Source: Luteitalea pratensis
GTDB taxonomy: Bacteria; Acidobacteriota; Vicinamibacteria; Vicinamibacterales; Vicinamibacteraceae
Assembly (NCBI RefSeq): GCF_001618865.1
Contig: NZ_CP015136.1
Span: 6,855,001 to 6,919,000 of the forward strand
Direction: 5' to 3'
DNA length: 64,000 bases
Positions 1 to 64,000 of the stretch are shown here, in pieces. Under the pieces are notes generated by a model. The model searched no databases and was not told where the DNA came from. It saw nothing but the letters and a program-made list of their open reading frames with translations. The stretch's first letter is position 1, and each line of letters opens with the position of its first letter. The position numbers and the translations under genes are program-made.

Positions 1-1254
1 GGCACGCCTGCCCGTCCGGGTGCCGCCAGCCTCGATCAGGGCGATGAGACGGTCCACCGCTTCCTGCACGAACGCCGGATCCTCGGCGTGCAACGGTCGC
101 TCGACGATCTCGATCGTCGTCGGTACCGCCGCCTTCAGGGCCGTGAAGTACGCGCGATCGTCTTTCGGATCGTTCAACGGCCCGCCCGGCATCGCGTAGC
201 TGCCCGTCCCGAGGGTCGGGATCATCAGGACGGCATTGCCGCGCGTGGACTGGAGTCGCGCACCGACCTCTCGCGCCACCATCTTCAGTTCCTTCGCGTT
301 CAGCCGCGGCGCGAGCACCACTTCGTTGTGCCACACATGCTTGTGCTCCTTCCAGCGCTCCGGCAGCTGGTGCGGCACTGACACGAGGATGCCGAGATGC
401 TCGGATCCGCCGGGACACAGGACCTGCGGCAGGCCCAGCGTTCCCGCCACCGACAGCCGTTCCTTGCCACCGGCGCGGAGACCGTGGAACAGCTCGTCGC
501 TGATCTCGCCCATCGCGTAGTCGAAGACGGCACCGATGATGCCCTGCTTCATCATCAGCTCCATCGCGCGGCCACCGGTGCCGACGGCGTGGAACACGAT
601 CGACTCGTAGCCGCGCTTCCGGAACAGCTCGATCGCGAGCATGGTCCCGCGCGTGAGTACGCCGAGGTTCGAGATGCCGATCAGCGGCCTGGCGCCCTTC
701 GCGCGCGCCTTCACCGCCACCTTGACCTGCGCCATACCATGCGCGGCGCCGGCGGCGTTGGCGAGCACCTTGCGCATGAACGAGTTCAGGCCGAGGATGT
801 CGCCGACCGAGAACATCATCGTGATGTCGGAGATGCCGACGTACGACGAGGTGTCGCCCGAGGCCACGGTGGAGACCATCACCTTCGGGACGCCGTACGG
901 CAGGGCGCGCATCACGGCAGTGCATGCCGCCGTGCCCTGAAGTCCACCGAGCCCGATCACGCCGTGGACCTCGCCCCGTCCGATGCGCTGCAGCAGCAGC
1001 TTCGTGGCCCCGGCCGACATCACCGGCTGCGCGGCTTCACGCGACTTGCCGGCCTTGAGGGCAGCGAGGGCCGTGCCACCGGCGCGTGCGACCTGTGCCC
1101 GCGTGAGGTCCGCGGCCGTCACGGGCGCGTTCATCACGCCAATGTCCACCAGCAGTGCGCGGCTGCCCAGCGCCTCGAGCTGCTCGCGGAGGAACTCGGC
1201 CTCCTGCCCCTTCGTGTCGAGCGTCGCGAGGACGGCAATGACTTTCTTCGGCAT
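1..1254 (-). CDS. Tm-1-like ATP-binding protein (UPF0261), 3' end cut by window edge
   Basis: Reading from the ATG at 1254 the frame stays open to the first base, giving 418 codons with no stop, so the C-terminus lies outside the window. The N-terminus MPKKVIAVLATLDTKG and the glycine-rich GLGGLQGT (about residues 101-108) are typical of UPF0261/Tm-1 N-domains, which fold as an ATP-binding protein. In plants the same domain is fused to a TIM barrel; here that partner is the separate gene immediately upstream (10-nt gap), so the two are almost certainly one operon and one complex. A GGAG sits six bases before the ATG. Substrate and reaction in bacteria are unknown. The visible length is close to the family's, so little should be missing. 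Confidence 0.88.
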   Translation of the reverse strand, partial: MPKKVIAVLATLDTKGQEAEFLREQLEALGSRALLVDIGVMNAPVTAADLTRAQVARAGGTALAALKAGKSREAAQPVMSAGATKLLLQRIGRGEVHGVIGLGGLQGTAACTAVMRALPYGVPKVMVSTVASGDTSSYVGISDITMMFSVGDILGLNSFMRKVLANAAGAAHGMAQVKVAVKARAKGARPLIGISNLGVLTRGTMLAIELFRKRGYESIVFHAVGTGGRAMELMMKQGIIGAVFDYAMGEISDELFHGLRAGGKERLSVAGTLGLPQVLCPGGSEHLGILVSVPHQLPERWKEHKHVWHNEVVLAPRLNAKELKMVAREVGARLQSTRGNAVLMIPTLGTGSYAMPGGPLNDPKDDRAYFTALKAAVPTTIEIVERPLHAEDPAFVQEAVDRLIALIEAGGTRTGRRA

Positions 1255-1264
1255 CGTGGCTCCG

Positions 1265-2128
1265 TTACCGGTTGTCTGGGAAGCGAAGCGCCTGGAATTC
1301 CTTCGCCGCGGCCGAGACGGCGCGTTCGATCGGCAGGCGCTCGGTGGACGAGCCGGTCCAGAAGCCTTCGCAACTCGTGTGATCGAGGATGTACTGGGCG
1401 TCGGCCGGTGACTCCATCGCGGCCCCATGCGCCACGAGGATGATGTCGCTCTTGAGCCGGCGCAATTTCTCGTTGGCTTCCTCGGTGCGCCGCGCCGTCT
1501 CCTCGATCGTCTCGCCCGAGTCGTAGCCGCGCAGACCACCCTTGGTGGTACCGGCATGGAAGCAGAAGATGTCGGGCTGCGCGTCCTCCACCAGGCGCAT
1601 GCTGTCCTCTTCGTCGAAAGCCAGCCCGATCGTCACCATGTCCATCTCGCGTCCGAGCCTGAGCAGCTCGATCTCGTTCTGCAGGGTGATGCCGGCGCTC
1701 GTCAGCACCTTACGGATCTCGCTGCCCTTGTCTACGTAGGAAATCGACGGTCCGATGTTGGAGACCGAGTACACGCCCATGCGCAGGCAGTCGTCGAGCA
1801 CCATGCGCATGTCCTTGAGCGGATCGTTGGCATTGAGGCAGGCGCACACGAACGCGTCGCCCTTCATCGCCGGCATGATGTCCTCGCGGGTGTAGTCGAG
1901 GGTCTGCTTGTTGGAGTCGAGAATCGGCCAGAGCATCGACATCGTGCCCATGCCGTTGGCCCGCAGCCGCGCTCCAGAGAACGTGTTCACGCAATCGACG
2001 CCCGCTGCCTCGAGCAGCTTGGCGACCAGGCCGCTGCCAGCGCTGGCGATATGGATGGGAATCCGCTGCGCCACCTTGGCGCGCAGCTTGTTCATGATCT
2101 CGGTGCGGGACGTGCGCGGGACGATCAC
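1265..2128 (-). CDS. Phosphoenolpyruvate hydrolase family protein (TIM-barrel, Tm-1 C-domain type)
   Basis: 287 aa from a GTG at 2128 that has AGGAG six bases upstream; the in-frame ATG at 2095 lacks such a site, so GTG is preferred. The protein matches the PEP-hydrolase-like TIM-barrel family by conserved stretches such as ASAGSGLVAKLLEAAGVD near the N-terminus, SNIGPSISYVDKG in the middle and FCFHAGTTKGG / HTSCEGFWTGSS toward the C-terminus. It is first in a two-gene operon with the UPF0261 protein, reproducing as two genes the domain pair fused in the plant Tm-1 protein. The catalytic activity suggested by the family name is not established for most members. Confidence 0.87.
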   Translation of the reverse strand: MIVPRTSRTEIMNKLRAKVAQRIPIHIASAGSGLVAKLLEAAGVDCVNTFSGARLRANGMGTMSMLWPILDSNKQTLDYTREDIMPAMKGDAFVCACLNANDPLKDMRMVLDDCLRMGVYSVSNIGPSISYVDKGSEIRKVLTSAGITLQNEIELLRLGREMDMVTIGLAFDEEDSMRLVEDAQPDIFCFHAGTTKGGLRGYDSGETIEETARRTEEANEKLRRLKSDIILVAHGAAMESPADAQYILDHTSCEGFWTGSSTERLPIERAVSAAAKEFQALRFPDNR

Positions 2129-2147
2129 TGCTAGCTCCTATCGGAGG

Positions 2148-2220
2148 CGGGAGTCGGGAGTCGGGGATTCGGACGTCGGGTACCGGGTACCGGGCACCGG
2201 GCACCGGGCACCGGGCACCG
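2148..2220. repeat. Heptamer tandem array (CGGGAGT / CGGGTAC / CGGGCAC)
   Basis: Immediately upstream of the PEP-hydrolase gene the sequence runs in 7-bp steps: CGGGAGT twice, CGGGGAT, one 8-bp step, CGGGTAC twice, then CGGGCAC four times. The leading CGGG is constant while the last three bases change in blocks. It is the first of many 7-bp arrays in the window. Confidence 0.9.
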
Positions 2221-2268
2221 AAAGCGTGGACGATGGTACCGCTGTTGGCAGGGCCGACTCTCCGATTG

Positions 2269-2330
2269 GTAGGGCCGGCTCTCCCTGGGCGCCGAAGCGC
2301 GTTGTGCGAAGGTGGCCGAGCCCGGCCTAC
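2269..2330. repeat. Composite GTAG...CTAC palindromic element, copy 1
   Basis: The element starts GTAGGGCCGGCTCTCC and ends with the inverted GAGCCCGGCCTAC, so two GTAG-led half elements face each other around a core containing GGGCGCCGAAGCGCG. A near-identical copy lies at 26462-26520. A further inverted GTAG hairpin follows at about 2331-2362 (stem around CGTTCTCCGAACG). The structure resembles paired REP elements. Confidence 0.75.
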
Positions 2331-2373
2331 ATTGGGCCGCGTTCGGAGAACGGGCCCTACCTTCCCGCGTTCG

Positions 2374-3870
2374 TCACCTCGTCAACACGCGGCCGGGACG
2401 CTCCTGAGTGGCCGCCCCGTCTCGCCATACGAGCACGCCGTTAACCCACAACATGCGCACGCCCTCCGGCAGTGCACGCGGTTGCTCGAACGTGGATCGG
2501 TCGATAATCGTCGACGGATCGAACAGCACGAGGTCGGCCCTCGCGCCGGGAGCAATCCGTCCACGATCGGACAGGCCGAGGCGGGCCGCCGGGAGCGAGG
2601 TCATCTTCCGGATCGCCTCCGGCAGCGTCAGCCAGCCCTGCTCACGCACGAGTCGGCCGAGCACACGCGGAAACGTCCCGGCACCGCGCGGATGGTTGTT
2701 GGCGACGCCGCCGTCACTGGCCACCATCACCCACGGCTGCTGATAGAACGCACGCAGATCCGGCTCGGCCATCGTATGCCCGATGATCCCGACCTCGTCG
2801 TCAGCAATCCGGATGAAGAACTCGACTTCGCTCACGCCCTCGGCCGCGGCGGCCTCGCTCAGCCGCTTGCCGACGTATTGTGGGAATCGCGCCAGCCGCG
2901 TGAACTGGATGTTCTTGCCGCCACCCACATCGTCCAGCGCTTCCTTCACGCTCGCCGGATCCTTGTACTGCTTGTTGGGCACCAGTACTTTCAGGTTCGA
3001 CTGCCATGCAAGGTAGGGGTAGGCATCAGCGGTCACGTCCACCCCGCGGGCGCGTGCCGCCTCGACCAGCGCGACCACCTCGTTGGCCTTGCCCCACACG
3101 CCAACCGTGCCGAGCTTGATGTGCGTGATCTGCGCGGGCAGGCCCGCGCGCTCGCCGATGGCGATCGTCTCCCTGACGGCGTCCATCGTCAGGTCTGCCT
3201 CGTCGCGGATGTGCGAGATGTAAACGCCCCCGTGCCGGGCCGCCACCTTCGCGAGTTCCACGACCTCGTCGGTCGTCGCGTAGCTGCCGACGATGTATTC
3301 AAGGCCCGATGAGAGCCCCATCGCGCCCTCGCGCATGGCGCGATCGACGAGAGTAGCCATCTGTTCGACTTCGGAGGACGTGGCCGCTCGGCGGTAGTCG
3401 TCGCCCATCACCTGCTGCCGCACGGTCGCGTGCCCGACCATGGTGGCAACGTTCACGGTCGCGGGGCTGGCACGGCGCGCTGCCAGGTAATCGGCAATCG
3501 ACTTCGGGGAACTGCCATCGGGCCCGACGAGCAGCGTCGTGATGCCCTGGGCAATCTGCGAAGGGGCCTCTGGGTCGGTGGCGAGGCCGTCGGTCGAGTG
3601 ATTGTGGACGTCGATGAAACCCGGTGCGAGGACGAGGCCGGTGCCATCAACCGTGCGGTCGCCCGCCTGCGGTGGCTCCTGACCAATCGCGACGATGGTG
3701 TCGCCCACCACCCGCACGTTCGCCTTGTGCAGGTCGGCGCCAGTGCCGTCCGCGACTCGCGCACCCGTGATCGTCCAGGCCGTGGGCGCCTGGGCGCGTC
3801 CGACCTCCACGACGCCGGCGATCGACAACGAAAGGAAAGCAATTCGAACGAAGAATGCCCGCAGCCGCAT
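2374..3870 (-). CDS. Exported N-acyl-D-amino-acid deacylase (D-aminoacylase), amidohydrolase superfamily
   Basis: 498 aa with a signal peptide (about residues 1-26, ending GRAQA). Metal-ligand motifs of the D-aminoacylase branch are present: DVHNHS (87-92), ISHIRDE (218-224), QITHIKLG (247-254), VASDGG (383-388) and the family signature NNHPRGAGTFPR (391-402). It should hydrolyse N-acyl-D-amino acids or D-amino-terminal peptides in the periplasm, for example from peptidoglycan turnover. It is divergent from the pectate lyase, with 89 bp between the two starts, and has no obvious operon partner. Length is normal for the family. Confidence 0.9.
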   Translation of the reverse strand: MRLRAFFVRIAFLSLSIAGVVEVGRAQAPTAWTITGARVADGTGADLHKANVRVVGDTIVAIGQEPPQAGDRTVDGTGLVLAPGFIDVHNHSTDGLATDPEAPSQIAQGITTLLVGPDGSSPKSIADYLAARRASPATVNVATMVGHATVRQQVMGDDYRRAATSSEVEQMATLVDRAMREGAMGLSSGLEYIVGSYATTDEVVELAKVAARHGGVYISHIRDEADLTMDAVRETIAIGERAGLPAQITHIKLGTVGVWGKANEVVALVEAARARGVDVTADAYPYLAWQSNLKVLVPNKQYKDPASVKEALDDVGGGKNIQFTRLARFPQYVGKRLSEAAAAEGVSEVEFFIRIADDEVGIIGHTMAEPDLRAFYQQPWVMVASDGGVANNHPRGAGTFPRVLGRLVREQGWLTLPEAIRKMTSLPAARLGLSDRGRIAPGARADLVLFDPSTIIDRSTFEQPRALPEGVRMLWVNGVLVWRDGAATQERPGRVLTR

Positions 3871-3959
3871 GCGGGGCTAGTCTACCCTTCGACACGTACC
3901 CATTCCGAAGCGCCGGCGCGCCCCTGGCGGCGCAGCGCCTGACGCGGGAGATCCTCACG

Positions 3960-5168
3960 ATGACGCTCGTGCGACTTGCCCCTTCACTGGTCCTCGCAGG
4001 CGCCCTGCTGGCACCGGCGGAGACGCAGGAGGCCACCGCTGACAAGGTTCCTGCCCGCCTGACGGCGGAGCGCGTCGCCGCGTTGCCGGTGGCGCAGCGC
4101 CCCGCGTGGACGGCATATCTCGAGGCGTCGGACGCCGCGCGCGCTGTCGATCACGCGGCGTTGGATCGCGAACTGCGCGGGCTCGGCACCAATCCCCTGG
4201 CACGCGCGCCATTGGGCCGCTCGATGGACCCGTGGCTCGACAAGGGTGACGCCTGGTACGCCTCCGACGAGGCGCGGCGGATTGCCGACGTCGTCATCAG
4301 CTACCAGACGCCGTCGGGCGGATGGTCGAAGCGCCTCGACTTCACGGGCGGCAGCCGCCAGCCGGGTCAGGGCTACAGCGCCGAGGGCGACTGGTCGTAC
4401 GTGGCGACCTTCGACAACGACGCCACCACAACTCAGATGCAGTTCATCTCGCGAGTCTTCGATGCGGCTGGCAGAACCACGGACCGGGACGCGTTCGAGC
4501 GCGGCCTGGCGTACGTCCTGCGCGCCCAGTACCCCAATGGCTGCTGGCCGCAGGTCTATCCCCTGGCCGGCAGCTATCACGACGCCGCGACCTTCAACGA
4601 CGACGCAATGGCCAATGTGATCGGCCTGCTGGACGCCATCGCGCAGGGACGTCATCGCATCGTCGCGCCCGAGCAGCGCGAGGCCGCTCGGGCCAGCGCG
4701 GCGAGGGGCGTCGCGTGTGTGCTCGCGGCGCAGATACGCGTCGATGGCGTCCACACCGCATGGGGCGCACAGCACGATGCGCTCACGCTCGCGCCGGTCG
4801 GCGCCCGCGCCTACGAGCACACAGGGGTCGACGCCGCCGCCAGTGCCCGCATCGTCGAACTGCTGATGACGCGTCCGCGCAGCGACGCGGCAATCCGTGC
4901 GGCGGTGGACGCTGCAGTCGTGTGGTTCCGGGCGACGGCCATGCACGGCTACGCGTACGAGAAGGGCGAGTTGATCGCGCGTCCCGGCGCGGGGCCACTC
5001 TGGCCGCGCTTCTCGGAACTGCGTACCAATCGCGCCATCTTCGGCAATCGCGATGCGATCGTGCGTTACGACCTGTCGGAGATCGTGCCCGAGCGCAAGT
5101 ACGGGTACGGGTGGTACACGACGAGCCCAGCACGCGTGCTGGACGCCATCTCGCGGTGGCAGGAGTAG
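3960..5168 (+). CDS. Pectate lyase, polysaccharide lyase family 10
   Basis: The ATG at 3960 (GGGAG eight bases upstream) gives 402 aa with a signal peptide; an in-frame extension to 3855 would run into the divergent gene's start and is rejected. PL10 hallmarks are GGWSKRLD (120-127), FDNDATTTQ (151-159), YPNGCWPQVYPL followed by FNDDAM, and the C-terminal LWPRFSEL...NRAIFGNRD. The enzyme cleaves polygalacturonate by beta-elimination outside the cytoplasm. With the GH140 protein at 7763-9187 it suggests use of plant pectin, although they are not in one operon. Confidence 0.93.
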   Translation: MTLVRLAPSLVLAGALLAPAETQEATADKVPARLTAERVAALPVAQRPAWTAYLEASDAARAVDHAALDRELRGLGTNPLARAPLGRSMDPWLDKGDAWYASDEARRIADVVISYQTPSGGWSKRLDFTGGSRQPGQGYSAEGDWSYVATFDNDATTTQMQFISRVFDAAGRTTDRDAFERGLAYVLRAQYPNGCWPQVYPLAGSYHDAATFNDDAMANVIGLLDAIAQGRHRIVAPEQREAARASAARGVACVLAAQIRVDGVHTAWGAQHDALTLAPVGARAYEHTGVDAAASARIVELLMTRPRSDAAIRAAVDAAVVWFRATAMHGYAYEKGELIARPGAGPLWPRFSELRTNRAIFGNRDAIVRYDLSEIVPERKYGYGWYTTSPARVLDAISRWQE

Positions 5169-5178
5169 GCGATCCGGC

Positions 5179-6432
5179 TCAGCGCAGCCATGACAGTGAC
5201 ACACCGGACGCGACGGCCATCGCGACGAGCGCTCCGGCGGCGATGACCCTGAACGGCATCGAGCCGAATACCGTGGCGATCGCGGTCTTGAGGAGCGTGT
5301 TGGCAAGCACGCCGATGGCAATGGCGGTGGCGGCGGTCTCGAGCGAGATCGATCGCGCCACATCGCGCGCCATCGACAGCGTCAATGCGTCGACGTCGGT
5401 GAGGCCGAGCACGGCGGCGCTGGCGAACACACCGCTCGCTCCCTGAGTGACGCGCGCGAGGTGGACGAGCATCAGCACCGCCTGGAATAGCACCGCCATC
5501 TGCAGCGCGGACCCGAGCGCCAGCGGATTGGACGTTTCGGCGGCGTGCGACCCGGCCGGCACATCGCGACGGGCGGCGATCACGCCAGCGACGGCCACGA
5601 GCGTTGCCACGGCTGCCGGCGCCACGAGGTAGCGCGCGAGCACGGGAACGAGCGGCGTGTTGAGCACGGCAGTGGCCGCCAGCACGCGCGGATAGAGCAC
5701 CGCGTTTGCGGCCACGGCGCCGAAGCCGAGTGCCCGTGACAACCCGGGGTCGGTGCGACTCAGGCGGCCGAACGTCCACGTGACATTGGTCGAGGACAGC
5801 AGTCCACCTGCCGCGCCACTGAGCAGGTAGCCCTGTCCCGGGCCCACGGCCTTGCGCAGCAGGTGCCCGAGAAAGCTGAGGCCCGAGAAGAACAGGACCA
5901 GTGCCCACAACTCGCGTGGACGCACGCCGCCGAGCGGCCCGAATGGTCCTTCCGGAAGCAGCGGCAGCACGACGAGCGCCATGACGGCGAAGCGCGCGGC
6001 CGCGCGCAGGTCCATGTCGGCAATGCGCCGTACCCAGCCGTGCAACCGCGTCTTCTCTACCAGCAACAGGCTCGACACCGCGACGACCGCGCTCGCCACC
6101 TGCACCTGGCCCAGGCCTGACAAGGCGCCTGCCGCAATCACGACGAGCGCCGCGACCTCGGTCGTGCCATCGACGTCGACCGCACTCACGCGCACGTAGC
6201 CTGTGATCACGACCATGATGGCGCCAGCGACGAGCATGACGGCCAGCCACCATGCGGACAGCGTCCACAACCAGCCGCCCAGGCCGCCGATGAGGCCGAG
6301 CAGCGTGAACGTGCGGATGCCCCCGAAGTGCGGATGGGGACCATCGGCGTGGCCGGACCACTGCCGCTCGACGCCAATCGCGGCGCCGCCGAGTGCGGCG
6401 ATCAGGAGTCGGAGAGTCTCTGGCGGCAGCAT
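5179..6432 (-). CDS. MgtC/SapB-DUF4010 family integral membrane protein
   Basis: 417 aa from the ATG at 6432 (MLPPETLRLLIAALGG); a longer frame to 6645 would overlap the divergent DUF711 gene and adds a non-membrane Arg-rich tail, so it is rejected. The N-terminal segment with GAAIGVERQW and FGGIRTFTLLGL is MgtC-like, followed by a DUF4010 region with many hydrophobic helices to the C-terminus. MgtC proteins influence Mg2+ homeostasis and ATPase activity, but the function of the DUF4010 fusions is not established. It ends 10 bp after the convergent pectate lyase. Confidence 0.85.
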   Translation of the reverse strand: MLPPETLRLLIAALGGAAIGVERQWSGHADGPHPHFGGIRTFTLLGLIGGLGGWLWTLSAWWLAVMLVAGAIMVVITGYVRVSAVDVDGTTEVAALVVIAAGALSGLGQVQVASAVVAVSSLLLVEKTRLHGWVRRIADMDLRAAARFAVMALVVLPLLPEGPFGPLGGVRPRELWALVLFFSGLSFLGHLLRKAVGPGQGYLLSGAAGGLLSSTNVTWTFGRLSRTDPGLSRALGFGAVAANAVLYPRVLAATAVLNTPLVPVLARYLVAPAAVATLVAVAGVIAARRDVPAGSHAAETSNPLALGSALQMAVLFQAVLMLVHLARVTQGASGVFASAAVLGLTDVDALTLSMARDVARSISLETAATAIAIGVLANTLLKTAIATVFGSMPFRVIAAGALVAMAVASGVSLSWLR

Positions 6433-6481
6433 CACTGACGTCCATTCTCGCTGAATACGGTCGGGCTGGTATCGTCTGCGG

Positions 6482-7762
6482 ATGCCCACACGCAGCTCCC
6501 GCGCCCGTCCTTCCCGGCGTGACTTCCTCGGCGCGCTGAGCGCATCGTCGCTGGCGGTCGCTGCCCGCCCACAATCGCCGGTGGGAGCGGCCAGTGCATC
6601 GCGGCTGTTGCGGATCCGTACTTTGACGGCAGGCGTACCGCTCACGACGCTGGACGACCTCGCGCCGGTGCGGGCCGCATTCGACGGGCTGACGCGGGCG
6701 CGCGATAGGTGCGTCGCCGCCGGCTACGAAGTGCAGACGATCCGTATCGCATTGCCGCCCCTGATCGCGACCATGACGCAGGAGGCACGCGACGCGGCAC
6801 GGCCAGCGCTGGTCGCGCTCGACACGCTGGTGGCCGGGCGTGGCGCGGTCGTGAGTCTCGGACCGGTGCTGATGGAGGACCGCGCGGATCGGATGCTGGC
6901 GACATGGGCCATGCATCTCGTGACAGAGACACGCGTCACGAGCTTCAGCGTCATGGTCGCCACGCCGGACTATCGGCCTCTGCCCGGAACTTATCGCACC
7001 GCAGCAGAGATCATTCGCGTCCTGACCGCGGCGGTGCCTGGCGGCATCGCCAACTTCCGCTTCGCAGCGGCTGCGTGCGTGCCATCGGGTACACCCTTCT
7101 TTCCTGTCGCGTGGCACGACGGCCCGGCGTCGCTCGCCGTCGGTTGCGAGACGCCGCGCCTGTTGCTCTCGGCGCTCGCGGACACGACGGCCGGGGACAC
7201 GCCGGACGCACGCATGCGCGTCGTGCTCGACCGCGAACTGACTCCCGTGGCGGCGCTCGCGAGGGCCGCTGCCGAGGCGGAGGGTTGGCGCTATGGCGGT
7301 CTCGACCCCTCGCCGGCGCCCGGCCTCGACAGCAGCATCGGCCTGGTGATCGAAGCGTTGCGACAAGGCCTGTTCGGCGGCGCCGGGACCCTCGCAGCCT
7401 GTTCGACGCTGACTGCGGCGCTCAAGTCACTCTCGGTGGAGACCTGCGGCTACGCCGGCCTGATGCTGCCTGTGCTCGAGGATCCCATCCTCGCGATGCG
7501 GGCGGCAGAGGGGCGCTACTCTGTCCGCGATCTGCTGCTCTATTCGTCGGTGTGCGGGACAGGCCTCGACGTGGTGCCGCTGGCCGGTGATGTGCGCGAG
7601 GACGTGCTGGCGCGGACCATCGGCGACGTCGCGGCCATGGCGGCACGGTTGCGCAAGCCGCTGTCGGCGCGGCTGTTCCCCGTGCCCGGCGCGAAGGTCG
7701 GCGATCCGGTACGCTTCGGCGACCCGTTGCTGACCTCGTGCGTCGCCATGGCGCTGGCGTGA
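6482..7762 (+). CDS. DUF711 (UPF0210) family protein with Tat-type leader
   Basis: 426 aa. The N-terminus contains SRRDFLGALSASSLAV, a twin-arginine export signal, which is unusual because UPF0210 proteins are normally cytosolic. The conserved family core is clear: GLDPSPAP, SIGLVIE, FGGAGTLAACSTLT, CGYAGLMLPVLED and YSSVCGTGLDVVPLAGD. Biochemical function is unknown for the family. A TATCGT -10-like box preceded by TG lies only six bases before the ATG and no Shine-Dalgarno is visible, so the mRNA may be leaderless. The stop codon abuts the stop of the convergent GH140 gene. Confidence 0.85.
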   Translation: MPTRSSRARPSRRDFLGALSASSLAVAARPQSPVGAASASRLLRIRTLTAGVPLTTLDDLAPVRAAFDGLTRARDRCVAAGYEVQTIRIALPPLIATMTQEARDAARPALVALDTLVAGRGAVVSLGPVLMEDRADRMLATWAMHLVTETRVTSFSVMVATPDYRPLPGTYRTAAEIIRVLTAAVPGGIANFRFAAAACVPSGTPFFPVAWHDGPASLAVGCETPRLLLSALADTTAGDTPDARMRVVLDRELTPVAALARAAAEAEGWRYGGLDPSPAPGLDSSIGLVIEALRQGLFGGAGTLAACSTLTAALKSLSVETCGYAGLMLPVLEDPILAMRAAEGRYSVRDLLLYSSVCGTGLDVVPLAGDVREDVLARTIGDVAAMAARLRKPLSARLFPVPGAKVGDPVRFGDPLLTSCVAMALA

Positions 7763-9187
7763 TCAGCGCGGCACGCGCGTACCTGGAGCCGGATAGCCCT
7801 TGGCTGCATCGTCGAGCACCAGCACCCAGTCGAGCATCTCGCCGGCGTCTGGCGGCATGAAGGCACGTTCGCCGGTGTTGGGGAACTCGCCTATTCGCGT
7901 CGCCGTGCCGGTGCGCGGATTGAACCACCAGGCGTTCACCGTCGCGCCAGTGATCGCCGACATCCGGACACGGAACGTGCGCCCGACGGGAGCGTAGACC
8001 ATCGCATACGTCCCGTCCTCGTCGCGCGTCGCAGCGAAGTGATAGCGCCCCGTGCCCGGCATGGCCGTCGCGATGGACGTGTCGACCAGCACCGTCGGAT
8101 CGGGGATGCGCGTCAGGAACGGACGCGACTCCAGCAGCGCCCGCGCGTGCTGCATCTGCGCGGCCCCGGGTTGGGCGATAGCTTCCTGCCACGCCAATAG
8201 CGGATTGTTGACAGGCTGCCGATCGGGCGTCCACATCTGCCAGACGGAGTGGTGGCCGTACGTGTGGCCGAACGCGCCGTCGAAGAGGTCCCAATACAGC
8301 GGCCGGCGCACGTCGCTGGCGATCGAGTGCCCCATCTGCTTGGCGTTGAACGAGACCGGATGATCCTCGTAGATCGGCTCGCCGTCGAGCACGGGCTTGA
8401 TCGGGGTGCGAGCGTAGTCGACGCGCGTCTGGTCGTACTTGCCCGTGTACTCCGGCGTGTGACCGTTCTGGCGCATGTTGAAGTCGAGCCAGTCGGCATC
8501 GTGGAAGTACTGGGCGGAGCCCTGCCCACCGGTGGGGTGGAAGGTGATAAGGTGCGACCCGCCATCACCGGCACGAAGGCCGCGCGCGGTGGCCTCGATG
8601 ATCGCGCGGTGCACCTCGGATTCGATCGGTCGGTCCCCGCCGAGGATCCAGATCACACCCGCGTCCTTGTAGCGCGCGCCGAGCCAGCGGCCGTAGGCCT
8701 CCGCGTTCGCGGGGGTGAAGATCTCCGGTCCGACACCCCATTTCTTGTTCCACTTGTCGCCCCATGTAGGCAGCAGGCCGACGTAGAGGCCCAGACGGTT
8801 GGCGGTGCGCACGATCCAGTCGACGTGCGCGAAATACGCCTCGTTGGGTCGGGTCGGGTCGTTGTCGACGAGCGGACGTTCGCCGTAGGCATTGGGCGTG
8901 CCCAGGCCATCGAATTCGGCAAGCGCGACGGCCTGGATGACGGTGAAGCGCCGCTCCGCGCGATCGCGCAAGTACCGCTCGGCATCGTCGCGCGTCTGGC
9001 GATGGAACAACTCCCAGGCCGTATCGCCGAGCCAGAAGAATGGCTGGCCGTCGGCGGTCACGAGGAAGCGCCTGTTCTCGGACACCTTGAGCCTTGGGAG
9101 GGTCTGCGCGGACAAGCGGTCCGCAAGGCAGAGGGCGACGAGCAGCCACGCCACGCGCGCGACCAACCGGGAGCACGGCATCGACAT
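7763..9187 (-). CDS. Glycoside hydrolase family 140 protein (DUF4038, apiosidase-like)
   Basis: 474 aa with a signal peptide (about 1-27, ending LSAQ). The mature protein begins [32 protein letters not shown], the characteristic start of GH140/DUF4038 barrels, and continues with [50 protein letters not shown] and a C-terminal collagen-binding-like domain ([16 protein letters not shown]). Characterised GH140 enzymes release apiose from rhamnogalacturonan II side chains; the exact substrate here is inferred. It fits with the PL10 lyase nearby as part of pectin degradation. Confidence 0.88.
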
Positions 9188-9286
9188 GCGCGCAGCCTAT
9201 GCCAGGTCGCGGTGCGCACCAACCCGTTCCAGGGCCGCCTGACAGGCCGCTGAGCCCGTTGGGCAGCCATCCGCGCGTAAGCAGAC

Positions 9287-10204
9287 ATGACCAACCAGCC
9301 CTGCTTCCGCAACGTCCTCCGCCCCATCAGCCAGGCAGCCTTGCTCACCTTGGTACTTCAGGGGAGTCCGGCCCGCGGGCAGGACCTGATGGCGTCCACC
9401 ACGAGTTTCCAGGCGATGACGGACGGCCCGCTCGTGCCGATGCCGGCAGCGGTGGTGCCGTCGTTCGGCCACCCGAACCGTCTGGAGCAGGAGGCGTTCC
9501 TCCGGTCGGCGCCGATCCGCCAGGTGCGCGGGGTGAAGGCCGGTGTCACCGGGACGCAGCGAGCCGCCCTGTCCTCAGGCCGTATCGCGCACGATGCCAG
9601 CATCCAGACCATCGACGAGTCCAAGGCGATGTTCCAGTCGGCGAGGCGGACTGAGCTCAACTTCCGGGATTTCTGGGGCTACAACGTGGCCGCGTACCGG
9701 CTCGGCGTCATGCTCGGGCTGGACAACATCCCGGTGTCGGTAGCCCGCCACTTCAACTCTCGTCCGGCGGCGTTCACGTGGTGGGTGGACGGGGTGCTGA
9801 TGGACGAGCGGGCACGGGCTGCGCAGCGGGTTGCGCCTCCGGCCCCCGCCTCCTGGACTGCCCAGGTCCACGTGATGCGGGTGTTCGACGAACTGATCGC
9901 GAATACCGACCGCAACCAGGGCAACATGCTGATCGACCGCGACTGGAAGCTGTGGCTCATCGACCATTCACGCGCCTTCCGCCTCGAGGAGTCATTGCGT
10001 TCGCCGATCCACGTGCGACGCTGCGACCGTGAACTGCTGATGCGGATGAAGGCGCTGACGCGCAAGGCGGTAGACGAGGAACTCGGCGACTACCTGACGA
10101 CGCCGGAACGCGAGGCCCTCATGGCGCGGCGCGATGCGCTGGTCAGGTTGGTCGAGTCGCTCGGGCCGAAAGCGCTCTACGACCTCAACACGTCCCGGCC
10201 ATAG
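9287..10204 (+). CDS. Exported kinase-like protein (PI3/4K-FAM20-HipA-type fold), paralogue 1
   Basis: 305 aa with a hydrophobic N-terminal leader (about 10-31). No named family is certain, but the layout is that of the atypical kinases: a beta-hairpin GVTGTQRAALSSG (86-98), a helix LNFRDFWGYNVAAYRLGVML (124-143), then a catalytic-loop-like FDELIANTDRNQGN (200-213) and a metal-binding-like WLIDHSRAF (223-231). The DRNxGN...ID arrangement parallels DRHNGN...ID of PI kinases. The position where a lysine would be expected reads ASIQTIDE, so ATP binding must differ or be absent. A paralogue lies at 11472-12317 and an exported phosphatase lies between them. Start ATG 9287. Confidence 0.7.
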   Translation: MTNQPCFRNVLRPISQAALLTLVLQGSPARGQDLMASTTSFQAMTDGPLVPMPAAVVPSFGHPNRLEQEAFLRSAPIRQVRGVKAGVTGTQRAALSSGRIAHDASIQTIDESKAMFQSARRTELNFRDFWGYNVAAYRLGVMLGLDNIPVSVARHFNSRPAAFTWWVDGVLMDERARAAQRVAPPAPASWTAQVHVMRVFDELIANTDRNQGNMLIDRDWKLWLIDHSRAFRLEESLRSPIHVRRCDRELLMRMKALTRKAVDEELGDYLTTPEREALMARRDALVRLVESLGPKALYDLNTSRP

Positions 10205-10361
10205 CCCAACCCCCGAAGGGGTCGAGCCTCCCGCCAGCGACCCCCGCCGCGGCGCATGGCCGGATGGCTGGTTGGTGAGACAGGGCCGGTCTTCACGGCA
10301 TAATCGACGCTTTCGCGGAGTTCTGCCGGCAGTCCGCGTTGGCGTCCTCGCCGGAACCACG

Positions 10362-11450
10362 ATGAAACGCGTCCTCGCCGCGCTGCTGCTTCTTGCTTGC
10401 ATTGGCCTGCCGGCTGCTCAGGCGCCATCCCGCATCGTCGTGGTGGGCGACGTGCACGGCGACCTGGCCGCGCTGGTCGACACCCTCGTGGATGCCGGCG
10501 TGATCGACAGCCGTCGGGCCTGGAAGGGCGGGAGCGCGATCTTCGTGCAACTCGGTGACGTGCCCGATCGCGGACCGAATTCGCGGCAGGTGATGGACCT
10601 CCTGACCGACCTCGAGAAGCAGGCACGCAGGGCCGGCGGTCGTGTGCACGCGCTCCTCGGCAACCACGAGGTCATGAACATGTTGGGTGACCTGCGGTAC
10701 GTGACGCCGGAGGAATACGCCTCCTACAGGTCATTGAACTCCGAGAAGTTGCGCGAGAGCGTATTCCTTGCCAACGCCGACCCGGCACGTCGCGAGGATC
10801 CCCTCTACAGATCTGCATGGATGGCCGACAAGCCGCTCGGTTGGGTTGAGCTGACCCAGGCGTTCAGCAAGCTGGGCAAGTACGGGCGATGGCTACGCCA
10901 GCACGACACGGTGGTGAAGATCGGCAGCACGCTGTTGCTTCACGGCGGGATCAGCCCCAAGTACGCCGCGCTGCAGGCCGACGAGATCAACACCCGCATC
11001 AAGACGGCCCTCGCCTCGGACACGCCGGGTGCCGAGACAATGCTGACCGACGAGGAGGGGCCGCTGTGGTATCGCGGCCTGGCGCTCGGCCCTGAGACCG
11101 ACCTCGCCGCGCATGTCGATGCGCTGCTGGCCCGTCACGGGGTCTCCCGCATCGTGATCGGTCACACGGTCGCGCCGGGAGTCGTGCTGCCTCGCTTCGG
11201 CGGCAAGGTGATCCTCAACGACGTCGGCCTCTCCGCGGTGTACGGCGGCCCGCGCTCGTCGCTCGAGATCAAGGGCGACGTAGTGTCCGTGCGGCACCGT
11301 GGCACCCTGCTGCAGGTGCCGACGAAGCCGGACCTGACGAACTACCTCCGGGCGGCGCGAGCCCTCGAACCCGCAGGATCGACGCTGGACGGCTGGATGG
11401 AGCAGCGCGCCATCTGGCCACCATCAGCCCCGGCGCCGCAGCAGCGCTGA
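10362..11450 (+). CDS. Exported metallophosphoesterase, Shelphs/PPP-like phosphatase
   Basis: The ATG at 10362 gives 362 aa with a clean signal peptide (MKRVLAALLLLACIGLPAAQA). Bimetal-site motifs of the PPP superfamily are intact: GDVHGD (29-34), GDVPDRG (65-71), GNHE (100-103), LLLHGG and IGHTVAPG. The inserted region between GNHE and the later histidines resembles Shewanella-like phosphatases, which dephosphorylate Ser/Thr or Tyr residues. It should act in the periplasm. It sits between two exported kinase-like genes (one upstream on the same strand, one convergent), suggesting opposing activities on shared substrates. Confidence 0.85.
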   Translation: MKRVLAALLLLACIGLPAAQAPSRIVVVGDVHGDLAALVDTLVDAGVIDSRRAWKGGSAIFVQLGDVPDRGPNSRQVMDLLTDLEKQARRAGGRVHALLGNHEVMNMLGDLRYVTPEEYASYRSLNSEKLRESVFLANADPARREDPLYRSAWMADKPLGWVELTQAFSKLGKYGRWLRQHDTVVKIGSTLLLHGGISPKYAALQADEINTRIKTALASDTPGAETMLTDEEGPLWYRGLALGPETDLAAHVDALLARHGVSRIVIGHTVAPGVVLPRFGGKVILNDVGLSAVYGGPRSSLEIKGDVVSVRHRGTLLQVPTKPDLTNYLRAARALEPAGSTLDGWMEQRAIWPPSAPAPQQR

Positions 11451-11471
11451 CGCGCCAGCCAAGCGCCTCGC

Positions 11472-12317
11472 CTACTTCTGGATGAAGTCGTAGAGAGCCG
11501 ACGGCCCCAGGCCCTCGACGTGCGCGACGAGCTTGTCGCGACGCGCAAGGATGGACTCGATCTCATGCTCGGTCAGATAGTCGTTCAGCTGCGCCTGCAG
11601 GTCCTCCAGCGTGAGTGTCCTCATCTTCGCCAGAAGCGTGCGTTCACAGCGTCGGATCGAACGGGGTTTGTGTAGATCGCTCGAGGTACGGAAGGCGCGG
11701 GAGTGATCGATCAGCCAGAGTTTCCACCGGTTGTCGATGAGCACGTTGCCCTGGTTGCGATCGGTGTTGGCGATCAGTTCGTCGAACACCCGCAAGATGT
11801 GCAGTTGCGCATTCCACGGCACCATGTTCGGCGGCGACACCTTCTGTTTCTGCCGCTCCATCTCGTCCATCATCACGTCGTCGACCCACCACGTGAACGC
11901 CGCCTTCTGCGCCCTGAATGGCCGCAGTACCGACGGCGGAATCATGTCCATTCCCAACATGACCCCAAGCCGGTAGGCGGCGACGTTGTAACCCCAGTAG
12001 TCACGAAAGTTGAACTCGAGGCGACGCGCTGTCTCGTAGCGAGGCTTCGACTCGTCGATGGTCTGGATGCTGGCGTCGTGCGTCAATGCGCCGTCGGAGA
12101 GCGTGGCCCGTTGGGTGCCCGTGACCCCCTTGCGCACTCCCTTGACCTGCTCGATGCCCCCACTGAGCAGGAACTGTTCCTGGTCCGCAAGGGAGAGCCG
12201 CGTGGAGGACGCCGGTGCGACGCTCGCGATCGTGGGCTGGCTGAATGAGGCGGTCTCCTGACCGGCCGCGGGCCAGGCTGCCGCGAGAATGCAGAGGGCG
12301 AGAGCTCGATGCACCAT
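11472..12317 (-). CDS. Exported kinase-like protein, paralogue 2
   Basis: 281 aa from the ATG at 12317, chosen because GGAG lies nine bases upstream and the first residues MVHRALALCILAAAWPAAG form a signal peptide. It is strongly similar throughout to the protein at 9287-10204: GVTGTQRATLSDG, ASIQTIDESK, FNFRDYWGYNVAAYRLGVML, FTWWVDDVMMDE, FDELIANTDRNQGN, WLIDHSRAF. The catalytic-loop and metal-binding motifs are identical in both. It converges on the exported phosphatase with 21 bp between the stop codons. Kinase activity is inferred from motif layout only. Confidence 0.72.
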   Translation of the reverse strand: MVHRALALCILAAAWPAAGQETASFSQPTIASVAPASSTRLSLADQEQFLLSGGIEQVKGVRKGVTGTQRATLSDGALTHDASIQTIDESKPRYETARRLEFNFRDYWGYNVAAYRLGVMLGMDMIPPSVLRPFRAQKAAFTWWVDDVMMDEMERQKQKVSPPNMVPWNAQLHILRVFDELIANTDRNQGNVLIDNRWKLWLIDHSRAFRTSSDLHKPRSIRRCERTLLAKMRTLTLEDLQAQLNDYLTEHEIESILARRDKLVAHVEGLGPSALYDFIQK

Positions 12318-12472
12318 GATCCGACTCCTGGAGGGGTGTGCGTTCCCCTGCCTCTCTAAACTGCGTAGAGCGCCGGTCCGAACGGATTGCGTTGGAGAGT
12401 CAGACGGAATTCGGATCCGCACCAGCGCGGCGGACGCAGGAGCAAGGCAACCGACGCGGTAGACTCGGGTTC

Positions 12473-14098
12473 ATGGGTGGGTGGCGACGTACCGCGGCAT
12501 CACTCGTCGGCCTCGTCGCACTCGCCTGCCTCGTCCTTGCCCGTCGTGACGCGGCCGGCGCGCAGGCTGTCGGCGTCCTTTACATCTCGGTGACGATCGG
12601 CGGCGGCGACGGCGCCGCCACGCCGGTGCCTCGCCACGCGCTCCTCGTCAGCGACAACCCGGCGAGCCGGGCGCCATGGCGCGTCGTCACCGCGCGCGAC
12701 GGGACCGCCCGCGTGACGTTACCCCCAGGCAACTACACGGTCGAGTCCGAGGAACCGCTCGTGTTCCAGGGCAAGGCCTACGAGTGGCGCCAGGTCGTCG
12801 ACGTGGCCGGAGGTGGCGACACGACGCTCGCACTCACGGCCGGCAATGCCGACGTCGGCACGGCCAGTACCGAATCGGCGTCCGCTGGAACACCACCGAA
12901 GGTCGACCAGTGGGAACTGCTGATCAAGTGGCAGGACAGCGTCGTCTCGCTCTGGACACCCAGCACGCACGCATCCGGCACCGTGATCGCCGCTACTGGT
13001 CTCATCGCGACCGCCCAACGTGTCGTCGGCACCGCCACGAACGTGGAGGTGCAGTTCACGCCGACCGTGAAGGTGTCGGCACGCGTCATCGCATCGGACA
13101 CCGCCCGGAATCTCGCCATCCTGTGGGTCGATCCGGCGTCACTCGGGCCGCGAACGCCAGTGCCGTTTGGTTGCGACGGCCACGCGCGGCCGCTGCTCGA
13201 ACGTGGCCAGCGTGTCTCCGCGATCGGCACGACGCGTTTTGGACAGCCCACCACGGCGCCAGGCACGATGCGACGTGTCGCCGGTGGCGTCCTCGCGGCG
13301 GAATTCGACTTCGACGTCGGCAGTGCGGGCGGGCCTGCGTTCGCGGCAGACGGCACCGTCGTCGGCCTGACGTCGGTCAAGGGCGACAGCGCCGACACGA
13401 GCATCGGCGAGGACAACACCGGCCTGGTCTCCGTGTCGGTGGTGTGCGACATGCTGGCAACGGCGCAGGCAAAGACGACAGGGGCCGTGCCGCCCACCGG
13501 CACGCTGCTGCCGGTGGAACCGACCCAGGTCGTGAGTGAGGCCGTCCTGCGGGAGAGCGCGAAGCGTCGCAGCGGCAGCCTGAACGGGTACAAGGCGACC
13601 ACGCCCAGTTTCGAGATCGCCTTCATCACGCCGGCAATCGCGTTTGCCGGGATGCAGGAGACGATGGACTTCGGCCAGTGGTCGTCGTACGTCGCCGATC
13701 ACCCTTCGGTGCTGCTCGTGCGCGCAACGCCGAAGCAGGTCGAGAGCCTGTGGGTCAAGGTGGCGCGCGGCGCGGCGATGACGCAGGGCATGGCGCTCCC
13801 CCCCATCAAGCATTTCACCCCGGGTGTCGCACGCATGCGCGTACTCTGCGGGACCAGTGAAGTGACGCCGGTCCATCCGTTCATCGTCGAACGGCGGATC
13901 TCCGAGACCGACGCCATCCATGAAGGACTCCACGTGCTGGGTGCCGATGCGATCGGCCCCCACTGCGGCGGTGTCACCCTCGAGGTGTACTCGGAGAAGG
14001 AACCAGACAAGCGCGAAACGACCACGATCGATCCGAAGGTGCTGCAGCAGATCTGGGATGACCTGGCACCATTCCGGCCGCCGAGCGCACGGCCCTGA
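12473..14098 (+). CDS. Trypsin-fold pseudoprotease with N-terminal beta-sandwich domain, exported
   Basis: 541 aa from the ATG at 12473, with a signal peptide ending about residue 31 (AGAQA). Residues about 35-125 look like a carboxypeptidase-regulatory-type beta domain (DGTARVTLPPGNYTVE). Residues about 155-330 follow the HtrA/S1C pattern, but every catalytic position is substituted: GLIATAQRVVG has Arg183 for His, ARNLAILWVD has Asn213 for Asp, and DVGSAGGPAF has Ala285 for Ser. The C-terminal 200 residues match nothing I recognise. It is therefore probably a binding or scaffold protein. A TAGACT box seven bases before the ATG suggests a leaderless transcript. Confidence 0.78.
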   Translation: MGGWRRTAASLVGLVALACLVLARRDAAGAQAVGVLYISVTIGGGDGAATPVPRHALLVSDNPASRAPWRVVTARDGTARVTLPPGNYTVESEEPLVFQGKAYEWRQVVDVAGGGDTTLALTAGNADVGTASTESASAGTPPKVDQWELLIKWQDSVVSLWTPSTHASGTVIAATGLIATAQRVVGTATNVEVQFTPTVKVSARVIASDTARNLAILWVDPASLGPRTPVPFGCDGHARPLLERGQRVSAIGTTRFGQPTTAPGTMRRVAGGVLAAEFDFDVGSAGGPAFAADGTVVGLTSVKGDSADTSIGEDNTGLVSVSVVCDMLATAQAKTTGAVPPTGTLLPVEPTQVVSEAVLRESAKRRSGSLNGYKATTPSFEIAFITPAIAFAGMQETMDFGQWSSYVADHPSVLLVRATPKQVESLWVKVARGAAMTQGMALPPIKHFTPGVARMRVLCGTSEVTPVHPFIVERRISETDAIHEGLHVLGADAIGPHCGGVTLEVYSEKEPDKRETTTIDPKVLQQIWDDLAPFRPPSARP

Positions 14099-14171
14099 GG
14101 TCAGGTCGCACCCCATCGCATGCGCCGCGGGTGGCCGGACCGGCCCCGCAGTGCGGCGCGCGAGCCGAAGT

Positions 14172-15368
14172 TCAGCGAGGCTTCAGCGCGTCGCGCAGCT
14201 TGTCGGCCAGCGAACCAAAACCAGCGACCTGCGGCACGGTGGCACGCGACGTCGCCTCGGCCTGATCGGCAGCCTCCGCGGCCAGGCTGGCTGACGTCGT
14301 GCCCTCGGGCATGAGCGTCACGCCGATGCGCTTCTTGTCGGGGTCGACGCTGAGCACCTGGAAAGCGCCGGTCATGCCGACCTGCACGGCGCGACGCCAG
14401 CTGCCGCGCTGCGAGGACGGCGGGAACGTGGAGGCGTGGGCAAGCCCTTCGACGCCCGGCTCGAGTTCGACAAACGCACCGAACTCCGCCAGCCGCGTCA
14501 CGCGGCCCGGACGCACCTGCCCCACCTCGTAGCTGCCGGCCACCTTCGTCCACGGATCCTCGGCCAGTTGCTTCAGGCCGAGCGCGATCTTCTGCGTGGC
14601 CTCGTCCACCCGAAGCACCTTCACCGTGATCTCGTCGCCGACCTCGACCACCGCGGAGGCGTCCGCGATGCGCGACCACCCCATTTCCGAGACGTGGAGC
14701 AGCCCCTGCACACCACCGCCCAGATCGACGAAGGCACCGAACGGGGGCACCGAGACGACGCGGCCCGTGAGGACGGCGCCGGGCACGATCGTCCGTCGCA
14801 CTTCTTCGGCCCGCGCCTGCTGCTCGGCCTCGAGGACGACCCGGCGCGAGACGACGATGTTGCGGCCGGCGTCCTTGAATTCGGTGATCCGGAACGTGTA
14901 GGTCTGCCCGACATGCACCTCCGGAGTCTCGGTGCGGACGGTGTCGATCTGCGAGAACGGACAGAAGGCGCGGCTGCGTCCGACCCTCACCTCGTAGCCG
15001 CCCTTGACCACGCCCTGCACGACGCCTTCGACCGGCATCCGGGCGTGGTAGGCATCCTCGACTTCCTTGTCCGACGCCGCCTTGCGAACGAGTTTTCGCG
15101 ACAGGGTCAGCCCACCGACGGTGTCGACGACGACCGCCGAGATGCGGTCGCCGACCGCCGCCTCGAGCACACCGTCATCGTCCTTCAACTCGGCGACGTC
15201 GAGCACCGCTTCGCTCTTGCTGCCGATGTCGATCAGGGCCACCTCGTCGCCGATGCCGACGATCGTGCCTTCGACCGCCTGGCCTTTGCTGAAACGGCTG
15301 GCTCGTGTGGACGCCTCGAACAGCGCCGCAAAATCCTCTTCCGGATGGAAGTCCTCTGGCTCGCTCAT
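14172..15368 (-). CDS. S1 RNA-binding domain protein (RpsA-like, four S1 repeats)
   Basis: 398 aa. Four S1 domains can be placed at about residues 25-95 (KGQAVEGTIVGIGDEVALIDIG), 110-180 (EGVVQGVVKGGYEV), 195-265 (PGAVLTGRVVSVPPFGAFVDLG...GLLHVSEMGW) and 285-355 (PGRVTRLAEFGAFVELEPGVEGLAHAS). Ribosomal protein S1 usually has six repeats; this shorter form is common in lineages where S1-like proteins help translation initiation or RNA turnover. The N-terminus is acidic. It stands alone, ending 73 bp after the convergent pseudoprotease. Confidence 0.85.
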   Translation of the reverse strand: MSEPEDFHPEEDFAALFEASTRASRFSKGQAVEGTIVGIGDEVALIDIGSKSEAVLDVAELKDDDGVLEAAVGDRISAVVVDTVGGLTLSRKLVRKAASDKEVEDAYHARMPVEGVVQGVVKGGYEVRVGRSRAFCPFSQIDTVRTETPEVHVGQTYTFRITEFKDAGRNIVVSRRVVLEAEQQARAEEVRRTIVPGAVLTGRVVSVPPFGAFVDLGGGVQGLLHVSEMGWSRIADASAVVEVGDEITVKVLRVDEATQKIALGLKQLAEDPWTKVAGSYEVGQVRPGRVTRLAEFGAFVELEPGVEGLAHASTFPPSSQRGSWRRAVQVGMTGAFQVLSVDPDKKRIGVTLMPEGTTSASLAAEAADQAEATSRATVPQVAGFGSLADKLRDALKPR

Positions 15369-15400
15369 ACGACCACCGATTATCGCAGCACGGAGACAAT

Positions 15401-15459
15401 CCGGGTACCGGGTACCGGGTACCGGGTATCCGGTAATGCCTGATGCCTGATGCCTGATG
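15401..15459. repeat. Heptamer array changing from CCGGGTA to ATGCCTG
   Basis: Four CCGGGTA units, one TCCGGTA, then three ATGCCTG units follow each other in unbroken 7-bp register. The unit sequence switches completely while the period is kept. It lies just upstream of the S1-domain gene and is followed at once by a GTAG palindrome. Confidence 0.9.
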
Positions 15460-15462
15460 AAT

Positions 15463-15530
15463 GTAGCGGTCGACCTTGGTCGATCGTCGCCGGGCCAGTC
15501 GGCGGCGCGTCGAGCAAGCTCGACGCCTAC
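15463..15530. repeat. Paired GTAG palindromic element, left copy flanking the dam-like gene
   Basis: The element begins GTAGCGGTCGACCTTGGTCGA and closes with the inverted CGTCGAGCAAGCTCGACGCCTAC. It consists of two hairpins in opposite orientation, each led by GTAG on its own strand. The same structure recurs at 16820-16888, on the other side of the methylase gene. Confidence 0.8.
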
Positions 15531-15537
15531 GGTTGAA

Positions 15538-15834
15538 TCGGGAGTCGGGAGTCGGGAGTCGGGAAGCGGGAAGCGGGAAGCGGGAAGCGCAGCCGCTGGC
15601 GCCGCCGGACGTGTCCGGCGGTCCCGCCCCGCGTCGGATAGGTGTCCATGGCGCCAGCGCCACCGGTAGTCACGATATGCGGTCCGGGTAGGCTGCAGCC
15701 CGCAGGCCGTAGGCGGTGAATATCGTTGGAGTCCGACGCCTACCCCTTGGACCGACGCAGTTTGGCAAGGCCGGTCGTCCTTGCAGCCTTCGGCGTTCAG
15801 CGTTCAGCGTTCGGCGTTCGGCGTTCGGCGTTCG
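15538..15834. repeat. Intergenic repeat region: TCGGGAG/GCGGGAA array, hairpin, CGTTCGG array
   Basis: 15538-15589 holds four TCGGGAG/A units running into three GCGGGAA units. 15602-15621 is a perfect hairpin with stem CCGCCGGAC. 15791-15834 holds six units of CGGCGTT/CAGCGTT. No coding frame between the S1 gene and the methylase gene is convincing, so this stretch of about 500 bp holds only repeats. Confidence 0.85.
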
Positions 15835-15889
15835 TCAGTGATCGTCCCTACGGCGTTCGTCAGAGTTCGCGGTGATAGCCTGTCCCCGG

Positions 15890-16687
15890 ATGCCGACCAC
15901 CGCCATGGATCCGCCGCCGCTGACGCCGCCCTTGAAGTGGGCCGGTGGCAAGCGCTGGCAGTTGCCGGTCCTCCGACCGCTGTGGGCGGGCTACCAGCAT
16001 CGACGGCTGGTCGAGCCGTTTTGCGGCGGACTGGCCGTGCCGCTCGGACTGCGCCCGGCGACGGCGCTTCTCAACGATCTCAACCCGCACCTCGTGAACT
16101 TCTACCGCTGGGTGCAGCGCGGCCTGTCGGTCGACGTCGCGCTCGAGAACGTCCGGGACCTCTACTACGCGCATCGCACGCGCTTCAACGCGTTGCTCGA
16201 GGTCGGCGGCGGCGACACGGCCGAGGCGTCGCTGTTCTACTTTCTCAACCGGACCGGATACAACGGGCTCTGCCGCTTCAACCGGCGCAACCAGTTCAAC
16301 GTGCCGTTCGGGCGCTATCGCTCGATCCCGTACGTCTCGGATCTGCATGGCTACCGCGACGCGTTGCGATCGTGGTCGTTCACCTGCGTGGAGTTCGATG
16401 CGATGCCGCTCGCGCCCGACGACTTCGTCTACGCGGACCCGCCGTACGACGTCGAGTTCCGCCAATACGCGGCGCGCGGCTTCAGCTGGGACGATCAGGT
16501 ACGAACGGCGCAGTTCCTTGCCGCACACCCCGGGCCGGTCGTACTCGCCAACCAGGCGACGCCCCGGATCCTTGCCCTCTACGAGTCGCTCGGCTACACA
16601 CTGCGCCTGCTCGACGCGCCGCGGCGCATCAGCTGCGACGGCAACCGAACGCCCGCCCGTGAAGTACTCGCGCTGCGAAACCTGTAG
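15890..16687 (+). CDS. D12-class DNA adenine (N6) methyltransferase, Dam-like, orphan
   Basis: 265 aa from the ATG at 15890 (an ATG at 15905 and one at 15872 are also in frame). Methyltransferase motifs are complete: LKWAGGKRW near the N-terminus for AdoMet binding, VEPFCGGLAVPLGL (motif I), LLNDLNPHLVNFYR, FYFLNRTGYNGLCRFNR and the catalytic DPPY (motif IV) in FVYADPPYDVEF. No restriction enzyme lies nearby, so it is an orphan methylase affecting gene regulation or repair, or part of a broken system. The recognition site cannot be read from the sequence. Both flanks carry heptamer arrays and a matching palindromic element. Confidence 0.88.
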   Translation: MPTTAMDPPPLTPPLKWAGGKRWQLPVLRPLWAGYQHRRLVEPFCGGLAVPLGLRPATALLNDLNPHLVNFYRWVQRGLSVDVALENVRDLYYAHRTRFNALLEVGGGDTAEASLFYFLNRTGYNGLCRFNRRNQFNVPFGRYRSIPYVSDLHGYRDALRSWSFTCVEFDAMPLAPDDFVYADPPYDVEFRQYAARGFSWDDQVRTAQFLAAHPGPVVLANQATPRILALYESLGYTLRLLDAPRRISCDGNRTPAREVLALRNL

Positions 16688-16688
16688 C

Positions 16689-16812
16689 GGGGCACCGGGC
16701 AGCCGGGCACCGGGTTCCGGGGCCGACTTTGATGCCTGATGCTGATGCTTGATGCTTGATGCTTGATGCTTGATGCTTGATGCTTGATGCTTGATGCTTG
16801 ATGCTTGATGCT
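16689..16812. repeat. Heptamer array with ten perfect TGATGCT units
   Basis: After an irregular GGGCACC/GGGCAGC stretch (16689-16722) and one TGATGCC unit, TGATGCT repeats ten times without error from 16743 to 16812. This is the longest perfect array in the window and the best candidate for copy-number variation. Confidence 0.95.
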
Positions 16813-16819
16813 TGCGGAT

Positions 16820-16888
16820 GTAGCGGTCGACCTTGGTCGACCGTCGCCGCCGTCGGTCGGCGGAGCGTCGAGCAAGCTCGACGCCTAC
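16820..16888. repeat. Paired GTAG palindromic element, right copy flanking the dam-like gene
   Basis: The element starts GTAGCGGTCGACCTTGGTCGA and ends GCGTCGAGCAAGCTCGACGC then CTAC, essentially the same as 15463-15530 in the same orientation. The two copies therefore form direct repeats about 1.36 kb apart around the methylase gene. Confidence 0.82.
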
Positions 16889-16943
16889 CCAATTTGTAGG
16901 GACACGCTGCGGTACGCCGAATCCCGAATCCCCAGTCTCGCAG

Positions 16944-17020
16944 CCGTACTCCGTGTTCCGTAGGCTGTGTTCCGTATTCCGTAGGCCGTAGGTTGCAGGC
17001 TGCAGGCTGCAGGCTGCAGG
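16944..17020. repeat. Eleven-unit heptamer array with four different unit types
   Basis: The units read CCGTACT, CCGTGTT, CCGTAGG, CTGTGTT, CCGTATT, CCGTAGG, CCGTAGG, TTGCAGG and CTGCAGG three times, all exactly 7 bp with no slip in register over 77 bp. It lies immediately after the 3' end of the convergent nucleotidyltransferase gene. Confidence 0.92.
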
Positions 17021-17025
17021 CGACT

Positions 17026-17655
17026 CTACGGTCCGCCCGCCCGCGTCAGCGCCGCGTAGTCCTCAGGTGTATCGAGGTCGTTGAGCACACCGGCATCGTC
17101 CACCGGCATGTCGCACACGGCGCCGTGTGCCGCGAGCGACCGCATGATCGTCCGTGCGCCTTGTGCGGGATCGGCCGCCTGGAGCAGCGCAAGGACATCA
17201 CGCCTCCAGACCACCGGGTGGCCATGCCGGCCGTCGCACAACGGGCGAATCGCCCGCACGTCCGCGCTCACGGGCGCCTGGGCCACGGCCCGAACGGTCG
17301 AGCTTCGCACGCGCGGCACGTCCACCAACGTCGCCAGCGCCCAGTCGCCGTCGGTCTGCGCGAAGGCCCAGCGCAGCCCGTGCAACAGCGATCCGAGCTG
17401 TCCCTCGAGATGTCGGGGGTTGTAAAGCACCTCGACGTCGGCGCTCACAAGCGCTGCGGCGATCAGGTCGTGGTGCTCCCCGGTGACGACGCCGAGTGGG
17501 CCGATGCCGGCTTCGCGTAATGTCTGCATCACATGTACGGCGAGCGGCTCCTGCGTCGCCGGCCACGGCAGGAGCGCCTTGGGCCGACCCATCCGTAAGG
17601 AACGGCCTGCAGCCAGGACAATTCCTGGCATAAGACGGAACGCAACTTGCCCCAT
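17026..17655 (-). CDS. MobA-like nucleotidyltransferase (molybdenum cofactor cytidylyl-/guanylyltransferase type)
   Basis: 209 aa from the ATG at 17655; the ATG at 17631 (MPGIVLAAGRSLRMGRPKALLPW) is nearly as good. The G-rich loop LAAGRSLRMGRPK is the NTP-binding signature of the MobA/MocA family, with VDVPRV for the metal-binding Asp and GHPVVWRRD further on. MocA-type enzymes cap molybdopterin with CMP for xanthine-dehydrogenase-type enzymes. moaE-moaD at 27.6 kb show that the pathway is present. A longer frame reaching 18276 is rejected because it runs through the tRNA-Sec gene. A TATAGT box lies shortly upstream of the start. Confidence 0.82.
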   Translation of the reverse strand: MGQVAFRLMPGIVLAAGRSLRMGRPKALLPWPATQEPLAVHVMQTLREAGIGPLGVVTGEHHDLIAAALVSADVEVLYNPRHLEGQLGSLLHGLRWAFAQTDGDWALATLVDVPRVRSSTVRAVAQAPVSADVRAIRPLCDGRHGHPVVWRRDVLALLQAADPAQGARTIMRSLAAHGAVCDMPVDDAGVLNDLDTPEDYAALTRAGGP

Positions 17656-17898
17656 TAGCGTCCAAACTATATCGTTAGGCAGGATCAGGGGCGGATAGCT
17701 GTGTGCGGGCGGGTCGCCATGGACCCGTTGTGGGCGGTGCCACCGTAGCCTGCATTTGCTGCCCGGACACGCCGGAAGAATCGACGGGATGCGTACGGGA
17801 CGCACCAGTCTTCCGGCAGCCACTCCCGCATGTGCTGCCCACAGCCACGCGGGGCCTCCCGCCGCACGCCGCGGCAGGGGGACATCGGAGGTTACGGT

Positions 17899-18105
17899 AT
17901 GCCGTCGGGAACAATCGCTCGCCTTCTCATCGACAAGGGCTTTGGGTTCATCCGTGATGAGACGGGCGTTGAACACTTCTTCCATCGCAGCGCCGTTCGT
18001 GGCGCCGTGTTCGAGCTGCTCCGCGAAGGTCAGCGAGTCGAATTCAATGCCGAGGACTCCGGCAAGGGGCCCCGGGCTGGAGACGTGAGACTGCTCGACG
18101 CGTAA
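17899..18105 (+). CDS. Cold-shock-domain protein
   Basis: 68 aa from the ATG at 17899, which has CGGAGG eight bases upstream; longer frames lack a site. RNP1-like KGFGFI is intact and the RNP2 position reads VEHFFH rather than the usual VFVHF, a common variant in small CSD proteins. It should bind single-stranded RNA or DNA and act as an RNA chaperone. It is monocistronic and ends 30 bp before a strong terminator hairpin. Confidence 0.88.
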   Translation: MPSGTIARLLIDKGFGFIRDETGVEHFFHRSAVRGAVFELLREGQRVEFNAEDSGKGPRAGDVRLLDA

Positions 18106-18135
18106 CGGAACGCACCACGCGTCGCCTTGATATGG

Positions 18136-18170
18136 AAAGGGCCGGCATCTTCGTGATGCCGGCCCTTTTT
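18136..18170 (+). terminator. Rho-independent terminator after the cold-shock gene
   Basis: GGGCCGGCATC pairs with GATGCCGGCCC around a TTCGT loop, followed by five T. The A-rich left flank means it could also stop transcripts arriving from the tRNA-Sec side on the minus strand. Confidence 0.9.
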
Positions 18171-18198
18171 GTTGCCTGCGGTCTGCCGCAGGCGGTGC

Positions 18199-18294
18199 TG
18201 GCGGAAGCCCCTGGGAGTCGAACCCAGCCATCCCGCATGACGGGACACCACCGGTTTTGAAGACCGGGAGGGCCACCGGGCCCCGTTGGCTTCC
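18199..18294 (-). tRNA. selC: tRNA-Sec (selenocysteine), anticodon TCA
   Basis: On the minus strand the gene starts GGAAGCC at 18294 and ends GGCTTCC-G-CCA with an encoded CCA. The anticodon loop in GGTCTTCAAAACC shows TCA, the UGA-reading anticodon. The T arm is GGGTTCGACTCCC and there is an extra-long variable arm (GTGTCCCGTCATGCGGGAT), as expected for tRNA-Sec. Total length is 96 nt. The organism should therefore make selenoproteins, though no selA, selB or selD is in the window. It follows the HAD phosphatase gene on the same strand after 14 bp. Confidence 0.92.
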
Positions 18295-18308
18295 AATGTC
18301 GCTGTCGA

Positions 18309-19019
18309 TCAGGGGGAGACGCGTGCCCCCGCGCCTGCGAGTACGCGAAGTACTTCGTCGACGTCGCTGAGGTCGTGAAAGACGACATCGGCGCCGGCCG
18401 CAAGAAGCGCTTCCCGATTGAACTGTCCGGTGGTGACACAGACCGACCGGGCCCCGCCGGCACGCGCCACCTCGACGTCGTTCGGTGTGTCGCCGATGAT
18501 GACGATGTCGGCCGCGGTGATGTCCTGGCCGGTGCGTGCGTGGTAGCGCGCGATCGCCACCGGCAGCAGGTCATTGCGTTCCACGGCGTCCTCGCCGAAC
18601 GCGCCCCACGCGAATTCCCTCCAGAGGTCGAAGTACGAGAGCTTGATCTCCGCGGTTTGCGAGAAGTTTCCGGTCAGCAACGCCACTTGGAACGCAGGAT
18701 CGCCTGCGAGCCGCGCCAGCAGTTCGCGCACGCCCGGCAGCACGCCCGGACCGCCCTGGACCAGTTCGATCTCCGCCTGCAGCGTCCCCATGTAGGTCTC
18801 GCGTACGCGATCGAGCAAGTCCTGTGTGAGCTCACGCCCGTCGATGGCTCGCATCGCGTCACGCAGGATGATGCTGTCGGTCCGCCCCGCTACGGGGATG
18901 CCCTCGAGCGCGTGGTCCACACCCATCGTGATCTCGACGGCCCGCTTGATGGCGCGGTAGCCGGCGCCGCCTGTGGTGATCAGCGTGCCATCGATGTCGA
19001 ACAGCAGGAGCGTCGGCAT
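18309..19019 (-). CDS. HAD-superfamily hydrolase (phosphoglycolate-phosphatase-like)
   Basis: 236 aa. Motif I is FDIDGTL (nucleophile Asp8, acid/base Asp10), motif II lies in VALLTGNFSQ and motif IV in IVIIGDTPNDVEVARAGGA. The helical cap sits between motifs I and II (about 20-90). It probably dephosphorylates a small phosphometabolite such as 2-phosphoglycolate; the substrate is not determined by the sequence. tRNA-Sec lies directly downstream on the same strand. Confidence 0.85.
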   Translation of the reverse strand: MPTLLLFDIDGTLITTGGAGYRAIKRAVEITMGVDHALEGIPVAGRTDSIILRDAMRAIDGRELTQDLLDRVRETYMGTLQAEIELVQGGPGVLPGVRELLARLAGDPAFQVALLTGNFSQTAEIKLSYFDLWREFAWGAFGEDAVERNDLLPVAIARYHARTGQDITAADIVIIGDTPNDVEVARAGGARSVCVTTGQFNREALLAAGADVVFHDLSDVDEVLRVLAGAGARVSP

Positions 19020-19023
19020 AAAC

Positions 19024-19150
19024 AGGATCTCAGGAACTCAGGAACTCAGGACGGAGGATGGAGGATGGAGGACGGAGGACGGAGGACGGAGGATGGCGGA
19101 TGGAGGATGGAGGAAAGGACGGAGGACGAATGGCGAAGGACGAGGGCCGA
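19024..19150. repeat. Heptamer/octamer array (AGGAACTC then AGGACGG/AGGATGG)
   Basis: Three 8-bp AGGATCTC/AGGAACTC units are followed by a long run of AGGACGG and AGGATGG heptamers, with decayed units at the end (ATGGCGA, AGGACGA). The complementary family, reading GTCCTCC, forms the array at 50221-50345. Confidence 0.9.
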
Positions 19151-19160
19151 CGATGGGTCT

Positions 19161-19859
19161 TCATCCGAGCGACATGGGGTTGAGCGCGCCGGTGCCTGGG
19201 TGCAATTGCAGGTATCTGGTGGCGACGCGCCGGGCGAATTCGCGGTCCTGGCTGCACGCGATCAGCGTCAGGGCTCGCGCGTCTGCGACACGGCGGACGT
19301 CGTCTGCCAGCGCCCGGCGGTCCACCGCCTCGAGCGCGGCGGTCGGATGCTCCAGGAGCACCAGTCGCGGCGCGAGCGCCAGGGCCCGCGCGAGGTGAAT
19401 CCGCATCCGCACGGGCACCGGTGCCTCGTGCGCCATCCGATCGAACCAACTGTCGTCGATGCCGGCCTCACGTGCGAGCGCATCCACCTGCGGCAGCAGG
19501 GTGTCGGGAACGGGATCGATCTCGATCGTGAGCGGCAACGCCACGTTCTGGCGCACCGTCATGCCCTCGAGCAATACCGCGCGTGCGGTGACGATGCCAA
19601 ACTGATCGAGGCCTGCGAGCCATGCGTCGCCGTCGGTGATCTCGTGTGTGGCCTGGCCGAACACCCGCACTTCGCCCTGATCAGGCAGTGTGGCTCCGTT
19701 GATCAGGTTGGTGACGACCTCGGCGCCGATGACGTCGATACCACCGAGCACGACCCGTTCGCCGGCCGGGACTCGCAGGTCGAGCAGGCGCAGTGGCCGC
19801 AAGCCCCGGTAGTCCTTGATCACGCCGGTGCATTGCACGACGGGAACGTCGGCGCTCAC
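19161..19859 (-). CDS. ABC-ATPase-like protein lacking Walker A lysine and catalytic residues
   Basis: 232 aa from a GTG at 19859 that overlaps the TGA of the upstream gene (GTGA), so translation is coupled. The overall order is that of an ABC ATPase, but each active site is altered: the P-loop region reads LGGIDVIGAEVVTNLINGA (no GKS/T), the signature region reads APVPVRMRIHLARALALAP in place of LSGGQ, and Walker B reads LVLLEHP instead of LLLDEP. Residues around RALTLIACSQD match the H-loop strand without the His. It should not hydrolyse ATP in the usual way. No permease gene is adjacent. Confidence 0.75.
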   Translation of the reverse strand: MSADVPVVQCTGVIKDYRGLRPLRLLDLRVPAGERVVLGGIDVIGAEVVTNLINGATLPDQGEVRVFGQATHEITDGDAWLAGLDQFGIVTARAVLLEGMTVRQNVALPLTIEIDPVPDTLLPQVDALAREAGIDDSWFDRMAHEAPVPVRMRIHLARALALAPRLVLLEHPTAALEAVDRRALADDVRRVADARALTLIACSQDREFARRVATRYLQLHPGTGALNPMSLG

Positions 19860-20824
19860 GCGCCCGCCTTGCCCTTGCCCTGGTCCTTGCGGGTGAGGAT
19901 GCGGTACTCGCGAATCAGCAACTCGAGGTGATCGCGCTCTTCGTCGGCGAACTCGAGGAAGACACGCTTGCCTTCCGAATCCTCGAACTTCTCGCCATAG
20001 CGCTTGAAGAAGCGATGCGACCCGCGCTCGCAACGGATGCCGATCATCAGCGCGTCCTTGTCGCCCGTCACGTTGCGCAGCGCGTCCACCCCGGCGGAGA
20101 ACAACCCGTTGGCGGCGCCGCGGAAAAAGAGGAACTGCGGCTGTGACTCGAGGTCGGGTTCTTCGGCGAGCAACTGTTTGTACCGGGCCTCCAGGCGCTC
20201 GAGATGATCGTCCTCGGCGGTCGAGAGCCGCTCGAAGACCGACCGGGCACGCGCGTCCCGGGTCATGGCCGCGGCACGGGTGTAAAACTCACGGCCCGAC
20301 CGTTCGGTGGCAATCGCAATCCGCAACGCGTCGCGCGCGAACAGCGACTCGGTCGACGCAAGCCTCGTCGTGGCTGGTCGTCCCGTCGTGCATGCCTCGC
20401 AGGTCCCATACAACTGCACGACCGCCTGCGTGACGGTGAACTTGCGGGCCTCGGCGACCTCCTCGATCATCTGTTCGATGTCCGAGCTGAGGAACTCCAT
20501 CGACTGATTGCAGCCCTTGCAAATCAGGTGGAAATGCCGCGGATGCCGGTAGCTGTGCTCGAAACGGAAACGGCCCTCGCCGAAGTCCACCTTGCGGGCG
20601 ATGCCCGCCGCTTCCATCCAGGCCAGCGTGCGATACACCGTCGCCCGGCTGATTCGCTGATCCTCCTTGCGAATCAGGTCGACCAGGTCGTCGGCCGTGA
20701 GATGCCCTTGCTGGCGCAGGAAGACGTCGACGATGCGATCGCGCTTGCTGGAGCGCTTGCTGCCGGCCGGCCGCAGGCTGTCGACGTAGGCTGCCGTGGT
20801 CTTCTCTGACTGCATGATGGGCAC
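19856..20824 (-). CDS. Fur-family regulator fused to a rubrerythrin/ferritin-like diiron domain
   Basis: 322 aa. Residues about 25-150 are a Fur-type winged helix (HLTADDLVDLI, ISRATVYRTLAWMEAAGI) with a histidine cluster HPRHFHL and structural zinc cysteines C102/C105 and C142/C145. Residues about 160-310 form a four-helix ferritin-like domain with carboxylate and ExxH ligands: E174, E204-xx-H207, E266, E296-xx-H299. Fur regulators sense metal or peroxide, and rubrerythrins reduce peroxide or bind iron, so one polypeptide may sense and respond. It lies downstream of erpA and is coupled to the pseudo-ABC gene. Confidence 0.88.
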   Translation of the reverse strand: MPIMQSEKTTAAYVDSLRPAGSKRSSKRDRIVDVFLRQQGHLTADDLVDLIRKEDQRISRATVYRTLAWMEAAGIARKVDFGEGRFRFEHSYRHPRHFHLICKGCNQSMEFLSSDIEQMIEEVAEARKFTVTQAVVQLYGTCEACTTGRPATTRLASTESLFARDALRIAIATERSGREFYTRAAAMTRDARARSVFERLSTAEDDHLERLEARYKQLLAEEPDLESQPQFLFFRGAANGLFSAGVDALRNVTGDKDALMIGIRCERGSHRFFKRYGEKFEDSEGKRVFLEFADEERDHLELLIREYRILTRKDQGKGKAGA

Positions 20825-20930
20825 GCCCGCGAAACCGTATCAGGCCAGAGGATCGACGGCCGCGAGGTAACCGGGCGCGCCGAACCTGGAGACGCGACGC
20901 GCGGAGCCACTCCGCGGTAGGAGGGCGAAA

Positions 20931-21260
20931 CTAGACCGAGAAGGACGACCCGCATCCGCAGGTCGACTTCGCGTTCGGGTTCTTGATGGTGAAGCCTCCC
21001 CCCGACAGGTTGTCGACGAAGTCGACCTCGGCGCCCTTGAGATAGCGCACGCTGATCGGGTCAACGAACAGACGGACACCATTGGACTCGACGATCCGGT
21101 CGACGTCGGCGGTCGGCTCGCCTTCCTCGATCATGAGCCCGTACTGGAACCCGGAGCAGCCGCCACCCTGGACGAACACGCGCAGGCCGGCGCTCGGCTT
21201 GCCTTCGTCGGAAAGCAATTCGCTGATCTTCTCGGCCGCGATGGAAGTGACATTTATCAT
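20931..21260 (-). CDS. erpA: Iron-sulfur cluster insertion protein ErpA (A-type carrier)
   Basis: 109 aa from the ATG at 21260 (AGGAG nine bases upstream; a longer frame to 21296 has no site). The three conserved cysteines are present: C35 in GGGCSGFQY and C101/C103 in the C-terminal [10 protein letters not shown]-type carriers deliver Fe-S clusters to apoproteins. It is probably co-transcribed with the Fur-rubrerythrin fusion 106 bp downstream, forming an iron and oxidative-stress locus. Confidence 0.92.
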
Positions 21261-21403
21261 GGAAGAAAGACTCCTGAAGGCCCTTGGGGGCGCCAAAGCC
21301 CGGAGGGCGAAGGTGCCTCATGTCAGTATAGCGACCGGTCAGAGGCCCGGGCAACCGCCCGGACGGCTGGGCCATCCGCGGCCGTCGCCGCGTCACAAGC
21401 TAC

Positions 21404-22837
21404 ATGTCTGCCGATTTGCGTCCACTGTTCCTGGCCGGCACGCCTCGCGAGACGCGTACCACCGTCGAGGTCCGCTCCCCCTATGACGATGCGCTGGTGG
21501 CGCGTGTCTCGGCCGCCGGTCCCGTCGAGTACGAGGAGGCCGCGAGGGCGTGCGTCGCTGCCGCGCCGGTCGTGGCTGCCCTCCCCTTACACGAGCGGTC
21601 CCGCCTCCTCCGCGTGGTGAGCACCGCGCTCCGCGAGCGCCGGGAGACCTTCGCCCGGTGCATCGTCCAGGAGGCCGGCAAGCCACTGCGGGATGCCCGG
21701 ACAGAAGTCGACCGGGCGGCGATGACCTTCGAGGTGGCGGCCGAGGAAGCCCGGCGGCTCCCTGGCGCCGGCGAAGTCGTGCCCATGGACCTCGCACAGC
21801 ACGGCGAAGGCCGTTTCGCCCTCACGCGCCGTGTGCCCCTCGGTCCGATTGCCGCCATTTCCCCGTTCAACTTCCCGCTGAACCTGGTGGCCCACAAGCT
21901 CGCGCCAGCCCTGGCCGCAGGGAACCCATTGGTACTCAAGCCAGCGAGCCGCACGCCCCTGTCGGCCCTGGCGCTTGCCGGCCTGATGCACGAAGCGGGG
22001 CTGCCGCCCGGCGCTCTCAGCGTGCTGCCGATGACCCGCGAAACCGGCGATCTCCTCGTCAGGGACGACCGCTATCGCCTGTTGACCTTCACCGGCTCGG
22101 CCGAAGTCGGCTGGGCGATGAAGGCCCGCGCCGGCCGCAAGAAGGTGGTTCTGGAGCTCGGCGGCAACGCGGCGGTCATCGTGGACGAGGGCGCCGATGT
22201 CGCCGCAGCTGCAGAGCGGGTGGCAATCGGCGGGTTCAGCTACGCCGGCCAAAGTTGCATCTCCGTACAGCGCGTGTACGTGCACGAGCTGGCGTGGGAT
22301 GCGTGGCTGGAGGCGTTTGTCCCCCTTGTCGAGGCGCTGGTCGTCGGCGACCCCATGGATGAGCGGACTGCTGTGGGGCCACTCATCTCGGCAGATGACG
22401 TCGACCGAATCGAAACGTGGGTCCGCGAGGCCGTCCAGGGTGGCGGCAAGGTACTCTGCGGTGGCTCGCGCCGTTCAGACCGAATCTACGCACCCACCGT
22501 CCTTACCGGCGTAGCTCGGCATGCAAAGGTCTGTGCCGAAGAAGCCTTCGCCCCGGTGGTCATCGTCGAGCGCATCGCGAACGTGGACGAAGCCATCGAC
22601 GCCGTGAACGACTCGGCATTTGGCTTGCAGGCTGGATTGTTCACGACACGGATCGAAACCACCCTGTCGGCCTTCGACCGCCTGGAGGTAGGCGGCCTGT
22701 TGATCAATGACGTGCCCACGTACCGGATCGACCACATGCCCTATGGTGGCGTGAAGGATTCCGGACTTGGCCGCGAGGGGCCGCGGTACGCGATCGAGGA
22801 CATGACCGAATTGCGACTGCTGGTCGTCCGGCGATGA
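21404..22837 (+). CDS. Aldehyde dehydrogenase family protein (NAD(P)+-dependent)
   Basis: 477 aa, the usual family length. The active-site Cys285 lies in GQSCISVQR and the general-base Glu251 in LELGGNAA. The coenzyme-binding FTGS lies at 229-232 and the C-terminal PYGGVKDSG/GREG motif is present. Overall it resembles the lactaldehyde / non-phosphorylating glyceraldehyde-3-phosphate dehydrogenase branch, but the aldehyde cannot be specified. It is divergent from erpA and not obviously part of an operon. Confidence 0.9.
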   Translation: MSADLRPLFLAGTPRETRTTVEVRSPYDDALVARVSAAGPVEYEEAARACVAAAPVVAALPLHERSRLLRVVSTALRERRETFARCIVQEAGKPLRDARTEVDRAAMTFEVAAEEARRLPGAGEVVPMDLAQHGEGRFALTRRVPLGPIAAISPFNFPLNLVAHKLAPALAAGNPLVLKPASRTPLSALALAGLMHEAGLPPGALSVLPMTRETGDLLVRDDRYRLLTFTGSAEVGWAMKARAGRKKVVLELGGNAAVIVDEGADVAAAAERVAIGGFSYAGQSCISVQRVYVHELAWDAWLEAFVPLVEALVVGDPMDERTAVGPLISADDVDRIETWVREAVQGGGKVLCGGSRRSDRIYAPTVLTGVARHAKVCAEEAFAPVVIVERIANVDEAIDAVNDSAFGLQAGLFTTRIETTLSAFDRLEVGGLLINDVPTYRIDHMPYGGVKDSGLGREGPRYAIEDMTELRLLVVRR

Positions 22838-22909
22838 GCCGGCGATGTGTCGCACGGATGGGTTGGGCGAGCGTCCGACGACGCCACGCCTGACGGAGGA
22901 CGACACGAC

Positions 22910-23821
22910 ATGAGACGCGCACCCGTTGGACTGGCCCTGCCGGCACTGATGCTCCTTGCGGCTACCGCGTGCGGACCACGCAGTGAAACGCCGCCGAGCG
23001 AAAAGACCGCTGCGGCCCCGGCCGCAACGCCCGCGGCGTCAGGAACCGAGGCGTCCGTGAACCCGGCGCCGCCCGAAACACCGCCTGCGGGTGCGCCTGG
23101 CGCGACCACGCCAGCAGCGGCCGGCTCGACCGACAACGCCGTGGCCGGCAGTCCGGCGGCGGCGGCACGTCCTCCCGGAGCCCCGCCCCCGCCAATCGCC
23201 CCTGCCAGCAACGAAGGGAGAGGGACCGTCGGCGCCGCGTCGACTGCCAGGACTGCCGAAGCGGCACCCGCGCCACCGCGCCCGGCTCCGTTGCGGATGG
23301 TGACGGTGCCTGCCGATACGTCGCTGCGCGTGTCGTTGGTCACCGCGGTCGCCTCCGACACCAGCGCCGTCGAGGACAAGGTCACGGGCAGCATCGTTCG
23401 CGACGTGATCGTCGATGGCGAGCCCGTGATTCCGGCCGGTTCCCGCGTCCACGGCGAAGTGACCCTCGCGCAACCCAGTGCGAAGGTGAAGGGCCGGGCC
23501 GCGCTGACGCTGCGGTTCCACACGGTCACGATTGGATCGCGCAGCTACGACATCGCTGCCGCACCGATTCGCCGCGAGGCGGAGGGCACCAAGAAGAAGG
23601 ACGCCCGTGACATCGGCATCGGCGCCGGGGCTGGCGCGGTGATCGGCGGCATCATCGGCGGTGGCAAGGGCGCGGCCATCGGTGCGGGCGTCGGCGGCGG
23701 CGCGGGCGCCACCAAGGTCCTCGTCACCAAGGGCGCCGAGGTCAGGCTGCCGTCGGGGACGATCGTGACGACCCACCTCGGCTCACCGCTGGTCGTCGAA
23801 ATGCCGCGCGCGGCCCGGTAG
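22910..23821 (+). CDS. Lipoprotein with Pro/Ala-rich linker, beta domain and glycine-zipper region
   Basis: 303 aa from the ATG at 22910 (GGAGGA upstream). The lipobox is LLAATAC, giving a lipidated Cys at about residue 20. Residues about 20-125 are a low-complexity Ala/Pro/Thr linker. A conserved globular part follows (VPADTSLRVSLVTAVASDTSAVEDKVTG...IPAGSRVHGEV), then a glycine-zipper membrane-associating stretch (GIGAGAGAVIGGIIGGGKGAAIG). This is a common acidobacterial architecture of unknown function. A methyltransferase gene starts 11 bp downstream, so the two are probably co-transcribed. Confidence 0.8.
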   Translation: MRRAPVGLALPALMLLAATACGPRSETPPSEKTAAAPAATPAASGTEASVNPAPPETPPAGAPGATTPAAAGSTDNAVAGSPAAAARPPGAPPPPIAPASNEGRGTVGAASTARTAEAAPAPPRPAPLRMVTVPADTSLRVSLVTAVASDTSAVEDKVTGSIVRDVIVDGEPVIPAGSRVHGEVTLAQPSAKVKGRAALTLRFHTVTIGSRSYDIAAAPIRREAEGTKKKDARDIGIGAGAGAVIGGIIGGGKGAAIGAGVGGGAGATKVLVTKGAEVRLPSGTIVTTHLGSPLVVEMPRAAR

Positions 23822-23832
23822 CATCGACGCTG

Positions 23833-24645
23833 ATGGCTCGATACACGACCCTCGCGTCGGCGATTGCCCCCGTCACCGGAATTCTCCTGGCGACGTGTAT
23901 CGCCGTGCAGGCACAGGCACCCAGGCCGCGCGAACCCCAGCCGGCAGGACCTGTACGTCCGCAGGGCCTGACGTCGGCGCCGCGCACGGCGCCTCCTCAG
24001 CCTGGGGCACCTCCCGAACCGCTGCCCAGACCGGTCCGGCAAGCGCCCGCACAACCCTCGCAGCAGCGTGGGCACGGCCGGCTCTTCCAGCCGCAGGACC
24101 TCGGCAAGCTGGAGGGTCCCGACCGCGAGGCCTGGCAGCGCCCGGAGCTGATCATGGACGCGCTGGGTATCGGCGACGGATCGGTCGTGGCCGACCTCGG
24201 CGCGGGTGGCGGATGGTTCACCGTGAGGCTCGCCAAACGCGTGGGTCCGAACGGCGTGGTGTATGCCGAGGACATCCAGCCGCAGATGATCGAGGCGATC
24301 CAACGACGGGTGCAGCGCGAGGGGTTGCGCAACGTCTCGACGGTCCTCGGGGCGGCCGATCATCCGTCGCTGCCGCAGGCACGCCTCGACGCCGCGCTGA
24401 TGGTCGAGACCATCTATGAGGTCGAAGATCGTCACTCGCTGCTGACCAACGTACGGGCCGCGCTCAAGCCGGCTGGGCGGCTCGGGATCGTCGAGTACCG
24501 CACCGATGGCGGCGGTCCGGGGCCGCCGCCCGAACAGCGCCTGCCGGCGGCGCAGGTGATCCGAGCGGCGGAGACCGCGGGATTCCGCTTCGTCCGCCAG
24601 GAGCAGTTCCTCCCCTATCAGTACCTGCTGATCTTCACGCGCTGA
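23833..24645 (+). CDS. Exported class I SAM-dependent methyltransferase-like protein
   Basis: 270 aa. The first 28 residues form a signal peptide (GILLATCIAVQAQA) followed by a Pro/Gln-rich linker to about residue 85. The rest is a Rossmann methyltransferase with motif I VVADLGAGGGWFTVRLAK, an acidic strand end VYAEDIQ and ALKPAGRLGIVEY. A SAM-binding enzyme outside the cytoplasm lacks an obvious methyl donor, yet the leader looks genuine. The next gene is another membrane-anchored methyltransferase-like protein. Confidence 0.82.
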   Translation: MARYTTLASAIAPVTGILLATCIAVQAQAPRPREPQPAGPVRPQGLTSAPRTAPPQPGAPPEPLPRPVRQAPAQPSQQRGHGRLFQPQDLGKLEGPDREAWQRPELIMDALGIGDGSVVADLGAGGGWFTVRLAKRVGPNGVVYAEDIQPQMIEAIQRRVQREGLRNVSTVLGAADHPSLPQARLDAALMVETIYEVEDRHSLLTNVRAALKPAGRLGIVEYRTDGGGPGPPPEQRLPAAQVIRAAETAGFRFVRQEQFLPYQYLLIFTR

Positions 24646-24704
24646 TCCGTCGTGTACGTGCTGGCGTGCACTTTCCGCGTCGGATACGCTGGGCGCACGT
24701 GAAC

Positions 24705-25550
24705 ATGTCCCGATCGCGCATCGTCGCACTGGTGTGCCTTCTGCTGGGAGCGGGAGCCATGGCCGCCGTCCTGCTGCGAAACGCGCCGCCGCCGGGGACG
24801 GAACGGGCCAGCCTTCGACGCGATCAGGCGATTCGCGAACGGATCTACGCGGCGCTGCAACCAGTGCATCTCACCGGCTGCACGCTGAAGCGCATCGGCG
24901 AGGCGCATGACGGCGGGTACCTGATGTGCGCCAACCTGCTCGAGGCCGAGGCCGGCTACTCGTACGGCATCTCGAACTACGACGGCTGGGGCTGCGGCAT
25001 CTCCACCGGGCTCGGCGTGCCCGTGCACCAGTACGACTGCTTCGACCAACGCGTGCCGCGTTGCGAGGGCGGGCAGACGCGGTTCCATGCCGAGTGCATC
25101 GCCGCCTCGTCGAGCGTCGACGCGGAAGGCCGACGATTCGATTCGCTTGCCAGCCAGATCACCCGCAACGGCGATGCATCGCGACGGCTGGTCATGAAGA
25201 TGGACGTGGAGGGCGCCGAGTGGAGGAGCCTGCTCGCGACCCCTGACGAGGTCCTCGCGCGCATCGACCAGTTCACGATCGAGATGCACGCCAACGTGAC
25301 CGACGCGGCGACGCAGCAGCGTGTGATCGAAAAACTGAAGACGCACTTTCACGTCGCTCACCTCCATTTCAACAACTTCGGCTGCATGGCCACGTACCAT
25401 CCGATGCCGTCGTACGCATGGGAAGTCCTGTTCGTGAACAAGCGGTTGGCTTCCCCCACGACCGACACGAGTCCCATCACGCGGCCGGACCCGCTCGATG
25501 CCCCAAACAACCCCAACGTGGCGGACTGTCAGTACGCCCCCGGCTCCTGA
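24705..25550 (+). CDS. Membrane-anchored FkbM/METTL24-like methyltransferase domain protein
   Basis: 281 aa from the ATG at 24705, chosen because the frame from 24666 adds residues before a clear N-terminal anchor (IVALVCLLLGAGAMAAVLL). The soluble part has KRIGEAHDGGYLMC, YSYGISNYDGWGCG, VMKMDVEGAEWRSLL and FTIEMHAN, the pattern of Methyltransf_21/METTL24-like proteins. Orientation predicts the domain outside the cytoplasm. The substrate is unknown; nearby genes give no clue except the preceding exported methyltransferase-like gene. Confidence 0.7.
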   Translation: MSRSRIVALVCLLLGAGAMAAVLLRNAPPPGTERASLRRDQAIRERIYAALQPVHLTGCTLKRIGEAHDGGYLMCANLLEAEAGYSYGISNYDGWGCGISTGLGVPVHQYDCFDQRVPRCEGGQTRFHAECIAASSSVDAEGRRFDSLASQITRNGDASRRLVMKMDVEGAEWRSLLATPDEVLARIDQFTIEMHANVTDAATQQRVIEKLKTHFHVAHLHFNNFGCMATYHPMPSYAWEVLFVNKRLASPTTDTSPITRPDPLDAPNNPNVADCQYAPGS

Positions 25551-25574
25551 ACCCGGTTTCTGCGAAGGTTTGCC

Positions 25575-26348
25575 GTGCGTTACGTGGATCGCGTGGTCGT
25601 GGTGACGGGCGGCTCGCGCGGCATCGGTGAGGGCATCGTCCGGGCCTTCGTCGCCGAGGGTGCACGCGTGATCGCGGTCTCGAACGATCGCGAGGGCGGC
25701 GCGGCGCTGGCCGCCGCACTCGGCCCGACCTGCGCCCACGCCTGCGCCGACGTGCGGAGCGAAGACGCGCTCGCCGCGACGTTGGCCGATGTGCTCGACG
25801 CGCACGGCCGGCTGGACTGTCTCGTCAACAACGCCGGCACGCACCTCGCGCACCGACCCATCGACGCGATCACGCCCGAGCAATTGCGTGGCCTGCTCGA
25901 ACTCAACTTCGTGAGCCAGTTCGTGGCGTGTCGCCTGGCGCTGCCGGCACTGCGCCGCTCGAGCGGCTGCATCATCAACATGGCGAGCCTCGTCGCTTCG
26001 ATCGGCCAGGAACATGCCGTGGACTACGTCGCCACCAAGGGCGCCATCGTCGCCTTCACCAGGGCGCTCGCGATCGACGAGGCGCGGCACGGCGTCCGCG
26101 TCAACAGCGTCTCGCCCGGCAACATCGACACGCCATTGTGGCGGTCGTTCGCGGACGCGTCAGCAGATCCGAAGGCGATGCGCGAGGAGGGCGCGGCCGC
26201 GCAATGGCTGCCGCGGCTCGGCACGATCGACGAGGTTGGTCGACTGTGCGTCTACCTGGCCGCCGAAGCGACCTACACCACGGGCGTCGATCACGTCATC
26301 TCGGGCGGGGCGGAGCTGGGCTACGGGAGGAAAACGCCTAACGCCTAA
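25575..26348 (+). CDS. Short-chain dehydrogenase/reductase (SDR)
   Basis: 257 aa from a GTG at 25575. Classical SDR motifs are intact: TGGSRGIG (cofactor loop), NNAG, catalytic Ser in NMASLVAS, YVATK for the Tyr-xxx-Lys pair, and SPGNIDTP. It resembles the 17-beta-HSD14-like oxidoreductases; the substrate is open. The last codons (GRKTPNA) are encoded by a heptamer array that begins inside the gene, so the C-terminal tail is probably of repeat origin. Confidence 0.88.
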   Translation: MRYVDRVVVVTGGSRGIGEGIVRAFVAEGARVIAVSNDREGGAALAAALGPTCAHACADVRSEDALAATLADVLDAHGRLDCLVNNAGTHLAHRPIDAITPEQLRGLLELNFVSQFVACRLALPALRRSSGCIINMASLVASIGQEHAVDYVATKGAIVAFTRALAIDEARHGVRVNSVSPGNIDTPLWRSFADASADPKAMREEGAAAQWLPRLGTIDEVGRLCVYLAAEATYTTGVDHVISGGAELGYGRKTPNA

Positions 26349-26394
26349 TGCCTAGCGCCTACGGTTAATGCCTGACGCCTGACGGCTAATGCAT
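26334..26394. repeat. Heptamer array (ACGCCTA / ATGCCTG) overlapping the SDR 3' end
   Basis: Units ACGCCTA twice, ATGCCTA, GCGCCTA, a 6-bp unit, ATGCCTG, ACGCCTG and ACGGCTA are in tandem. The first two lie inside the SDR reading frame and supply its stop codon. Confidence 0.88.
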
Positions 26395-26461
26395 CTCCGA
26401 ACCGTTGGGCGCGTGACATTCGCAGGCCCGCCTCTCACGCTGGGGACTGCGAGGCGACGTT

Positions 26462-26520
26462 AAGGCCGGCTCTCCTTGGGCGCCGAACCGCGTAGCGCGA
26501 AGGTGGCCGAGCCCGGCCTC
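26462..26520. repeat. Composite palindromic element, copy 2
   Basis: It is nearly identical to 2269-2330 over about 60 bp (GGCCGGCTCTCC, GGGCGCCGAACCGCG, GAAGGTGGCCGAGCCCGGCC), but the leading GTAG and trailing CTAC are degraded. An AT-rich stretch with TGTGAAATTCTG follows at about 26553-26580 and resembles the octamer region at 40290-40392. Confidence 0.78.
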
Positions 26521-26584
26521 CGACGTGCGGGCCGCGCGCGGAATTGGTGGCGAAGTTCCGAAATTGTGAAATTCTGCGATCGCC

Positions 26585-27388
26585 ATGGCTACGGCACTCA
26601 CAATCGCGGGCAGCGACTCCGGCGGCGGCGCCGGCATCCAGGCAGACCTGAAGACGTTCGCCGCGCTGGGCGTGTTCGGCACCAGCGCCCTCACCGCCAT
26701 CACGGCCCAGAACACCACCGGGGTTCGTGACATGGTCATGGTGCCGACCGCGATGGTCGTGGCGCAGATCGCGGCCGTGCTCGAGGACATCGGCGCCGGC
26801 GCCATCAAGACCGGCATGCTGGGCACTCCCGAGATTGTCGAGGCAGTCGCGCGGTTGCTCAGGGATCGCGGCGCTGGCCCGTTGGTCGTCGACCCCGTGA
26901 TGATCGCCAAGAGCCTCGACCGCCTCCTCTCCGAGGATGCCGTCTCCGTCTTGATCAGGGATCTGCTGCCACTGGCAGCGGTCGTGACCCCCAATGCGCC
27001 TGAGGCGGAAGCACTGACGGGGCGAACCGTTCGCACCGAGGCGGAGGCCCGCGAGGCGGCGCGCCACCTGCACGACCTGGGACCTCGGGCCGTCATCGTC
27101 AAGGGCGGCCACCTCGACACCCCCGATGTCGTCGACGTGCTGTTTGACGGCCATGAGTTCCACGAGGCACGCGGCCCGCGCCATGTGACTCGAAACACGC
27201 ACGGCACCGGCTGCACCTTCGCCGCGGCCATCGCCGCCCATCTCTCGCTCGGCCATGACCTGCCGGAGGCGTTCCGTCGGTCCCGGATCTACCTCGATGG
27301 CGCCATCCGCCACGCGCCCGGCCTCGGCCACGGGGCGGGTCCGGTCGACCATTTCTGGAACGTCGAGCGCCGAACGCCGAGCGCCTGA
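26585..27388 (+). CDS. thiD: Hydroxymethylpyrimidine/phosphomethylpyrimidine kinase ThiD
   Basis: 267 aa, normal length. N-terminal TIAGSDSGGGAGIQADLKTF and C-terminal NTHGTGCTFAAAIAAHL (catalytic Cys and anion hole) are diagnostic. It phosphorylates HMP and HMP-P for thiamine synthesis. No TPP riboswitch is visible upstream and no other thiamine gene is adjacent. The final residues (ERRTPSA) are encoded by CGAGCGC/CGAACGC heptamers that run out of the gene, as in the SDR gene upstream. Confidence 0.93.
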   Translation: MATALTIAGSDSGGGAGIQADLKTFAALGVFGTSALTAITAQNTTGVRDMVMVPTAMVVAQIAAVLEDIGAGAIKTGMLGTPEIVEAVARLLRDRGAGPLVVDPVMIAKSLDRLLSEDAVSVLIRDLLPLAAVVTPNAPEAEALTGRTVRTEAEAREAARHLHDLGPRAVIVKGGHLDTPDVVDVLFDGHEFHEARGPRHVTRNTHGTGCTFAAAIAAHLSLGHDLPEAFRRSRIYLDGAIRHAPGLGHGAGPVDHFWNVERRTPSA

Positions 27389-27572
27389 GGCCTCGCGTCG
27401 ACCTGAAGGTCGACGCCTACAGTCGATCTAACGCTAGAGAAAGCCTTCAGATCGCGGGACGCTGCGGTAGCCTGCAGCCACGACGCGTGGCGGTCTGGGC
27501 CGGCTCGGCCGAGGTCTGTAGCCGCCGACCTTCAGGTCGGCGGTCCCGGTACCCGGAACCCGGTTCCCGTCG
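27364..27572. repeat. thiD-moaE intergenic repeats: heptamers and two GTAG hairpins
   Basis: 27364-27391 is CGAGCGC, CGAACGC, CGAGCGC, CTGAGGC, starting inside thiD. 27394-27420 is a hairpin with stem-loop GTCGACCTGAAGGTCGAC and its GTAG lead on the minus strand. 27518-27543 is GTAG followed by CCGCCGACC/GGTCGGCGG. 27545-27572 is CCCGGTA, CCCGGAA, CCCGGTT, CCCGTCG. Confidence 0.85.
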
Positions 27573-27599
27573 TCGAGGCGAGCGCAGCGAGCCGAGTCG

Positions 27600-27605
27600 T
27601 ATACT
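27600..27605 (+). promoter_or_regulatory. Probable -10 element of a leaderless moaE transcript
   Basis: TATACT ends three bases before the moaE ATG, which would place the transcription start on or beside the start codon. No Shine-Dalgarno sequence is visible and no clear -35 is seen. Confidence 0.45.
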
Positions 27606-27608
27606 GAG

Positions 27609-28115
27609 ATGTTGCTGCCGTTCGCGATTTCCGCAGATCCGCTCGACCTTGCCGGCGTGCTGGCGCTTGCGCAGCATCGGCACGCGCTGCAGGCCCGCCG
27701 CGACGATGTGGAGGGGCCAGGTGCGGTGGTGTTGTTCGTGGGTGCGGTGCGCGGACGTCATCAGGGCCAGGAGGTGCGGGCCCTCACGTACGAAGCCTAC
27801 GAACCACTCGCGGTCGGATCCTTCGAGCGCATCAGCGGGGAGGCCGCGGCACGAGTGCCGGGCGTGGTGCTCTGCATCCACCACCGGATCGGGACCCTCG
27901 AGGTCGGCGAGCCTTCGATCGTGATCGCGGCGGTCGCCGCCCATCGTGCCGAGGCCTATGCCGCGTCGCGATTCGCGATCGAGCGGGTCAAGCAGATCTC
28001 GCCGGTGTGGAAGCGGGAACACCTCGTGGACGGCCTGTCGTGGGTCGAGGGGGCCACGGTCGATCCCGATGACCCCGCTCCGCTCGAGGAGGCCTGGAGG
28101 CGCGCATGTCCGTGA
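27609..28115 (+). CDS. moaE: Molybdopterin synthase catalytic subunit MoaE
   Basis: 168 aa. Family motifs are GAVVLFVGAVRG (substrate region), LTYEAYEPLA, HHRIGTLEVGEPSIVIAAVAAHR and the catalytic-lysine region VKQISPVWKRE. It transfers sulfur from MoaD thiocarboxylate to cyclic pyranopterin monophosphate to form molybdopterin. The order is moaE then moaD with a 10-nt overlap, ensuring paired expression. The MobA-like gene at 17 kb would act later in the pathway. Confidence 0.92.
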   Translation: MLLPFAISADPLDLAGVLALAQHRHALQARRDDVEGPGAVVLFVGAVRGRHQGQEVRALTYEAYEPLAVGSFERISGEAAARVPGVVLCIHHRIGTLEVGEPSIVIAAVAAHRAEAYAASRFAIERVKQISPVWKREHLVDGLSWVEGATVDPDDPAPLEEAWRRACP

Positions 28116-28351
28116 CGGTGCGGTTGTTTGCCCGCCTGCGTGAGATTGCCGGCACCGACGAACTGAGTCGTCCGGTCGGTGCACCGGCAACCGTGGCCGA
28201 CGTATGGCAGGGGATGACGGGGGAATGGCCAGCCCTGACGCCCTACGCCGGCAGCCTGTCGTGCGCCGTCAACGCGCAGTACGCGCGCATGACGACGGCC
28301 GTTCAGGACGGAGATGAGGTCGCGTTCCTTCCGCCGGTCTCCGGCGGGTAG
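28106..28351 (+). CDS. moaD: Molybdopterin synthase sulfur carrier subunit MoaD
   Basis: 81 aa with the ubiquitin-like beta-grasp pattern VTVRLFARLREIAG...DGDEVAFLPPVSGG. The C-terminal Gly-Gly needed for thiocarboxylation is present and terminal. It overlaps moaE by 10 nt. A heptamer array starts two bases after the stop. Confidence 0.93.
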   Translation: MSVTVRLFARLREIAGTDELSRPVGAPATVADVWQGMTGEWPALTPYAGSLSCAVNAQYARMTTAVQDGDEVAFLPPVSGG

Positions 28352-28353
28352 GC

Positions 28354-28471
28354 GGCGAACGCAGAACGCCGAACGCAGGACGTCGAAGCCGAACACATGT
28401 GTAGCCGCCGGACTTGTCCGGCGGTCTGTAGGCCGTAGGCCGTAGGCAACAGGCTGTAGGGCCGTAAGGCA
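28354..28471. repeat. moaD-prfA intergenic repeats: two heptamer arrays around a GTAG hairpin
   Basis: 28354-28395 reads CGAACGC, AGAACGC, CGAACGC, AGGACGT, CGAAGCC. 28401-28424 is GTAG plus the hairpin CCGCCGGACTTGTCCGGCGG. 28426-28471 reads CTGTAGG, CCGTAGG twice, CAACAGG, CTGTAGG. The whole gap between the two genes is repeat sequence. Confidence 0.88.
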
Positions 28472-28477
28472 ATTCCA

Positions 28478-29563
28478 ATGTTGGACAAGCTCGCGTCGGT
28501 CGAGGCGCAATACAACTACCTGATGGGCCTCATCGCCGACCCGGCGGTGCAGGCCGACGCGCAGGCGTACCGGACCCACACCAAGACCCTGTCGGAACTG
28601 CAGGAACTGGTGGACGCGTACCGGTCGCTGAAGTCGCTCGAAGAGCAGCTGGCGCAGGCGCGTGAGCTGGTCGCCGGCGGCGACGCGGACATGGCGGCGC
28701 TCGCGCGCGAGGAACTCGCCGACCTGGAGCCCCGGCACGCGACGCTGCTCGAGCACGTCAAGTTCCTGCTGATCCCGAAGGACCCCAACGACGCCAAGAA
28801 CGTCGTCCTCGAAGTGCGGGGCGGGACCGGCGGCGAGGAAGCGGCGCTGTTTGCCGCGGAGCTGTTCCGCATGTATGCGCGCTACGCGGAGCGCCAGGGC
28901 TGGAGGTTCGAGGTCATGTCCACCAGCGACGCCGATGCCGGCGGCATGAAGGAAGGCATCGCGACGATCGAGGGCAAGCAGGTCTACAGCCACCTGAAGT
29001 ACGAGAGCGGCGTGCATCGCGTGCAGCGTGTCCCCGCGACCGAGGCCAGTGGCCGCATCCACACCTCGACGGCGACCGTGGCGGTGTTGCCGGAGGCCGA
29101 GGAAGTCGACATCCAGATCAACGACAAGGACCTGCGCATCGACACGTTCTGCTCCAGCGGGCCCGGTGGCCAGAGCGTCAACACGACCTATTCGGCGGTG
29201 CGCATCACGCACATCCCGACCGGGACCGTCGTGTCACAGCAGGACGAGAAGTCGCAGATCAAGAACCGCGCGAAGGCGATGAAGGTGCTGCGCTCGCGAC
29301 TCTACGAGATGGAAATGCGCAAGCAGCAGGACGCGATTGCCAAGGACCGCAAGAGCCAGGTCGGCACCGGCGAGCGATCCGAGAAGATCCGGACCTACAA
29401 CTTCCCACAGAGCCGGATCACCGATCACCGGGTGAACTTCACCACCCACCAGCTCGGCGGGGCCATGGACGGCGACCTGCACGAACTGATCGATCAGGTC
29501 ACCACGTTCTACCGCTCGGAACTGCTGAAGGACGCGAGCCGCACCGAAGCGGTGGACGCCTGA
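28478..29563 (+). CDS. prfA: Peptide chain release factor 1
   Basis: 361 aa, normal length. The codon-recognition tripeptide of RF1 is PAT (186-188) in RVPATEASGRIHTS, and the GGQ hydrolysis motif is at 230-232 in SSGPGGQSVNTT. It reads UAA and UAG, leaving UGA to RF2; this fits with tRNA-Sec in the genome. It is followed after 2 nt by prmC, which methylates the GGQ glutamine. Confidence 0.96.
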   Translation: MLDKLASVEAQYNYLMGLIADPAVQADAQAYRTHTKTLSELQELVDAYRSLKSLEEQLAQARELVAGGDADMAALAREELADLEPRHATLLEHVKFLLIPKDPNDAKNVVLEVRGGTGGEEAALFAAELFRMYARYAERQGWRFEVMSTSDADAGGMKEGIATIEGKQVYSHLKYESGVHRVQRVPATEASGRIHTSTATVAVLPEAEEVDIQINDKDLRIDTFCSSGPGGQSVNTTYSAVRITHIPTGTVVSQQDEKSQIKNRAKAMKVLRSRLYEMEMRKQQDAIAKDRKSQVGTGERSEKIRTYNFPQSRITDHRVNFTTHQLGGAMDGDLHELIDQVTTFYRSELLKDASRTEAVDA

Positions 29564-29565
29564 CC

Positions 29566-30405
29566 GTGCGTCGCGCCGTCGCTGCCGCCCGGGCCCGCCT
29601 GCTCGCGGCCGGCCTGGACCAGCGCCACGCCCACCTCGACCCCGAGGTGCTCGCGCGCCACGTCCTGCAGTGGGATCGCGCCACCTGGATCACGCGCGCC
29701 GACGAGCCGGCCTCGTCCGAATTCCTCTCGGCCTTCGACGTGCTGATCGCGCGCCGCGCGGCGCGCGAACCGGTGGCCTACATCATCGGGACGCGCGAGT
29801 TCTACGGCCGCGACTTCCTCGTCAACCCGGACGTCCTCATTCCGCGGCCCGAGTCCGAGCTCATCATCGACTACGCCCTGCAACGTGTCCCGGCAAGCGG
29901 GTTCGTGCGTGTCGTGGACGTGGGGACGGGCAGTGGCGCCCTCGGCCTGACGCTCGCCTGCGAACGGCCGGCATGGCACGTCGAGGTGACCGACGTCTCT
30001 GCCGCGGCGATCGCGGTAGCCCGCCGGAATGCCCGCGCGTTCAACGTTGCGGATCGGATGACGTTCCTGATCGGCGACCTGCTCGAGCCGACGATGGGGC
30101 TGTTCGACGTGATCGTCTCGAACCCGCCGTACGTGGCGCGGCGAGACGCGCCGGGCATGATGCCCGACGTCCGCGATCACGAACCGCATGTGGCGTTGTT
30201 CGGGGGGCAGGACGGCATGGACATCCCGCGCCGGCTGCTGTCGCAGGCGGCCGAACGGCTGGCGCCCGGCGGCTGGATGGCGATGGAGTTTGGCTACGGA
30301 ATGCAGGAACCGGTGGAGCACGCCGCGCGCGAGGCCGGTCTCGAGATCCAGGAAGTACTGGAGGATCTCCAGGGTATTGCCCGGACACTCGTCGCTGGCC
30401 GCTGA
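29566..30405 (+). CDS. prmC: Release factor glutamine methyltransferase PrmC (HemK)
   Basis: 279 aa from a GTG two bases after the prfA stop. An N-terminal helical RF-binding domain precedes motif I VVDVGTGSGALGL (116-128) and the catalytic NPPY (186-189). It methylates Gln231 of the GGQ in RF1/RF2. prfA-prmC is a widely conserved pair, so the assignment is firm. Confidence 0.94.
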   Translation: MRRAVAAARARLLAAGLDQRHAHLDPEVLARHVLQWDRATWITRADEPASSEFLSAFDVLIARRAAREPVAYIIGTREFYGRDFLVNPDVLIPRPESELIIDYALQRVPASGFVRVVDVGTGSGALGLTLACERPAWHVEVTDVSAAAIAVARRNARAFNVADRMTFLIGDLLEPTMGLFDVIVSNPPYVARRDAPGMMPDVRDHEPHVALFGGQDGMDIPRRLLSQAAERLAPGGWMAMEFGYGMQEPVEHAAREAGLEIQEVLEDLQGIARTLVAGR

Positions 30406-30415
30406 GGGCGGATCA

Positions 30416-30570
30416 CGGAATGCCGGAATGCCGAGAATGCCGGAATGTCGAGAGCATTCAGGCTGTCGTCATGACCAGCGATGCTCAAACGCCGGAATGC
30501 CGAATGTCGAAGGCATCGTGGTTGTCGACATTGCAGCATTTCGGCATTTTCGGCATTTCGGTGCGGGGCC
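30416..30570. repeat. CGGAATGC octamer region with inverted TGTCGAA core
   Basis: Several CGGAATGC/CGAGAATGC units are followed by CGAATGTCGAAGGCAT and its inverted match GTCGACATTGCAGCATTTCGG, ending in CATTTCGG repeats. Related sequence occurs at 36378-36413, 47588-47615, 50465-50495 and 60478-60557. Confidence 0.75.
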
Positions 30571-30588
30571 GTGGTCGAGGCCGCGGGC

Positions 30589-30933
30589 CTAACCGGGCGG
30601 CCAGCCCAGCCGTCGCCCCGCGAGCAAATGCAGGTGGATGTGGAATACGGTCTGGCCGGCGTCCGCGTTGCAGTTGATCACCGTCCGGAAACCGCCGTCC
30701 GCGTATCCCCGTTCGCGCGCAATCTGCGCTGCCCGGTAGTGCATCGTCCCCACGAGCGTCGCGTCCTCCGGCGTCATGTCGTTCAGTGTTCCGATGTGCC
30801 GCCGCGGGATGACGAGGCAGTGCAGCGGCGCCTGCGGATTGATGTCCTCGAACGCCACGAGGTCGGCGTCCTGGTAGATCACCTTTGCCGGAATGTCGGC
30901 CGAGGCGATGCGGCAGAACAGGCAACTGGACAT
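30589..30933 (-). CDS. HIT-family (HinT-like) nucleotide hydrolase
   Basis: 114 aa, typical HinT length. The histidine triad HIHLHLLAG is at 98-106 with N-terminal CLFCRIA (zinc-type cysteines) and NPQAPLHCLVIPRRHI. It hydrolyses AMP-linked phosphoramidates. It is convergent with prmC and preceded upstream by a heptamer array and a GTAG hairpin. Confidence 0.9.
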   Translation of the reverse strand: MSSCLFCRIASADIPAKVIYQDADLVAFEDINPQAPLHCLVIPRRHIGTLNDMTPEDATLVGTMHYRAAQIARERGYADGGFRTVINCNADAGQTVFHIHLHLLAGRRLGWPPG

Positions 30934-30949
30934 CCGCGAATCATAGAAC

Positions 30950-31020
30950 GGGCACCGGGTACCGGGTACCGGGTACCGGCTGGCGGCGGTGGGCGTAGGC
31001 GTCGACCTTCAGGTCGACGC
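30950..31020. repeat. GGGTACC heptamers plus GTAG hairpin upstream of ileS
   Basis: 30950-30979 is GGGCACC and three GGGTACC units. 30995-31020 is GTAG followed by the hairpin containing GTCGACCTTCAGGTCGAC. The hairpin ends 26 bases before the ileS ATG. Confidence 0.88.
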
Positions 31021-31031
31021 GCCTGAACCGT

Positions 31032-31037
31032 TACAAT
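31032..31037 (+). promoter_or_regulatory. Possible -10 element of ileS
   Basis: TACAAT ends nine bases before the ileS ATG, overlapping the space where a leader would be; a short GAAGG also precedes the ATG. Either a leaderless start or a chance match is possible. Confidence 0.35.
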
Positions 31038-31046
31038 TGAAGGTTC

Positions 31047-33845
31047 ATGGCCGACTGGAAGAACTCCGTCAACCTGCCCCGCACCGACTTCCCCATGAAG
31101 GCCAACCTGCAGGTGGCCGAACCGGCGGCGATTGCCCGCTGGGAATCCATGGACCTGTACGGGCAGATTGCGCGCGCGCGCGCCGGGCGGCCGAAGTACG
31201 TGCTGCACGACGGGCCGCCGTACGCCAACGGCCAGATCCACATCGGGCACGCGATGAACAAGATCCTCAAGGACTTCGTCGTCAAGTCGAAGTCCATGGC
31301 CGGCTTCGACGCCCCATACGTGCCGGGCTGGGATTGTCACGGCCTGCCCATCGAGCTTCAGGTGGACAAGGAGCTCGGATCGAAGAAGCGCGACATGAGC
31401 CTGGCCGACATCCGGCGCGCGTGTCGCGCCTATGCCGAACGCCATGTGGCGGAACAGTGCGCCGATTTCAAGCGGCTCGCCGTCTTCGGCGACTGGGAGC
31501 ACCCGTACCTGACGATGCGGTACGAGTTCCAGGCAGCGATCGTCCGCGCGCTCGGCAGGTGCGTCGAGGATGGACTCGTCTACAAGGGCAAGAAGCCCGT
31601 GTACTGGTGCATCTCCGACCGCACTGCCCTCGCCGAGGCTGAGGTCGAATACGCGAACCATTCGTCGCCGTCGATCTATGTCGAGTTCAAGCTGGACCCA
31701 CGTGACGCCGCGGCTCTGGCCGCCCGCGTGCCGGCGCTCGGCGGCCGCGACGTGTCCGTGCTCATCTGGACTACGACCCCGTGGACGATCCCGTCCAACC
31801 TGGCGATCGCGTTCCAGCCCGGGTTCGACTATGCGGCGTACGACGCCGACGGCCGCCTCGTCATCGTCGCCGAGGCGCTGGCCGACGCCACGTTTGCCAA
31901 GGTCGGTCGTGTCCCCGGCGAACCGGCCGCGCGCATGCAGGGCGCGGTCTTCGATCGGATCCGCTTCGTGCACCCGCTCTACGGGCGCGAGTCGCTCGGT
32001 GTCCTGGCCGACTACGTCACGCTCGAGCAGGGCACGGGAGCGGTGCACACCGCGCCTGGCCACGGCGCCGACGACTTCAACACCGGCCAGCGCTATGGCC
32101 TCGAGACGTACGCGCCGATCGGGCCGTCCGGCGAGTTCCTCGACAGCGTCGAGCTGTTTGGCGGACTGAAGGTGTGGGACGCCAACCCGAAGGTGGTCGA
32201 GGCGCTACGCGAGCGCGGCGCGCTGTGGTTCAGCGAGAAGCACGAGCACCAGTATCCGCATTGCTGGCGTTGCCACAAGCCGCTGATCTTCCTGGCGACG
32301 CCACAGTGGTTCATCGAGATGGACCACGACGGCTACCGCGAAAAGGCGCTCGAGGCGGTCACGCGCGTCGAGTGGCTGCCGCCCTGGGGCGAGGAGCGGC
32401 TCCACAACATGCTCGCGAACCGGCCGGACTGGTGCATCTCGCGTCAACGCGCGTGGGGTGTGCCGATCCCGGCCGTCACGTGCACGACGTGTCGCGAGTC
32501 GATGCTCACCACGGCGTTGACCACCCGCGCGGCGGATGTCTTCGCGCAGCACGGCGCCGACGCCTGGTACGAGCGGCCGATCGGGGAGTTCCTGCCCGAC
32601 GGCCTCAGCTGCGCGCATTGTGGCGGCACGTCGTTCGAGCGGGAGCGCGACATTCTCGACGTCTGGTTCGATTCCGGGACCAGCCACGAGGCGGTCCTCG
32701 CTGTCCGCCCTGATCTGCAGTGGCCGGCCGACATGTACCTCGAAGGCAGCGACCAGTACCGCGGCTGGTTCCAGAGCTCGCTGCTGGTCGCGCTCGGCAC
32801 GCGTGGCGATGCGCCGTATCGGTCAGTGATCACACACGGATTCGTCGTCGACGAGGATGGCCGCAAGATGTCCAAGTCGCGCGGCAACAACGTCGTGCCG
32901 CAGCAGGTGATCGAGCAGAGCGGCGCGGAAGTGCTCCGGCTGTGGGTGGCGATGGTCGACTACACGGAAGAAGTGCGCCTCGGCAAGCAGATCCTGGCGC
33001 GCACCGTGGAGGCGTACCGCAAGATCCGCAACACGGTGCGCTATCTCGCCGCCAACATGTACGACTTCGATCCGTCGACGGACCTGGTGGCGCACGCCGA
33101 TCTGCTCGAGGTCGATCGGTACGCGCTCGCCCGCTACGCCGATGCGGCGGTGAAGATGCGCGCCGCGTACGACCGGTTCGACTTCCAGACGATCTTCCAC
33201 GAGCTCAACCGCCTCGCCGTGGTGGACCTCAGCGCGTTCTACTTCGACGTCTCCAAGGATCGACTGTACACGTTCGGCGCGGCATCGCAGGCGCGCCGCT
33301 CGGCGCAGACGGCGATGTACCTGATGGCCGACGGCCTGGCACGGCTGCTCGCGCCGATCCTGCCCGTGACCGCCGACGAACTCTGGCGGGTGCTGCCCGG
33401 CACACGCGAACCGTCGGTGCACATGACGCTGTTTGCCGAGGGCGTCGAGGCCTGGCAGGACGACGCGCTCGTGAGTCGCTATGCGACGCGACTCGAGATC
33501 CGCGACCTGGTGAACGCGAAGCTCGAGGAGCAGCGGCAGGCGAAGGTGATCGGGACGTCGCTCGAGGCGGCGATCACGGTGGCGGGCACCGGCCGCTTCG
33601 CCGACGTGTTGAACGGACTCGGCCCGGACGAGGTCGCCGCCTTCTGCATCGTGAGCGAGGCGACGGTGGCAGCACCAGCGGCGGACCAGCCGGCCGATTC
33701 GCTCGTCGTAACGGTGAGGCGTGCCGCCGGCGAGAAGTGCCAGCGCTGCTGGCGGTACGTCGCCGGCATCGCCGCCGCGGCCACCGTCGAAGGCCTGTGT
33801 GATCGCTGCGTCGATGCGCTTGGCCTGGGAAGCGACGCGGCATGA
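31047..33845 (+). CDS. ileS: Isoleucine-tRNA ligase
   Basis: 932 aa. Class I signatures HIGH (65-68) and KMSKS (607-611) are intact, with the editing CP1 domain between them and the C-terminal zinc site CQRCWRY...LCDRC. It charges tRNA-Ile and proofreads valine. The stop overlaps the lspA start (ATGA), so ileS-lspA-lgt-rluD form one operon; ileS-lspA linkage is common in bacteria. Confidence 0.97.
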
Positions 33846-34384
33846 CGCCAGCGGCGGTGGCATCTCCGGGCCGGTTGGCGGGTGCCGATGCGGCGCCCTG
33901 GAAGAGGCCTGAAGTCTGGGGCACCGTGCTGCTCGTCGTGTGTGACCAGTTGAGCAAGCTGCTCGTCCTGCAGCGGATCGGGCTGCATGAAACGGTCACG
34001 GTGATACCGGGGTTGCTGAACCTCACGTACGTGCGCAACACAGGTGCCGCGTTCGGGATGCTCAACGCGCATGATTTCGCCTACAAGCCGGTCCTCGTGG
34101 CCGCGCTGGCGATCCTCGCGCTGCTGGGCATCCTCTGGTATGCCCGAAAGTTCGCCGGCGACGCCTGGCCGGCACGCTACGGATTCGTGCTGATCGTCGG
34201 CGGCGCCGTGGGTAACCTCATCGACCGTGTGACGCTGGGTTTCGTCGTGGACTTCGTCGACGTGTACTTCGGCACCTGGCATTTCTGGGCCTTCAACGTC
34301 GCCGACGCGGCGATCAGCATCGGAGCCATCCTGTTCGCGGCCGACACCCTGTTTTCGAGGCGCCATGTTCCCGAAGCTGTTTGA
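33842..34384 (+). CDS. lspA: Lipoprotein signal peptidase (signal peptidase II)
   Basis: 180 aa with four hydrophobic segments. Catalytic aspartates lie in GNLIDRV and FNVADAAIS, and the conserved [11 protein letters not shown] is present. It removes signal peptides from prolipoproteins after Lgt acts; several lipoprotein genes in the window are its likely clients. Its start overlaps the ileS stop and its end overlaps lgt by 20 nt. Confidence 0.95.
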
Positions 34385-35189
34385 CATCGGCCCGCTGACC
34401 GTCTACTCGTACGGCGTGCTGCTGGCTGCGGCGTACCTCGGTGGCCTGCAGTTCGCCCTGGTGCGCGCGCGCAACCGCGGCCTGGACGCGGCGCGGGTCA
34501 TGGACCTCGGCATCTACATCATCGTGAGCGCGCTCGTCGGCGCCAAGCTCCTGCTGGTGATCGTCGATGCGGACCACTTCCTGCGCGAGCCGGCGGACCT
34601 GCTGTCGTTGGCCCGATCGGGCGGGGTGTTCTACGGCGGGCTGATCCTCGCCGTGGTGGTCGGGCTGTGGTACGTGCGCAAGCACCAGTTGCCGACCTGG
34701 CGGGTGGCCGACGTGATTGCGCCAGGAATCGCATTCGGCCATGTCGTCGGCCGAATCGGCTGCTTCCTGGCCGGCTGCTGCTACGGACACGAGACGACTG
34801 TGCCATGGGCCGTGACCTTCACCAATCCGCTCGCACAGGAGAACGTCGGCACACCGCTCGGTGTGCCACTGCACCCCACGCAGCTCTACGAGGCTGGCGC
34901 CGAAGCGATCATCCTGGGGCTGCTGCTCGCAGTCGAGCACAAGGGACGGCCGTTCCCCGGGCGGACCTTCTGGGGCTACATGCTCGTGTACGGCCTCTCC
35001 CGCTTCGTGATCGAGTTCTTCCGTGGCGACCCGCGCGGGATGGTGCTCCCCAACATCTCGACCTCGCAGTTCATTTCCCTGCTGATCGTGCCGCTGAGCG
35101 TCGCGATGCTGTACTGGTTGTCGCGGCGCGATCGCGGCGCCGTCTCCGTCTCGGCGCCGTCGGCCCGCCCTCGCACGGCAAAGGCGTAG
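34365..35189 (+). CDS. lgt: Prolipoprotein diacylglyceryl transferase
   Basis: 274 aa, polytopic. The Lgt signature region GHVVGRIGCFLAGCCYG is present, as are HPTQLYEA and SRFVIEFFRGD. It adds diacylglycerol to the lipobox cysteine. The 20-nt overlap with lspA puts the first two enzymes of lipoprotein maturation in one transcript. Confidence 0.95.
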   Translation: MFPKLFDIGPLTVYSYGVLLAAAYLGGLQFALVRARNRGLDAARVMDLGIYIIVSALVGAKLLLVIVDADHFLREPADLLSLARSGGVFYGGLILAVVVGLWYVRKHQLPTWRVADVIAPGIAFGHVVGRIGCFLAGCCYGHETTVPWAVTFTNPLAQENVGTPLGVPLHPTQLYEAGAEAIILGLLLAVEHKGRPFPGRTFWGYMLVYGLSRFVIEFFRGDPRGMVLPNISTSQFISLLIVPLSVAMLYWLSRRDRGAVSVSAPSARPRTAKA

Positions 35190-35195
35190 GCCCAC

Positions 35196-36266
35196 ATGCA
35201 CGAGTTCGACGAGGACGACGAATTCGATCCCGACGACGCAATCGGCGACGCCACGGAAGGCGGACGAACGGTCTCGGTGGAGATCGGCGAGGACGAGGCC
35301 AATCAGCGCGCCGACCAGGCCCTTGCCGCGCTGCTCGCGGGTCTGTCGCGATCGCAGGTGCAGCGGCTGATCAAGGAGGGGCAGGTGCGCGTCGGCGCGG
35401 CGGTCGATGCGGAGGGAGAACCGCCGGGACGGGTCCTCACCAAGGCCAGCGAGGTGCTGCCGCCCGGAACAGTGCTCAGCGTGACGCTGCCGGAGCCCGT
35501 GGCCTCCGAAGCCGCGCCAGAGGACATCCCGCTCGACATCCTGTTCGAGGACGAGCAACTGATTGTCGTCAACAAGGCCGCGGGCATGGTCGTGCACCCG
35601 GCAGCGGGACACGCGACCGGCACGCTCGTGAATGCCTTGCTGCACCACGTGCAGGACCTCAGCGGCGTCGGCGGGACCCTGCGTCCGGGCATCGTGCACC
35701 GGCTCGACAAGGGCACGTCGGGCGTGATGGTGGTTGCGAAGAACGATGTGGCCCATGCGGAACTGGCGCGCCAGTTCCACGACCGCGAAGTCGAGAAGGA
35801 GTACGTCGCGCTGGTGTGGGGACTCGTCCACAGCGGCCGTCGCATCGAGGCGCCAATCGGGCGCGACCAGCACTCGCGGCAGAAGATGACGACACGGGCG
35901 CGGCGTGCCAGGTCCGCCGTGACGCGCGTCACGTGGGCGCTGCACCTGCCGGGCGTCTCGCTCATTCGCGTGGCCATCCATACCGGCCGCACGCACCAGA
36001 TCCGCGTGCATCTCAGCTCGGTCGGACACGCGATCTGTGGCGATGCCACGTATGGCGGGATCCCGCGGCGCATTGCGCCGCACCTGAAGGCGCTGTCGTC
36101 GCTGCAGCGGCCCTTCCTGCACGCCGAGCGGCTCGTCTTCATGCACCCCACGGAGCGGCGGCGCATGGAGTTCGAGGCGCCGTTGCCCGAGGATCTGCAT
36201 CACGTGCTCGAGCAGCTCGACGCCGCCGTCGCACGCTTCGGCTACAAGACGCTGCAGAACCCGTAA
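35196..36266 (+). CDS. rluD: RluD-type 23S rRNA pseudouridine synthase
   Basis: 356 aa. An acidic N-terminal extension (about 30 residues) precedes an S4 domain (RADQALAALLAGLSRSQVQRLIKEGQVRVG) and the catalytic RLDKGTSGVMVVAK with the active Asp. HTGRTHQIRVHL and GDATYGG complete the RluA/RluD family. It starts 6 bp after lgt as the last gene of the operon. Confidence 0.9.
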   Translation: MHEFDEDDEFDPDDAIGDATEGGRTVSVEIGEDEANQRADQALAALLAGLSRSQVQRLIKEGQVRVGAAVDAEGEPPGRVLTKASEVLPPGTVLSVTLPEPVASEAAPEDIPLDILFEDEQLIVVNKAAGMVVHPAAGHATGTLVNALLHHVQDLSGVGGTLRPGIVHRLDKGTSGVMVVAKNDVAHAELARQFHDREVEKEYVALVWGLVHSGRRIEAPIGRDQHSRQKMTTRARRARSAVTRVTWALHLPGVSLIRVAIHTGRTHQIRVHLSSVGHAICGDATYGGIPRRIAPHLKALSSLQRPFLHAERLVFMHPTERRRMEFEAPLPEDLHHVLEQLDAAVARFGYKTLQNP

Positions 36267-36274
36267 GCTGACCA

Positions 36275-36413
36275 ACGCTAAACGCTGAACGCCGAACGCT
36301 GCCGCACACCGGGTACCGGGTACCGGGTACCGGGTACCGGGTACCGGGTACTGGGTACCGGGTACCGGGTTCCGGGTTCGACATTCCCGGCATTCCCGGC
36401 ATTTCGGCATTCC
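36275..36413. repeat. Long heptamer array: ACGCTGA, then ten CCGGGTA-type units, then octamers
   Basis: 36275-36303 reads ACGCTAA, ACGCTGA, ACGCCGA, ACGCTGC. 36309-36378 holds ten units in strict register: six CCGGGTA, CTGGGTA, CCGGGTA and CCGGGTT twice. 36378-36413 continues with 8- to 9-bp CCCGGCATT units. The array fills the gap between rluD and the NUDIX gene and is one of the longest in the window. Confidence 0.93.
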
Positions 36414-36424
36414 ATGAGGTGGTG

Positions 36425-36940
36425 ATGTCCGAGAACGAATCGACCCTGGAATACACCGGGCGCGTGTTCACCGTGACCCGTGATCGCGTCCGTCTGCCGC
36501 ACGGTGTGGAGACGGTCATGGACATCGTCCGTCACCGCGGATCGGTGGTGCTGATCCCGATGCCCGACGAAGCGTCGGTGATCCTCGTTCGGCAGTACCG
36601 CCACGCGATCGGCCAGCACGTCTGGGAGTTGCCTGCCGGCAGCCTGGAGCCGGGAGAGGACGCTGTCGCGGCGGCGCTCCGCGAATGTCACGAGGAAATC
36701 GGCCAGCTGGCAACCACGGCCGAACGCGTGGCCTCGCTGTACCCGTCGCCGGGATACACGACCGAGGTGATGCATTTCTACAAGCTGACAGGCCTGCACG
36801 TCCCCGATCACGCCGCCGAGCAGGACGAGGACGAGCACCTCGAGCCGCGAACGTTCGGCCTGGGCGAATTACGGGCACTCGTGGCCGCCGGCGACATCAC
36901 GGACATGAAGACCGTGGCGGCGTTGCAGTGGCTGCGGTGA
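36425..36940 (+). CDS. NUDIX hydrolase (ADP-ribose pyrophosphatase-like)
   Basis: 171 aa from the ATG at 36425 (GAGGTG just upstream; a GTG at 36419 is also in frame). The Nudix box fits the consensus exactly, with Gly72, Glu78, Arg86-Glu87 and Glu90-Glu91-x-Gly93. The upstream VRQYRHAIGQHVWELPAG is typical of ADP-ribose/NDP-sugar pyrophosphatases (NudF group). It is followed by a strong terminator. Confidence 0.88.
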   Translation: MSENESTLEYTGRVFTVTRDRVRLPHGVETVMDIVRHRGSVVLIPMPDEASVILVRQYRHAIGQHVWELPAGSLEPGEDAVAAALRECHEEIGQLATTAERVASLYPSPGYTTEVMHFYKLTGLHVPDHAAEQDEDEHLEPRTFGLGELRALVAAGDITDMKTVAALQWLR

Positions 36941-36981
36941 GGGTGCCACGCCACAATTCGGTACGCTGATCACATAAACGT

Positions 36982-37016
36982 CGAGCCGCTGCGCAATTGC
37001 GCAGCGGCTCGATTTT
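36982..37016. terminator. Terminator hairpin between the convergent NUDIX and DksA-like genes
   Basis: CGAGCCGCTGCGC pairs perfectly with GCGCAGCGGCTCG around AATT, with TTTT on the plus-strand side. It can serve the NUDIX gene and possibly both strands. Confidence 0.85.
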
Positions 37017-37058
37017 CACAGGCGGCGAGCGTGCGGGTCATCGGACCCACGTCAGACG

Positions 37059-37511
37059 TCAGCTCGCGATGTCCAGGATCGCGGCCGTGGTGCCGCGACG
37101 GGCGTAGAACTTGTCCCGGGCCTCGGCCTGCTCGCGCTCCTCCTCGCAGTCCTTGCAGCGGAGGGCGAACGGCAGGGCGCGCAGCCGCGCCTCCGAGATC
37201 TCGTCACCGCACTCGTAGCAGAAGCCGTAGCGGCCTGCCTCGAGCCGGCCGAGCGCCTCGTTGACCCGGCTCAGGGTCTCCGACTTCATCTGCATGAGGG
37301 CGATCTCGATGTCTTCCTGGATGTCGGACACGGAGGCTTCTTCGGCGTCCACAACGCCCTGCGCCAGGTCGGCGGGGCCGATGGCCCGGACGTGGTGGAT
37401 CTGGCGGCGGAGTTCGCTGCTCAGCTCCTGTCGGCGCTCCTCGAGAATGCGGCGCAGTTCGTCGTGACGGTCTGTATTGATGATGCGGGTGGACTTCCTG
37501 GTCGACTTCAT
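37059..37511 (-). CDS. DksA/TraR-family zinc-finger protein
   Basis: 150 aa from the ATG at 37511 (AGGAGC upstream; an upstream extension to 37724 has no site). A coiled-coil N-terminal half (DRHDELRRILEERRQELSSELRRQI, 15-39) is followed by a four-cysteine zinc finger C98/C101/C119/C122 (FCYECGDEIS...LRCKDCEEE). Such proteins enter the RNA polymerase secondary channel and modulate initiation with ppGpp. The bifunctional rel gene is at 40.4 kb. Confidence 0.87.
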   Translation of the reverse strand: MKSTRKSTRIINTDRHDELRRILEERRQELSSELRRQIHHVRAIGPADLAQGVVDAEEASVSDIQEDIEIALMQMKSETLSRVNEALGRLEAGRYGFCYECGDEISEARLRALPFALRCKDCEEEREQAEARDKFYARRGTTAAILDIAS

Positions 37512-37896
37512 GTCCGGTCCACGCTCCTTTCGACGTTCGTCAAGTGCCGATCGACTAAGCACGCCTCGTGCCACGCCTTGCAGCACCGGGCACCCTCCAG
37601 GCCGGTACGGCGACGACGGCAGAGCCCCGGTGCCGTGGCGCCGGGGGCGAGTCCTCGGGGATGCTGTCGGGCGCCAGACGGAGGGAAGACCTACCGCGAG
37701 ACCCTCCAGGCCTCGCCGAACCACAAGGTACTCATTCGAAGCGACTTGCCTTCGCGCAACGGAGGTAACACCCTCGCCGCGTCTCGGCAGTACAGCGAGT
37801 TAGACGCGGGAGCATGGCCGATGGTTCTCGACTGAACGATCGGCATCCTCAGGCTCATCCATATCATTCCGGGGCCCGCGTTGCCCGTGTCCATGA
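37512..37896. other. 385-bp gap upstream of the DksA-like gene, no gene seen
   Basis: Neither strand has a convincing coding frame. It contains a strong GC hairpin at about 37625-37645 (CCCCGGTGCC / GGCGCCGGGG) and a 12-bp direct repeat ACCCTCCAGGCC at 37592-37603 and 37701-37712. It could hold a long 5' leader or a structured RNA read on the minus strand, but I recognise no known RNA family. Confidence 0.4.
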
Positions 37897-38484
37897 TTAC
37901 TGCAAGCGGACGCTACGTCCCCGTGCGAGGACGACACCCCGTTCGACAAGCAATCGTTCCGTGACCCTGCTTCCCGACCGCTGCCACGACTCGAGCGCCC
38001 GCACCAGCCCAGCTGGGCTCTGCATTTCGGCTCGCTGTCCGACTTCACCGAGCGCATCGGCATACTGGGCGAACCGGGCCGCGAGGTCCTTGAAGATCGG
38101 CGCCAGCGCCTGTGATTCCTGGCCCAGGGCGCCGTAGGCGAAGCCGCCGACGCGGTGGTAGTACGTTGCCGGGACACTGCGCGCCGAGGATGCCGCCGAG
38201 CTGAAGTAGCCCCCCAGGAGCAATGCCGCGTCGGCGACGTCGCGAAGAGCCTGGCCGGGCGCCGGGCACCGATCGTCCATGGCGGCCGCCAGCCGGAGGG
38301 CCAAGGGACGCGGATCCAGCAGGGCCGCAGCCCGGCCGTGCCTGTCGTGGCGCATCGTGTCGGCCAGGAGTTGGACGACGTAGTGGGCGGTGTCGGCGTG
38401 GACCGGAACCCGCTGCTGGGCAAGGGCGCCCTCCAGCTGATCCTTGAAGTATTCGACGAGCGACGCGCGTGCGATGACCGACAT
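37897..38484 (-). CDS. Hypothetical protein, 195 aa
   Basis: From the ATG at 38484 the protein begins MSVIARASLVEYFKDQLEGALAQQ and is helical, with no signal peptide or membrane segment. It contains LADTMRHDRHG, LRDVADAALLLGGYF and YYHRVGGFAYGALG. The frame is closed by a normal stop and shows coding-like third-position GC. I do not recognise a family. The helical style and the phrase 'VGGFAYGAL' suggest a conserved small cytosolic protein. It is divergent from the Cys-rich protein gene. Confidence 0.65.
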   Translation of the reverse strand: MSVIARASLVEYFKDQLEGALAQQRVPVHADTAHYVVQLLADTMRHDRHGRAAALLDPRPLALRLAAAMDDRCPAPGQALRDVADAALLLGGYFSSAASSARSVPATYYHRVGGFAYGALGQESQALAPIFKDLAARFAQYADALGEVGQRAEMQSPAGLVRALESWQRSGSRVTERLLVERGVVLARGRSVRLQ

Positions 38485-38686
38485 GGCGCAGACCTCCCCC
38501 GCGAGGGCAGCCGCCTGCGAGCTGGTGCCCGCGCTACGGATGTGCCGATATCGAAGAGCAATTCGTGTTCCAGCCGAGTCTGGCGCCGCAGCGCGCCAAC
38601 CCGACCATTGGCGCCCACTATACGCCGTGGGCTGACGAGTCCCCAGCATGATTGACGAGCCGGCGTCACTATGCCAGCCTCGCCGG

Positions 38687-39388
38687 ATGGCGTCATGCCC
38701 AGTGTGTGGTGGCGGCAAGGCAAAACGGCAGTGCCCCGCCCTGAGCAAGGTGATCTGCGCGACCTGCTGCGGGACGAAGCGGCTCGTCGAGATCGATTGC
38801 CCGCCGACCTGTGGGTGGCTCAAGGCCGCCCGCGCCCACCCCCACGCCGCACAGCAGCGACAACAGGAACAGGACGCAACGCGTGTGGTTCCCCTGATCC
38901 GGGGACTTGATGATGGCGGCTACGCGGTGCTGATGGCGTGCCTTCCGGCGGCCGTGGCCTGCAGGACCACCATGGACCCGCCGCCGCTCGATGCAGATCT
39001 GCAGCTCGCGGCAGCCGCGCTTGCCGCAACGGCTGAAACCGCCATGCGCGGCGTACTCTATGAACACCAGCCGGAGACGCCCGTGGCTGCCCGGCTTGCG
39101 CGTGCCATGTCGGCGCCGCTTGCTGAAGCCGCCGAAGCGGGTGTCAAGCGGCTGGACGCGTCCACCGCCGCCGCGATGCGCCGGGTCGAGGAGGCGGTGA
39201 AGGAGTTTCGCCGATCCGGCGTGACGGCGCCGGATGCGTACTTCGCCTTCCTCGGACGGGTGCTCAAGCCACGGCTGGCTGACGCGCAGACGGGCCAGCC
39301 GCTCGCGCCGGGCGCTGACCCGCGGCTGACGCCGCTCGGCGGTGCCGAGGCGAGCGGGGCAGACGGGCCGCGGATCATCATTCCGTGA
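38687..39388 (+). CDS. Cysteine-rich N-terminal zinc-knuckle protein of unknown function
   Basis: 233 aa from the ATG at 38687. The first 50 residues contain nine cysteines in CPVCGGGKAKRQCP, VICATCCGTKRLVEIDCP and TCGWL, a likely zinc-binding module. The rest is helical and Ala-rich with no recognisable enzyme motif. The conserved CCGTKRLVEI stretch looks like a defined small family, but I cannot name it. It may bind nucleic acid or a protein. Confidence 0.68.
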   Translation: MASCPVCGGGKAKRQCPALSKVICATCCGTKRLVEIDCPPTCGWLKAARAHPHAAQQRQQEQDATRVVPLIRGLDDGGYAVLMACLPAAVACRTTMDPPPLDADLQLAAAALAATAETAMRGVLYEHQPETPVAARLARAMSAPLAEAAEAGVKRLDASTAAAMRRVEEAVKEFRRSGVTAPDAYFAFLGRVLKPRLADAQTGQPLAPGADPRLTPLGGAEASGADGPRIIIP

Positions 39389-39399
39389 GGCCGGTGTGT

Positions 39400-39566
39400 C
39401 GGTCTGACTTGTCCGCCGTAGCCTTGGCGAAGGTGGAAAGTCGACGTCTGCGGGGAGGGATGACCGTCGACCAAGGTCGACGGCTACAGGTTTGCCAGGT
39501 CGACGGCTACAGGTTTGGGTGTACGACGGCTACAGGTTTGGGTGTAGGGTCGAGCTTGCTCGACGC
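39400..39566. repeat. REP-like hairpins upstream of rpmB
   Basis: 39400-39430 contains CTTGTCCGCCGTAGCCTTGG with GCGAAGGTGGA, similar to 49439-49475. 39464-39486 is the hairpin GTCGACCAAGGTCGAC with GTAG on the minus strand. 39487-39540 has short GACGGCTACAGGTTTG repeats. 39544-39566 is GTAG plus GTCGAGCTTGCTCGAC. The remaining 130 bp before rpmB shows no gene. Confidence 0.78.
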
Positions 39567-39697
39567 ATGCGCCAGGCAAAGCGTGGCGGTCGACCGGCTC
39601 AGGCCCTGTGCTACACTTGGTGGTTCGCGCGCCCGGCGGCGTCTCCTCCGAGACTCCTCCTGCAGGTCAGGCCGAGGTTGCGCATCACCACTGAGTC

Positions 39698-39889
39698 ATG
39701 GCTAATCGTTGCGAAGTCTGCGGCAAGGGTCCCACGTTCGGCAACAACATCAGCCACGCCCACAACGTGTCGTCTCGCCGGTTCAATCCGAACCTGCAGA
39801 CCGTACGGGCGCTGGTGAATGGCGCGGCAAAGCGCCTGAAGGTGTGCACGCGCTGCATCCGGTCGAACAAGGTCACCAAGGCCGCCTGA
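39698..39889 (+). CDS. rpmB: Large ribosomal subunit protein bL28
   Basis: 63 aa. It begins [23 protein letters not shown] and retains the zinc-binding pairs C5/C8 and C50/C53 (VCTRCIRS), the zinc form of L28. Asn-rich [17 protein letters not shown] is diagnostic. The next gene (ridA) begins two bases after its stop. Confidence 0.95.
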
Positions 39890-39891
39890 AC

Positions 39892-40278
39892 GTGGCCACC
39901 CGCGCGTCGGTCTCCACGCCCGACGCCCCGCAGGCCATCGGGCCGTACTCGCAGGCCATCCGGGCCGGCCAGTTCCTGTTCCTGTCGGGGCAGATTCCCC
40001 TCGATCCCGTGACGGGCGAGGTGGTGGCGGGTGACGTGCGCGCGCAGACGCGCCGAGTCCTCGACAACATCAGCGGCATCCTCACCGCTGCCGGCGTCTC
40101 CATGGACGCCGTCGTCAAGACCACGGTCTTCCTGATCGATCTCGCCGACTTCACGGCCATGAACGACGTCTACGCTTCGTCGTTCGAATCGCCGGCGCCG
40201 GCCCGGTCCACGGTGCAGGTCTCGCGGCTACCCCGCGACGTGCGGGTGGAAATCGAAGCCGTCGCGCTGCTTCCGTAG
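39892..40278 (+). CDS. ridA: RidA family enamine/imine deaminase
   Basis: 128 aa from a GTG at 39892, two bases after rpmB. Family features are [36 protein letters not shown], the substrate arginine in [11 protein letters not shown], and a terminal IEAVALLP. It hydrolyses reactive enamines formed by PLP enzymes. Its linkage to rpmB is probably operon convenience. Confidence 0.93.
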
Positions 40279-40289
40279 CGGCATCCTGA

Positions 40290-40387
40290 AAATTTCAGAA
40301 GTTCAAAAGTTTAGAATTTCACCACCTTCAGAAATGTCTCGAAGGGTTGGCGGTACTGTATGCAATTGTGAAATTCTGCAATTCTGA
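40290..40387. repeat. AT-rich octamer region (TGAAATTC / TGCAATTC)
   Basis: The right part reads TGAAATTC, TGCAATTC, TGAAATTC in 8-bp register; the left part has TTCAGAAGTTC- and AGTTTAGAATTTC-type units. The low GC stands out against the surroundings. A related TGTGAAATTCTG stretch lies before thiD. Confidence 0.7.
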
Positions 40388-40392
40388 AATTC

Positions 40393-42576
<2,184 letters not shown>

Positions 42577-42642
42577 GGAGAGTGGTGTCTAATCGCCGTT
42601 ACACGGAGATCGGATGCTCGTGGATCATAGCCCACGGGCGCC

Positions 42643-42671
42643 TTGACCGTTGCAGAGGCGGTCTTTATACT
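42643..42671 (+). promoter_or_regulatory. Sigma-70 promoter of the TPR lipoprotein gene
   Basis: TTGACC at 42643-42648 and TATACT at 42666-42671 are separated by 17 bp. The predicted start leaves a leader of about 130 nt before the ATG at 42810. Confidence 0.7.
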
Positions 42672-42809
42672 CGCGATGATTTTCCGCTTGGAATCGACCC
42701 TGGCCGTGGTTCGCGGCCGATTCCCGTCCTCAGGCTTGACGCGCAGGGCTGACCGGGGTTCCGAGGTCCGCGAGCACCCGCGCGAGCGGGCGTGCAAGGA
42801 GTAGATGCA

Positions 42810-43808
42810 ATGTTGAAGCGGTTGACCATCATCCGGCTCGTGGCCGTTGCCGGCTTGAGCCTCTCGCTGACCGCCTGCGGTAAGGTGACGGCTCAGATGT
42901 CGTTCAAGGACGGTATCGCTGCCTACCAACAGCAGAACTACCGCATCGCCATTGCGGAGTTGGAGGAGGCGGTGAAGCACGACTTCGAGTACCGCCCCTA
43001 TGCGTACTTCTACTTGGCCAATTCCCACGACAGCGCCTACAAGTTCACGCGCAAGGGCCAGGCGGACAACGACGCACACCTGCCCGAAGCGGAGAAGTAC
43101 TACAAGCTGGCGTTCGAGCAGATCGACCCCGCCTCTCGTGAGGGACAGGGCGCGATCTTCAAGAAGCGCTGCCTCGAGTTCCTCGTCGGCGTGTACGGCA
43201 AGGAGAAGCTCGACGCGCCCGACAAGGCCGAGGCGGTCGGCAAGCAGATCGTCGATCTCGACCCGAAGGACGTGAACAACTACTTCGGCATGGCTCAGCT
43301 CTATCAGGAGGCGGGCCGCGTCGAAGAGGCCGAGCAGATGCTGCTGCGCGCCAAGGAAGTCGCTCCGAACAACGTCGACGTCCAGCTGCAGCTCGCGGGC
43401 TTCTACAACAAGCAGGGCAACTTCGACAAGACGATGGAAGCGTTCCAGACCCGCATCCAGCTCGAGCCGAACAACCCCGAGGCGTACCACACGGTCGCCG
43501 GCTACTTCGAGGAGAAGGTCCGCAAGGACTACACCATCAGCCCGGCGGTCAAGGCCGACTACATCAAGCGCGGTCTCGACGCGTCGACCAAGGCGATCGA
43601 GATCAAGGGTGATTACGTCGACGCGATGGTCATGAAGAACCTGCTGCTCCGCCAGCAGGCGCTGGTCGAGAAGAGTCCGGCGCGGCAGCAGGAGTTGCTG
43701 AAGGAAGCCACGGCGTTGCGCGACAAGGCCATCGAGACCCGGAACCGCTTGCAGGGTGAGTCCGACGCCCAGGCTGCGAAGGCCAGGGACGCCAAGAAGT
43801 CCGAGTAG
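42810..43808 (+). CDS. TPR-repeat lipoprotein
   Basis: 332 aa from the ATG at 42810 (AAGGAG ten bases upstream). The lipobox LSLTAC puts a lipid on Cys23. Tetratricopeptide repeats run from about residue 38 (GIAAYQQQNYRIAIAELEEAVKH) through DPKDVNNYFGMAQLYQEAGRVEEAEQMLLRAKEVAPNN and VQLQLAGFYNKQGNFDKTMEAFQTRIQLEPNNPEAY, and the C-terminus is a charged helix. It is likely an outer-membrane or periplasmic scaffold. It has its own promoter and terminator. Confidence 0.87.
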   Translation: MLKRLTIIRLVAVAGLSLSLTACGKVTAQMSFKDGIAAYQQQNYRIAIAELEEAVKHDFEYRPYAYFYLANSHDSAYKFTRKGQADNDAHLPEAEKYYKLAFEQIDPASREGQGAIFKKRCLEFLVGVYGKEKLDAPDKAEAVGKQIVDLDPKDVNNYFGMAQLYQEAGRVEEAEQMLLRAKEVAPNNVDVQLQLAGFYNKQGNFDKTMEAFQTRIQLEPNNPEAYHTVAGYFEEKVRKDYTISPAVKADYIKRGLDASTKAIEIKGDYVDAMVMKNLLLRQQALVEKSPARQQELLKEATALRDKAIETRNRLQGESDAQAAKARDAKKSE

Positions 43809-43830
43809 TCCACCGCACCTCGGGGACGTG

Positions 43831-43869
43831 AAACGGGGGGCCGGCGCGACGCGCCGCCCCCCGTTTTTT
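43831..43869 (+). terminator. Terminator after the TPR lipoprotein gene
   Basis: ACGGGGGGC-type left arm pairs with GCCCCCCGT around a GC-rich inner hairpin, followed by six T. Confidence 0.9.
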
Positions 43870-44098
43870 GTTCGCCTTGGAACAGGGCAAGACGCCGTAG
43901 CGGACTCATCTGTTTACGCGGTTGAAACAGATCGCTGTTAGGCTAGTCCGCGGTCTGGTTCCCGTCCGGTTTTCTTCGGGCGGAGTGCAATTGCGAGCTG
44001 TTCCTTCGGCTCGGCAATCCTTCCCGGTGTCTGTGTGGGGCCGGCTCGCGGAGCCCGGCCGCCGTGTTGTGGGTAGGGCCGGCTCTCCGAGCCGGCCG
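43870..44098. repeat. TonB-receptor upstream region with two GTAG-family hairpins
   Basis: 44040-44062 holds GCCGGCTCGCGGAGCCCGGC, and 44073-44098 holds GTAG followed by GCCGGCTCTCCGAGCCGGC. The second hairpin ends 24 bases before the receptor start. The rest of the region should carry the receptor promoter, but I see no convincing -35/-10 pair. Confidence 0.75.
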
Positions 44099-44121
44099 CC
44101 ATGTCCATTCAGGAGAGATTC

Positions 44122-47100
44122 ATGGTGAGTGCGTTTCAGCGATTGCGCGAAATGCGAGCGGCGCGACCATCTCGCGCGCGTGGAGCATGGTGGCACGTGC
44201 CGGTGCTGGCCCTGGCGTGCGTCATGGCGGTGATGGCGCCTGCGCGGCAAGCTGGCGCGCAGGGTGTCACGACCGGTTCGATCGGCGGCACCGTGACCGA
44301 CGCCGCGGGTGCGCCCGTGGCCGGCGCGAGCGTGATCGCGATCCACACGCCGTCAGGGACCAACTACGAGGCGACGACACGCACGGACGGCCGTTACTTC
44401 ATCCCGAACATGCGCGTCGGCGGCCCGTACGTGGTCACCGTCACGTATGTCGGCGGCGCCAGCGCGTTCGAGCCCTACACGAACGAGAACGTGACGGTCA
44501 ACCTCGGCGTGACCACAGACGTCAACGTCACAGTGAAGAACATCGCTGTCGAGGAATCGGTCACCGTCGTCGCCAGCAGCGACGCCGTGTTCAGCTCGAC
44601 TCGGACGGGCGCGGCGACCACGGTGTCACGCGACATGATCCAGAACCTGCCCAACGTCAGCAACCGTCTGGAGAATTTCACGCGCCTCACGCCGCAGGCG
44701 AGCGGCAGCAATTTCGTCGGCCAGGACAACCGGATGAACAACATCACGGTGGACGGTTCCTACTTCAACAACTCGTTCGGGCTGGGCGGCGCGCCTGGTG
44801 ATCGTACGAACGTTGCGCCGATTTCGCCGCAGGCGATTGAGCAGATCCAGGTAAACGTGGCGCCGTACGACGTGCGCCAGGGGAATTTCGTCGGCGCCGG
44901 CATCAACACCGTGACCCGCAGCGGCGGCAATACTTTCCATGGCTCGTTCTACCACCAGTTTCGCGACGACAGCATGGTCGGCACGCAGGCCGGCAACAAC
45001 GTCGTCAATGTCGGTACCTTCGAGTTCGCCAACACGGGCGGCTGGGCGTCGGGCCCGATCTGGAAGAACAAGGCGTTCTTCTTCTTCAACGTCGAGGACG
45101 AGTCACTGACGCAGCCGGGGACGACGTGGCGCGCCAACAACGGCGGTGAGCCGGCCGGCAGTGGGATCACCCGCGTGCTCAAGACGGACCTCGACAACCT
45201 GAGCACACTCCTCGCCCGCGATTTCGGTTACCAGACGGGCGGCTACCAGGGGTACGACTTCGAGACACCGGCGCGCCGTTACCTCATCAAGGGCGACTAC
45301 AGCGCGAACACGAACAACAAGATCACCTTCCGGTACACGCACCTCAACTCGATCACCGACGTGCTCGCCAACAACTCGGCCTCACTTGGCTTCGGCAATC
45401 GTCAGGGCCGTCCGGATGCGCTGAACTTCCAGAACTCGAACTACCAGACACAGGAAAACATCCGCTCGGGTATCGGCGAGTGGAACTCGACGTACAGCAA
45501 CACGATGGCCAACTCGCTGATCGTCGGTTACACGTCCCAGGACGAGAGCCGCTCGGTCCGCGACGGCGTGACGATGTTCCCCCTGGTCGACATCCTCGAG
45601 GCGAACACGACCTATACCTCCTTCGGCCTCGAGCCGTTCACGCCCAACAACGAACTCCGCTACAAGACGTTCCAGATGCAGGACTCGTTCACGAAGTTCG
45701 CCAACAAGCACTCGTTCACGTTCGGCGGCACCGCCGAGCGCTACGAGTCGGAGAACGTCTTCTTCCCGGGCTCGCAGAGCGTGTATTCATACAACTCGCT
45801 TGCCGATTTCTACGCCGATGCAGCCGGCTACGTCGCGAACCCGAACCGCACGACCTCGCCAGTGACTCTGCGTCGCTTCCAGGTCCGATGGAACAACATC
45901 CCCGGGCAGACCAAGCCGGTGCAGCCGCTCGAGGTGTGGTACACGGGCGCATACGCCCAGGACGAGTGGGCGGTGCGCGACAACCTGAAGATCACGGCGG
46001 GCATCCGCTTCGACGTGCCGCGGTTCGGCGAGACCGGCTACCAGAACGTAGACGCCGATGCGCTCGTGTTCCGTGACGAGAACGGCAACCCGGTGCAGTA
46101 CGAGACCGCCAAGCTGCCGGACCCGAAGTACCTCTGGTCCCCGCGTGTCGGCTTCAACTGGGCGGTCGACGAGAAGCGCAACACGCAGGTGCGTGGCGGC
46201 ACGGGGATCTTCACGGGCAAGCCCGCGTACGTGTGGATCTCGAACCAGATCGGCAACACCGGCATGCTCACGGGCTTCGAGGAGCTCAACAACGTCACCA
46301 ACCGTCCGTTCAACCCGAATCCGGACGCGTACAAGCCGGCCAACGTGACGGGCGCACCTGCCTCCGCCTACGAGCTCGCCCTGACCGATCCCGATTTCAC
46401 ATTCCCGCAGCTCTGGCGCACCAACTTCGCGGTCGATCAGCGCTTGTGGGGAGGGATGATCGGCACGGCCGAGTACATCTACAACAGCGACGTCAACGGC
46501 ATCTACTACATCAATGCCAACCTGCCGGCCGCGCAGGGTGCGTTCACCGGCGTCGACGCACGTCCGCGCTGGACCAACAACCGCATCCACAGCAACGTCG
46601 CCAATGCGGTCGTGCTGAAGAACCAGAACGTCGGCGACTCGTGGAACTTCGCGACGACGTTGTCGAAGAACTTCACTGGTGGCTTCGTGAAGAGTGCGTA
46701 CAGCTACGGCGAGTCCAGGAACACGGTCGATCCGGGCTCGATTGCCTTCGGCTCGTGGAACGGCAACGCCAACCCGGGCGACCCGAACAACCCGGGTATG
46801 GGTTACGGCCTTGGCTCACCGGGTCATCGCTTCTTCGTGGCTGGCTCGTATACGAAGGACTGGTTCAAGTTCGGTGGCACGTCGTTCTCGGCCTTCTGGG
46901 AGTCGCGCACCAACAGCAATGCGACGTACACGTTCGCGGGCGACCTGAACGGCGACGGCGGCACGAGCAACGATCTGTACTACGTGCCCCGCGATGAGTC
47001 GGAGATGAACTTCCAGCCGTATGCGGCCGGTGCCATCACCTACACGGCCGCCCAGCAGGCCGCAGCGTGGGACGCCTACATCTCCCAGGACGAGTACCTG

Positions 47101-47469
47101 AGCACCCGTCGCGGCCAGTACGCCGAGCGCGGCGCCATCTTCCTCCCGTTCGTGCACCGCCTCGACTTCAGTGTGACGCAGGATTTCTTCGCGAGCATCA
47201 AGGGCCACCGTCACACGTTCCAGATCCGCGCCGACTTCCTCAACTTCGGCAACATGCTGAACGAGGACTGGGGCGTCGGGCAGCGGTTGATCAGCACGCA
47301 GCCGCTGATCGTGCCAACGGCAGCTCAGGGCGGCCAGGCAGATGCGCAGGGCCGTGCGCAGTATCGGCTCCGTGCCATCAACAACGAGCTGATGACCAAG
47401 TCGCTGGAACCGACCGCCGGACTCGGCGACGTCTACCGGTTCCAGATCATGCTGCGGTACCTGTTCTGA
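44122..47469 (+). CDS. TonB-dependent receptor with carboxypeptidase-regulatory N-terminal domain (Oar-like)
   Basis: 1115 aa from the ATG at 44122 (AGGAGA upstream). A signal peptide (ending QAGAQG) is followed by a regulatory-like beta domain (SIGGTVTDAAGAPVAGASVIAI...TTRTDGRYFIPNMRVGGPYVV), a plug domain (VSRDMIQNLPNVSN, NNITVDGSYFNNSFG, QIQVNVAPYDVRQGNFVGAGINTVTRSGGN) and a beta-barrel ending in an aromatic (LRYLF). Such receptors import large ligands or secrete/anchor proteins. The tonB-exbB-exbD operon at 50.6-53.1 kb could energise it. It is monocistronic. Confidence 0.93.
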   Translation: MVSAFQRLREMRAARPSRARGAWWHVPVLALACVMAVMAPARQAGAQGVTTGSIGGTVTDAAGAPVAGASVIAIHTPSGTNYEATTRTDGRYFIPNMRVGGPYVVTVTYVGGASAFEPYTNENVTVNLGVTTDVNVTVKNIAVEESVTVVASSDAVFSSTRTGAATTVSRDMIQNLPNVSNRLENFTRLTPQASGSNFVGQDNRMNNITVDGSYFNNSFGLGGAPGDRTNVAPISPQAIEQIQVNVAPYDVRQGNFVGAGINTVTRSGGNTFHGSFYHQFRDDSMVGTQAGNNVVNVGTFEFANTGGWASGPIWKNKAFFFFNVEDESLTQPGTTWRANNGGEPAGSGITRVLKTDLDNLSTLLARDFGYQTGGYQGYDFETPARRYLIKGDYSANTNNKITFRYTHLNSITDVLANNSASLGFGNRQGRPDALNFQNSNYQTQENIRSGIGEWNSTYSNTMANSLIVGYTSQDESRSVRDGVTMFPLVDILEANTTYTSFGLEPFTPNNELRYKTFQMQDSFTKFANKHSFTFGGTAERYESENVFFPGSQSVYSYNSLADFYADAAGYVANPNRTTSPVTLRRFQVRWNNIPGQTKPVQPLEVWYTGAYAQDEWAVRDNLKITAGIRFDVPRFGETGYQNVDADALVFRDENGNPVQYETAKLPDPKYLWSPRVGFNWAVDEKRNTQVRGGTGIFTGKPAYVWISNQIGNTGMLTGFEELNNVTNRPFNPNPDAYKPANVTGAPASAYELALTDPDFTFPQLWRTNFAVDQRLWGGMIGTAEYIYNSDVNGIYYINANLPAAQGAFTGVDARPRWTNNRIHSNVANAVVLKNQNVGDSWNFATTLSKNFTGGFVKSAYSYGESRNTVDPGSIAFGSWNGNANPGDPNNPGMGYGLGSPGHRFFVAGSYTKDWFKFGGTSFSAFWESRTNSNATYTFAGDLNGDGGTSNDLYYVPRDESEMNFQPYAAGAITYTAAQQAAAWDAYISQDEYLSTRRGQYAERGAIFLPFVHRLDFSVTQDFFASIKGHRHTFQIRADFLNFGNMLNEDWGVGQRLISTQPLIVPTAAQGGQADAQGRAQYRLRAINNELMTKSLEPTAGLGDVYRFQIMLRYLF

Positions 47470-47475
47470 AGGTGG

Positions 47476-47767
47476 GGCCGGCTGTCCCAGCCGGCCACGA
47501 CGTCACGGCCTTCGGCCATCGGCCGTGGGCCTTCGGAAACCGGAAGGGCGCCTTCGCAAGGGGGCGCCCTAATCTGTTTCATGGTCATGCCGCAATGCCG
47601 AATGCCGGGATGTCGAAACCAGCTGCCAGATCAATAAGGCAGGCCGGCTCTCCGAGCCGGCCATCACGAACACGATAAAGGGCGGGCCGAGCGTTCGGCG
47701 TTGACTTTGGGGCATTAGTCGTCAAGCGTCAGGCATCAGGCGTTAGGCGTTAGGCGTTAGGCGTTAA
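47476..47767. repeat. Repeat-filled gap after the TonB receptor
   Basis: 47476-47496 and 47642-47662 are hairpins of the GCCGGCTnTCC...AGCCGGC family. 47507-47534 is GGCCTTC, GGCCATC, GGCCGTG, GGCCTTC. 47588-47615 is an octamer-family piece ending GGGATGTCGAA. 47726-47767 is GCGTCAG, GCATCAG, GCGTTAG three times, GCGTTAA. No gene is seen. Confidence 0.82.
47545..47570 (+). terminator. Probable terminator of the TonB-receptor gene
   Basis: AGGGCGCC pairs with GGCGCCCT around a 10-nt loop, followed by a short AATCTGTTT stretch. The T tract is weak. Confidence 0.6.
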
Positions 47768-47804
47768 TGTGATCCCCCGCAGCGTCCCAGGTCGGAGCTC
47801 CCTG

Positions 47805-49217
47805 ATGCGCAGGTGCGCCGTGGGCGCTGCAGTCGCCACGGCTCTCACCGCCGCGCTCGTCACCGGTCTGCCCGCGCAGTCGCCGCGCCCGCCGGGCGAC
47901 GCCACCATCCTCATCCGCGACGTCGGCATCATCGCCATGACAAGGCCAGGTGTCGCTACTGGTTCTGTCCTGGTACGCGATGGCCGCATCCAGTACGCCG
48001 GTCCTGCCAACGCGACGCCCGCATCGGAGGGCGCCCACGTGATCGACGGCCGCGGCCGCTTTCTCGTGCCCGGATTGATCGACATGCACACGCACGTGTC
48101 GAAGACGCGCGCGTCGGCACTCGGGTTGCTCGTGTCGGCCGGCGTGACGACCGTGCGTGACATGGGCGGCGACCACGAGGAGCTGCTGCGATGGCGATCG
48201 GAGATCAGCGCCGGGCGCCGCGTAGGCCCGCGGCTACGCATCGCCGGACCGTACCTCGAATCCGGCCGCAATGCGGACCGCCAGCACCGCACACCGGTCG
48301 CCGAGATGGCCGAACCGGTCGAGCGCACGCGCATCGGCGTCGCCACGCCAGCCGATGCCGACCGCATCATCGCGGCGGTGGCGGCACGCGGTGTCGACCA
48401 TCTGAAGATCAGGACGACGCAGGATCGGGACACGTACCTCGCGATCGGCGCGGCAGCGCGGCGCCACGGCCTGCGGCTGACGGGGCATGCGCAACCCTTT
48501 CCAATCGATGACGTGATCGCGGCCGGGCAGGCGACGATCGAGCACGTCTTCGTCCCGTCACTCGAGGCGCGGCCGGCCGCCGAACGGGCAGCGTACATCG
48601 ACGGGCTGGCACGCGGCCACGTCGATGTGGTCCCGACGCTGGTGGTCATCGAGAGGATTGGCGTGCCGAGCGCTGATGCTCTCGCCGGCGCGGTGCGTGA
48701 GGCCACGGCAGGCCGCATGTTGTCGGCATTCCTGCTCGCAGATTGGCGCGAGCAACTGGCCGAGCAGGATGCGGATCGCCAGAGGTTGTACGGTCAACTC
48801 CAGGCGTCGGCACGGCGTGATCTCGGCCGCCTGCGTGCGGCAGGCGTCCGGATCCTCGCGGGCACGGACGTCGGCGTGTTGAACGCCTTTCCCGGGCGTG
48901 CACTGCACGAGGAAATCGCCTTGCTGGTGCGCGATGCCGGGATGACCGCCTATGAGGCGTTGCAAGCGTCCACGATCAATGCCGCGGCGTCGCTCGGACT
49001 CGATCGGGAGTTGGGCACGATCGAAGCGGGCAAGGGCGCCGATCTCGTGCTCCTCGATGGCAACCCGCTACAGGACGTGTCGCAAGTGTCGCGAATAGCG
49101 GCGGTCATCGCCGCCGGCCGGCTGTTCGATCGCGCGGCGCTCGATCGCATTCGGCACGAGGTGAGCGCGGCGCCGGATATTGCGGTCAACGACTGGCCAC
49201 GCGTCCCCGAGCGGTAG
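47805..49217 (+). CDS. Exported amidohydrolase (imidazolonepropionase/prolidase-like)
   Basis: 470 aa from the ATG at 47805, with GGAG upstream and a signal peptide (VGAAVATALTAALVTGLPAQ); a GTG frame starting at 47769 abuts the heptamer array and is rejected. Metal motifs are DMHTHV (His95-x-His97), the lysine region DHLKIRT, LTGHAQ and IEHVFV histidines, and AGTDVGVLN (metal Asp). The C-terminal AGKGADLVLLDGNPL is typical of the family. It should hydrolyse a cyclic amide or dipeptide in the periplasm; the substrate is unknown. Confidence 0.88.
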   Translation: MRRCAVGAAVATALTAALVTGLPAQSPRPPGDATILIRDVGIIAMTRPGVATGSVLVRDGRIQYAGPANATPASEGAHVIDGRGRFLVPGLIDMHTHVSKTRASALGLLVSAGVTTVRDMGGDHEELLRWRSEISAGRRVGPRLRIAGPYLESGRNADRQHRTPVAEMAEPVERTRIGVATPADADRIIAAVAARGVDHLKIRTTQDRDTYLAIGAAARRHGLRLTGHAQPFPIDDVIAAGQATIEHVFVPSLEARPAAERAAYIDGLARGHVDVVPTLVVIERIGVPSADALAGAVREATAGRMLSAFLLADWREQLAEQDADRQRLYGQLQASARRDLGRLRAAGVRILAGTDVGVLNAFPGRALHEEIALLVRDAGMTAYEALQASTINAAASLGLDRELGTIEAGKGADLVLLDGNPLQDVSQVSRIAAVIAAGRLFDRAALDRIRHEVSAAPDIAVNDWPRVPER

Positions 49218-49485
49218 GCGGATCGCCACATGTCATGCCTGATGCCTGATGCCTCATGTAGCCGTCGAGCTTGCTCGACGGTCAGCAGTGCGGCGTACGG
49301 CCTGGAGCCGCATGACGATGCGTCGGCCGCAGCCCAGTGGAAGCTCGAAAGGCAGGCCAGGCAGTCGTCAGTTCCGGCTTACGCCGGTGTTCGACACTCC
49401 GCAGTCGGCATCTCGGCACTTCTGCCCGTCCTGGCGAAGGCCGACCTGTCCGCTGAAGCCTTTGGCGAAGGCGGACGGCGTATCG
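49218..49485. repeat. ATGCCTG heptamers, GTAG hairpin and CTTGTCCGC-type element
   Basis: 49235-49257 is ATGCCTG, ATGCCTG, ATGCCTC. 49258-49281 is GTAG plus CCGTCGAGCTTGCTCGACGG. 49439-49475 is CTGTCCGCTGAAGCC followed by GGCGAAGGCGGAC, the same family as 39400-39430. No gene is seen. Confidence 0.8.
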
Positions 49486-50091
49486 TCAGACGCGGACGCC
49501 GAGGACGCGCAAGGCCTCCCGGCACTGCGGCGGCGACACGAAGTGGATGGTGTGGAGGCCCGCATGACGGGCGCCTTCGATGTTGGGCAGGTTGTCGTCG
49601 ATGAACACCGTGCGATCGGCGACAAAGCCGGTGCGCGCGAGGGCGAGCGTGAACATCTCGGGATCGGGCTTGGCGATGCCCTCGACGCCGGAGATGACGA
49701 TGTCCTCGAACCAGTCCAGGAACGGGAAGCGCTCGCGAGCGACGGGAAATGTCTCCGCCGACCAGTTGGTCAGCGCCGCGACACGATAGCCGGCCTCGCG
49801 CAGTTCGGCCAGCAGCGTGACGCTCTCGTCGATGGCGCCGCCAAGCATCCGCTCCCACTGCGACTTCCACTCGGCAAGCAGTGTCCCGTGCTCGGGATGA
49901 AGCGCCGAGCGCTCGGCGATCGCCTGTGCGAACGGCTTGCCGAGATCCATCTCATGGTTCCAGGTACCCGGCGTGATCTCGGCGAGGAAACGCTCCATCG
50001 CCTCGGCGCTCGCGAACCGATCCTGGTAGTGATTGCGGGGATCCCAGCGGATCAGCACGTTGCCGAGATCGAAAAGCACAGCGTCGATCAT
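49486..50091 (-). CDS. HAD-IA family hydrolase (YihX-like)
   Basis: 201 aa. Motif I is FDLGNVLIRW with nucleophile Asp8; the second Asp of the usual DxD is Gly, as is common in the FDLGGV/FDLGNV branch that includes haloacid-dehalogenase-like and YihX-type sugar phosphatases. Motif II is VAALTNWS and motif IV is VFIDDNLPNIEGAR. The substrate is unknown. Heptamer-like units (GCCATCG, TCATTCG, GCCATGG, GCATTCG; 50097-50124) begin six bases upstream of its start codon. Confidence 0.85.
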   Translation of the reverse strand: MIDAVLFDLGNVLIRWDPRNHYQDRFASAEAMERFLAEITPGTWNHEMDLGKPFAQAIAERSALHPEHGTLLAEWKSQWERMLGGAIDESVTLLAELREAGYRVAALTNWSAETFPVARERFPFLDWFEDIVISGVEGIAKPDPEMFTLALARTGFVADRTVFIDDNLPNIEGARHAGLHTIHFVSPPQCREALRVLGVRV

Positions 50092-50096
50092 GCTCG

Positions 50097-50345
50097 GCCA
50101 TCGTCATTCGGCCATGGGCATTCGTCAAGCACGTCGCCTGACACCGCGAGTCGACTGTACGTCTCGGAATCAGGAAGACCCGTTCCTGGAGTCGTCCTGC
50201 AGAACCGTAATCCGGGCACCGTTCTCCGTTCTCCGTTCTCCGTCCTACCTCGGCCCTCCGTCCTCCCTCTTACCTCCGTCCTCCGTCCTCCTTCCTCCTT
50301 CCTCCTTCCTCCGTCCTCCGTCCTCCTTCCTCCGTCCTTTCCCTC
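50097..50345. repeat. Heptamer region upstream of the HAD gene, mainly GTCCTCC/TTCCTCC
   Basis: 50097-50124 has four 7-bp units of the CATTCGG/CCATGGG type. 50221-50345 is a long array: GTTCTCC three times, GTCCTAC, irregular units, then GTCCTCC and TTCCTCC alternating in blocks. The reverse complement (GGAGGAC, GGAGGAA) matches the family at 19024-19150. No gene lies in 50092-50585. Confidence 0.9.
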
Positions 50346-50510
50346 CAACACCTCCTCTAGTTCCTGCAGCTGGCGCAGAGTCCTCTGTGACCGACCGGCG
50401 TCGACTCGCCGATCCAGAGAGCGGTAAGAAGGTGGCGCGAGCCGATCAGGCGAGCGGCCTTGTTGGGCATTCCGGCCTTGCGGCATTCCGGCCTTGTCAA
50501 TGAAACGAAA

Positions 50511-50541
50511 AACGCCGGCTCCCTTTCGGGTGCCGGCGTTT
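50511..50541. terminator. Terminator hairpin downstream of the tonB-exb operon
   Basis: AAACGCCGGC pairs with GCCGGCGTTT around TCCCTTTCGGGT. The A-rich left flank reads as T on the minus strand, so it can terminate the exbB-exbD-exbD transcript. Confidence 0.75.
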
Positions 50542-50543
50542 CC

Positions 50544-50570
50544 GGGCCCCGCTCGGGAGAGCGGGCCTAC
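50544..50570 (-). repeat. GTAG hairpin downstream of exbD
   Basis: On the minus strand GTAG is followed by GCCCGCTCTCCCGAGCGGGGC. It belongs to the TCTCC-loop GTAG family but has a different stem. Confidence 0.72.
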
Positions 50571-50585
50571 CTTCCAGAGCTGAGG

Positions 50586-51041
50586 CTAGTCGCCGCCAGA
50601 ACCGCGACGCATGCCTTCCGTGACGATGCCGACCTTGTCGACGCCGGCACCGCGGGCGGCGTCGATGGCCATCACGATGTGGCCGTACGGCAGCGTCGGA
50701 GCGCCCAGGATGAACATCGTCTTCTCCTTGCGCGTCTCGAAGATTTCGGTGAGACGCGCCTGGAGGTCGGCCATCGGGACGTCCTGGTTGTTGACCGACA
50801 GACTGCGGTCGGCGTTCATCGTCAGCACTATCTGCGTGTCGGAGCTGGACTGCTCGGCACTCTTGGTCTCGAGCGGCAGATTGATGTCCGTGCCCTTCTG
50901 GGTCATCGGCAGCGCCGCCATGAAGATGACGAGCAGCACGAGCAGCACGTCGATCAGCGGCGTCACGTTCATGTCCGAACTGGCATGCGGGGTCTCGCCC
51001 CGCTGGACCGTTTCGGCGCCGTGGTGTTTGTGGGCAGACAT
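50586..51041 (-). CDS. exbD: ExbD/TolR-family biopolymer transport protein, second copy in operon
   Basis: 151 aa: a short cytoplasmic tail, one transmembrane helix (DMNVTPLIDVLLVLLVIFMAAL, with the proton-relay Asp in PLID) and a periplasmic domain. It starts one base after the stop of the other exbD, so the two are translated together. Two different ExbD proteins with one ExbB are common in this phylum and may form a mixed motor. Confidence 0.92.
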   Translation of the reverse strand: MSAHKHHGAETVQRGETPHASSDMNVTPLIDVLLVLLVIFMAALPMTQKGTDINLPLETKSAEQSSSDTQIVLTMNADRSLSVNNQDVPMADLQARLTEIFETRKEKTMFILGAPTLPYGHIVMAIDAARGAGVDKVGIVTEGMRRGSGGD

Positions 51042-51042
51042 G

Positions 51043-51477
51043 CTAGTCGCCTCCCCCTTCTGCCTTCTTCTTGCTCTCGGTGATCAGCGCGACGTTCTCG
51101 ATGCCCACTTCTCGCAGCTTGTCCATCATGTTCATGATGGCGGAGTAGGGGGCGTCGGTGTCGGCCTTGAGGTAGACCACGCGTTCCGCCTTCTCTTCGA
51201 GCGCAGCCTTGATGCGGTCCACCGCCTCGGATTCGGAGACCTGGATGTTGTTGACGTAGAGGCTCTTCTGCGCGTCCACGTGCACCACGGTCTGTTCCTG
51301 GGTGGAAGGCTTCTCCGTGGTGTTGTCGGCGAGCGGCAGCCGGACGTTCACGCCCTTCTGCAGCAGGGGCGCGATGAGCATCATGATGATGAGCAGCACC
51401 AGCATGATGTCGACAAGGGGGGTGACGTTGATGTCGGCCTTGATTGCGCCCTTCCCGCCCCCCAAGTTCATTGACAT
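51043..51477 (-). CDS. exbD: ExbD/TolR-family biopolymer transport protein, first copy in operon
   Basis: 144 aa from the ATG at 51477 (AGGAG eight bases upstream). It has INVTPLVDIMLVLLIIMMLIAPLL with the conserved Asp, then a periplasmic domain. It differs from its neighbour in the soluble part. It lies between exbB and the second exbD, separated from exbB by a gap holding two hairpins. Confidence 0.92.
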   Translation of the reverse strand: MSMNLGGGKGAIKADINVTPLVDIMLVLLIIMMLIAPLLQKGVNVRLPLADNTTEKPSTQEQTVVHVDAQKSLYVNNIQVSESEAVDRIKAALEEKAERVVYLKADTDAPYSAIMNMMDKLREVGIENVALITESKKKAEGGGD

Positions 51478-51495
51478 GGCGTCTTCTCCTGATCG

Positions 51496-51574
51496 GGGAC
51501 GTGCCGCAAGGCACGTCCCTGTCAAACCCGATCCTGCCCTGCGGACAGCGGCCGGCTCGAAGAGCCCGCCCTAC
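51496..51574. repeat. Two hairpins between exbB and exbD
   Basis: 51496-51519 is a 10-bp stem GGGACGTGCC/GGCACGTCCC with loop GCAA. 51549-51574 is, on the minus strand, GTAG followed by GGCGGGCTCTTCGAGCC. They may stabilise or attenuate the transcript and so set the ExbB:ExbD ratio. Confidence 0.75.
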
Positions 51575-51581
51575 CTGTTCC

Positions 51582-52262
51582 CTAGTTGCTCTTCTTGACG
51601 AAGTAGTCGACCATCTCCGACGAACTGTTGTCCATCTCGACGTTGAAGTACTCGAGACGGCCGGTCAGGTAGTTGTAGAACCACACCGCCGGGATGGCGA
51701 CGACGAGACCGAGCGCGGTCTCGACGAGCGCTTCCGAAATACCGGCCGACACCGAGCCGATACCGCCCGAGCCCGTCGCGGCGATGCCCTGGAACGCCGA
51801 GATGACGCCGACCACCGTGCCGAGCAGACCCACGAAGGGGGCCGTCGAACCGATCGTCGCAAGGGAGGAGACGCCCTTCTTCAGGTCGTTGCCGGTGAGC
51901 GCCGTGGCGCGCTGGATGGCGCGACGCACCGTGTCGAGCAGGTCGTCACGGGTGAGCTGCTGGCCGCTCTCGGACTGGAACTGGTACTCCTGCAGGCCAG
52001 CGAGCACCACCTTGGCCAAGTGGCTGTAACGGAAGTTCTTCGACTGCGATAGCGCAATCGCGTCCTTCAGGCGACCTTCCTTCAGGTGCTTGGCCACCTG
52101 CGGCGCGTACAGCTTCGACTGCTTTTGCGCCTGCGAGAAGGTGTACCACCGCTCGACGAACACGCCGACCGACCAGAAGGACATGAAGAAGAGGATGTAC
52201 GCCACGGCCTTGGCGACAAAGCCCATCTGCTGCCACATGTGAATCAGATTCAGATCACCCAT
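51582..52262 (-). CDS. exbB: ExbB/TolQ-family biopolymer transport protein (MotA/TolQ/ExbB proton channel)
   Basis: 226 aa from the ATG at 52262 (GGAGCGCA upstream). Three transmembrane segments fit the family: one near residues 13-35 and the conserved pair around STAPFVGLLGTVVGVISAF and ALVETALGLVVAIPAVWFYN. With ExbD and TonB it transduces proton-motive force to outer-membrane receptors such as the one at 44.1 kb. Confidence 0.93.
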   Translation of the reverse strand: MGDLNLIHMWQQMGFVAKAVAYILFFMSFWSVGVFVERWYTFSQAQKQSKLYAPQVAKHLKEGRLKDAIALSQSKNFRYSHLAKVVLAGLQEYQFQSESGQQLTRDDLLDTVRRAIQRATALTGNDLKKGVSSLATIGSTAPFVGLLGTVVGVISAFQGIAATGSGGIGSVSAGISEALVETALGLVVAIPAVWFYNYLTGRLEYFNVEMDNSSSEMVDYFVKKSN

Positions 52263-52407
52263 TGCGCTCCACCCCTCCGGGGATGACTGCCCGGGGCGCC
52301 CCACCGCGGCGACGCGCCTCGTTCGTGTGTCGTGTACGACCGGTCGTGCTGTTGACGATGACAGACTCCCGTGGCCCGACGATGGCGGGACGCGGGAACC
52401 CAGGTAA

Positions 52408-53148
52408 CTACTGCAACGTGAAGTTCACCGTGACGGTCATGATGACCGGCACCGGCACGCCGTTGAGCAACGTGGGGGTGTACTCCCACTGCTTCACGGC
52501 ATCGAGGGCGGCCTGGTCAAGCAACGGGATGCTGCGGAGCACGCGCGCGTTCTGCACCTTGCCGTTCGGTCCGATCGTCGCCTCGATGATCACGACGCCG
52601 GCCACTCGGGCCGACTGCGCAATCTGCGGGTAGACCGGCTTCACGTCGCGGGTCTTCTTCGGCGGGGCGATGTTGCCTCCGACACGGACCGGCTGGGTCG
52701 GCGCCGGCGGCGGCGGCGGCGGCGCGGACGGCAGACCACCCACGACACCACCCAGCGCGCCACCGGGAATGCCACCCTCGACACCACCGGGCACGCCAAC
52801 GCCGATGTTGGCGGCGGGCGGCGCGGGAGCCTCGGGCTTGATCTCCTTAGGGGGCTCGATCGGTGCGGCGTTCGGGTTGGCCGTCGGCGTCGGCGTCGGC
52901 GTCGGCGCAGCAGCAGCAGGGGGCGGCGGCGGCGGCGGGGGTGGCGGCGGCGGCGGCGGCGGCGCACCCACGAATGCCGACATGCTCCCCGTTACCTCGG
53001 GCAGCGCATCCATCGCCATCAGCGGGATAATGATCACCGATCCCACGACCAGCAAGTGGAGGATGATCGAGACGGGGACCGTGTACCACTTCTGCGACCC
53101 GACCTTGATGGACGGCTCGACCACATCCCCGAACATGTCTTTCGGCAC
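52408..53148 (-). CDS. tonB: TonB-family energy transducer
   Basis: 246 aa from a GTG at 53148, preferred because AGGAGG lies eight bases upstream; the ATG four codons later is too far from it. One N-terminal transmembrane helix (about 25-46), a long Pro-rich spacer (a run of 15 Pro, then Ala/Pro/Thr repeats), a Gly-rich segment, and a C-terminal TonB domain (KPVYPQIAQSARVAGVVIIEATIGPNG...LDAVKQWEYTP). It is first in the operon with exbB and two exbD genes. Confidence 0.93.
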   Translation of the reverse strand: MPKDMFGDVVEPSIKVGSQKWYTVPVSIILHLLVVGSVIIIPLMAMDALPEVTGSMSAFVGAPPPPPPPPPPPPPPPAAAAPTPTPTPTANPNAAPIEPPKEIKPEAPAPPAANIGVGVPGGVEGGIPGGALGGVVGGLPSAPPPPPPAPTQPVRVGGNIAPPKKTRDVKPVYPQIAQSARVAGVVIIEATIGPNGKVQNARVLRSIPLLDQAALDAVKQWEYTPTLLNGVPVPVIMTVTVNFTLQ

Positions 53149-53202
53149 TGGCCTGTCCTCCTACCGACCCAGAGGCTGCTGCTATACCGCCGTGAGGCGG
53201 CG

Positions 53203-53232
53203 ATTATAGCGACAGCAAAAAAACAGTGTCAA
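53203..53232 (-). promoter_or_regulatory. Consensus sigma-70 promoter of the tonB-exbB-exbD operon
   Basis: On the minus strand TTGACA (53232-53227) and TATAAT (53208-53203) are both perfect, with an 18-bp spacer rich in T. Transcription should begin near 53196, about 48 nt before the tonB start. The rest of 53233-53498 shows no gene. Confidence 0.85.
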
Positions 53233-53498
53233 CGAACCCGATGTCCTCTTTGACACCGGTTTTCCGGAATCGGGCCACGAGTGCCGTGGACTGATCTTCC
53301 GTCGCTCGTCCGCATGCTTCAGCCGGCCCACGTGCGCCACCCGTACGCGCACATGGCGCGCAACGCGCGTCGGCTGAAATCGCAGAAGGCGGATGTTATG
53401 CGCGCCGCTCCGCACGTGTCAAAGCCATCCTGGCGGCGGATTTTTTCCTATCCCACATCCAGGGGTCGCGAGTGTGGCGACATGGCAACCACAGCGGC

Positions 53499-54149
53499 CT
53501 AGCGCGGGCTGGTGCGTTCCGCAACTGATGCCGCTCGACGATCGCCTGGCGCGCCCGCTGCCGTCGTCAGCGACTCCGGCAGGGCCATGCCTCCGGTCAG
53601 GAAGATCCGCAGGCCTTCCTCGACCGTCAGGTCGGGGTAGCGCACACGTTCCTGCCTGTAGAGCAGGACATCACCGAGGTAGAGGTGGTTGGTCGGCACG
53701 TAGACGGCGACCCAGGGCTCTGGCACGCCGGTCGCATCGGGCACCGTGAGTTCGCGCGTGAGAAAGCCGAGCACCATGCCCCGCTGCGGCTCGTCCACCA
53801 GCACGACTCGCTTGAACCCGGATGCGTTCTGCGGATTGAACGCCCACACCAGCTGCTTCACCGGCGCGTAGATCGACCGGAACAGGGGCACGAGCAGCAG
53901 GTAATGATCGGCGCGCTGCAGCAGTCGCCTGCCCAGCACGTTGGCCGCGAAGACCCCCACGACGAGAATCCCCGCCGCGGTCACCGCGATGCCCAGCCCG
54001 GGGATCCGACGCCCGAACGCGCGCTCCACCAGCGGCGAGGTCAGCGCATCGGCAAAGCCGAAGATCCAGATGAGGGCGGCCAGGCTCAGCGCGAGCGGCA
54101 CCGTGACGAAGAACCCGGCCACGAAGCGACGCCGCAGGTAGTTCCACAT
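53499..54149 (-). CDS. DUF502 family membrane protein
   Basis: 216 aa with two N-terminal membrane helices (FVAGFFVTVPLALSLAALIWIF and LGIAVTAAGILVVGVFA) and a soluble C-terminal part (VLVDEPQRGMVLGFLTRE, VAVYVPTNHLYLGDVLLY, TGGMALPE), matching DUF502. Function is unknown. It lies downstream of secDF in the same direction with a 91-bp gap, so co-transcription is possible but not certain. Confidence 0.87.
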   Translation of the reverse strand: MWNYLRRRFVAGFFVTVPLALSLAALIWIFGFADALTSPLVERAFGRRIPGLGIAVTAAGILVVGVFAANVLGRRLLQRADHYLLLVPLFRSIYAPVKQLVWAFNPQNASGFKRVVLVDEPQRGMVLGFLTRELTVPDATGVPEPWVAVYVPTNHLYLGDVLLYRQERVRYPDLTVEEGLRIFLTGGMALPESLTTAAGAPGDRRAASVAERTSPR

Positions 54150-54240
54150 GTCAGCGTCCCAGTGCCCGGGTCAGAGCCGCATCATCGGTGTTCGGCGCGG
54201 CGACGGAGCGACGCGGCTGGGAGCATGCCGTCGAAGGAAC

Positions 54241-55218
54241 CTACGCGTTGCGCCGCTCGCGGCGGCGCTGTCGGTCCGCCGCCGTGCGTGCCGGGGCGGC
54301 AGGAGCCGCCGGCGTATTCGCCTCGTTCTTGCTCAATGCGATGGCAATCGCCGACGCGATGAACACGGTCGAGTAGGTGCCGCTGATGATGCCGACGAGC
54401 ATCGTGAAGGCAAACCCTTCGAGCACTTCCCCGCCGAAGATGTACAACGCGAGCACCGACAGGAACGTCGTGCCGGCGGTGATGATCGTCCGGCTCAGGG
54501 TCTGGTTGACCGCGGTGTTGACCTGGTGCTCGAGCGAGGAGCCGCGCATCGTGCGGAAGTTCTCGCGCACACGATCGAAGATGACGATCGTGTCGTTGAC
54601 CGAGTAGCCGGTGATCGTCAGGATCGCGGCGATGATGTTCAGCGAGAGTTCGTAGCCGAAGAACGTGAGCACCGCGAGGGTGACGACCACGTCGTGCAAC
54701 GTCGCGGCGATGGCACCGACGGCAAACGACAGCCGGAACCGGAACGCGATGTACATCGTGATGCCAAAGATGCTCGCCAGGGTCGCGTAGATGCCCTTGC
54801 GCTGCAGGTCCTTGCCAATCACCGGGCCGACGATCTCGGTGCTGATCGTCTCGAACTGGCCGATGTTGGCCTTGCGCACCGCTTCGGTCACCTGCCGCGC
54901 ACCCTGCTCCAGGCTGGTGCCCTGCTCGACTTCCGGTCCCTGCGGCAGGCGCACGAGCACCTCGTGGGCCTGGGCGGCGCCGTACTGCTGCACGACCTTC
55001 TCGCCCGGCAGCACGTCGAGCGCCTTGCGCACCGCCTCCTCCGAGGTCGGTTGCTGGAACTTCAGCACGACGATGGTGCCGCCGGAGAAGTCGATACCGA
55101 GCGGCAGGCCGTGGCGCGCGATCTGCACGAGCCCGAGCAGCACGATCAGCGCCGAGAACGCCAGCGCGTGCCAGCGCCACTTGGTGAAGTTGTAATTGGT
55201 GTTCGAGAACAGGTTCAT
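54241..55218 (-). CDS. secF: Protein translocase subunit SecF
   Basis: 325 aa. SecF hallmarks are GIDFSGGTI in the first periplasmic region, DVVVTLAVLTFFGYELSLNIIAAILTITGYSVNDTIVIFDRVRE (conserved Asp and Arg for proton movement) and six membrane helices. With SecD it uses proton-motive force to pull proteins through SecYEG. It follows secD after 7 bp. Confidence 0.96.
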   Translation of the reverse strand: MNLFSNTNYNFTKWRWHALAFSALIVLLGLVQIARHGLPLGIDFSGGTIVVLKFQQPTSEEAVRKALDVLPGEKVVQQYGAAQAHEVLVRLPQGPEVEQGTSLEQGARQVTEAVRKANIGQFETISTEIVGPVIGKDLQRKGIYATLASIFGITMYIAFRFRLSFAVGAIAATLHDVVVTLAVLTFFGYELSLNIIAAILTITGYSVNDTIVIFDRVRENFRTMRGSSLEHQVNTAVNQTLSRTIITAGTTFLSVLALYIFGGEVLEGFAFTMLVGIISGTYSTVFIASAIAIALSKNEANTPAAPAAPARTAADRQRRRERRNA

Positions 55219-55225
55219 GGCGGCC

Positions 55226-56782
55226 TCAGATGCTCAGCTTCGCGGCCTGCGGGCGACGCGAGAGGATGAGTTCGAACAGCGTCCGCGACACGAACACCGC
55301 AGTGAATACGTTGGACAGCAACCCGAAGAACAGCGTCGTCGCGAACCCGCGGATCGGACCGGTGCCGAACTGGAACAGGAAGGCGGCCGAGATCAGCGAG
55401 GCGACGTGGGTATCGAGAATGGTGAGGAACACGCGGTCGAAACCGGACGCGACGGCCGCCCGCGCCGACTTGCCGGCGCCGATCTCCTCCTTGATGCGCT
55501 CGAAGATCAGCACGTTCGAGTCCACGCCCATGCCGATCGTGAGGATGAAGCCGGCAATGCCCGGCAGCGTCATCACGGCGCCGATGTAGGCCATGAAGCC
55601 GAGCAGGATCAGCAGGTTCAGCGACACCGAGACCAGGGCGTTCAAGCCGGTGAGCTTGTAGTACCCGAACATGAACAGCGTCACCAGCCCGAGGCCGATG
55701 ACCGACGCCATCACGCCGGCGCGAATCGAGTCGGCGCCGAGCGAGGGGCCGACCGTGCGCTCCTCCAGGTAGGTGAGGCTCGCCGGCAGCGCCCCGGACC
55801 GGAGCGTGAGCGAGAGGTCCTGCACTTCCTGTTGCGTGAACGACCCCGAGATGCGGCCTTCGTCGTAGATGCGCCCCTCGATCGTCGGCGCGCTGTGGAT
55901 CCGGCCGTCGAGGATGATCGCGAGCTGCTTGCCGATGTTCTCGCTGGTCAGCTTGCTGAACTTGTCGGCACCTTGCTGGTTGAGCGAGAAGCTCACGGCG
56001 GGCTGGTTGTTCTCGTCGAGCGAGGGCTTGGCGTTGCGCAGGTCACGGCCGGTGATGCCCGCGACACGCTTGACGAGGTAATACACGGGACCCGTGCCAC
56101 CCGCTTCGGCCGCGCCGGGTACGACCTCGAGGTCGGGCGGTAACTGCCCGCCGCGCGCCGCGAGCAGCGCCTCCTGGGTCGGCGCCGGGCCGTCCTGCAC
56201 GATCTTCAGTTCGAGCAGCGCCGTGGAGCGGATGATTTCCTTGGCACGCGCCACGTCGGTCACACCGGGCATCTGCACCAGGATCTGATCGCCTTCCCCG
56301 TGCGGCGCGACGATCGGCTCGGCGACGCCGAGTTCGTTGACGCGTCGTTCGATGGTCTGCAGCGCCTGCGCCACCGCCTCCTGCCGAAGGCGATTCACCT
56401 GCGTGGCCTTCAGCGTGAAGGTGTAGGCCCCGCCGGCCGCAGACGATCGGTCGAACACCTGCCCGACCCACTCCCCTGCCACGCGGCGGAAGTCGGCGTC
56501 ACGATCGGCCGGCACGCCCTCCACGCGGAACGAGCGGACGTCCTGTGGCGCGATGGCGCCCACCGATACGCTCTGCCGCGACAGTTCGTCACGGAGGCGC
56601 TCGGCAGTCGTCTCCGTCTCGAGCTTCAGCGCATCGTCGGTCTGGACGCGGAGCACGAGATGAACGCCACCCTTGAGGTCGAGCCCGAGCTTGACCTTGT
56701 CCTTGGGTGGGTAGAAGGCCACGACGGCCAGCGCGACCACCACGAGGATGGCGATCACTTTCCAGCGAAGGTTGCTTGTCAT
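55226..56782 (-). CDS. secD: Protein translocase subunit SecD
   Basis: 518 aa. An N-terminal helix and GLDLKGGVHLVLRV are followed by a large periplasmic domain (P1) and a C-terminal membrane block with GFILTIGMGVDSNVLIFERIKEE. The length fits bacterial SecD. It lies between yajC (6 bp upstream) and secF in the conserved yajC-secD-secF order. Confidence 0.96.
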   Translation of the reverse strand: MTSNLRWKVIAILVVVALAVVAFYPPKDKVKLGLDLKGGVHLVLRVQTDDALKLETETTAERLRDELSRQSVSVGAIAPQDVRSFRVEGVPADRDADFRRVAGEWVGQVFDRSSAAGGAYTFTLKATQVNRLRQEAVAQALQTIERRVNELGVAEPIVAPHGEGDQILVQMPGVTDVARAKEIIRSTALLELKIVQDGPAPTQEALLAARGGQLPPDLEVVPGAAEAGGTGPVYYLVKRVAGITGRDLRNAKPSLDENNQPAVSFSLNQQGADKFSKLTSENIGKQLAIILDGRIHSAPTIEGRIYDEGRISGSFTQQEVQDLSLTLRSGALPASLTYLEERTVGPSLGADSIRAGVMASVIGLGLVTLFMFGYYKLTGLNALVSVSLNLLILLGFMAYIGAVMTLPGIAGFILTIGMGVDSNVLIFERIKEEIGAGKSARAAVASGFDRVFLTILDTHVASLISAAFLFQFGTGPIRGFATTLFFGLLSNVFTAVFVSRTLFELILSRRPQAAKLSI

Positions 56783-56788
56783 GAGGAA

Positions 56789-57145
56789 TTACGAGGCGCC
56801 CTGGTCGGGCACGACGACGGGGTCCTGCCCCTGGATGCCGCCAACGGCAGCACGGGCCACGTCGATGCGGACCTGAGGCGCGATCTGGAGCTGCACGTGC
56901 CGCTCGGCGAGTCGGGTGATGGTGCCGTAGATACCGCCGGTGGTGACGACCTTGTCACCGACCTTCAAGCTGTCCTGGAACTCGGTCACCTTCTGCTGCC
57001 GCTTCTTCATCGGCATCAGGACCATGACGTAGAAGATGCCGAGAATGATGACGAATGGCAGCAACGACAGCCAGGGGCTGGCGTTTTGATCGGCCGGAGC
57101 CGACAGCGCGACGAGCGAACGAACCAACACACTCGAGGAGGGCAT
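56789..57145 (-). CDS. yajC: Preprotein translocase subunit YajC
   Basis: 118 aa with one hydrophobic helix (LPFVIILGIFYVMVLMPMKKRQQ) and the cytoplasmic domain with LKVGDKVVTTGGIYGTITRL. Its ATG overlaps the tgt stop by one base (TGATG), so translation is coupled. It accompanies SecDF. Confidence 0.95.
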   Translation of the reverse strand: MPSSSVLVRSLVALSAPADQNASPWLSLLPFVIILGIFYVMVLMPMKKRQQKVTEFQDSLKVGDKVVTTGGIYGTITRLAERHVQLQIAPQVRIDVARAAVGGIQGQDPVVVPDQGAS

Positions 57146-58308
57146 CAGGAACTCGGGGATGTCCGGGAGAAGCGGCGGTGGAAATCCTGTCGGAACTGCG
57201 CGAACAACCCGAAACCGATAGCCTGTCGGATCCGCCTGAGGGTGTCAAGGTAAAAGACGAGATTGTGGACGCTTGCGAGCGTCCCCGCGTTCATCTCCTT
57301 GTTGTGGAACAGATGCCGCAAGTAGGCCCTGGAATGACGACGGCAGGTGTCGCACGGACACTGCTCGTCGATCGGCCGGTCGTCGCGGGCAAAGCGGGCA
57401 TTGCGCAGGTTGATCGGGCCGTCGGGGGTGAACACCTGGCCGTTGCGGGCGTTGCGGGTGGGCAGCACGCAATCGAACATGTCGATGCCCCGGGCGACGC
57501 ACTCGACGAGGTCGTCTGGCATGCCGGTGCCCATCAGGTAGCGTGGCCTGTCGTCCGGTAGGAAGGGCGTCGTGTCCCCCACGACTTCGTACATCGTCTC
57601 CACGGACTCGCCGACGCTGAGGCCGCCGATGGCGTACGACTCGAATCCGATCTCGCGCAGCGCCGCGGCGCTCTTCTCGCGCAGGTGGGGGTAGATGCCG
57701 CCCTGGACGATCCCGAACTGGGCCTGCCCTGGGTTGGTGACGGTCACGCCGGCAACCGGGCCCGCCTGCAGTTGCAGGAACCGGTCCCGGGCGCGACGGG
57801 CCCAGCGGAGGGTGAGGTCGAGGGAGGCGGCCGAGGCGGCTTCGCTGGCCGGCGCAGCGAGACACTCATCGAGCACCATCGCGATGTCGGGGCCCAGTTG
57901 CGCCTGGATGTCGACGACCTTCTCTGGCGTCAGGGCGTGCCGCGAGCCGTCGAGGTGCGACTGGAAGCGGGCGCCCTCTTCGGTGATCTTGACAAGCGGA
58001 CCGAGGCTGAAGATCTGGTAGCCGCCGCTGTCGGTGAGGATTGGCCCGGGCCAGCCGATGAAGCGATGCAGTCCGCCCCGTTCGGCGATGAGGTCGTCGC
58101 CGGGACGGAGATACAGGTGATAGGTGTTGGCGAGGACGATGGCTGCGCCGGCCTCCTCGAGAGTGCGTTGGGTGACGCCACGCACGGCTCCGCGGGTGCC
58201 CACCGGCATGAACGCCGGGGTCTCGACGAGACCATGCGGCGTCTGCAGGCAACCGGTGCGCGCCTGCCCGTCCCGGCCCGTCAGCGTGAACGCGAAGGCC
58301 CCGGGCAT
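57145..58308 (-). CDS. tgt: Queuine tRNA-ribosyltransferase
   Basis: 387 aa. The nucleophile/base Asp93 lies in TDSGGYQIFSL, the substrate loop in GIVQGGIYPHLRE, the second catalytic Asp in FDCVLPTRNARNGQVFT, and the zinc site CPCDTC...H in the C-terminal part. It exchanges guanine 34 for preQ1/queuine in GUN-anticodon tRNAs. It heads the tgt-yajC-secD-secF operon, a common arrangement. A TAGTAT box nine bases before the ATG again suggests a short or absent leader. Confidence 0.96.
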   Translation of the reverse strand: MPGAFAFTLTGRDGQARTGCLQTPHGLVETPAFMPVGTRGAVRGVTQRTLEEAGAAIVLANTYHLYLRPGDDLIAERGGLHRFIGWPGPILTDSGGYQIFSLGPLVKITEEGARFQSHLDGSRHALTPEKVVDIQAQLGPDIAMVLDECLAAPASEAASAASLDLTLRWARRARDRFLQLQAGPVAGVTVTNPGQAQFGIVQGGIYPHLREKSAAALREIGFESYAIGGLSVGESVETMYEVVGDTTPFLPDDRPRYLMGTGMPDDLVECVARGIDMFDCVLPTRNARNGQVFTPDGPINLRNARFARDDRPIDEQCPCDTCRRHSRAYLRHLFHNKEMNAGTLASVHNLVFYLDTLRRIRQAIGFGLFAQFRQDFHRRFSRTSPSS

Positions 58309-58367
58309 TCGGCTATACTACGGCATCCATCCGGCCATTCCGGCCGTCTCCTGGACTCCTAAAGACC

Positions 58368-59525
58368 TTGAAGAAACTGCGGGTGGGCGTCATCTACGGT
58401 GGCCGCTCGGGCGAGCACGAAGTCTCGATCGCCTCGGCTGCCGCAGTCATGGCCAACCTCGATCGCGCCCGCTACGAGCCGGTGCCGATCCGCATCGATC
58501 GCGATGGGCGCTGGTCGCTGGCCGACAAGCCGCCAACCGCGGCCTCGGCCTCAGAGGTGATCGAGCAGACGCGCGCGGAGTTGAAGGCGCTGCGGGCCGG
58601 ACGCGAGGTCCACCTGCTGCCCCGTCCGAGCGAAGAGACCATCCTCGCCATCGATCGATCGCATGCGCGGGGTGACGACGAGTCGCGCGCCATCGTGACC
58701 GGGGTCGGCCTGGACGTCATCGTGCCGGTGTTGCATGGGCCACACGGTGAGGACGGCACGGTGCAGGGCCTGCTCGAACTCGCCAACGTGCCGTACGTCG
58801 GCTGTGGCGTGCTCGCCTCCGCCGTCGGCATGGACAAGGCGCTGATGAAGCGCGTCTTCGGCGCGCACGGCTTGCCGCAGTGTGCCTACGCGGTCGTGCT
58901 GCGGCGGCGTGTGCTGGCGGAGCCGGACGTCGTCGCCGGCGAGCTCGAGGCCCGGCTCGGCCTGCCGATGTTCGTCAAGCCCGCCAATCTCGGCTCGAGC
59001 GTCGGCATCTCCAAAGCGCGCACGCGCGAGGAGTTGGTCGAGGCCCTCAAACTCGCGGCCGACTACGATCGCAAGGTCGTGATCGAGGCCGCCGTGCCGA
59101 ACGCGAGGGAGATCGAGGTCGCCGTGCTCGGCAACGACGATCCGATCGCGTCGGTCCCGGGCGAGGTCGTGCCCGCGCGCGAGTTCTACGACTACGAAGC
59201 CAAGTATCTCGACGGCGCGAGCCGTCTCGCGATTCCGGCCGACGTGCCCGACGAGATGGGCGAGCGCCTGCAGGCGCTCGCCGTCGACGCCTTCCGCGCG
59301 ATCGATGGCGCCGGGTTGAGCCGCGTCGACTTCCTGATCGACGGGCAGCGCGGCGACGTGTTCGTCAACGAGATCAACACGATGCCGGGCTTCACCACGA
59401 TCAGCATGTACAGCAAGCTGTGGGCGGCGACCGGCATCACCTACCCCGAACTCGTCGATCGACTCGTGCAGCTCGCGCTCGAGCGGCACGCCGAGAAGCA
59501 GCGGCTGCGCGTCTCGGCTTTCTGA
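58368..59525 (+). CDS. ddl: D-alanine-D-alanine ligase
   Basis: 385 aa from a TTG at 58368; the following residues KKLRVGVIYGGRSGEHEVSIASA match the family N-terminus, which supports this start over the GTG at 58383. ATP-grasp features are EVPGHG-like VLHGPHGEDGTVQGLLEL, FVKPANLGSSVGISKA and the metal-binding INEINTMPGFT. It makes D-Ala-D-Ala for peptidoglycan. It is divergent from tgt. Confidence 0.94.
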   Translation: MKKLRVGVIYGGRSGEHEVSIASAAAVMANLDRARYEPVPIRIDRDGRWSLADKPPTAASASEVIEQTRAELKALRAGREVHLLPRPSEETILAIDRSHARGDDESRAIVTGVGLDVIVPVLHGPHGEDGTVQGLLELANVPYVGCGVLASAVGMDKALMKRVFGAHGLPQCAYAVVLRRRVLAEPDVVAGELEARLGLPMFVKPANLGSSVGISKARTREELVEALKLAADYDRKVVIEAAVPNAREIEVAVLGNDDPIASVPGEVVPAREFYDYEAKYLDGASRLAIPADVPDEMGERLQALAVDAFRAIDGAGLSRVDFLIDGQRGDVFVNEINTMPGFTTISMYSKLWAATGITYPELVDRLVQLALERHAEKQRLRVSAF

Positions 59526-59892
59526 GATCGCGGCGCCGAGCGTCGCGCCCAGGGCCGGGCGACCAAAAAAAATTTCGTTTTCGATTCTAGGTCTGCCCCC
59601 CGAAAAGCCATCAGCGGGCGCTTCGGCGCCCTGCGACACGCCCTGATCGAGCGCTCCCTGCGCTCGCATCCGGCGGCGTCAATTTGGTGCGTTCATCCTT
59701 ACTGGTCAAGACGCGGCCGGGGGCAGGCGACCCGCAAAGACGTGCAGGATTGATCGTCGGCGAGCGCCTGAACCGCGTAAGCAGACGGTTTGATTTGTCA
59801 AGTTTGACAAGACCCGGCATTTGCGCTAGCAGGCTCGTCCTGGGCCAGGGGCGGCGGGTCAAATTTTTTTGACAATCACGCCGTCTTTGTGC
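59526..59892. other. AT-rich intergenic region upstream of the lysine-rich peptide gene
   Basis: No coding frame is credible. The right half is unusually AT-rich, with an A8TTT tract near 59567 and the motifs TTGTCAA and TTGACAA repeated as an inverted pair at about 59797-59812 (TTGTCAAGTTTGACAA), then TTGACAA again at 59869 and 59893. These may be operator sites. Confidence 0.5.
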
Positions 59893-59920
59893 TTGACAAG
59901 GCTATTTTCTCATCCATAAT
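59893..59920 (+). promoter_or_regulatory. Sigma-70 promoter of the first lysine-rich peptide gene
   Basis: TTGACA (59893-59898) and CATAAT (59915-59920) are 16 bp apart in an AT-rich stretch. Predicted transcription starts near 59928, giving a leader of about 85 nt. An alternative TTGACA lies at 59869. Confidence 0.75.
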
Positions 59921-60014
59921 CTACATCTTGTGTGAGGCAGGGTAGCTCAATCCACCTGTAGTGATGGGGCCAATGACGGCTCACGGGGCGAGCACCGCCA
60001 ACCAAGGAGGAAGA

Positions 60015-60095
60015 ATGGCGAAGAAGGCAGCCAAGAAGGCCGCGGCGAAGAAGGCCGCTCCGAAGGCCACGAAGAAGGCCGCGAAGAAGCGGTAG
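60015..60095 (+). CDS. 26-aa Lys/Ala-rich histone-H1-like peptide
   Basis: The ATG at 60015 has AAGGAGG seven bases upstream. The peptide is MAKKAAKKAAAKKAAPKATK followed by KAAKKR; it consists almost only of Lys and Ala with one Pro and one Thr, the composition of the histone-H1 C-terminal tail and bacterial Hc1-like proteins. It should be disordered, strongly basic and able to bind DNA or RNA. A good promoter and ribosome site argue that it is real despite its size. A second similar peptide lies 245 bp downstream. Confidence 0.75.
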   Translation: MAKKAAKKAAAKKAAPKATKKAAKKR

Positions 60096-60339
60096 GTGGT
60101 TTCGCGGCTACGGCGCTTCAACGCCACGCCGCAGCGGGTGCCGCCATGGTGGCGCTCGTCAGTTGGACACGCGGCGGCTGCCAGTCTGGATCGGCGGCCG
60201 CCGGCCATTCTCCGGCCGCAACGAACGGCTGCGCTCATTCGCCACTCACGGGTCGTGAGCGCGAGAGGCAGCGTTGCGAGCGCACGCAATTGCGGCGAGC
60301 GGCCGGCCAAGTACACCGCCTGGAAAGGGGGTATACGCC

Positions 60340-60411
60340 ATGGCCAAGAAAGCAGCAAAGAAGGCCGCCGCGAAGAAGCCGGCAGCAAAGAAGGCAGCCA
60401 AGAAACGGTAA
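60340..60411 (+). CDS. 23-aa Lys/Ala-rich histone-H1-like peptide, second copy
   Basis: The ATG at 60340 has AAAGGGGG about nine bases upstream. The peptide, MAKKAAKKAAAKKPAAKKAA then KKR, is a near copy of the one at 60015 with three residues fewer. The 244-bp gap between them holds no other frame I trust. A strong terminator follows 20 bp later, so the pair probably forms one short transcription unit. Confidence 0.72.
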   Translation: MAKKAAKKAAAKKPAAKKAAKKR

Positions 60412-60432
60412 GCGGTGTCAGATTAGAACCGC

Positions 60433-60461
60433 AAGGGGCGCGGCACCACCGCGCCCCTTTT
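60433..60461 (+). terminator. Terminator after the lysine-rich peptide genes
   Basis: AAGGGGCGCGG pairs with CCGCGCCCCTTTT around CACCA. It closes the short unit of two peptide genes. Confidence 0.88.
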
Positions 60462-60477
60462 GATTTCTATAGAGGTA

Positions 60478-60557
60478 ATGCCGCGATCCCGGAATGCTGG
60501 AATGTCGAAGGCATGAGGTTTCGACATTGCCGCATTCCGGCCTTCCGGCATTTCGCG
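60478..60557. repeat. Octamer-family inverted repeat
   Basis: GGAATGCTGGAATGTCGAA (60491-60509) is matched by TTCGACATTGCCGCATTCC (60520-60538), with further CCGGCATT units on the right. It is the same family as 30416-30570. Confidence 0.78.
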
Positions 60558-60560
60558 CTG

Positions 60561-62711
60561 TCACTGTGGTGGTGGCGTCACCCCGTCCCAGACCCGCACG
60601 CGCGTGATCGTGTCGCCGACTTCGAGCCGGTCGACGACGTCCATGCCCTGTACCACCTGGCCGAACACCGTGTATCGCCCTTCGAGGTGCGGCTGCGGCG
60701 CATGCGTCACGAACCACTGGCTGCCGCCGGTGTCTGGTCCCGACAGCGCCATGCCGACGGTGCCGCGCGCATAGGCGCGATCGCTGAGCTCGTCGCGGAT
60801 GCTGTAGCCGGGCCCGCCACTGCCATCACCGCGGGGATCACCGCCCTGCACGACGAACGCAGGCACCACGCGATGGATCGGCAAGCCGTCGAAGTAACCC
60901 CGGCGCGCCAGGGCGATGAAGTTCTCGACCGTCAAGGGTGCATCGAGCACCGCCAGTTCCACCTGCACCGTGCCCTTGGCCGTGTCGATGTACACCTGCG
61001 GCGAGAACGACGGCGTGATCAGGCGCGGCGCGTCGTACAGGTCGGCCGCCACGGCTGTCGGCGCCGGCCGGATGCGTGACAGCGCGTCGCTGGCCGGGTC
61101 CTGCGACACCAGCCACCGCGCGGCCCGCAACCGCATCGACCAGTCGCGATCGGCGAGCGTTTCTTCCATGGGCGCTCGTGCCGCCGCCGGATCGATGACC
61201 GCCAGCGACTCGAGCGCAGCCCAGCGCGCGTCGTCGCCGGCGTCGGTGCGGGACCGCTGCCACGCGGCGACGAGCGCGTCGCGCATCGTGGTGATCTTCT
61301 GCTCACCGGCAAGCGATGCTGCCGCCGCCCGCACGGGGACGTCCTCGCGAGTGAGTGCCGCCGTCAGGTGCTTCTCGAGGTTGGGCAGCGTCAATTTGTG
61401 CCATGCGCGCAGCGCCGCCGGCAGGACGCGCGCGTCCTTGTCGGCAATCAACTGCTCGAGCATCGGCGTCGCGTTCTCGGGAGAAAGCGTCGTCAGTGCA
61501 TCCGCCATGGCGGCACGCACGCGCCAGTCGTTGTCCGGATCCAGGCCTGACAGCACCGTCGTGAACGAGAGCGCGTCCACGCGCGCCAGCGATCGTAGTG
61601 CCGCGGCGCGCACGAACGGCGATTTCGCCGTGAGTCGATCGATCAGTTCGGGCTCGGCCTCGCGCCCGCCAATCTGCGCCAGCGCGTCGATGATCTCGAG
61701 TTCGAGCCCCTGCGGGACCTCCTTCTGGCGCAACAGCGCGAGCAGTGGCGCGGTGGCCCGGGCGTCGCGAAGCTGCCCGGCAGCCCTGACGGCGACGACA
61801 CGCACCTGCGGGTGGACCTGGCGCGCGACGTCGAGCAGGGGCAGGAGCGTGGGCACGGCGGCAACCGCCTTCCGCTCGCCCAGTCCGCGCAGCGCATAAC
61901 CGGCCGTGTATGGCGACGGTGACGACACCAGTTCGGTCAACGCCGGCACGGCGCGGTCGTCACCCACCCGCGACAGGGCCGCCGCGATCGGCCACCATCC
62001 GCTCCGCGGCCGCCCCTGGGCGTCCAGCACCGCGGTAGCCAGGCCGTCGTAACTGCGCAGGGCGGTCAGCGCGATCAGGCCACGCCGCACGGCCTCGGCC
62101 TCGCCGCTGCCGCGTGGCTCGTCGTCGGGCGGCGGCGTCGCGATCGCACCGCCGTCTACCAGCAACTTCACCATCTGCGCGATCGCGGGCGCGGCCCTGG
62201 CAGCCTTTTCCGTGCCGAGCAACCCGAGAGCATGCGCGGCGCGTCCCTTCACCAGCACGCTCGGGTCACCGAGGGCCGTAATCAGCGGCTCGACGCCGGC
62301 GGCGTCGCCGATCAGGCCCAGCCCGAACGCCACCATCGCACGCACCTCGGCATCGGGATCCTGCAGGCGGCCCGCAAGCGCGGTCCCACCAGAGGCGAGG
62401 CCGACGCGACCAATGGCCAGGGCAGCGCGACGACGGACACGCGCGTCGGTGTCGCCGAGGAGGCTGACCAGATCCATCGCCGGAGGCGGCGGGGGCGCAG
62501 GCACCGGGCGCCCTCGACGATCCACGGCTGGTGGCGGCGCCGGGGCCGGCCGCGACCGTTCGTCCTCGAGCACGCGGTGATCCTCCAGGCGCAGGATGCT
62601 GGCGATTTTGGGTTCGTACGGAGGGGCGACAACCGGGGCTGGCGGCGGCGGCGCCGACGCACAAGCGGTAGCCACCGCCAGTGAGGCGAGGGGCAGCAAG
62701 CGACGCGTCAT
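60561..62711 (-). CDS. Lipoprotein with HEAT repeats fused to a cyclophilin-type peptidyl-prolyl isomerase
   Basis: 716 aa from the ATG at 62711. The lipobox AVATAC places a lipid near residue 18, followed by a Pro-rich linker. HEAT-type repeats run from about 80 to 540 (ARVRRRAALAIGRVG, AEVRAMVAFGLGLIGD, VLVKGRAAHALGLLG and many more). The last 160 residues are a cyclophilin domain (VENFIALARRGYFDGLPIHRVVPAFVVQGGDPRGDG...GSQWFVTHAPQPHLEGRYTVFGQVV). It should act as an envelope chaperone with a large protein-binding scaffold. The combination is seen in some acidobacteria but is not characterised. Confidence 0.9.
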   Translation of the reverse strand: MTRRLLPLASLAVATACASAPPPPAPVVAPPYEPKIASILRLEDHRVLEDERSRPAPAPPPAVDRRGRPVPAPPPPPAMDLVSLLGDTDARVRRRAALAIGRVGLASGGTALAGRLQDPDAEVRAMVAFGLGLIGDAAGVEPLITALGDPSVLVKGRAAHALGLLGTEKAARAAPAIAQMVKLLVDGGAIATPPPDDEPRGSGEAEAVRRGLIALTALRSYDGLATAVLDAQGRPRSGWWPIAAALSRVGDDRAVPALTELVSSPSPYTAGYALRGLGERKAVAAVPTLLPLLDVARQVHPQVRVVAVRAAGQLRDARATAPLLALLRQKEVPQGLELEIIDALAQIGGREAEPELIDRLTAKSPFVRAAALRSLARVDALSFTTVLSGLDPDNDWRVRAAMADALTTLSPENATPMLEQLIADKDARVLPAALRAWHKLTLPNLEKHLTAALTREDVPVRAAAASLAGEQKITTMRDALVAAWQRSRTDAGDDARWAALESLAVIDPAAARAPMEETLADRDWSMRLRAARWLVSQDPASDALSRIRPAPTAVAADLYDAPRLITPSFSPQVYIDTAKGTVQVELAVLDAPLTVENFIALARRGYFDGLPIHRVVPAFVVQGGDPRGDGSGGPGYSIRDELSDRAYARGTVGMALSGPDTGGSQWFVTHAPQPHLEGRYTVFGQVVQGMDVVDRLEVGDTITRVRVWDGVTPPPQ

Positions 62712-62763
62712 CACTCGGGCGCATGCTAGCACGCGCGACTTGCTGCCCTTTGAAGCGCGTCGA

Positions 62764-62769
62764 TATACT
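62764..62769 (+). promoter_or_regulatory. -10 element of the deoxynucleoside-kinase-like gene
   Basis: TATACT lies 18 bp after TTGCTG (62740-62745). The predicted start is only a few bases before the GTG at 62780, so the transcript would be leaderless or nearly so. Confidence 0.5.
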
Positions 62770-62779
62770 GCGCGCCATC

Positions 62780-63418
62780 GTGGACGCGCGCTACCTCGCG
62801 ATCGAGGGTCCTCCAGGCGTCGGTAAGGCCGTACTCGCCGAACGCCTCGGTCAGCAACTCGATGCGAGCCTCGTCCTCGACGAGGTCGAGAACCCGTTTG
62901 CCGCCGACCGCAACGCCCGCGGCACGGGCGCCGCCTTCCAGGCCCAGCTGTTCCACCTGCTGGCCAGGCATCGTCAGCAGGAGACGCTCCGCCAGGGCGA
63001 CCTCTTCAGCCAGGCGACGGTGTGCGATTACCTGTTCGACAAGGACAAGATCCTCGCGTACCTCACCCTCGACGACAACGAGCTGTTCATCTACCAGCGC
63101 CTCTACGACCTGCTCGCGCGCGACCTGCCCACTCCCGATGTGGTCGTCTACCTCCAGTGCCCGACCGACAGGCTCCGGAAGCGCCTGAGGGACCGGGCAC
63201 GGCGTTCGCCGGATCGCCGCAGCGTCGACGACGAGAATCTCCGCGAACTGAACGACGCGTTCAACCACTTCTTCTTTCACTACGCTGGCGCGCCACTGCT
63301 GGTGGTCGAGACGTCCTCGCTGGACCTCGACTGGCAGGACGAGGACGTCGAGGACCTGTTGCGCCAGATCGAGCACATGCAGCAGGGGACGCAGTACTAC
63401 GTGCCGCGCCAGCGCTGA
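62780..63418 (+). CDS. Deoxynucleoside-kinase-like protein (dGK/dAK family) with altered P-loop
   Basis: 212 aa from a GTG at 62780 (VDARYLAIEG); no better start with a ribosome site exists. It resembles bacterial dNKs in LDEVENPFAAD, FQAQLFHLLARHRQQ, DYLFDKDKILAYLTL, VVVYLQCPTDRLRKRLRDRAR (substrate arginine region) and the helical lid. The P-loop reads GPPGVGKAVL, with Ala where the family has Ser/Thr after the lysine, so metal coordination may be changed. It would phosphorylate purine deoxynucleosides for salvage. accD follows 79 bp downstream. Confidence 0.8.
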   Translation: MDARYLAIEGPPGVGKAVLAERLGQQLDASLVLDEVENPFAADRNARGTGAAFQAQLFHLLARHRQQETLRQGDLFSQATVCDYLFDKDKILAYLTLDDNELFIYQRLYDLLARDLPTPDVVVYLQCPTDRLRKRLRDRARRSPDRRSVDDENLRELNDAFNHFFFHYAGAPLLVVETSSLDLDWQDEDVEDLLRQIEHMQQGTQYYVPRQR

Positions 63419-63497
63419 ACGGCCTGAGGCTTGCGTTCGCCCGACGGGCTGACTACTCTTGCTCCTTCGCCCGGTACGATTTGGGGCGCCGATTCCC

Positions 63498-64000
63498 ATG
63501 GCCTGGTTCAAGCGCGTCCCCAAACCCATCACCGCAGCGCAGAAGACGAGCCGCATCCCGGAAGGCGTCTGGGTCAAGTGCCCCGACTGCGGCCAGGCGC
63601 TCTACAAGAAAGACCTCGACGGCAATCTCCAGGTGTGCCCGAAGTGCGCGCATCATTTCCGCCTCGGCGCCGCCGAGCGGCTCGCGATGCTGTTCGACGG
63701 CCCGTGGGTGGAACACGATCGCGATCTGGCTTCCACCGACCCGCTGAGCTTCATCGACACCAAGCCCTACTCGCAGCGCCTGCGCACGGCGCAGGAGTCG
63801 AGCGGCCTCAAGGACGCGATCATCTGCGGCACCGGCACGATCGACGGCACCGAGACCGAGATCGCCGCGATGGAGTACTCGTTCATCGGCGGCAGCATGG
63901 GCGTGGTCGTCGGCGAGAAGATCACGCGCGCGATTGAACGCGGCCTGCAGCATCGGCGGCCAGTGATCGTCGTCTCGTGCTCCGGTGGCGCACGCATGAT
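63498..64000 (+). CDS. accD: Acetyl-CoA carboxylase carboxyltransferase subunit beta, cut by window edge
   Basis: From the ATG at 63498 the frame is open to the end of the window (167 codons). The N-terminal zinc ribbon C28/C31/C47/C50 (KCPDCGQALY...VCPKCAHHFRL) and the start of the carboxyltransferase domain (YSQRLRTAQESSGLKDAIICGTGTIDG, SFIGGSMGVVVGEKITRA) identify AccD, whose usual length is about 280 aa. It transfers the carboxyl group from biotin to acetyl-CoA in fatty-acid synthesis. Confidence 0.95.
   Translation, partial: MAWFKRVPKPITAAQKTSRIPEGVWVKCPDCGQALYKKDLDGNLQVCPKCAHHFRLGAAERLAMLFDGPWVEHDRDLASTDPLSFIDTKPYSQRLRTAQESSGLKDAIICGTGTIDGTETEIAAMEYSFIGGSMGVVVGEKITRAIERGLQHRRPVIVVSCSGGARM

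Follow-up and report, generated by a model that had tools for sequence, protein, structure and literature searches.

An Acidobacteriota locus pairing putatively exported FAM20-fold kinase-like proteins with a Shelph-type phosphatase: a candidate envelope kinase-phosphatase module

The FAM20A, FAM20B and FAM20C proteins of the animal secretory pathway offer the closest comparison for the locus described here. Conserved disulfides are a feature of FAM20 kinases. Little ATP is expected in extracytoplasmic compartments, a point against kinase activity there. Loop disulfides are mentioned for these kinases in PMC5865150 and PMC5413348. Changing the relevant Lys of FAM20C (K271A) abolishes ATP binding (PMC5413348), and the activity of human FAM20B is abolished by a Lys-to-Arg change at a position that needs Lys (PMC5865150). 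FAM20A is a pseudokinase, described as having an acid-to-Gln change at a neighboring position and as binding ATP upside down (PMC5865150, PMC5413348). Bacterial kin of FAM20 are not wholly new, because some kinase-like families of Legionella, effectors among them, group with FAM20/CotH by sequence similarity (PMC9758233); the same source terms FAM20 eukaryotic- or Metazoa-specific in a graph comprising only Legionella, human and amoebal kinases. The passages of PMC9758233 that describe these families do not mention pairing with a PPP phosphatase. The kinase-methyltransferase Lani_1194/NoeA, as portrayed in that source, shares with the proteins below an altered β3 Lys, an ion-pair Glu that was not found and a phosphatase-fold neighbor; it differs in that the change is Lys to Arg, the fusion is to a methyltransferase, the neighbor has an alkaline-phosphatase fold, and Nod factor decoration is described as cytoplasmic (PMC9758233). 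KINtaro comprises 72 kinase-like families (PMC10870513). Among the matches listed in a search of the open literature (bioRxiv excluded, subscription titles sparse), no paper dealt with a FAM20-like family exported by Acidobacteriota or with a kinase fused to a Shelph phosphatase.

The window analyzed here is a 64,000-nucleotide stretch of the Luteitalea pratensis genome. An earlier note on this DNA had proposed that two exported kinase-like proteins surround an exported PPP phosphatase, and the three ORFs, termed A, P and C, are indeed present. Their N-termini are MTNQPCFRNVLRPISQAALLTLVLQGSPARGQ (A), MKRVLAALLLLACIGLPAAQ (P) and MVHRALALCILAAAWPAAGQ (C), and their features are as follows, with signal-peptide ends set by eye.

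9287-10204, plus strand: gene A, FAM20-fold kinase-like, putatively exported, Gln/Asn clade (ORF, 305 aa; 57% identity to C; tree position)
9287-9379, plus strand: putative Sec signal peptide of A (home-made rule)
9605-9607, plus strand: A Gln107 codon at the β3-Lys position, equivalent to C Gln85 (alignment)
9908-9925, plus strand: A catalytic loop D208-R-N-Q-G-N213 (alignment)
9962-9964, plus strand: A Asp226, the DFG-type metal Asp in IDHSRAF (alignment)
10362-11450, plus strand: gene P, Shelph-type PPP phosphatase, putatively exported (ORF, 362 aa; PF00149 and Shewanella structure matches)
10362-10421, plus strand: putative Sec signal peptide of P (home-made rule)
10446-10460, plus strand: P metal motif GDVHG (alignment)
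10554-10574, plus strand: P metal motif GDVPDRG (alignment)
10659-10670, plus strand: P metal motif GNHE (alignment)
10941-10949, plus strand: P metal motif HGG (alignment)
11163-11165, plus strand: P metal His268, in GHT (alignment)
11475-12317, minus strand: gene C, FAM20-fold kinase-like, putatively exported, Gln/Asn clade (ORF from ATG, 281 aa; AlphaFold2 model)
12063-12065, minus strand: C Gln85 codon at the β3-Lys position (alignment)
11985-11987, minus strand: C Asn111 codon at the canonical αC-Glu position (alignment)
11745-11762, minus strand: C catalytic loop D186-R-N-Q-G-N191 (alignment)
11706-11708, minus strand: C Asp204, the DFG-type metal Asp (Asp in all 118 family ORFs that have a residue in this column)

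Encoded on the minus strand, C converges on P across a gap of 24 bp, and A, P and C are therefore not one operon. A and C are identical at 163 of 288 aligned columns (57%; BLASTP E 8e-114) and have in common the stretches FDELIANTDRNQGN, WLIDHSRAF and HDASIQTIDESK; together with N-termini that satisfy our signal rule, this agrees with their earlier description as putatively signal-bearing proteins with shared motifs. Each contains two cysteines (Cys6 and Cys246 in A, Cys9 and Cys224 in C), only one of which follows the signal, so neither mature chain would contain an internal disulfide. A third, more distant member of the kinase family (34% identity) is encoded in the same genome (G000 2153474-2154220), and retains both the β3 Lys and the αC Glu.

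The kinase-like layout had been compared with PI-kinase, FAM20 and HipA folds. When a model of C (AlphaFold2; pLDDT 91.8, pTM 0.84) was matched against solved structures, a kinase fold was found, with Hydra Fam20 as the top match (Z 20.1, rmsd 3.1, 228 aligned), followed by FAM20C (Z 19.2), PI4KII beta (18.5) and FAM20A (18.1); FAM20C, FAM20A and PI4KII are tied (within 1 Z). HipA is a weaker match (Z 12.3 vs 20.1). FAM20A/B/C also rank first when a profile of 69 family members is searched against the PDB (FAM20A 8e-11, Hydra Fam20 2e-7, FAM20C 6e-7), with PI4K2B below them (0.0017); hemagglutinin rows in that search (E ~0.1 to 0.4) were judged chance. Searches with single sequences were too weak to show this kinship: phmmer with C against the PDB returned no FAM20 protein at E ≤10, and its three hits, all chains of the same type of polyketide synthase, were also judged chance. 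Pfam Fam20C (PF06702) matches neither A nor C at E 10, and matches 10 of the 69 family members at E 0.01 (best 4.5e-4). Three other models score below their cut-offs for A and C respectively: HipA_2 (17.1 and 19.6 bits; gathering score 27), PF00454, PI3_PI4_kinase (24.3 and 16.2 bits; gathering score 27.1) and TIGR03843, SCO1664 (45.5 and 45.4 bits; curated cut-off 172.4), the last of which matches 67/69 family members at E ≤0.01. The TIGR03843 family is cytosolic. Sequence profile and modeled fold together support a kinase-like fold with FAM20 as the nearest solved relative.

The A/C family resembles FAM20A/B/C in predicted fold (Z 18-20), PDB profile matches and putative signals, as well as in the acid at the FAM20C Glu306 position, the DR-loop, the metal Asp and a PPxV after αC, and pseudokinase relatives occur in both. 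It differs in being bacterial and tied to a PPP phosphatase, while A and C themselves lack a counterpart of the K271 Lys, contain a single Cys per mature chain and have no match to Pfam Fam20C. From type II phosphatidylinositol 4-kinases, which it resembles in fold as closely as FAM20C and in weak PI3_PI4_kinase matches, the family differs by its putative signals and by a sequence match weaker than that to FAM20; from HipA kinases, a distant likeness with weak HipA_2 matches, it differs by those signals and by falling below the HipA_2 cut-off.

A and C fall in one supported clade of 35 rows in a quick tree (SH-aLRT, no bootstrap). Every row carries Gln at the β3-Lys position (35/35) and 32/35 carry Asn at the αC-Glu position; the absence of the canonical lysine, to which the earlier note had drawn attention, is therefore real and clade-wide. 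The β3 Lys is present in 70 of 120 kinase-family ORFs overall. The coupled replacement of Lys/Glu by Gln/Asn is a clade trait, because Gln arose by only one independent change on the tree. H80, D81, E101 and W143 are private to the clade and near-invariant, and D186, N191, D204 and R207 are retained in 35/35 rows, R207 also in 61/63 Lys/Arg/His rows with an intact catalytic loop. In our own mapping, the acid at the FAM20C Glu306/Hydra Asp152 position corresponds to C Asp106; it is D or E in 114 of the 119 ORFs with a letter there, and is kept in 35/35 Gln-clade rows. Gene decay was rejected as an explanation for A and C, since their substitutions are shared by a single supported clade that has kept its catalytic residues.

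These residues suggest that A and C are most likely either re-tailored phosphotransferases or regulatory pseudokinases. If pseudokinases, they would be regulators or scaffolds, in the way that FAM20A activates FAM20C, of a Lys-bearing paralogue or of the phosphatase itself. We give this reading a minority share of our confidence. It draws on the Lys-to-Gln and Glu-to-Asn changes at the nucleotide site, on the FAM20A precedent (PMC5865150, PMC5413348), on the Lys/Glu paralogue in the window's genome, and on another branch of the family that retains the Lys, has lost the catalytic Asp, and adjoins or is fused to the phosphatase. However, the catalytic Asp and Asn, the metal Asp and the Glu306-matching acid persist throughout the Gln clade, and 11 genomes, of which 4 also have P, yielded a Gln-clade protein as their sole family member (up to six candidates scored per genome). 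We consider activity with altered nucleotide geometry or an altered donor somewhat more likely than a dead enzyme. More tentatively, the clade may consist of exported phosphotransferases in which the FAM20 fold has been rebuilt to work without FAM20C's ATP-binding lysine. Such enzymes would have a new His-Asp/Gln/Glu-x-Asn/Asn/Trp pocket, perhaps with an unusual donor or an inverted nucleotide, and would be paired with a dedicated Shelph phosphatase as a reversible extracytoplasmic modification system; we regard this fuller proposal as less likely than not.

The description of P as a Shelph-like phosphatase with complete metal motifs and a putative signal was borne out. P matches Metallophos PF00149 (Pfam, E 2.2e-14) and Shewanella phosphatase structures (2z72 at E 3.4e-31), and the five Shelph metal motifs (GDVHG, GDVPDRG, GNHE, HGG and GHT) are intact in the alignment. 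P resembles the Shewanella cold-active phosphatase 1v73 in sequence, and the phosphatase domain of the fusions resembles it in fold; unlike 1v73, the phosphatases here are coupled or fused to FAM20-fold domains. The closest solved relative of P carries the name protein-tyrosine phosphatase, which sits poorly with a rather unlikely reading, itself compatible with the explanation that we prefer, in which the exported kinases act in the manner of FAM20B, a xylosylkinase, on an envelope polysaccharide and P is the matching sugar phosphatase. The top fold match, Hydra Fam20, is a xylosylkinase, and the conserved Thr66 aligns in our own mapping with its sugar-binding Thr114; by our own count, however, the Arg retained as R207 sits where FAM20B needs Lys.

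Across 396 Acidobacteriota genomes, the kinase family is present in 79, a strong relative of P in 67 and both in 63, such that the family is found in 63/67 strong-P genomes vs 79/396 overall. The strong-P line (1e-60) was chosen after seeing the data; when all 86 P matches are counted, 65 are in kinase genomes. Fisher tests on this pairing ignore kinship between genomes. A family kinase is fused to, or lies no more than 6 kb from, 51 of the 74 strong P places (21 single-ORF fusions, a further 24 within 600 bp and 6 within 6 kb), where arithmetic for 3 kinases in 5 Mb gives a chance expectation of ~0.7%. The fusions are spread over 10 families, and on the tree the fused label has to change 7 times or more. 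In 8/21 fusions the kinase part has lost its catalytic Asp, which counts against the module explanation. In a model of one fusion, the PPP part matches the Shewanella phosphatase (Z 33.5) and Foldseek detects PI4KII and Fam20 (~1e-7 to 1e-6); the best 50 matches listed by Z all concern the phosphatase half, with none to the kinase half.

The conserved neighborhood anticipated by the earlier note was thus found, fusions included, although the set is not invariant. The sister species G317 keeps both A- and C-like genes and has no P, including at the matching locus; a strong P relative is absent from 16/79 kinase-bearing genomes, and no family kinase was found near 23/74 strong P places, some on short contigs. 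The absence in G317 and the varying orientation between loci might suggest that kinase and phosphatase adjoin only by shared inheritance and serve unrelated processes. We consider this very improbable given the 51 fused or nearby places, in several gene orders, and the repeated fusions. A survey of the ORFs within 5 kb for a third conserved partner, as a candidate substrate, yielded no convincing family. The two largest neighbor clusters (33 and 27 genomes) begin with apparently spurious long reading frames in G+C-rich DNA. A scan of genome contigs, run with sequence patterns characteristic of the Gln clade, detected 9 loci, all in Acidobacteriota, and a plasmid search returned three metallophosphoesterase matches and no kinase matches.

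The N-termini of A, P and C (3/3) satisfy our home-made Sec-signal rule, as do those of 78/99 separate kinases and 63/74 phosphatase ORFs, vs 247/750 other ORFs, for which a narrower choice of starts was taken. Export of the three proteins and their family is likely by this simple rule.

Kinship to FAM20 in fold and sequence is shown, as are the substitutions throughout the clade and the repeated pairing and fusion of kinase and phosphatase. That this pairing recurs in many related bacteria, frequently within a single polypeptide, points to reversible extracytoplasmic phosphorylation; export, catalysis, donor and substrate are likewise inferred. On balance, we think it probable that the locus represents a family of kinase-like proteins in Acidobacteriota that have the FAM20 fold, are exported and work with an exported Shelph-type PPP phosphatase of their own, as an envelope kinase-phosphatase module. 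The kinase-like member would add phosphate, or another phospho group, to a substrate that is secreted or resides in the envelope, and its partner phosphatase would take the group off again, both forming one polypeptide in several lineages. Within the A/C clade, the N-lobe nucleotide contacts would have been rebuilt (Lys to Gln, αC-Glu to Asn, and a new His-Asp, Glu and Trp) with the catalytic loop and metal Asp conserved throughout. If this is true, FAM20-type extracytoplasmic phosphorylation reaches a soil phylum, with its counter-enzyme in the same gene in 21 genomes. The fusions would offer a simple system for substrate finding, and the clade-wide loss of Lys and Glu from an otherwise retained active site would be a sharp test of how much of the canonical nucleotide site is needed by a kinase fold.

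The three genes that an earlier note had proposed at 9287-12317 are real, and read as the following ORFs:

9287-10204, plus strand: gene A, FAM20-fold kinase-like protein, 305 aa
10362-11450, plus strand: gene P, Shelph-type PPP phosphatase, 362 aa
11475-12317, minus strand: gene C, FAM20-fold kinase-like protein, 281 aa

A and C are 57% identical. C is encoded on the minus strand and converges on P, so the trio is not a single operon. P retains all PPP metal motifs, as the note had stated, and its closest solved structures are the Shewanella phosphatases 2z72, 1v73 and 2zbm (E 3e-31 to 1e-30). A home-made rule detects a Sec-type signal at the N-terminus of A, P and C. In its main run the rule was positive in 78/99 separate family kinases and 63/74 phosphatase ORFs, against 247/750 other ORFs of at least 250 aa from the same stretches, a control with a narrower choice of start codon than the test set; applied to an internal stretch of control ORFs, it was positive in 94/750. 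C is one of the 21 main-run misses and passes a slightly wider run, such that the signal peptides claimed for all three proteins stand by this rule, for C in its wider form only. Export of all three is likely from their sequences. Further along the window, a gene resembling a Dam-type DNA adenine methylase by eye (DPPY motif) occupies 15872-16687 on the plus strand.

Single-sequence family matches for A and C are weak (PI3_PI4_kinase, HipA_2 and ABC1, all under cut-off), and a TIGR03843 match of E 6e-12 scores 45 bits but has a cut-off of 172. A PDB search with a profile of 69 family members returned FAM20A (8e-11), Hydra Fam20 (2e-7) and FAM20C (6e-7) as best matches, followed by PI4K2B (0.0017). 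The kinase-like fold suggested earlier is borne out by an AlphaFold2 model of C built from the same alignment (pLDDT 91.8, pTM 0.84), which matches Hydra Fam20 (Z 20.1), FAM20C (19.2), PI4KII beta (18.5), FAM20A (18.1), CtkA (15.9) and HipA (12.3). By sequence and by predicted fold, FAM20 is nearest to the family, with FAM20C and PI4KII tied in fold. A and C are nonetheless not strict FAM20 members, because neither has a reported Pfam Fam20C match, each mature chain has one cysteine, and both lack the β3 Lys of FAM20.

The active site was mapped from PDB profile alignments and passages of PMC5865150, with all residue numbers counted by us. In C, Gln85 corresponds to Hydra Lys133; Asp106 to Hydra Asp152, C. 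elegans Glu213 and FAM20C Glu306; Asn111 to C. elegans Glu218, the canonical αC Glu position; Asp186 to Hydra Asp299, the catalytic base; and Arg207 to Hydra Lys321. According to an excerpt of PMC5413348, FAM20C no longer binds ATP when its equivalent of this Lys, or its DFG Asp, is mutated, which counts against an active module. Across 120 unique family ORFs in the fetched stretches, positions 85/111 are K/E in 62, Q/N in 32, R/E in 11, K/D in 7, Q/S in 2, H/Q in 2, and Q/D, R/D, K/G or unaligned in one each; neither a K/N nor a Q/E pair occurs. In a rapidly built 117-row tree from which both columns were left out, the Gln rows form one group (35 rows, SH-aLRT 98), so the change to Gln most simply occurred once and was then kept. 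The missing lysine reported for A and C is real, with Gln in its place throughout the clade. All 35 rows retain D186, N188, N191, D204 and R207, and private positions are H80 (34/35), D81 (32/35), E101 (35/35), N103 (30/35) and W143 (35/35). The nucleotide pocket of this clade looks rebuilt, not decayed. In a separate branch (17 rows, 16 of which carry Lys) the catalytic Asp is gone, and these proteins look like true pseudokinases. We rank A and C as active, re-tailored enzymes somewhat above pure pseudokinases. Under the pseudokinase reading they might activate a Lys-bearing paralogue; against this as a general role, a Gln-clade protein is the sole detected family member in 11 genomes (up to six candidates scored per genome), 4 with P and 7 without.

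The co-occurrence that the note proposed surveying was assessed across a set of 396 Acidobacteriota genomes. At E 1e-8, 79 of these contain a match to the kinase profile; at E 1e-15, 86 match the PPP profile, 67 of them strongly, past a 1e-60 line chosen post hoc in view of an empty interval from 9.9e-67 to 8.5e-57. A strong PPP and the kinase occur together in 63 genomes, with 4 PPP only, 16 kinase only and 313 neither (Fisher 1e-52, uncorrected for kinship between genomes). With all 86 matches the counts are 65, 21, 14 and 296 (Fisher 9e-42, likewise uncorrected); 17/19 weaker matches lie in genomes without the kinase. Among 74 strong PPP places (68 read in fetched stretches, 6 judged from earlier scans, and 4 loci fetched for their kinase excluded), 51 are fused to a family kinase or within 6 kb of one: 21 single-ORF fusions, 24 within 600 bp and 6 within 6 kb, where chance predicts <1% (~3 kinases in 5 Mb). 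No kinase was found near the other 23: in 2 the kinase lies far away on the same contig, and for 21 the stretch contains none, although several of these places sit on contigs <7 kb. The convergent arrangement of Gln-clade kinase and PPP seen in the window recurs in L005, L007, L010 and G077. Short STAS-like proteins, named by eye, lie within 5 kb of phosphatase/kinase loci in 7 genomes (e.g. L125:7126-7470).

The fusions, from 21 genomes and 10 family codes, place the phosphatase before the kinase-like domain, and the rule used above finds a signal-like N-terminus in 17/21; the G304 fusion is broken by a stop. In 10 fusions the catalytic Asp and Asn both survive in the kinase part; the Asp is gone in 8, a single fusion has Asp without Asn, and 2 (G327, G164) lack coverage of this part. 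The phosphatase NHE is retained in 17/18 aligned fusions. From its sequence, the G193 fusion (L121:7064-8971) is a pseudophosphatase-kinase, with degenerate phosphatase motifs (GGVHG, GHG, GQEE) and intact kinase-half catalytic residues. A model of the L117 fusion (pLDDT 87.1, pTM 0.61) matches 1v73 in its PPP part (Z 33.5), and PI4KII and Fam20 by Foldseek (~1e-7 to 1e-6). Tandem arrays of 2-3 Lys-bearing members near a phosphatase and its adjacent or fused pseudokinase relative were also observed (L059:3924-10743, L060:8513-15328, L068:6747-10288).

P is a frequent, non-obligatory partner of the kinase family, since the PPP profile search found none in the same-genus genomes G317 and G362, nor is it present in the seven sole-Gln-clade genomes. 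G317 carries A-like and C-like genes near each other, followed by a trypsin-like gene matching the window's by eye, with no trace of P in the gap between them. This gap holds what by eye are two-component genes, for a sensor kinase and a response regulator (L044:8069-10247). The neighbor in question is a Trypsin_2/HtrA-like protein, adjoining C in the window (12338-14098, plus strand) and following the C-like gene in G317 (L044:12614-14212).

We favor an envelope phosphorylation module, proposed from fold, pairing and sequence, in which an exported substrate would be modified by the FAM20-fold enzymes, a change that the Shelph phosphatase would undo. Arg207 of C resembles FAM20C, which acts on protein, and differs from the sugar-directed FAM20B, a weak hint by analogy that substrates may be proteins. 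Passages of PMC9758233 term FAM20 eukaryotic- or Metazoa-specific within a kinase graph drawn from Legionella, humans and amoebae. They also place four novel Legionella families, LepB and AnkK in a cluster with the FAM20/CotH group, so the existence of bacterial proteins near FAM20 is not entirely new. Parts of PMC7948968, PMC10870513, PMC535813, PMC12599244 and PMC8249667 were also drawn on. Among the open-access matches listed, we found no report of an exported Acidobacteriota FAM20-like family or of a Shelph-kinase fusion. The module would combine known folds and known logic, its novelty lying in the place, the combination and the form of the active site.
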